In this document: one piece after another, positions 1 through 21,389 of the stretch
Layout: each line of letters begins with the position of its first letter
Position numbering within the stretch: position 1 is the first letter of the stretch
Virus record (IMG/VR): IMGVR_UViG_3300003324_000167
Location: 1-21,389 of that record
Origin: a virus
Direction: 5' to 3' (one strand)
DNA length: 21,389 bases
The notes under the pieces: model-generated
What the model saw: only the letters and a program-made list of their open reading frames with translations
Told to the model about the DNA's origin: nothing
The model's database searches: none
Translations under genes and position numbers: made by a program

Positions 1-2
1 AC

Positions 3-1199
3 GCGATGCTAGCAGGATCGATCGATCTTACGAGTAAAGTTACTGGCATCCTCCCGGCTGCTAACGGAGGCACGTCGAACGGATTTGTACAGTTCAGTGG
101 CCCAGCAACCTCTGCAAAGACGTTCACTCTGCCTAACGCCTCTTGCACAATTTTGACGGACAACGTCTCCGTAACTGTCGGACAGGGCGGAACCGGCGCC
201 AACCTGTCTGGCACTGGTGGGGCGAATCAGTTCGTCCGTCAGAGTACGCTCGGCGGGGCGTTCACCGTTTCGGCAATGTCTACCGCCGACCTCCCTCTTT
301 TGTCTGGTCTAACTGGCGCCGACCCGGCAGCGACCGACGTTCTTGCCGGTACGTCCACAGGCTCTATTGCTAACCGGTCGTTTCAGGTAAATCGAGCACT
401 TGGTCTCCTCCGCACACATCCGGGCGGTCGGTTGACCCTCACATCTGGAACACCTGTCACATCCTCAGACGTCACAGGGGCAACCACAGTATATTACACA
501 CCGTATCTTGATGACGTGATCGTCCTATGGGACGGCACGCGGTGGGTGCAGTCCACGTTCGCGGAAACGTCCCTGGCTCTTGGCACAGTGACCAGCGGAC
601 TGCCATACGATATCTTCGGATACCTGTCAGCCGGGACCTTCACACTCGAAAAGCTGGCATGGACGAACACCACCACCCGGGCAACCGCTATCACGTACCA
701 AGACGGCCGACTGTGTAAGTCTGGTGATAAGACACGTCTCTACCTGGGTACAATCTACACGACCAGTACGACCGCCACGGAGGATAGTGCGGTCAAACGG
801 TTTGTGTGGAATATGTATAACCAGACACGTCGCTCCCTGTATAAAGCACTAGCCTCAAACTGGACCTACAACAGTGCGGTACTCCGTCAGTGTAACGCAA
901 CTGCGTCTTACCAAGTTGAGGCAGTCATCGGATACGCCGGGGCTGTTGTTGACCTGACATTCGCGATGCTGTGTATTCTTTCTGGTGGTGGGTCGAGGAT
1001 CTATATCGGGGACAACAGTACCACTGCTGCAGCAGCAACCTGTATCCCCGTGCAAGCGTCAAGTAATGCCTCCATTACTACCCGCATGACAGTAATGCCT
1101 GCTGTGGGATACCACTACTTCGCATGTCTGGAGGCGACGGACACTAATAATACACACTATGGCTCGATTGCAGCCATTGGTGGATGGGTGGACGGATAA
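3..1199 (+). CDS. Tail fibre / receptor-binding-like structural protein, 3' part
   Basis: This is probably the distal part of a tail fibre or other virion appendage. The reading frame is open to the left edge, so the gene very likely begins outside the window; the ATG at position 6 is just an internal Met. The N-terminal part has motifs common in phage fibre proteins (ILPAANGGTSNG, VGQGGTGANLSG), where Gly/Thr/Ser-rich, beta-prone repeats join shaft modules. The rest is rich in Thr, Ser, Ala and aromatic residues, with no transmembrane segment, protease motif or catalytic signature that I recognise. The protein ends in GGWVDG at a TAA. It is the only + strand gene here and runs convergently into the replication block, marking the structural/replication boundary. 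The role rests on composition and the NGGT-type motifs, so a different appendage protein is possible. Confidence 0.6.
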   Translation, partial: AMLAGSIDLTSKVTGILPAANGGTSNGFVQFSGPATSAKTFTLPNASCTILTDNVSVTVGQGGTGANLSGTGGANQFVRQSTLGGAFTVSAMSTADLPLLSGLTGADPAATDVLAGTSTGSIANRSFQVNRALGLLRTHPGGRLTLTSGTPVTSSDVTGATTVYYTPYLDDVIVLWDGTRWVQSTFAETSLALGTVTSGLPYDIFGYLSAGTFTLEKLAWTNTTTRATAITYQDGRLCKSGDKTRLYLGTIYTTSTTATEDSAVKRFVWNMYNQTRRSLYKALASNWTYNSAVLRQCNATASYQVEAVIGYAGAVVDLTFAMLCILSGGGSRIYIGDNSTTAAAATCIPVQASSNASITTRMTVMPAVGYHYFACLEATDTNNTHYGSIAAIGGWVDG

Positions 1200-1207
1200 T
1201 TGAGAAG

Positions 1208-1316
1208 CGCAGGACAGGACTGCTCGGTGTACTCCTCGGCGAGCAGATACAGTCACAGGAGTCCTCCAGTCCGGGGCAGGCTGGTCAAGTTCCTGTGATC
1301 CGTCTCCTGTCCTGCG
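1208..1316. terminator. Large branched inverted repeat between convergent genes (possible bidirectional terminator)
   Basis: The gap between the convergent stop codons at 1199 and 1320 is almost filled by a nested inverted repeat. The outer arms are perfect 12-mers: CGCAGGACAGGA (1208-1219) and TCCTGTCCTGCG (1305-1316). Inside are two more pairs: TGCTCG/CGAGCA (1221-1226 and 1240-1245) and CACAGGA/TCCTGTG (1254-1260 and 1291-1297), the latter holding a further CCAG/CTGG pair (1266-1269 and 1281-1284). RNA from either strand could fold into a three-way junction. Position suggests termination or 3'-end protection for both transcripts. Neither side has a good U-tract, so it is not a textbook intrinsic terminator. 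Confidence 0.55.
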
Positions 1317-1319
1317 TGT

Positions 1320-1898
1320 TTACGTGAGTTCGATCACCTTGCCTGACTGGAGTTCGGATTTGTGGGTAACCATCACGATCTGAACTCCCATCTCCTTTGC
1401 AAGCAATTCCATCAGCATCCGAACCCGTTCAGATCGATCCTTGTCCACAAATCGGAATGGCTCGTCAAGGACTAGCAGCTTGCGGGGTCTGGGCTGGCAC
1501 AGAACCAAGCACGCCAGGCGTAGAGCGAACGCGGCGACGTCTACAGGTCCACCGCCGGACGCTGTTGTCGGATCTACTTCCTTGCCTTCGCGTAAGAACA
1601 CCAGACGGGCTTCCGTCTTGCCCCGCTTACGCTCAAAGATGATCTGGAACTCATAGGCGTCGTCATACACAGCCCCTAGACACCGCGTAACGACACCTGC
1701 TATGCGTTTGTGAGCTTGCTGCTGGACAGCCTGGGCGACCAGTTGTATCACTTCCTGGGCTTGCTTGCAGTCTAACACATGCTGCTCAGCGTTTTTGAGT
1801 GCTTCCTCCTCATCACTTACTTTCATCAAGTAGTGCTGATGTTTCGCTAACTGGTCGTTGGCGTGTTGTCGGAGTCGCCTAAGACTTGTTTTTTCCAT
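1320..1898 (-). CDS. Rad50/SbcC/gp46-like ATPase, C-terminal half
   Basis: This is the C-terminal half of a Rad50-type recombination ATPase. It has a short helical/coiled-coil stretch (about residues 5-65), then the ABC signature as SGGGPVDVAAFALRLA (from residue 114), Walker B KLLVLDEP (140-147, with D145 and E146) and the switch histidine in VTHKSEL (H179). It has no Walker A; that lies in the separate gene at 3006-4112. In the ABC dimer the signature of one half completes the ATP site of the other, so the two products should form one enzyme with the nuclease encoded at 2143-3186. The two pieces total 560 aa, close to T4 gp46. The start at 1898 lies 52 nt inside the upstream small gene and has only a weak ribosome binding site. 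It is the last gene of the block. Confidence 0.88.
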   Translation of the reverse strand: MEKTSLRRLRQHANDQLAKHQHYLMKVSDEEEALKNAEQHVLDCKQAQEVIQLVAQAVQQQAHKRIAGVVTRCLGAVYDDAYEFQIIFERKRGKTEARLVFLREGKEVDPTTASGGGPVDVAAFALRLACLVLCQPRPRKLLVLDEPFRFVDKDRSERVRMLMELLAKEMGVQIVMVTHKSELQSGKVIELT

Positions 1899-2143
1899 GG
1901 ATGTTTTCGCTTCTTAGGAGTGCTATCTAACTCTTTTATTGTGATAGACATGACCGGTGTTTTGAACAACGCATCAAGGAACTCCGGCTTGACACCGATC
2001 ATTTCTGCTAGCTTGTCAGCCCGATCGAACGTCTCCTCGTCGTGTGGGGTAGGATACCGCCCACTGTAGCGTATGGTGCTGAGTCTGAAGTTACGCCACA
2101 GTAGGATGGCGATGGCAAGGTCGTGTTTGTCTTGCTGGGTCAT
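1847..2143 (-). CDS. Small protein of unknown function between Mre11-like and Rad50 C-half genes
   Basis: A 98-residue soluble protein that I do not recognise. The ATG at 2143 shares one base with the TGA of the upstream nuclease gene (TGATG), which suggests translational coupling; a GTG one codon earlier is also possible. It is helical-looking in the N-terminal half (DLAIAILLWRNFRLS, then DRADKLAEMIGVKPEF) and ends in a Lys-rich, Ser/Thr-rich tail. Its 3' end overlaps the Rad50 C-half gene by 52 nt. Its place between the two halves of a split complex suggests, without showing, a role in that complex. Confidence 0.7.
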   Translation of the reverse strand: MTQQDKHDLAIAILLWRNFRLSTIRYSGRYPTPHDEETFDRADKLAEMIGVKPEFLDALFKTPVMSITIKELDSTPKKRKHPWKKQVLGDSDNTPTTS

Positions 2144-3186
2144 CACTTGCTAATGAGTTGGAGGATGAGGCTGTACACCCGTGGGTTGGGTTCGTTCTCT
2201 TTCATCCAACGCTTGACGCTTTCTGAGAAGTTGATGGCAGCGTCGCCCAGGCTGGCAAGTTCGGTCAGGAACTCCGTACCGTTTAGATAAGTGTCCTCAA
2301 ACTCCCTCTCAGCAGCCTCCGGGATTTCGATCCACTTGTCATGACTCACGTTGTACGATTTGGGTTTGATGGTCCCGTCGTTTCTCAGGAGTCCCATCAT
2401 CGGCTGGTAGGACCGTTCATCGATCTTACGTCTCATGAACGTTCCGTGATTGAAGATCTGACACCCGCTGACTGTACCTGTGAGGAAGCTTTTGTGATTG
2501 TCCCCGAATAGGGCGACGTCGTATCCATCTAGCATTTCCGTGAGGTTACGAATATGGTCTCCGTCGTCAGCCCCTGGGTAACCGCGTCCGTCGATCCATA
2601 CATACCGGTGCGCCAGGCACAGACGAAGTACGCCCGGGGTTACCTGCTCGACGTCTTCCAACGGTTTGAGTTTGACACCCCAGGGGAAGGCGTCGATGAT
2701 GACCTGCCTGGCTTCGTTGGTTGGACGGGGCAAGGCATAAGGCACGTTAGGTTGGATGTTGGTGATCTTGTCCGCTGCGCAGAGGGTCCAGTAGGCCGAC
2801 CGTTCGATCAAATCATAGCGATGAAATGGCAGATCATGCTGACCCGGGATTGCGTACATTGGCGGCATGTACTGGATGGCGAAGTTGATCAGTTCGGGCG
2901 GACACCGGTGTGGGCGCCAGCCGTCATCGAAAATGTCTCCAGCACATACGATCGGACAGTTGTGCTTATCCGCTTCCTGGCTTAGCTGTGAGAGGTAGGA
3001 CGCCATCACTCCGTACCAATCACTCTCAGCCGACCTTGCGATCGGGGGCTTGTGTGAGAGGTGGAGGTCGGAACACAGGACGGCGACGACGGGATTAGCT
3101 GACCGCACGTCGGACACTTCTTGACCCTTGACCTCAGTTCCTCGAGCTGCTTTGACGATTTGAGCAGTTCTTTCTCGATGCGACAT
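2143..3186 (-). CDS. Mre11/SbcD/gp47-like metallophosphoesterase nuclease
   Basis: Nuclease subunit of a Rad50-Mre11 (gp46-gp47, SbcCD) type complex that processes DNA ends in recombination and repair. Calcineurin-type metal-binding motifs appear in order: SDLHLSH (D40, H42), AGDIFDDG (around 82-89), GQHD (115-118, a variant of GNHD), LAHR, and FGDNH near residue 230. The 347 aa length suits phage gp47-type proteins. Start choice is uncertain. The ATG at 3186 gives about 35 residues before the first strand and has no clear ribosome binding site, whereas a GTG at 3117 has AGGG seven bases upstream. Either way the gene overlaps the Rad50 N-half gene extensively in another frame. It lies between the two Rad50 halves, as expected for a co-translated complex. 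Confidence 0.9.
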   Translation of the reverse strand: MSHRERTAQIVKAARGTEVKGQEVSDVRSANPVVAVLCSDLHLSHKPPIARSAESDWYGVMASYLSQLSQEADKHNCPIVCAGDIFDDGWRPHRCPPELINFAIQYMPPMYAIPGQHDLPFHRYDLIERSAYWTLCAADKITNIQPNVPYALPRPTNEARQVIIDAFPWGVKLKPLEDVEQVTPGVLRLCLAHRYVWIDGRGYPGADDGDHIRNLTEMLDGYDVALFGDNHKSFLTGTVSGCQIFNHGTFMRRKIDERSYQPMMGLLRNDGTIKPKSYNVSHDKWIEIPEAAEREFEDTYLNGTEFLTELASLGDAAINFSESVKRWMKENEPNPRVYSLILQLISK

Positions 3187-4112
3187 TTTCGCTTTCTCGC
3201 TTTCTTGAGATCAGTGATGAAATGTTCCAGGTCCCGACGGGCTTCGGCTGCCTTGTCGGCTTCCTTGCGAACAGCCAACAGAGGATTGATGTCAGGAACG
3301 ACGGTCCGAGTTAATGCTCGCGCTTGTTTGAGTCCGGTAATGATCTGTTCCAGGTCCGCCACTTCTTCCCGTAACTGTTGTGCCCGCTGACCCAGGGCGA
3401 CCACTTGCGCCCCTTCCTCTGCTGCCCTCCTGACAATCTTCAGGGTCCGGGCATATTCCTTACCCTGTTGAACCTTTGCCGTCAGGAGGGCGACCGCTCC
3501 CCGGGTTTCCTGGAGGTCAGCATCCAGCCGTTCCAGGACGGTAAGGCGCTTGTTGAACCTGACAGCCCATTCGGTGTCTCGTGCCTGCTGTCGAGCTTCC
3601 TCCAGACGGGTACGTGTCAGTTCGACGTTTGATTGCGCCCGTCTGACCTCCGAACTGGCAGCCGACATGGCGTTGTCAATCGAGCCAAGGTTGATGATCT
3701 GGTTGAGTTGCTTGCTGACTTGACCAGCAGACTCCGTAAACCAGAACGGAGGTTCGATCTGTTGCTGAAAGTTGAGTTCGTTGATTTGGAGTACCTTGGC
3801 GATCTCGTCCGGGACAGCCCCGACGCCGAATGATCGGAACTCCTTATCATCGAGCTTGTATGAGTTGATTTTGTCGCCTCGCTTCCGGACAACGGTATGT
3901 CCGTCAACGTACAGCTTGACCCAGGCGACCGGGGAACCCCACTTGATGAATTCATCACCAGAGGGTTGATTCAAACACACCCACCTCAGTGCCCGTAAAG
4001 CAGCACTCTTGCCAACGTCGTTAGATCCGACGATGGTTGTGACGTGTCGGTCAAACTCGATCACCAGTTTCCCGTGAGCCTGGAAACTGGTGATGATGAT
4101 CTTTTCGATCAT
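3006..4112 (-). CDS. Rad50/SbcC/gp46-like ATPase, N-terminal half with zinc hook
   Basis: N-terminal half of a Rad50-type ATPase. The ATP-binding lobe begins at once (MIEKIIITSFQAHG), with Walker A GSNDVGKS at residues 29-36. A Glu/Arg/Leu-rich coiled coil runs from about 130 to 330 and ends in KKCPTCGQLIP, a Rad50 zinc hook (C333, C336) that dimerises two molecules through zinc. The remaining 27 residues lie inside the Mre11-like gene and look like out-of-frame reading, so they may be tolerated sequence. There is no signature motif or Walker B; those are in the protein encoded at 1320-1898. The start ATG overlaps the upstream stop (TAATG). A chain split just after the hook tip leaves the two coiled-coil arms on different polypeptides. 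Confidence 0.88.
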   Translation of the reverse strand: MIEKIIITSFQAHGKLVIEFDRHVTTIVGSNDVGKSAALRALRWVCLNQPSGDEFIKWGSPVAWVKLYVDGHTVVRKRGDKINSYKLDDKEFRSFGVGAVPDEIAKVLQINELNFQQQIEPPFWFTESAGQVSKQLNQIINLGSIDNAMSAASSEVRRAQSNVELTRTRLEEARQQARDTEWAVRFNKRLTVLERLDADLQETRGAVALLTAKVQQGKEYARTLKIVRRAAEEGAQVVALGQRAQQLREEVADLEQIITGLKQARALTRTVVPDINPLLAVRKEADKAAEARRDLEHFITDLKKARKRKCRIEKELLKSSKQLEELRSRVKKCPTCGQLIPSSPSCVPTSTSHTSPRSQGRLRVIGTE

Positions 4113-4330
4113 TACTTATCCCACAGTTCGAGCAATTCCGTGCGAACGAGGCGGACCTGGGAACCTTTCGGCAGCGACTCACAGGTGTCTGCGTACACCC
4201 GTTTGGCGGTCGCCTCGTCCGTCCCGGTCCAGGCCACAACCCACCCGGTAGTGGAGGTCAACCTGGCGAGGAGGACAAACGGAACGTCGTTGTTGGGAAC
4301 CACAGTTACTTTGATCTTTCCGATCATCAT
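4112..4330 (-). CDS. Small conserved-looking protein of unknown function
   Basis: A 72-residue protein with no function that I recognise. The start is set at the ATGATG at 4330/4327 because GGGGAG lies just upstream and an earlier in-frame ATG (4363) has no ribosome binding site. The sequence looks alpha/beta: a beta-rich first half (KIKVTVVPNNDVPFVLLARL), a helix (EATAKRVYADTCESL) and a final strand VRLVRTELLEL. I have the impression that this last element recurs in small phage proteins, but I cannot name the family. Its stop overlaps the Rad50 N-half start, so the two may be translationally coupled. Confidence 0.65.
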   Translation of the reverse strand: MMIGKIKVTVVPNNDVPFVLLARLTSTTGWVVAWTGTDEATAKRVYADTCESLPKGSQVRLVRTELLELWDK

Positions 4331-4623
4331 TCTCCCCAACGGGGCAGACCCGCGTCGGCACACTGCTCCACGGTCGCACGTCCGTCCCGCGGGTCCGGGA
4401 ACACTTGGTGCAGGTAGACGTCACTCGGCAGCTTGTCCTCCTCACCTCCGTCGTTCTTGTAGTAGTTATCGAACTCGCTGTTGCTGGTGAAGGTCGGGGC
4501 GGTGTCGTCCTTGGTCGCTTCCTTGTCGTACGACCAGAGGTTTTTGCCCAGGTACACGCCCCGCTTCGGACTGAACGCAGCGTGTTTGATCTTCAGTGGT
4601 TGCCACTTGTCGTTCGGCATCAT
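4327..4623 (-). CDS. Small acidic protein of unknown function
   Basis: A 98-residue soluble protein without a recognised domain. The start at the ATGATG (4623/4620) is supported by AGGAGGG immediately upstream and a 4-nt ATGA overlap with the PD-(D/E)XK gene stop; the longer open frame to 4785 is out-of-frame coding sequence of that gene. The middle is Asp/Glu/Asn-rich and probably flexible, followed by a short segment near VYLHQVFPDPRDGRA. There are no membrane segments and no cysteine clusters. It lies between nuclease and recombination genes in one presumed operon. Confidence 0.6.
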   Translation of the reverse strand: MMPNDKWQPLKIKHAAFSPKRGVYLGKNLWSYDKEATKDDTAPTFTSNSEFDNYYKNDGGEEDKLPSDVYLHQVFPDPRDGRATVEQCADAGLPRWGE

Positions 4624-5216
4624 ACCCTCCTGACGATTTCGAGGATGTCTTCTGGTGACACGTAAGTGAGGAAGTTGTCTAACGTTGTTGCCCAGATACG
4701 TTCTCTGATGTCGCTTTCTCTCCTCCTGTTGATTCTGACATCGAACATGAAAAAAGGAGTGATACTCGGAAGCCGGGAAAAGCAACCCTCCCTCCGAAAC
4801 TGGTCGTGCAGGTCATGGGGATAAAACACGACTGCTTGTCGCATGTCCCGACGCTGCACCATTAGCCAAGCGTAAGAGCCTGCCTTTTCAGCACTGCTAT
4901 ACGCTTGCTCAAACCACTCCTCCCACTTCTGCTGGGCAGCCCGCTTCGGCTTGTCCAGTAGGTCAGCAATGGTGTGCTTGGAATAGCCCCTTTTGAGTTC
5001 GATGGTCATCAGGTCCAGAAGCGGATCACCGGACGGATGTGTAGCCGTGATGTCTCCGTGGTGTCCGTGTGTTCGCTTACCCCGCTGACCACGGACGTTC
5101 GCCCTGGCACCGGACCCGGCACTGCGCCAAAAGATGTCATCACGAGTGCCATGCGTCCACCATTTTGAGAGTTTGACACAGAACTCTCTCTCGAAACTCG
5201 AACCTTTCCTACCCAT
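4620..5216 (-). CDS. PD-(D/E)XK-like nuclease (putative)
   Basis: A 198-residue protein with the layout of a restriction-endonuclease-fold nuclease. It has an N-terminal helix with a glutamate (SSFEREFCVKLSKWW), a basic segment (FWRSAGSGARANVRG), a candidate metal ligand in HHGDITATHP, and the core motif in LMTIELKRGYS (E-x-K). This order (E, then GD, then ExK) fits resolvase- and RecB-like phage nucleases acting on branched or broken DNA. It overlaps the 5' nuclease gene by 8 nt (ATGGGTAG) and precedes the recombination genes, so a role in processing recombination intermediates is plausible. The fold assignment is from motif pattern only; the substrate is unknown. Confidence 0.6.
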   Translation of the reverse strand: MGRKGSSFEREFCVKLSKWWTHGTRDDIFWRSAGSGARANVRGQRGKRTHGHHGDITATHPSGDPLLDLMTIELKRGYSKHTIADLLDKPKRAAQQKWEEWFEQAYSSAEKAGSYAWLMVQRRDMRQAVVFYPHDLHDQFRREGCFSRLPSITPFFMFDVRINRRRESDIRERIWATTLDNFLTYVSPEDILEIVRRV

Positions 5217-6078
5217 TAGCTTTGCGTCCCTGGAACACAGGAATTGGTGCCGGTAAGGACGTAATACCGAGTCTCTGGGCGACTGACCGCCACTTGTCCA
5301 GGGTCACCTCGTCCGGTCGCAGCTCGAACCTGGGTGTAAAAGGCAATGGCAATTTGATGAGCCTGATGTTTCGCAGCCGCAGGGTCTCAAACTTCTGGAT
5401 CTTAGTGAACAACTCGTCTTTCTTCCACCATGACACCTTTTCGCCTTTGAGGTACGAGAGTGCCGTTTTCTCACCGAACCTGGGCACGCCTGGGATGCTG
5501 TCGGAATGGCAGCCGGTCAGGGCCTTGACGTGCACCCATTCCTGCGGCTTGATCCCATAGCGCTGCTTGAACTGTTTGGCGGTGAACAGTTCTTTCTGTG
5601 TCGGTTTGTAGATCGATACCGTGTTGGTCAGGAGCTGATACAGGTCGGTATCACTTGAGACAATGACGACGTCGTCACCCATCGCTGCGTCAGATTTACA
5701 CAGGGAGGCGATAATGTCATCAGCCTCATACCCCTTAGCGTAGAGTACGTTGCTGAAGCCCATACTCGGCAGATAGTCGGTTTTCACCAACTCAATCTGC
5801 TTTTTGAAATCAAGATACGCTTCCTGTTCTTCTGGTGTGCGTTTCTTGTTCTTCCGCCCTGACTTGTAAGGCAGGTAGATCCTGTTACGCTTGTTCCTTC
5901 CGTGGTCGAAGCAGAATGCCACACGGTCGGTCCGGAACTCCTGGCGAAGCATCTGGACGTCCCGGAGGAACCCGTACACAGCACCGGTAGACTTGCCGTC
6001 ATGCGATAGTTTACCCATCGCATAGAAGGCACGGTAGAGTAGGTTGTGACAGTCCAGGTAGAGCCAGGTGTCATTCAC
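5209..6078 (-). CDS. 5'-3' exonuclease / flap endonuclease (PolI N-domain type)
   Basis: A free-standing FEN-superfamily 5' nuclease, functionally like the N-terminal domain of PolI or T4 RNase H, which would remove RNA primers and flaps. Visible motifs are the first acidic strand YLDCHNLLYRAF (D9), the helical-arch region FDHGRNKRNR and YKSGRKNKKR (about 57-80), EADDIIASL (118-126), VIVSSDTDLYQLL (about 138-150) and the helix-hairpin-helix stretch GCHSDSIPGVPRFGEKTA (189-206). Length is 289 aa. The frame is open further upstream, but that region is the coding sequence of the MazG-like gene. The best start is the GTG at 6078, overlapping that gene's stop, with GAGGAG ten bases upstream. It sits apart from the family A polymerase core at 11500-12930. 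Confidence 0.88.
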   Translation of the reverse strand: MNDTWLYLDCHNLLYRAFYAMGKLSHDGKSTGAVYGFLRDVQMLRQEFRTDRVAFCFDHGRNKRNRIYLPYKSGRKNKKRTPEEQEAYLDFKKQIELVKTDYLPSMGFSNVLYAKGYEADDIIASLCKSDAAMGDDVVIVSSDTDLYQLLTNTVSIYKPTQKELFTAKQFKQRYGIKPQEWVHVKALTGCHSDSIPGVPRFGEKTALSYLKGEKVSWWKKDELFTKIQKFETLRLRNIRLIKLPLPFTPRFELRPDEVTLDKWRSVAQRLGITSLPAPIPVFQGRKANG

Positions 6079-6379
6079 GTTTAGACCACTCCTCATAGTC
6101 CGGGAATGACGTGGGAAACTCACCCACGTACACAAGGCTGCAGATGGTCTTGTCGGTCCCTGGCTTCGCTGGGTCAACGCCGATGTATCTGGTGCTGACA
6201 TTCTTGCGACGTTCGATCTCAGCCCGGAGGTAGACCACCAGATCCAACGCTTCCTCGTAGGCGTGCTGGAGCCAGTCCTCACGGGTGTCCATTGCACTTA
6301 CGGGTTTGCCATAGCGCTGGATGCCGACGTCGTGGCGCTGCTGCATGTCGGCGATGATGAGGTTCCACACGTCATCCAT
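6071..6379 (-). CDS. MazG-like all-alpha nucleotide pyrophosphohydrolase (putative)
   Basis: A 102-residue protein. Its first 60 residues form helices with the pattern RHDVGIQRYG followed by DWLQHAYEEALDLVVYL, resembling the EExxD helix of all-alpha NTP pyrophosphohydrolases of the MazG type found in many phages. Such enzymes hydrolyse (d)NTPs and may shape the nucleotide pool, fitting the NrdJ and ThyX genes here. The C-terminal 40 residues (from TRYIGVDPAKPGTDKT) look like a short extra beta segment. The start at 6379 makes an 8-nt ATGGATGA overlap with the recA-like stop. Only one motif supports the family, so catalysis is uncertain. Confidence 0.55.
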   Translation of the reverse strand: MDDVWNLIIADMQQRHDVGIQRYGKPVSAMDTREDWLQHAYEEALDLVVYLRAEIERRKNVSTRYIGVDPAKPGTDKTICSLVYVGEFPTSFPDYEEWSKRE

Positions 6380-7502
6380 AGCGGTTCTTCCTTTCGACCT
6401 GGCAGGCGTCTTCGATCTCACGCCAGCGCTTGGCTACCAACATCTGGATCTCACGTTCTCCGTCCTCATCCTCAATGTGACGGATGAGCTTTTCTCGCTT
6501 GCCCACAAAGTCAAACTCCGGGGCACGGATGCCGTTCTGGGTGTCCTTCCAGTGGCCTTCGTCTATTAAATAATCCACACAGGCGCCGACGTCGTCAATA
6601 CCGAATGAATGAAAGATCGGGATAACAGCCGACCTGTCCCGTCCTGTCTGGCGGTTCTTTTTGATTCGTACCTTCGCCTTAATACCTAGCTCACGGTTCT
6701 TGCCCTTAATTTTCTCGAAGATCTTCTCTTGTACGCTCGACCAGAGTTGGAGCGTTGAGTAGAACTTGAGGGCATGCCCGCCGCCCCCTGTCCGGTTGTC
6801 AGCCCCTGGACGGTTGGCGAACGGTCCTCCCGCTGCTGGCTTGTCGCGGGTCTGACCGACGATGATGAGAATTGAGCCGGTTTGCTTGAGCTTTGGTACG
6901 GCGGTACGGAGAAGTTGGGAGTTGAGTTTTGCCTTCGCCATCCCAAAGCTGCCAGCGTCTTCCCCCTGCTGGACCTTCTTGCCTTCGCGGAGCTTCCGCC
7001 GGGCGTTCTTCTGCTTGTCGTATTTCTTCTGGTCATCCCGGGGCACCAGTACGTCCATGCTATCACAGACGTAGATGCAAGGCCCTTTTGCGAGGGCGTT
7101 GTCGAGATGGTCGTAGAAGTCCTCAACGGTAACCGAGTATTGAGGGTTGTCCTGGGTGCCTGCTGGGGGCTGGACCCGGGCTGCCATCTTCGGTCCGAAG
7201 AACTTCTCAAAATCGAATAGAGCACCATTCTCGGCGTCATCATGGATGAGCCGATAGTTGTTGAACGATTTGTTGATGGAGGCTTCTGCAAGGCAGGTCA
7301 GACACAGGAACGTCTTGCCGCTGGAACTGTCCCCGACGAAATGATAGTAGTGTCCTTTGATGAAACCACCGCGCGGCTTCCCGGAACACGCCAGGTTCAG
7401 GAGGGTTGACCCGGTGCTCAGGTAATCACTTTCGGTGAAGCGAGCAGCCTTGTCACGCTTGGCGAGTAGCCGTTCCTTGATCTCGTCGGTGTCATCAGAC
7501 AT
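6372..7502 (-). CDS. RecA/UvsX-like recombinase
   Basis: Strand-exchange recombinase (376 aa). The RecA core is clear: Walker A GDSSSGKT (57-64), an acidic DDAENGALFD segment matching the RecA DAExALD region, Walker B IYVCDSMDVL (143-152), a strand ending in GQTRD (216-220), and a loop-2-like GGGGHALKFYST (239-250). The C-terminal third contains KAKVRIKKNRQTGR and a charged helical end. It would polymerise on ssDNA for homologous pairing and recombination-dependent replication. The ribosome binding site is GAGG seven bases before the ATG. Directly upstream is the predicted three-way-junction leader (7516-7592), and before that the SSB gene, so recombinase and SSB levels may be linked. A UvsY-like gene lies nearby. 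Confidence 0.92.
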   Translation of the reverse strand: MSDDTDEIKERLLAKRDKAARFTESDYLSTGSTLLNLACSGKPRGGFIKGHYYHFVGDSSSGKTFLCLTCLAEASINKSFNNYRLIHDDAENGALFDFEKFFGPKMAARVQPPAGTQDNPQYSVTVEDFYDHLDNALAKGPCIYVCDSMDVLVPRDDQKKYDKQKNARRKLREGKKVQQGEDAGSFGMAKAKLNSQLLRTAVPKLKQTGSILIIVGQTRDKPAAGGPFANRPGADNRTGGGGHALKFYSTLQLWSSVQEKIFEKIKGKNRELGIKAKVRIKKNRQTGRDRSAVIPIFHSFGIDDVGACVDYLIDEGHWKDTQNGIRAPEFDFVGKREKLIRHIEDEDGEREIQMLVAKRWREIEDACQVERKNRYG

Positions 7503-7515
7503 TCTGGAACCTCAA

Positions 7516-7592
7516 CAAGCGGGGAAGGTGATGACTTTTGCAGGGCCATCACTTTTCGATCCCGTTAGCTAGGCGGAATCTATCCCCGCTTG
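7516..7592 (-). promoter_or_regulatory. Predicted three-way-junction RNA leader of the recA-like gene
   Basis: On the minus strand the leader can fold into a closed three-way junction. The closing stem is a perfect 10-mer pair, CAAGCGGGGA (7592-7583) with TCCCCGCTTG (7525-7516). Hairpin 1 is GATTCCG (7580-7574) with CGGGATC (7564-7558), including one G-U pair and a 9-nt loop. Hairpin 2 is GTGATG (7552-7547) with CATCAC (7533-7528) and a 13-nt loop. Junction linkers are TA, GAAAA and CT. The closing stem ends 2 nt before the GAGG ribosome binding site of recA, a good place for translational control by a protein or small molecule. There is no U-tract. I do not match it to any known riboswitch class. 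Confidence 0.5.
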
Positions 7593-7595
7593 GTT

Positions 7596-7721
7596 TCAAG
7601 AGTGCTTCTTCTGGTCACAACCATCCCACACCGGACAGTCACGGCAGCCGGGTAGTCTGTCGGTGTCCCTGCCGTACGTTCCCCCTGCTGGGCACAGTAC
7701 GGTCGGCAGGGCGACGGCTAC
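7596..7721 (-). CDS. -1 frame extension of the SSB: predicted frameshift-encoded Cys4 module
   Basis: After a -1 slip at the end of the SSB gene, the new frame stays open for 41 codons to a TGA at 7598-7596. The peptide contains four cysteines (extension residues 10, 26, 29 and 35; C-x15-C-x2-C-x5-C) around GTYGRDTDRLPG and CPVWDGC, a pattern typical of a small metal-binding module. This frame has no ATG, GTG or TTG between its previous stop (within the SSB gene) and the module, so it cannot easily be an independent gene. The frameshift product would be about 476 aa against 435 aa for the normal SSB. An indel that broke an originally fused SSB gene is the main alternative. Confidence 0.6.
   Translation of the reverse strand, partial: VAVALPTVLCPAGGTYGRDTDRLPGCRDCPVWDGCDQKKHS
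7667..7711 (-). promoter_or_regulatory. Predicted frameshift-stimulating hairpin
   Basis: The minus-strand RNA can form CCCTG (7711-7707) with CAGGG (7671-7667), then CCGTAC (7702-7697) with GTACGG (7677-7672). This gives 11 base pairs with a 4-nt CCGA bulge on the 5' side; an inner CCC/GGG pair is possible. The stem starts 9 nt after the slippery heptamer, within the range expected for a -1 frameshift stimulator. It lies inside the coding sequence of the extension, so some pairing could be accidental. Confidence 0.5.
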
Positions 7722-9025
7722 TTTCCCCGTGGCTTCCTGACCGGCACGTCATCGTCGTCATCGTCATCGAATGCGACGTCCTTGCCAGTTTTCTTGATGG
7801 GCTTGCGCACGGGCAGCTCATCGTCATCGTCGTCATCCTGATCGTCGTCCGGCTCTTCCTTCTTCGGGGTGGGCTGCTTCCCCTTCGGTTTCGGTGGGGG
7901 AACATCGTCATCGTCGTCATCAGCGACGGGAGGACGCTTCTTCGGCGGTGGCGTCGGCTCATCATCGTCATCGTCTGCCGGCGGGGGCTTCTTCGCGGGT
8001 TCGTCCTTGAGCTTCTTGACCTCTGACGGCGCGATCGCCTTGTGAACGTCACCCTCCTTGTCCTTGATGCGAAGGCTGGTCCCGTCACCCGACACGTGGA
8101 TGATCTTGCAGACGCCGTACTCTTCGTGCTTGACCTTGTCCCCGATCTCCAAGCCCAGGTCCGCCGCGGTGGGGTCTTTGTTCTCCGACTCGTCATCATC
8201 GTCATCATCCGCGGGCGGTCGCTTCTTCGGCGGCGGGGTGTCGTCGTCATCGTCCGGTTGACTGGACGTCCTGGCGGTGTCCCGTTCTTCCTCCTCCCCG
8301 CCCTGGGTGTCCGGGTTCAGGAGTTTCGCCACATGGTCGTACCCGGGATCAACCAGCAAGGCGTCCAGGCACGGCGCCGAGTCGAGCATCTTGTCCTTAT
8401 AGGTGTACTTCCGTGGCAGGAAGTCGATGCGCGTCGCAGCGTTGAACTTCCCGCCCGGCCAGGTCTGCTCCTTGACCGACAGTTGGAGGGTGTAGCCGCC
8501 GTCCAGCTCGAAGAAACTGGCGTAATCGGCTACGCTGGTGATCGCTTCCGCAAGCATCTCCCCGAACCCGAGTCCCCTGTTGTAGTGGTTCGTGTCGAAC
8601 ACCTTGAGGGGGTTGGCGGAATCACCCGGCTTGTCGTTGACCACCCACAGGTGTCGGGTGGTCGTGCGCAGGGACTTCACGAGGTTCTGATCCGCCGTAC
8701 CGCCCTGCATTCGCAGGAAATCACATGCGGCACACTTCTTCCCGAAACACTTCATGCGACAGCAGAACATCCGGTTGCCGTCCGGCGTCGGGATGCGGTG
8801 GGCTTCGTACTCCCGTTCAAAGTGGATGTCCCCTTCCTGGGCGCGCGGGTTGTTCTTCCCGACGATGTACGGCATCACGTCGATCCGGTACACGCCGACC
8901 TTGTCGAGCTTGTACTGTACGACGCCCTCCGGGAGCTTGATCTGGGACTCGAACGAGCGCTCCTGCTGCTTCGCCCAATTAAGGGCGTTCGTCTTCTGGC
9001 GTTCGCGTCGGCTTCGGTCGCTCAT
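7718..9025 (-). CDS. gp32-like single-stranded DNA-binding protein with Asp-rich tail and SH3/Tudor-like domain
   Basis: ssDNA-binding protein (435 aa) for replication and recombination. Residues 1-30 are basic and polar; about 30-235 look like a gp32-type OB-fold core with an inserted zinc-binding-like motif (C88, C89, C93, C98, C101, in CCRMKCFGKKCAACDFL). After residue 245 comes a long tail with Asp runs at about 258-262, 273-278, 351-355, 369-374, 393-402 and 420-426, separated by Pro/Lys linkers such as TPPPKKRPP. Embedded at about 288-340 is a compact domain starting GLEIGDKVKHEEYGV, like small SH3/Tudor/KOW barrels. Acidic SSB tails usually recruit partner proteins. The start at 9025 is set by GGAGG four bases upstream. 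The gene ends at a putative frameshift site. Confidence 0.85.
   Translation of the reverse strand: MSDRSRRERQKTNALNWAKQQERSFESQIKLPEGVVQYKLDKVGVYRIDVMPYIVGKNNPRAQEGDIHFEREYEAHRIPTPDGNRMFCCRMKCFGKKCAACDFLRMQGGTADQNLVKSLRTTTRHLWVVNDKPGDSANPLKVFDTNHYNRGLGFGEMLAEAITSVADYASFFELDGGYTLQLSVKEQTWPGGKFNAATRIDFLPRKYTYKDKMLDSAPCLDALLVDPGYDHVAKLLNPDTQGGEEEERDTARTSSQPDDDDDTPPPKKRPPADDDDDDESENKDPTAADLGLEIGDKVKHEEYGVCKIIHVSGDGTSLRIKDKEGDVHKAIAPSEVKKLKDEPAKKPPPADDDDDEPTPPPKKRPPVADDDDDDVPPPKPKGKQPTPKKEEPDDDQDDDDDDELPVRKPIKKTGKDVAFDDDDDDDVPVRKPRGK
7721..7727 (-). promoter_or_regulatory. Slippery heptamer G GGA AAG before the SSB stop codon
   Basis: The SSB frame ends CGG GGA AAG TAG, so the last seven sense bases are G GGA AAG. 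This fits the X XXY YYZ rule for -1 slippage and is the same heptamer used at the lambda G/T junction (established knowledge). In the -1 frame the next codon is GTA, which avoids the UAG. The adjacent stop in the zero frame, a hairpin 9 nt downstream, and an open -1 frame with clustered cysteines together make a programmed site likely. Confidence 0.65.
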
Positions 9026-9179
9026 GTAACCTCCGTAATACATCCGCCATTCTGATTACGATCTTGTGCGTTGCGGATGCGTGCGCACAAGTCCCAACGT
9101 ACACAGACACGTAGACAATTGAGGGCACAGCAATCAGCGCAAGGACGAAGTAGTAAAACAGGATCAGAGGATCAACCAT
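8979..9179 (-). CDS. Small single-pass membrane protein (putative)
   Basis: A 66-residue open frame beginning with an 8-nt ATGGTTGA overlap with the UvsY-like stop and ending 47 nt inside the SSB gene. Residues 4-28 are a clear hydrophobic segment (PLILFYYFVLALIAVPSIVY), followed by a cationic C-terminal part (RMADVLRRLHERPKP), suggesting a short extracellular N-terminus and a cytoplasmic tail. It fills a gap of about 146 nt that would otherwise be empty, and GGGAG lies 11 bases before its ATG. The function is unknown. The 3' overlap with the SSB start and ribosome binding site is the main reason for caution. Confidence 0.5.
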   Translation of the reverse strand: MVDPLILFYYFVLALIAVPSIVYVSVYVGTCAHASATHKIVIRMADVLRRLHERPKPTRTPEDERP

Positions 9180-9663
9180 CGTCGGATGACTCCCGTGTGG
9201 GCGCAAAGGCGCGGTCCCGAAGTCTCTTACCCATGTTCTCACGCACGGTGCCGTTGACGTGCTTCCGGACCCTGGGCGTGGCGAAGTAGTCTTGACCGTG
9301 CAGGGTAACCAAGTTCTCCAGGGCGCGCTTACGGTGCTCCAACGAATCCACGGCTGCTTGGTAGACGTCAACCCTGTACTTTTGCCGGTTGACCTCCCGA
9401 AGCGCTAGGACGTACTCCCGTTGAAGCAGGGTAGCAGCCTCGACGCCTTTGTCGGTGAGTTTGGTGAGACCGAACTTGCCCGGGTTCTGACGGATAGCCA
9501 GAGACACTTCCGAACACGTGACGTCAAGTTCGGCCTTCGCTTCCGCCAGGTCGGCTTTCGCCTGGGCTAGCTTGATCGCATACTTGTGGAAGAGTGCAGG
9601 CTGACGAAGCCATTCCTGATCAAGCTGAGACTCGTCGATCTGCGTGAAGGACTCAGTTCCCAT
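9172..9663 (-). CDS. UvsY-like recombination mediator (putative)
   Basis: A 163-residue, strongly helical protein: a long amphipathic helix rich in Ala, Lys, Asp and Glu (KYAIKLAQAKADLAEAKAEL), a short IRQNPGKFGLTKLT turn, then helices through VDVYQAAVDSLEHRKRALEN and a basic end. No enzymatic motif is visible. Its composition, size and place between the clamp loader and SSB genes, close to recA, suit a UvsY-like mediator that helps load the recombinase onto SSB-coated ssDNA; this type of phage protein is often assigned that role. The assignment rests on context and helical pattern, not on a diagnostic motif. The start is the ATG at 9663, with GAGG upstream. Confidence 0.5.
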   Translation of the reverse strand: MGTESFTQIDESQLDQEWLRQPALFHKYAIKLAQAKADLAEAKAELDVTCSEVSLAIRQNPGKFGLTKLTDKGVEAATLLQREYVLALREVNRQKYRVDVYQAAVDSLEHRKRALENLVTLHGQDYFATPRVRKHVNGTVRENMGKRLRDRAFAPTRESSDDG

Positions 9664-9697
9664 TGGTCACCTCTGACGTAATATCGGTATTGTGTCT

Positions 9698-10612
9698 TTA
9701 CTTCGTTTGACACACCTCCCAGCAGGCAAGGACCAGACCGGGCTTCCCGCAGTCGTACCAATGATCGCGAAACCGGTCGAGGATGATAGCAGCCCTGGGC
9801 ATGCCGGAATTCAGTAGCACCGCGGAGGCGTACCCGAGTATGAGCCGACGAATCGACTCGGGATCTTCCTCACAGGCTTTCACCAGTCCCTTCACCTCAG
9901 CCCACGGCTTCTTGCCGATGAGGGCCTTAGCGATGGCGATAGCCTGGACCTTGACATCCGACGACAGGATGATCTTGATTCGGTCCTCGTCAGAGTCGAT
10001 GTCGATCACTTGACCGAGGAGGACCAGCGCTTTCCGCGGGGAACCGTCTGCTACCTCACAGATTCGTGAGAGGCATTCCGGTCCCATTTCCTTGCCTTCC
10101 TTCTCCAGAACGTCCCGGATCAGGTCCTCCAGTTTGTCCTGCGGGACGGGCTGACACCTGACCTCAGTACAGCGGGTGATGATCGCCTTGATGAGTTTGT
10201 TCGGCTCCGTCGTGCAGAGCATGAAATACACGTGCCGGGGCGTGTCCTCTAGCATTTTGAGGATAGCGTTCTGGGCATCGTTGGTGAGCTTGTGGGCTTC
10301 GTCGATAAGCCACACGCGGGTTTTTCCCGACACCGGCGCCAGGCGCATCCGCTGGTCGATCTCACGAACGGTGTCGATACCACGGAAGTTCGCTGTGTTG
10401 ACCTCGTAAAAGTCTGAATCACCGCACTCGATCTTACCGCGGACGATCCGTGCAAGCGTCGTCTTCCCGCAGCCGGACGGTCCGGTGAACAGCAGGGCAT
10501 GTGGGACCTTCTTGCCCTTGGTCATTGACAGGAGAGTTTTGCAGGCTTCCTCCTGACCGATGACACCCTTGAACGCGGTCGGGCGGTGTTTCTTGTACAG
10601 CTCTTCAGACAT
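9698..10612 (-). CDS. AAA+ sliding clamp loader ATPase (gp44/RFC-small/DnaX-like)
   Basis: ATPase subunit that opens the sliding clamp and places it on primed DNA. It begins with the clamp-loader signature ELYKKHRPTAFKGVIGQEE, followed by Walker A GPSGCGKT (44-51), Walker B VWLIDEAH (100-107), a sensor-1-like CTTEPNKL (133-140) and TRC (146-148) in place of the usual SRC arginine-finger motif. A helical collar follows. At 304 aa it is short, like T4 gp44 and RFC small subunits, and it lacks the DnaX zinc module. No partner subunit gene is visible in the window. The clamp it would load is probably encoded at 18901-20292. The start is supported by GAGG five bases upstream. Confidence 0.9.
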   Translation of the reverse strand: MSEELYKKHRPTAFKGVIGQEEACKTLLSMTKGKKVPHALLFTGPSGCGKTTLARIVRGKIECGDSDFYEVNTANFRGIDTVREIDQRMRLAPVSGKTRVWLIDEAHKLTNDAQNAILKMLEDTPRHVYFMLCTTEPNKLIKAIITRCTEVRCQPVPQDKLEDLIRDVLEKEGKEMGPECLSRICEVADGSPRKALVLLGQVIDIDSDEDRIKIILSSDVKVQAIAIAKALIGKKPWAEVKGLVKACEEDPESIRRLILGYASAVLLNSGMPRAAIILDRFRDHWYDCGKPGLVLACWEVCQTK

Positions 10613-10619
10613 CAGTACC

Positions 10620-10853
10620 TCATAGTTTAGGGCCGTCGAGTTTGATGATAAATAGAATGGTCGGTGCCCTGTAGACGGGTCTGGGGTGCTTCTCTGCTAG
10701 CAACTGCTCAAATATACTCCTTCTGATCTCACTCTTGACCCGGTTGATCTCTTCCTCAGTCAAGCTACTCATCGTCCAGCAGGCATTGCCGGATATTCTG
10801 TCTACTCCTTCAGTTTCTTCCCATGTCTCATATGCAATAAAGTACCGAGGCAT
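10620..10853 (-). CDS. Small protein of unknown function
   Basis: A 77-residue protein with no family that I recognise. It starts with a beta-like stretch (MPRYFIAYETWEETEG), has a central helical part (SLTEEEINRVKSEIRRSIFEQLLAEK) and ends with APTILFIIKLDG. The ATG at 10853 has GAGG seven bases upstream; the same TGAGGTACTG block precedes the next gene, so the two translation signals are nearly identical. Base composition looks more AT-rich than the neighbouring replication genes. There are no membrane segments or cysteines in pairs. Confidence 0.6.
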   Translation of the reverse strand: MPRYFIAYETWEETEGVDRISGNACWTMSSLTEEEINRVKSEIRRSIFEQLLAEKHPRPVYRAPTILFIIKLDGPKL

Positions 10854-10854
10854 T

Positions 10855-11289
10855 TCAGTACCTCACAACTCTGTGGGGGAGATCATATAGCTCGCAAAGG
10901 TCAATCAGGTTCTTCGTGCCTGGACTCTTACCATCCCAGAAGATCACAGCACAGTTGGCGAACTGAACCATCTCACGATTGCGGATGGGTCCGGCTGCTT
11001 TCCCGTGCTTCTTCCAGTCCGGCCAAAACCGATGAATGGTGTACCAGTTTCTCATCGCCCACTGTTCGCCCAGGTAGTCAGCACCCAGGTACACCCACTC
11101 ACCGTCTCGCTCAACCCGGAGCTTTTGAGCACCGGACACTACCTCAATATCCTCAAACCAGAAAGTATACGTCTCAACCTTGTCTTTGAGGAGAGCGTAA
11201 TCCTCAAACGTCCGGGTGCCTGCTATGATGACCCGCTTTGGCTTGAGCCACTTCGGCTTGGGTGCGATCCAGGGGTTAGGCGTCGCCAT
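10855..11289 (-). CDS. SLOG-family (YspA/DUF2493-like) nucleotide-binding protein
   Basis: A 144-residue Rossmann-like protein. RVIIAGTRTFEDYALL (19-34) is the typical first strand and glycine turn of the YspA/DUF2493 branch of the SLOG superfamily. It is followed by VVSGAQ, GADYLGEQWA (69-78), a central FWPDWKKHGKAAGPIRNREM segment with the usual RN-E/M pattern, and CAVIFWDGKSPGTKNLID (113-130). SLOG proteins bind nucleotides or nucleotide-derived ligands; the substrate of this branch is not settled. The start at 11289 is chosen because it overlaps the upstream stop by 14 nt; the frame is open to 11370 but that is coding sequence of the neighbour. Such proteins are frequent in phage replication regions. 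Confidence 0.72.
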   Translation of the reverse strand: MATPNPWIAPKPKWLKPKRVIIAGTRTFEDYALLKDKVETYTFWFEDIEVVSGAQKLRVERDGEWVYLGADYLGEQWAMRNWYTIHRFWPDWKKHGKAAGPIRNREMVQFANCAVIFWDGKSPGTKNLIDLCELYDLPHRVVRY

Positions 11290-11497
11290 GTTCAACCGGG
11301 ATTGATACGTTGGGGTAGAACTGTCTCCACAGACTTGCCCACAGGTAGAAAACCTGCCTACCACCATCAATATTATAATCTCTGTAGAATACCGTCAGTT
11401 CTCCTCTGCCAAAAGGATCTGGACCTAACCTCTCTACCTCAACGTCTTTCTCCATCGCGATTATTACGCTGCCTTTTCTGCCAGGTAGTTTTATCAT
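11276..11497 (-). CDS. Small protein of unknown function
   Basis: A 73-residue protein following the polymerase gene after a 2-nt gap. The start at the ATG 11497 is supported by GGGAG eight bases upstream. It looks mainly beta-stranded, with KGSVIIAMEKDVEVERLG, ELTVFYRDYNI and VFYLWASLWRQFYP, the last part aromatic-rich. There is no recognised domain, signal peptide or membrane segment. Position suggests co-translation with the polymerase; a functional link is only a guess. Confidence 0.6.
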   Translation of the reverse strand: MIKLPGRKGSVIIAMEKDVEVERLGPDPFGRGELTVFYRDYNIDGGRQVFYLWASLWRQFYPNVSIPVEHGDA

Positions 11498-11499
11498 GT

Positions 11500-12930
11500 C
11501 TAGACTCCCATTCCCCACACGCCGTCCTTCTTGTGCCACTTCCCCTTGTCAAGCCAACTCTTGCCCGGCGGTGCGACCTCTACCTCCACTTCCAGGGGCA
11601 CGACAATCCAAGGCCAGTGCTGGGGAAGGTCCTGCGCCATGATCTTACGCGCTTTGTCGATCACCAGATCCAACTCATCTTCGTGTACGTCACAGATCAT
11701 AGAGTCGTGGATCTGACCGACGATACGGGACCGTAGGTTGTGCTTGACCATCCACTTCTGGAGTTTGATTAGGCACCAGAGCAAGCAGTGGAAGGCTGAC
11801 CCCTGAGTCTGGAAGTTCAGCACTTGGTTGCGGCGAAGAACCATACCGGAACACACGAACCCTGTATGGAGTTTGATGTACCCGGTCCGCTGGTACTTCT
11901 CCCACGTGCGCTTCTTCCACTGGGTGTACACAGGAAACCGATCGTTCCAGAACGAATCCTCGATAGTCTTGACATGGAACTCAAAGGTTCCTGTCCGGGG
12001 CTTGTGGTCCGGGTCGCAGTCTCCCAGCTCCGTTATTCCGTTCTCCCTCAGATGTTCATCCATGGTCTTATCACCGACCATGAGTTTCATCTTATGCATC
12101 TCTTCCCAGATGTTCCGGGCACAGGACGCATAGAAGTCGCCGTAGAATTGCGGGAACACGAATTTGTTCTTCGCAACGTGTCGGGCTGACTTGTTAGCCT
12201 TTATCTGCTCCTTGGTAAGGAAGAAAAGCTGCTGTCCGGTGTCGCCGTGCATGTCGGTAGTCTTATCCGACACGTACTTGATTAAGGTAGGGTCGTGGTG
12301 GTAGCAGCAGGATATACCTACCTCAATACCCTTGAAATCGAATTCGACAATCTGGTGTCCTGGACGCGGGATGAAGCACCGCCGAATGATCTCCCGCATC
12401 ATCTCGATGCGGGTCGGTATGTTCTGGAAGTTCGGGGAGTCGCTGGAACTCCGGTACGAGATGGCGATGTTGAGGTTGAAAAAGGGATGCAGGTAGCCCT
12501 TGTCATCAACCTCACGCAACAACCCCCTCAAGTACGTGTTACGGATTTTCTTCAGCTTCTCAAGCCGGAAGAACTCTTTCACGAACGGAACGTCTACGTG
12601 ATCGAAAGCAGCCTCGTCTGCTTTGAACCCACGCCCAGACGTGTTGAAACCCTTACTCGAGTACCCCATCTCACCGAATACAAGCTGGGCGAGTTGGTTC
12701 TTACTGCCCAGGTTCGCCCGGTCGCCGAAACGACGTCGCCACTTCCGCCAAATGGGGTCTGCCAGTAGCTCCGTCTCAAGTTCTTTGATGGTTTCGGTGG
12801 TGGAAGCGAACGTATGATTCAGATACTCCAGGTCAATCCGAATACCGTTCGCTTCCACTTGGCTAAGTGCCAGCGTGCCTTGATGGAACAGATCGTAGGC
12901 TTCTGGGCTTGCGACCTTCACGTCATTCAT
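11500..12930 (-). CDS. Family A DNA polymerase core (polymerase domain only)
   Basis: Replicative or repair DNA polymerase of the PolI family, reduced to the polymerase domain (476 aa). Motif A is IVEFDFKGIEVG with the metal-binding Asp at 198; motif B is around R250, K254 and YG 263-264 (ARHVAKNKFVFPQFYG); motif C is QIHDSM with H409 and D410. NFQNIP (168-173) and QTQGSAFH (375-382) are further family A landmarks. No 3'-5' exonuclease domain precedes the thumb; a matching one is encoded with a uracil-DNA glycosylase at 17120-18343. The 5' nuclease is also separate (5209-6078). The start is set by an 8-nt ATGAATGA overlap with the upstream gene. Motif A has Lys-Gly in place of the common Ser-Gln. 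Confidence 0.93.
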   Translation of the reverse strand: MNDVKVASPEAYDLFHQGTLALSQVEANGIRIDLEYLNHTFASTTETIKELETELLADPIWRKWRRRFGDRANLGSKNQLAQLVFGEMGYSSKGFNTSGRGFKADEAAFDHVDVPFVKEFFRLEKLKKIRNTYLRGLLREVDDKGYLHPFFNLNIAISYRSSSDSPNFQNIPTRIEMMREIIRRCFIPRPGHQIVEFDFKGIEVGISCCYHHDPTLIKYVSDKTTDMHGDTGQQLFFLTKEQIKANKSARHVAKNKFVFPQFYGDFYASCARNIWEEMHKMKLMVGDKTMDEHLRENGITELGDCDPDHKPRTGTFEFHVKTIEDSFWNDRFPVYTQWKKRTWEKYQRTGYIKLHTGFVCSGMVLRRNQVLNFQTQGSAFHCLLWCLIKLQKWMVKHNLRSRIVGQIHDSMICDVHEDELDLVIDKARKIMAQDLPQHWPWIVVPLEVEVEVAPPGKSWLDKGKWHKKDGVWGMGV

Positions 12931-13183
12931 CCTTCTCTAGAAGTTCAGAGAATACCAGTTCATCAGAATGCTTGTCGTGGGTCATATTTGCAATTTGTGT
13001 CGTGTATTTTGGTGATTCCGAATACACGACACAAGACCCGTCATCATGCTTGATGAATATGACCCCGCCCAGGTGCTTCCGTCCTTCAGGATCACGTTTC
13101 ATCGCTTCCCGATAAGAACGAGCTGCCCGAAAGAATTCCTCAGCAGCTCGTTCTAGTTCCGAACCTGGTGTCAGTTCTAGCAT
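12923..13183 (-). CDS. Small protein of unknown function between ThyX and polymerase genes
   Basis: An 86-residue protein that I do not recognise. The start ATG at 13183 overlaps the thyX stop (TGATG), and the end overlaps the polymerase start by 8 nt, so all three genes are probably translationally coupled. The first half is helical (SELERAAEEFFRAARSYREAMKRD); the second begins with a beta hairpin (LGGVIFIKHDDGSCVVYSE) and ends in an acidic tail. No catalytic motif is evident. Confidence 0.65.
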   Translation of the reverse strand: MLELTPGSELERAAEEFFRAARSYREAMKRDPEGRKHLGGVIFIKHDDGSCVVYSESPKYTTQIANMTHDKHSDELVFSELLEKDE

Positions 13184-14181
13184 CAGACTTTCCGGTAAGG
13201 CGTAGTGACGTCCAGGGGCGTGCCGTCTTCCGCCATCGTCCACATGTAATCACTGAACAGGTTCGGGCACTCCTGTACAGCGATTCGCCACATCTTGTGT
13301 GCCAGGTGACGAATTTCCGCTTCAGCCGGCGCAGCACCCCGCATCTCGATGAAGTGTCTCAGCGCACGACCGTTCACCGTGATGAATACCTTGGTCTCCG
13401 TGGCGTTAGTCAGGACGCTTCGGGCGGCTCCCCTGGCTTCCTTGCGAATATTCGTCTTGAACTCAGCCGGCTTGGACGCATACCACACATCCTGGGTATG
13501 CGCTTCAAGGTTCGCAACCTTGAACGCCGAGTTCGGGTCCGCCAGATAGTTCTGATACTCGATAGTCTTTTGCTTGTCGTTGAGGTAGTCTGCCAGGAAC
13601 CGGTAATCCTCTGTGGTCTGCTGGATGGACCGGAGCCAGACCAGACCCGCGAACGTCGCGGGGTCTTTACATCTCGTGAGTGAGTAACTGATCCAGTCCA
13701 TGTCATGTGCCGGTTGTGTCCGGACGTCGTCCACAGATGAGATTTTTAGGTCCTCCAGGTACTTGATGGCCGCCTTCACTTCGTCCTGGAGACGCTTCGG
13801 GACAACGTACTCCGCCACGGACTCATCGACGTACCGCTGACTGAGCTGGGAGTATGCGAACCCGGCACGGTGCCTGACCAGTTCGTGAGTCAGGGACCGC
13901 GACACGTCCGTTACTATGAAGTTCCAGACGCTGTGCTCCAGTACCGACCCGTGACCGACCTCCTTGATGTGCTTGAGGTAAGCCGCGTTGCCCCCTGGGC
14001 GGGGCTTGGCGAAGGACATATAGCAGACCCGCCCGGCGGTCTCCATCACGATCTCAGCACCGACGTCCGAATCAGTCTCCCAGCCCTGCACGTTGTGGTC
14101 GAGGAGGAAGTCCTCAAGACCGCGATCGTTGATGTCCTGACGGGCCGCCAGGTACACGCGGGGTTCCATGATCAGACGCAT
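13183..14181 (-). CDS. thyX: Flavin-dependent thymidylate synthase
   Basis: Makes dTMP from dUMP using FAD, NADPH and methylenetetrahydrofolate. The ThyX signature is present as RHRAGFAYSQLSQRY (103-117; RHR and the S-x2-SQR elements). HGSVLEHS (77-84) and the late block KEARGAARSVL plus NGRALRHFIEMR (247-281) also match. At 332 aa it is much longer than the usual 220-250 aa. The extra length lies between the signature and the KEAR block (about 120-245), where roughly 65-70 extra helical residues are present. The start at 14181 has GGAG seven bases upstream. It sits directly after the ribonucleotide reductase gene as part of a dNTP supply module. Confidence 0.93.
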   Translation of the reverse strand: MRLIMEPRVYLAARQDINDRGLEDFLLDHNVQGWETDSDVGAEIVMETAGRVCYMSFAKPRPGGNAAYLKHIKEVGHGSVLEHSVWNFIVTDVSRSLTHELVRHRAGFAYSQLSQRYVDESVAEYVVPKRLQDEVKAAIKYLEDLKISSVDDVRTQPAHDMDWISYSLTRCKDPATFAGLVWLRSIQQTTEDYRFLADYLNDKQKTIEYQNYLADPNSAFKVANLEAHTQDVWYASKPAEFKTNIRKEARGAARSVLTNATETKVFITVNGRALRHFIEMRGAAPAEAEIRHLAHKMWRIAVQECPNLFSDYMWTMAEDGTPLDVTTPYRKV

Positions 14182-14196
14182 GACGTAACTCCTGTG

Positions 14197-16422
14197 TTAG
14201 CACTTGCTGAAACCACATCCCGGGGCTACACACTTCATACAGCCGGAGTCCCTGATCAGTTGCGTGCCACAGTCCGGGCAGAACTGACCGGTAGCAGCGG
14301 AGGTCACATCATCGGACGTGATTTGAACGGACTCACGGAGGAACCTGTTCTCAAGCCAGCGCACGACATAGTCCGGGATGGACGTGCAGGACGGGATCTC
14401 GGGATTACCCGTGAACCCACTTGGCTCAAAACGACTGCCCTTGTGTAGAGTCACAAGGTCCTTCAACGGCGTTCCTGATTGGATGGCAGCACTGAACGTC
14501 TTTGCGAATGCGTCTAGCATCCCATCGACGGTGCTGCCCTGTTGGGGACTGACCCGGAAGAAGATCTCACCGAGCGTCCCGTCCTCGAACTTACCAGCAT
14601 GCAGATAGACTTTGATGCCACCGACCCGGAACTTGTGTCGGATGGTTTCAACGTCATCCGGGAGTGTCCGTCTGACGTGTGTTGCGTTCGGGAGAAGCGT
14701 CAGTCTACCCCGCTGCTGGGTTTCCTGGACGGCCTTGAAGAGTTGTTCCTCTTGTTCCTTGGTAAGAGGATCTGCCTTAATGGGGTAATTGATAGCGAAC
14801 ACCCCTCCTGACGTCGGCTTCTTCACAAGCACCGCTTCGTTCCTGCACCCGTCGCGGAAGATGGTCCCACCCTTGCAACCCGACTCCCACATGAAGCGGT
14901 AAGCGTCCGACACGTCCAACACGGTTGATTCGTTCGGCATATTGATCGTCTTCGACACACCGAGGTCCGTGTGCTTCTGGAACGCAGCCTGGTGTCGCAC
15001 GTGCCAGCGCCAGTGAATGTCAGACGCAATCTTCGGCTGGAAGTCCCCGAAGTTGTTGAGTCGTTCCTTCACCCACTCTGGTACGCCGTCGTTCATCTTA
15101 ATGCCTTCGCCGGTCGTGCGCGTACACTCCAGGGCGTAATGCGGTTCGATCCCGCCCCAGACCCCTGCAATGATAGCGATGGTCCCGGTTGGCGCGATGC
15201 TGGTCCGGGTGCTGTTCCTGGCCTTCGGGAACCGCCCTCTGACGTCTTCCGGCGCGTAGTTATAAGCTGGGTAAACGCCCTTTTTGGCTCCCAGGGCGAC
15301 CGACTCTACCAGCGCAGCCCTGTTGATATTACTCATCAACTCGTCTGCCAGGTCCACAGCAGCGTTGCTGTCATAGGGGATGTGCATGAGTGCAAGTAGA
15401 TCAGCCCAACCCATCACACCGAGCCCGAGTTTGCGCGTCTCAAGGGACATTTTCGTGATGGCCGGGTGCGGGAACTTGTTCTGATCGAGAATTGCGTCCA
15501 TGAAACCGATTGCGTGGCGGACGTCCGCCAGGAGTTCCCCCCAATCAATCCGGGCTTCCTTACCCGTACCGATGACGTACCGACATACGGCCAGGGAGCC
15601 CAGGTTGCAGGGCTCGTCCGAGAGGTTAGGTGTCTCACCACACGGATTTGTGGCGTTAATGTCGCCGAGGTGTGGAGTAGCGTTCGCTGCGTTAATGGTA
15701 TCCCAGAACAACATTCCGGGGCAGCCCGTCCGCCAGGCACTGTGGCATTGTTCGTACCACAGACCAGTTTCATCATCCACCGGCCCGTCGGTTCGTTCGA
15801 CATGATCCCAATCGATCCGTTCCAACATCTTCTTGCGCCAACTCACGCTAATGTTGAAACTCGACAGTCCTTGTGGATCTTCATCCTTGCAGTGGATGAA
15901 CTTCCGAATATCCGGGTGATGGGCGTCCAGAACACCCATCTGCGCCAGGTCCCGCTTACCGCCCTGAGTAATGAGGTTACGCAGTCGGTTGAGCCAGTGA
16001 AGGACGGCGACCGGTCCGCACGCCTTCCTGTGCGTACTGTGGACGGGGCTTCCTTCGGGTCGGATCTTCCCCAGGTAGTAGCCGACACCCCCGCCAGCCT
16101 TGGCGACAGCCGCTGCCTTGAACGTCGTGCCAAGGATGGAATTGATGAACGGCTCTTGGCAGCCCCCGTCGGGCCAGTCCCCTAGCAGCGCGTCGTCCAG
16201 GTCGAAGACGAAGCACGCCGAACAGGTTCCCCCGGTCGGTAATCCCAGGTTGAATAACGTCGGGGAGTTGGGTAGGAACAGCAAATCACTTAACAGACGG
16301 CGCCAGGTAGGGTTTCCCATGGATACCCGGTCCCACAGACCATCAACCGTCTTATCGTGGTCCGGGTCCACATACCGGACTTCGAGGATCTTCTTGCTGT
16401 TATCGGTCAGGGTAGTGGCCAT
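14197..16422 (-). CDS. nrdJ: Class II (adenosylcobalamin-dependent) ribonucleoside-diphosphate/triphosphate reductase
   Basis: Reduces ribonucleotides to deoxyribonucleotides using a B12-derived radical, so it needs no NrdB subunit or oxygen. Features include SPTLFNLG (53-60), TGGTCSACFV with the first redox cysteine (probably C70), NPCGE (259-263, with radical C261) and CNLGSL (second redox C272). APTGTIAIIAG, CKGGTIFRDGCR and a C-terminal zinc-ribbon-like tail (FCPDCGTQL...GCMKC...CGFSKC) ending at the last residue are also present; such tails pass reducing power to the active site. The 741 aa length is normal for NrdJ. No intein or frameshift is seen. The ATG shares one base with the upstream TAA (TAATG), and the product acts with ThyX encoded next door. 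Confidence 0.92.
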   Translation of the reverse strand: MATTLTDNSKKILEVRYVDPDHDKTVDGLWDRVSMGNPTWRRLLSDLLFLPNSPTLFNLGLPTGGTCSACFVFDLDDALLGDWPDGGCQEPFINSILGTTFKAAAVAKAGGGVGYYLGKIRPEGSPVHSTHRKACGPVAVLHWLNRLRNLITQGGKRDLAQMGVLDAHHPDIRKFIHCKDEDPQGLSSFNISVSWRKKMLERIDWDHVERTDGPVDDETGLWYEQCHSAWRTGCPGMLFWDTINAANATPHLGDINATNPCGETPNLSDEPCNLGSLAVCRYVIGTGKEARIDWGELLADVRHAIGFMDAILDQNKFPHPAITKMSLETRKLGLGVMGWADLLALMHIPYDSNAAVDLADELMSNINRAALVESVALGAKKGVYPAYNYAPEDVRGRFPKARNSTRTSIAPTGTIAIIAGVWGGIEPHYALECTRTTGEGIKMNDGVPEWVKERLNNFGDFQPKIASDIHWRWHVRHQAAFQKHTDLGVSKTINMPNESTVLDVSDAYRFMWESGCKGGTIFRDGCRNEAVLVKKPTSGGVFAINYPIKADPLTKEQEEQLFKAVQETQQRGRLTLLPNATHVRRTLPDDVETIRHKFRVGGIKVYLHAGKFEDGTLGEIFFRVSPQQGSTVDGMLDAFAKTFSAAIQSGTPLKDLVTLHKGSRFEPSGFTGNPEIPSCTSIPDYVVRWLENRFLRESVQITSDDVTSAATGQFCPDCGTQLIRDSGCMKCVAPGCGFSKC

Positions 16423-16685
16423 TACATAATCCCCATGCCAGGGTTGTTGGGTTCGGACGTAGGCGGAACGGGAGGAGCAACGTCCTCCACTAGTGGCCAG
16501 TATTGCTTACCGTCAAGGTCGCAGATGACGGTGCCACTGACGGTAAGGAGTTCAGTCGCAACAGCGTCCCAACCACGGCGGGCTTTGTAGGCCATGTGTA
16601 AGAATGGCACTATCTGACCGGCGCCGTGAATGGGGAACTTGAACCCGTCGAACATGAATGAGGCTATTTGCCAGACAGCCATCAT
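16422..16685 (-). CDS. Small protein of unknown function upstream of nrdJ
   Basis: An 87-residue protein with a hydrophobic/aromatic N-terminal region (MAVWQIASFMFDGFKFPIHG), a helical middle (HMAYKARRGWDAVATELLTVSG), a short VICDLDGKQYWPLVE stretch and a Pro-rich tail. I do not recognise a family. The frame is open back to 16838 but that part is inside the upstream gene, so the ATGATG at 16685/16682 is preferred although its ribosome binding site is weak. Its stop overlaps the nrdJ start, suggesting coupling. It is probably soluble or peripherally associated rather than integral in the membrane. Confidence 0.55.
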   Translation of the reverse strand: MMAVWQIASFMFDGFKFPIHGAGQIVPFLHMAYKARRGWDAVATELLTVSGTVICDLDGKQYWPLVEDVAPPVPPTSEPNNPGMGIM

Positions 16686-16699
16686 TTCGACAGGTGCTA

Positions 16700-16954
16700 C
16701 TATGTCTCCTTCGCTTCCTTGAGGATACGTGAGATCAACCGGTAGGGACTCAGGTGTCTGGGGAAATTCCTCAGACGGCCCTTCTTGAATGGTTCCTTCC
16801 TCTTTCCGAAATACACTCCTGCGTGGGAGAGGGTCCATGTGTAGTTTCCGAGTTCGGGTGTTCCTGTACCATCGTTGGCGATGGCAAGGACGCCCAGGGG
16901 TCGGGACTTGTCCTGATTACCTTTCGGCCAGAGTTCGATGGTGACGACGATCAT
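16700..16954 (-). CDS. Small conserved-looking phage protein of unknown function
   Basis: An 84-residue protein. The beta-rich start (MIVVTIELWPKGN) is followed by LGVLAIANDGTGTPELGNYTW and a basic end (GRLRNFPRHLSPYRLISRIL). The pattern of an opening VTIELWP strand, an IANDGTGT turn and a basic FPR-containing tail looks familiar from small proteins of other phages, whose function is unknown to me. The start overlaps the upstream stop by 4 nt (ATGA). The basic tail would suit nucleic-acid contact, but that is inference. Confidence 0.65.
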   Translation of the reverse strand: MIVVTIELWPKGNQDKSRPLGVLAIANDGTGTPELGNYTWTLSHAGVYFGKRKEPFKKGRLRNFPRHLSPYRLISRILKEAKET

Positions 16955-17142
16955 TTTGCTTTGTCTCGTAGCCTGGCGAACATCTCCCTGATCAACTGTT
17001 CAGCATAGCGGATAGCGTTCTGCTCTACGTCCTCCCAGCAGCCCTCAAGTGTCTTTGTCAGTGTCCCGACAGTCGTTTTCATGCCTGTAGGAGTCGTTAA
17101 GCCTCCTCCTACCGACAGTTCAAAAACGATCTGTGCGTCCAT
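16951..17142 (-). CDS. Small protein of unknown function
   Basis: A 63-residue protein overlapping the end of the UDG-exonuclease gene by 23 nt. The start at 17142 is preferred because GGAGG lies nine bases upstream; the frame extends to 17184 without a better signal. It has a beta-like N-terminus (MDAQIVFELSVGGG), a Gly/Thr loop and a charged amphipathic helix (EDVEQNAIRYAEQLIREMFA). No family is recognised. Confidence 0.55.
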   Translation of the reverse strand: MDAQIVFELSVGGGLTTPTGMKTTVGTLTKTLEGCWEDVEQNAIRYAEQLIREMFARLRDKAK

Positions 17143-18343
17143 AGCCCAGAGCCTCCATCTGCAGTGTGCCGACCTTGTACTCAAGAAGAGAGTCTAGACC
17201 GCAGTACATGAGTAGGTCATTTAAACTCACCTCATGTATGCGGTTCTGGGCGTTCCCACCGCCTTCCTTCGGCTTGAGACTGTCTTCTATGTGTTCGTTG
17301 TACCCAGGCTGTCCCAAGCGCACGAACGCCTGGAACTTGAGGCCTGTGATGTCTGGTCGGTGGTCGAGTACGTGAGCACCTAGCATCCCGTCCCACAGCC
17401 AACCCTGGACCTGAACGCCCAGCTTCGCACGGACCCAACGATCCTCAAACTTGATGTTGTATCCGATCTTCCTGTATTGGGGGCTGGCCAGCAGGTCCCG
17501 CATCCGGTGTATGACCTTACCACACCACGGAAACACGACCGACTCCTTGCCCTCCCAACACACGGAACAGCAAACGATCCGACCGTCCTTATTATCGGGC
17601 TTGAGTCGGTCGGTTTCAAAATCAAATGCTAGAGTACCGGTCACCTGGAGGTACTTGTCCAGTTGGGCAGCAGCCTCATCCGGGTTTAGAATGATACGGA
17701 CTTTGGATCGATAGTCCGGGACCTTCCGCCAGGGACGGCCCTCCAGGCTGACAGCCCGTGCCAGGTGGTCCTCAAACATCTGGTCGAGGACCTGCTCCTT
17801 TGCACGGAGGACGTACGATGGGTGGTACGTTGGACAGATCCAAGTGTTGAGCTTCTGACAGGGGATCTGCCAACCGACCCAGCGTCCGATCTCCCCAACG
17901 TCATGATTCCACAACCATCCGATCAAACTCTTAACCGCTGACTTACCCAGCGGGATAATGATCTCTGGTTGGAGTTCATCGATGGTCTTGATCAGGTTGG
18001 GCCGACAATAGTCAATCATCTTTTCGTCTTTGATCTCGTTCTTCGGTGGACGACAGATCAAAGCGTTAGTGAACCAGCAGTCGCGGTTCGGGTCCAGCCT
18101 CAGACGCTTCAACGTGTCCCGGAGTAGCTGTCCCGTCACCCCGACGAACTGCACACCGTTGCGGTCCTCGTCAGCCCCTGGCGCTTCCCCAACGACCAGT
18201 ATCCGACGTCTGCCCTTACCCGACGGCGGCATCTTGGGTGTGCGACAACCCGACTCAAGCAGCCCACAAGCGCCACACTGCGCGACCATAGTCACTGGCG
18301 CTTTAACTAGCTTGAGTTCGGATCGTTTGAAGAAACCCTCCAT
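17120..18343 (-). CDS. Family 4 uracil-DNA glycosylase fused to DEDDy 3'-5' exonuclease
   Basis: A two-domain protein of 407 aa. Residues 20-200 are a family 4 type uracil-DNA glycosylase: GEAPG (52-56) with EDRNG and FVG, HPSYVLR (174-180), and the four cysteines expected for a [4Fe-4S] cluster (C23, C26, C97 in CRPP, C113 in CRP). Residues 210-407 are a family A type proofreading exonuclease: D241 and E243 in AFDFETD, N296 and D301 in YNIKFED, and Y380/D384 in YCGLD. The polymerase domain that normally follows is encoded about 4 kb downstream (11500-12930). Phage SPO1-type polymerases join a UDG-like domain, exonuclease and polymerase in one chain, so this looks like a split version. The ATG overlaps the upstream stop (TGATG). 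Confidence 0.85.
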   Translation of the reverse strand: MEGFFKRSELKLVKAPVTMVAQCGACGLLESGCRTPKMPPSGKGRRRILVVGEAPGADEDRNGVQFVGVTGQLLRDTLKRLRLDPNRDCWFTNALICRPPKNEIKDEKMIDYCRPNLIKTIDELQPEIIIPLGKSAVKSLIGWLWNHDVGEIGRWVGWQIPCQKLNTWICPTYHPSYVLRAKEQVLDQMFEDHLARAVSLEGRPWRKVPDYRSKVRIILNPDEAAAQLDKYLQVTGTLAFDFETDRLKPDNKDGRIVCCSVCWEGKESVVFPWCGKVIHRMRDLLASPQYRKIGYNIKFEDRWVRAKLGVQVQGWLWDGMLGAHVLDHRPDITGLKFQAFVRLGQPGYNEHIEDSLKPKEGGGNAQNRIHEVSLNDLLMYCGLDSLLEYKVGTLQMEALGYGRTDRF

Positions 18344-18657
18344 CAGAACCCTTCCGCGACAGTCAGTACACGGATCGTCTTTTTTGAGTTCAGGAGCCTG
18401 AAGAACAGGTCACGTACCTTCGTGTAGCGAGCGTCGTGGTGGTGTTCCGGGTAGCAGATACGGAGGACGATGGTCCCGTCCTGTCCGTGACTTCGGAACG
18501 TGTTGGCGATGTCCCGGGCTGGTACTTTGCAAACGTGATGCAGTACCAGCATGTTGAACGCTTGTTCCGCCGTGAACTCGTTATCCCGATTCGCGTCCCT
18601 GGCTTCTTTGGTCAGTTGTGCCAGTTCGTTGATCAGTTCTTCGTTGATTAGGATCAT
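18343..18657 (-). CDS. Small protein of unknown function
   Basis: A 104-residue, mainly helical protein: INEELINELAQLTKEARDAN, EQAFNMLVLHHVCKV and ARDIANTFRSHG, followed by TIVLRICYPEHHHDA and a basic C-terminal helix. The ribosome binding site GAGGAG lies three bases before the ATG, and the start overlaps the upstream stop by 4 nt. It ends at the UDG-exonuclease start (TGATG). The helical middle could be a small DNA- or protein-binding fold, but no known motif is evident. Confidence 0.65.
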   Translation of the reverse strand: MILINEELINELAQLTKEARDANRDNEFTAEQAFNMLVLHHVCKVPARDIANTFRSHGQDGTIVLRICYPEHHHDARYTKVRDLFFRLLNSKKTIRVLTVAEGF

Positions 18658-18944
18658 CTTCTCCTCTTGTATGAGTAATATATGAATTCCTCAACATCGT
18701 GTTCTATTCTTGGAACCTGACTTTCATATGAACTCTGACCATGCGAGAGGACAATCTTAAGAGTCGATAACATCGACTCAAAATAAGCCTCCCACATTTC
18801 GTACCACACGCCGACAGGGTCCTTATCGGTATTGATGCCTATTGTAAGACACCACTTTGAGAACTGCTCAAAGCCGCAAAAGTTCTTCGGGCTTTCCTCC
18901 TTAACTCTCCTCCTGTTCTCCGCTTTCAGTTCCTCCGTAGTCAT
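18654..18944 (-). CDS. Small protein of unknown function after the clamp gene
   Basis: A 96-residue protein starting inside the end of the clamp gene (44-nt overlap). The ATG at 18944 (MTTEELKAENRRR) is preferred; 18959 is an alternative, and neither has a strong ribosome binding site. It contains a Glu/Arg-rich helix, an aromatic middle (FEQFSKWCLTIGI, WYEMWEAYFESML) and a basic end (YYSYKRRR). Its DNA is noticeably more AT-rich than the replication genes, which may signal separate acquisition. Confidence 0.6.
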   Translation of the reverse strand: MTTEELKAENRRRVKEESPKNFCGFEQFSKWCLTIGINTDKDPVGVWYEMWEAYFESMLSTLKIVLSHGQSSYESQVPRIEHDVEEFIYYSYKRRR

Positions 18945-20292
18945 CAGGTTTGAGTTCATCTTCATCCCGACCCAGGACCGTGACATACACGAACTTGCCA
19001 CCGTCCACGCGAAGGCGGTCGCTGCTGATTGCACACTCGTTGTGTCGTTTGGTGAGTTCGATGAGAAGGGTTGGTGAGATCAGGAACGACATCGAATCAC
19101 CATTGTAGGTGAGACGCTTGACCTCCTGATACCAGCCCGACGTGCCCTGTCCCTTGATGCGAAGTTTCCCCGGCACCAGTTCCACGAACACGACGTCGTT
19201 GTCGCCGTTCTCCGAGGAGAAGATTTGAGCCTTCTCAGCAGCTTCCGCCAGTCCTTTCGGGAGGGTAGCCGGATGACTCTCCCCCATCTCCATGATCGGA
19301 CTGATGTCCGGGTATTGCTCCATGTACCGCCGACAGGACAGCACCAGCCCCGTCGCGTTCCTGAAGTGTATCCAGTTCGGCGTTTCGGCGAATTCGGTCA
19401 TGTCCAGGGACGTCACATATTTGAGGCTGTCCCGTTTGACCAGCGTCGGCTCACTGATGCCGGTCTTGATCTTATACCGGGTGAGCTGATAGTTGTCAGT
19501 GGCTTCGATCCACTTGGGGTGAATGTGGACACAGGTGATGACGAAGTGGGATTGGTCCGCGGAGGCGCACTCCTGCACCATCGTCACGGCTTCGGTGAAG
19601 TCCTCGTGCAGCTTCTTCCACTTATCATCGTCAGGCTTCTCAACCTTGTCGATCGGAAGCTCGATCTCAGCATCCATGCGAATACCGGCCCGACGCTTCT
19701 TGCCGGTAACCAGCATCTCCCCGTCCTGGACGTCAACGTCGATCTCGTCCTCAACTAACTTACGGAGGATGGCGAGCAGCGGCTTTTCCTGGACGGCCCC
19801 CGTGACGGACTTGCCTAAGATACTCTTGGCCCGACACGCGACCTCATCATTGTAGGTCATCACGTAGCCGTCCTTAAACACAAAGGAGTTGGACTGCTGG
19901 ATGATGCCCCTGGGGGAAATACCGGGCTGGACCGCCTCCAGCAATTGGAGGAGGTCGGCGCGATTGACCCGTGCCATCGTCTTTCCTTTTTTGTTGTGCG
20001 CTTTCTGGACCTTAGCATTAGGATCGTATTTGATCCAACCGTTCTGATACTTGTTCCAGGTGTAGAGAACCTTATCCGGACTTTCGTCCTGTGATACCTG
20101 GATGATCTTGCACCCCTTGTCGGATTCCCCTGCCCTTCCTGGGTAGTTATCAAGCACCTCTTTGTCTTTGCCAGGGTTGATTAATAGCAGCGGGTCCAGT
20201 CTGGCTTCCGGGCCGTATACCAGCGGGTAGTGACCATACTCATCACAATCGTAGGCGATGGCATAATAGTCGTCGCTGGGTTTGTTGGCCAT
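18901..20292 (-). CDS. DnaN/PCNA-like sliding clamp with N-terminal extension
   Basis: Processivity clamp candidate (463 aa from the ATG at 20292; a GTG lies one codon earlier). From MARVNRADLLQLLEAVQPG (residue 106) to about 445 the sequence has the strand/helix rhythm of a beta-type clamp: a long helix, then repeated beta segments such as SNSFVFKDGYVMTYND, LKYVTSLDMTEF and ELVPGKLRIKGQG. It would encircle DNA and hold the polymerase. The first 105 residues (DDYYAIAYDCDEYGHYPLVYG onward) are a distinct Tyr-rich domain of unknown role. An in-frame ATG at 19977 has AAAGGA six bases upstream, so a shorter clamp of about 358 aa may also be made. The AAA+ loader is at 9698-10612. The C-terminus is acidic. 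Confidence 0.75.
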   Translation of the reverse strand: MANKPSDDYYAIAYDCDEYGHYPLVYGPEARLDPLLLINPGKDKEVLDNYPGRAGESDKGCKIIQVSQDESPDKVLYTWNKYQNGWIKYDPNAKVQKAHNKKGKTMARVNRADLLQLLEAVQPGISPRGIIQQSNSFVFKDGYVMTYNDEVACRAKSILGKSVTGAVQEKPLLAILRKLVEDEIDVDVQDGEMLVTGKKRRAGIRMDAEIELPIDKVEKPDDDKWKKLHEDFTEAVTMVQECASADQSHFVITCVHIHPKWIEATDNYQLTRYKIKTGISEPTLVKRDSLKYVTSLDMTEFAETPNWIHFRNATGLVLSCRRYMEQYPDISPIMEMGESHPATLPKGLAEAAEKAQIFSSENGDNDVVFVELVPGKLRIKGQGTSGWYQEVKRLTYNGDSMSFLISPTLLIELTKRHNECAISSDRLRVDGGKFVYVTVLGRDEDELKPDDYGGTESGEQEES

Positions 20293-20477
20293 CACTTTTT
20301 CCTTTTCTTGCGGGCCTTGGTAATCAGATCCCAGCGCTTGTGTTGGTCCTGTTTCTTGATTCGGATAAGGTGGTACGACAGCATGATCGTAGCGCGGTCC
20401 GCCAGGACGTTCTCCGGTTCTGCTACGAACCGTCCGCCGGGGAGGGCGCCACAGGACCCGCTGAAGTACAGAATCAC
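20292..20477 (-). CDS. YFSG micro-protein, copy A
   Basis: A 61-residue protein and one of three paralogues. It starts with GTG in a GTGA overlap with copy B. The shared core is ILYFSG, then PENVLADRATIMLSY, then a Lys/Arg-rich tail (KARKKRKK). The basic tail suggests nucleic-acid or acidic-protein binding; the function is unknown. It overlaps the clamp gene start by one base. The DNA at 20379-20417 matches copy B in 35 of 39 positions, so the duplication is recent or maintained by gene conversion. Confidence 0.7.
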   Translation of the reverse strand: MILYFSGSCGALPGGRFVAEPENVLADRATIMLSYHLIRIKKQDQHKRWDLITKARKKRKK

Positions 20478-20623
20478 TTTTTATCCTTCTTGTGAGCCAG
20501 TCTCTTGCGTCGTACCTCTAGGATGGCTGCGAACCGACCGCCAGCCTTACCCTCGGCGTTCTGGACGTACGCCTTGAAGTAGGTCAGCATGATCGTAGCA
20601 CGGTCACCCAGGACGTTCTCAGG
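20379..20623. repeat. Direct repeat pair shared by micro-protein copies A and B
   Basis: Two 39-nt segments, 20379-20417 and 20585-20623, begin CAGCATGATCGTAGC on the + strand and match in 35 of 39 positions. They encode the conserved PENVL-DRATIML part of each micro-protein. The third copy at 21210-21374 keeps the protein pattern but is more diverged in DNA, so A and B are the closest pair. Confidence 0.75.
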
Positions 20624-20665
20624 GTCAGCCTTGGACCCTCCGTTTCCGCTGTAATAGATGACCAT
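20474..20665 (-). CDS. YFSG micro-protein, copy B
   Basis: A 63-residue paralogue of the proteins at 20292-20477 and 21210-21374. It reads MVIYYSGNGG, PENVLGDRATIMLTY, an Ala/Gly-rich linker, RFAAILEVRRKR and a Lys-rich end. It begins 5 nt after the HNH gene and ends in a GTGA overlap with copy A. No signal peptide, membrane segment or known catalytic motif is present. The constant part is the N-terminal YxSG plus the PE-L-IML-Y segment, so that is where a conserved function would lie. Confidence 0.7.
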   Translation of the reverse strand: MVIYYSGNGGSKADPENVLGDRATIMLTYFKAYVQNAEGKAGGRFAAILEVRRKRLAHKKDKK

Positions 20666-20670
20666 CTCAT

Positions 20671-21213
20671 TTATACCTTAATATGAGACCAGTTCTCCCT
20701 CTTCCTGATTCTTCTGATTGTGTTTTCAGCTACTTGGTACAGTCTCGCAAGTACAGATGTTCTTCTCTTATCTTTTAGGATCTCCCTGACATCCTCCTCG
20801 TCAAGTTTTCGGTTTGGGTGTAATTCACCTGGCATCGAACCGCCACGGGCTAAACCAGTTCTTGAGGCATGTTCCATGTTACCTTTGTGGGTAACCCACT
20901 CAAGGTTGTCAGCCCTACAGTTCTTCTTGTTGCCGTCTTTGTGATTTACTTCCGGAAGATTGTGTGGGTTTGGTACGAAGGCCTCTGCAACGAGTCGGTG
21001 TATTTGTCCGGGTGTACCAGCTCCAAGCATTACCATTAGGTAGCCATTATCCTTTTTGTAGCCAGGTCCGGTCTGTGTTGGAACAAGTATTCTACCTTTG
21101 TAATGTCGCTCAAAGCCGTTGGATGTTGTGACAATCCGCGACATCGAGCGAACCCTTCCCATGTTAGATACCTCATACCCTTGTTTACGGGTAGGAAGCC
21201 AGATCTCAATCAT
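20671..21213 (-). CDS. HNH homing endonuclease (NUMOD4-HNH type)
   Basis: A free-standing homing endonuclease of 180 aa. It has a NUMOD4-like N-terminus (EIWLPTRKQGYEVSNMGRVRSM), an HNH_3 core with HRLVAEAFVPNP, NHKDGNKKNCRADNLEWVT and the following N-M-E-H, and a C-terminal DNA-binding helix-turn-helix-like segment (VREILKDKRRTSVLARLYQV then NTIRRIRKRENW). Such enzymes nick or cut a target site and spread by repair. It sits between two members of a tandem micro-protein family, with a 4-nt ATGA overlap with copy C, so it inserted without a spacer. Base composition looks more AT-rich than its neighbours, consistent with independent origin. No intron boundary is evident. Confidence 0.9.
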   Translation of the reverse strand: MIEIWLPTRKQGYEVSNMGRVRSMSRIVTTSNGFERHYKGRILVPTQTGPGYKKDNGYLMVMLGAGTPGQIHRLVAEAFVPNPHNLPEVNHKDGNKKNCRADNLEWVTHKGNMEHASRTGLARGGSMPGELHPNRKLDEEDVREILKDKRRTSVLARLYQVAENTIRRIRKRENWSHIKV

Positions 21214-21374
21214 GATTGTTTCTTTCTCCTCTGCTTGAGGATGCGCTCAAAGCGCTGGTCCTGCTTGTACTTCTTATCCTTGATCTCAATGTACGTCAAC
21301 ATGATGTTGGTTTTCGGCAGGTGTTGTTCCGGGTGCCCACCAGAGAACACACTGCTGGAAAAGTACAGGATCAT
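21210..21374 (-). CDS. YFSG micro-protein, copy C
   Basis: A 54-residue protein at the right edge, homologous to copies A and B. It reads MILYFSSSVFSGG, then PEQHLPKTNIMLTY, then a Lys-rich helical tail (KDKKYKQDQRFERILKQ) ending in RRKKQS. The ATG at 21374 is 15 nt from the window edge, and no clear ribosome binding site is visible there; the gene appears complete. It is more diverged than A and B and is separated from them by the HNH gene. Further copies could lie beyond the edge. Confidence 0.7.
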   Translation of the reverse strand: MILYFSSSVFSGGHPEQHLPKTNIMLTYIEIKDKKYKQDQRFERILKQRRKKQS

Positions 21375-21389
21375 ACGATACCGAAACCC

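Follow-up and report, generated by a model that had tools for sequence, protein, structure and literature searches.

A probable programmed -1 frameshift at the end of a gp32-like SSB gene would append a Cys4 module in an uncultured phage

The tails of single-stranded-DNA-binding proteins (SSBs) select which partners reach single-stranded DNA, and frameshifting in phages is known mainly from tail chaperones. To our knowledge, no frameshift is known in T4 gp32. The heptamers G_GGA_AAG, A_AAA_AAG and A_AAA_AAC are established -1 sites, the first of them also being used by the haloarchaeal virus HCTV-5, and lambda makes gpGT by low-level -1 shifting (PMC5009743). In some dnaX genes, the slip site is immediately followed by the 0-frame stop, so that the longer form results from frameshifting (PMC5009743). 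We describe here a locus at the end of an SSB gene that resembles lambda gpG/gpGT and the related tail-assembly chaperones: a dsDNA phage, an X_XXY_YYZ heptamer and a -1 shift near the gene end, by which a C-terminal domain would be fused to a minor fraction of the product, as it is in lambda (PMC5009743). The lambda protein is, however, a structural assembly chaperone and no replication protein, and its T domain is unrelated, whereas the SSB heptamer directly precedes the stop and the Cys4 domain is found in frame in relatives. Bacterial dnaX (tau/gamma) has in common with the SSB that it encodes a replication protein with two C-terminal forms and uses A_AAA_AAG (PMC5009743), but its product is a clamp-loader ATPase with a large C-terminal domain, made at a near 1:1 ratio in E. 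coli. The cytidine deaminase of B. subtilis (A_CGA_AAG) is likewise extended at its C-terminus by a -1 shift; unlike the SSB case, this event is described as incidental, adds no conserved domain and involves no tandem re-pairing heptamer. The gp32 proteins of T4 and RB69 (PF08804, phrog_1192) share with the SSB studied here the core fold, a Cys-rich core motif and an acidic tail, but the Cys4 tail module is absent from them. The mechanism is already known; here it would concern a new gene class and a new domain, with repeated evolution. A sequence-only reading of this DNA knew of no described frameshift in a gp32-like SSB, and our search of the open-access literature likewise found no frameshifted SSB or gp32; the case is absent from the consulted parts of three papers on frameshifting (PMC3711429, PMC5009743, PMC10885494). 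We consider it very likely that programmed -1 frameshifting would yield a major SSB and a minor SSB carrying a Cys4 module, probably a partner-recruitment tag. The module, fused in frame in most relatives, would thereby be rationed in this lineage and several others.

The window, that is, the whole stretch of DNA analysed, comprises 21,389 bases and is a virus record in IMG/VR. It carries on its minus strand a phage replication and recombination cluster composed of clamp, UDG/3'-5' exonuclease, RNR, ThyX, DNA polymerase A, clamp loader, UvsY-like protein, SSB and RecA, together with split Rad50-like and Mre11-like genes. The clamp loader subunit (9698..10612) and the UvsY-like protein (9172..9663) are the conserved upstream neighbours of the SSB (7718..9043), and the RecA/UvsX-like recombinase (6372..7502), also a conserved neighbour, is the next gene downstream, all on the minus strand. 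As the sequence-only reading had described, the minus-strand SSB frame (9043-7718) terminates in CGG GGA AAG TAG, in which the heptamer G_GGA_AAG (7721..7727) is directly followed by the 0-frame stop TAG (7718..7720). It is the single in-phase X_XXY_YYZ heptamer across all 441 codons of the gene, and codon shuffling puts at about 0.06 the chance that the short overlap of the two frames contains any heptamer. Between the slip site and a TGA at 7598-7596, the -1 frame (7596..7727) is open for 41 codons beyond GGG AAA, with the translation GKVAVALPTVLCPAGGTYGRDTDRLPGCRDCPVWDGCDQKKHS. Its cysteines follow the spacing C-x15-C-x2-C-x5-C, a Trp lies between the last two of them, and no ATG, GTG or TTG precedes the first; in both respects, the earlier description of this frame proved correct. 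The same holds for a 9-nt spacer separating the heptamer from a bulged hairpin (7667..7711), a candidate stimulator of the shift.

The 0-frame product, a 441-residue protein with a long Asp-rich tail, can be assigned to the gp32-like SSBs on predicted core fold and sequence family. Taken alone, the window SSB matched no gp32 entry in Pfam or PHROG; among the 67 aligned relatives of the core alignment, 50 matched Pfam gp32 and 58 the PHROG SSB family. The AF2 model of the window SSB core (pLDDT 88) has as its best PDB folds the gp32 cores of T4 and RB69 (1gpc, 2a1k). At about residues 295-345, between acidic stretches of the window SSB, lies a segment (GDKVKHEEYGVCKIIHV...) that is PcrA/UvrD-tudor-like with a sub-threshold Pfam value of 7e-4, and similar segments are present in the SSB tails of three relatives (L030, L016 and L041, the prefix L denoting loci and contigs of relatives).

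The decisive evidence that the -1 frame of the window is not a product of chance is its homology to an HMM built solely from in-frame modules (E 9.9e-12). The seeds were 116 non-redundant Cys4 modules fused in frame at the C-terminus of homologous gp32-like SSBs of other phages. Seven residues (C12, P13, G19, C28, C31, W34 and C37) are invariant in 66 aligned modules, and all seven are present in the window, where the core of the module, CPAGGTYGRDTDRLPGCRDCPVWDGC, occupies 7617..7694 on the minus strand; its pattern is expected 0 times in shuffles of the window. AF2 predicts a compact and confident fold, 31 of 43 residues having a pLDDT of at least 90, and together with the four invariant cysteines this is what would be looked for in a Cys4 domain. 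Searches of Pfam, PHROGs and NCBIfam returned nothing convincing, and the PDB gave no match by sequence or fold; the only similarity to a known zinc or Fe-S fold was a chance-level EndIII 4Fe match. On sequence and predicted structure, the Cys4 module is thus a new domain without convincing match in these four collections. Pattern scans recovered at least 120 viral stretches; a further 23, some of them chance matches, were in contigs of bacterial and archaeal genomes. Most likely, the module coordinates a metal or an Fe-S cluster; the spacing of its terminal C-x2-C-x5-C is, we presume, similar to that of the Fe-S ligands of EndoIII and of AddB/Cas4-type proteins. It probably acts as a small recruitment tag for a replication or recombination partner, as suggested by its position at the C-terminal tip of the SSB, which it replaces or precedes, and by a second small protein that bears the same Cys4 module in addition to the SSB and is encoded between the clamp loader and the UvsY-like protein (L119, 3586-4051; L099, 5390-5978). 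In L122 and L260, the -1 product terminates in DDLPF, like bacterial SSB tips. In L080 (190-500, minus strand), the -1 extension is longer, with two DnaJ-like zinc repeats (CxxCxGxG) ahead of the Cys4 module.

Single-protein scans of IMG/VR with the SSB, polA or RNR did not find relatives. With the clamp loader as bait, 67 IMG/VR loci from metagenomic collections were fetched, most of which encode a homologue of the SSB (24-35% identity). The Cys4 module stands in frame at the end of many of these homologues, and in L031, L061 and L075 it lies in the -1 frame directly after the SSB stop; these three stem from one metagenome (3300037245), though their sequences are clearly distinct. A comparison of the SSB and the module with 50,697 phage records gave zero matches, so that no cultured phage in that collection has such an SSB and module. 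The final tally comprises 175 in-frame matches, 14 distinct -1 contigs including the window, one +1 case and one in-frame TAG. The sequence-only reading had looked to in-frame SSB fusions, or to related genomes with GGGAAAG and the same shift, for support. In-frame fusions are indeed abundant (about 150-175 matches in metagenomic phage contigs) and the -1 offset at the SSB end is kept in the 14 contigs, but GGGAAAG itself is kept in none of the relatives. The 14 derive from 15 loci with a detected SSB, which include two contigs twice, and from L226, where the end of the contig truncates the SSB; 11 came from searches blind to the slip site, and L241, L244 and L260 from a scan requiring an A-rich site before a stop-like codon. 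Left out of this set are L219, where the offset is +1 and falls, about 250 nt upstream of the module, in the G-run of an acidic repeat, and L125, which has an in-frame TAG; each is probably an indel or point change, or another kind of recoding. In L125 (7056-7350), the module continues in the same frame past the internal TAG (AAG to TAG in a Lys-rich repeat), by readthrough, point change or error.

In all 14 contigs, an in-phase heptamer lies where both frames are open (7727-7721 in the window), and in nine it is flush with the stop; among 146 fused genes, the 45 nt preceding the module contain a heptamer in 24, and A-type heptamers are common by chance in Lys-rich tails. The window has G_GGA_AAG TAG, its relative L241 A_AAA_AAG TAG, and L031, L222 and L226 A_AAA_AAG TAA. 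L061 and L075 have A_AAA_AAA before TAA or TAG, and L225 has A_AAA_AAC TGA. In L080, L122, L260 and L244, A_AAA_AAG or A_AAA_AAA stands 0-6 nt from the stop, and in L223 and L224 A_AAA_AAA precedes the out-of-frame module and the 0-frame stop follows after a further 36-42 nt. Since relatives use A_AAA_AAG, A_AAA_AAA or A_AAA_AAC, what is conserved is a slippery heptamer at the stop rather than its exact letters; a scan for further GGGAAAR-stop cases gave two matches only, both in-frame fusions. Pairwise differences among the -1 modules number 822, 804 and 1437 at -1-frame codon positions 1, 2 and 3, and the -1 frame appears to evolve like coding sequence, with its offset conserved. The gene order clamp, UDG/exonuclease, polA, clamp loader, UvsY, SSB, module and RecA is common to nearly all -1 contigs that are long enough. 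In L241 (1184-1400), the end of the -1 module and the RecA start apparently overlap in different frames, and the shared DNA would then code twice.

Sequencing or assembly indels might have artificially split a normal in-frame SSB fusion, which is the state of most relatives, and several -1 cases do lie within A9-A10 runs, where indels are likeliest. We nevertheless judge this very improbable. The cases at the junction are all -1 with zero +1, the stop adjoins the heptamer in most of them, and runs do not exceed A6 in the window, L031, L225 or L241. In addition, the window and L241 have the same offset and the same 26 nt from the stop to the first Cys, despite SSB cores that are about 33% identical. 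L122 and L260, which come from different metagenomes, differ in the lengths of both A-runs but agree in net frame, an argument against homopolymer errors. The A-runs also bear on the proposal that RNA polymerase slippage makes the longer product and the ribosome is not involved. A9 runs slip in transcription (PMC5009743), and such slippage is possible at the A9 or longer runs of L061, L075, L222, L226, L080, L122, L260, L223, L224 and L244; it is unavailable to the window (GGGGAAAG) and to L031, L225 and L241 (A6), and we regard it as the least probable of the alternatives.

The overlap of the stop with the -1 frame, like that of coupled genes, could point instead to a separate small protein made by re-initiation or coupling after the SSB stop. 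This is scarcely more probable: 13 of the 14 -1 frames are without ATG, GTG or TTG, the first Cys mostly comes two codons past the slip site, and the module is the C-terminal domain of the SSB in relatives. It may also be asked whether the -1 frame is a pseudogene remnant, left by a frameshift mutation in a lineage that is losing the module, given that 13 complete loci of relatives are without any module. We find such a relic about as improbable as an assembly artefact, since the seven invariant residues are intact, the differences show a third-position excess, the -1 modules of the 14 contigs contain zero internal stops, and the offset is kept between the window and L241. The preferred reading, a -1 frameshift giving two SSB forms as the sequence-only reading had proposed, is thus supported by the in-frame homologues and by the 14 contigs that keep the offset, and it is this comparison that argues for the shift.

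We propose that most ribosomes on the SSB mRNA would stop at the TAG and release the 441-residue SSB, and that a fraction would re-pair on GGG AAA, one base back at G_GGA_AAG, helped by the adjoining stop codon and probably also by the hairpin 9 nt downstream. The slipped ribosomes would add 41 residues with the conserved four-cysteine module, resulting in two SSB pools, with and without it. A stop beside the heptamer would set up a race of release factor against slippage, and the ratio of products could set the number of tagged SSB molecules per filament. In most relatives, where the module is fused in frame, every SSB carries it. The window hairpin (-24.5 kcal/mol, z = -1.9) is modest taken alone, since 10 of 200 shuffles fold as well; its z ranges from -1.9 to -2.5 against shuffles. 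The RNA 3' of the slip sites has a mean z of -0.99 over 60 nt, versus -0.11 for the corresponding region of fused genes (p = 0.011), and of -1.6 over 90 nt, versus -0.3 (p = 0.005). Folding is strongest in L225, L031, L075, L061 and, over 60 nt, the window; significant structure is absent from about half of the -1 cases. No Rfam family matched the hairpin region, and a role of the hairpin as terminator was rejected, there being no T-run and no terminator-like site.

At the evolutionary level, the sister of the window SSB is that of L241, a 77-kb contig, with support 99/97, and the two heptamers differ; the window is a long branch, so that the exact depth is unsure. On the careful tree, the -1 label needs eight changes, at least five of them forced by well-supported branches. 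Three occur in a mostly fused clade (L080, L122/L260 and L244), the others in a clade that mixes -1, fused and module-less SSBs. Because frame states are interspersed on the tree, common deep inheritance of a single shift site is unsupported. It can be hypothesised, tentatively and at somewhat less than even likelihood, that in this large uncultured phage family the SSB repeatedly switches among always tagged, never tagged and -1-tagged states, the slip site at the stop setting the tagged fraction and perhaps regulating it through termination speed, with the Cys4 module being transferable. If true, the SSB would be the first one known to be recoded, and recruitment at the fork or in recombination would be subject to dosage control. 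A genetically fixed ratio of tagged to untagged SSB would tune partner access in a new way, the locus would add a replication and recombination protein to phage frameshifting, and the repeated change between fused and frameshifted states would offer a natural experiment on why recoding is selected.

Other features of the window were noted in passing. The RecA leader is flanked by an inverted repeat, AAGCGGGGA / TCCCCGCTT at 7517-7525 and 7583-7591, which has GTGATG...CATCAC as its inner stem and is a possible RNA control element. The Rad50/gp46-like ATPase is apparently split at its zinc hook (3006-4112 and 1320-1898): the N-half terminates in CPTCG, the C-half forms a gene of its own, and the Mre11-like gene lies between the two. 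DNA polymerase I is also split (11500-12930 and 17120-18343), one gene encoding UDG together with 3'-5' exonuclease and a second one the polymerase domain, with RNR and ThyX between them; the UDG/exonuclease and polymerase pieces match separate places in related contigs too.
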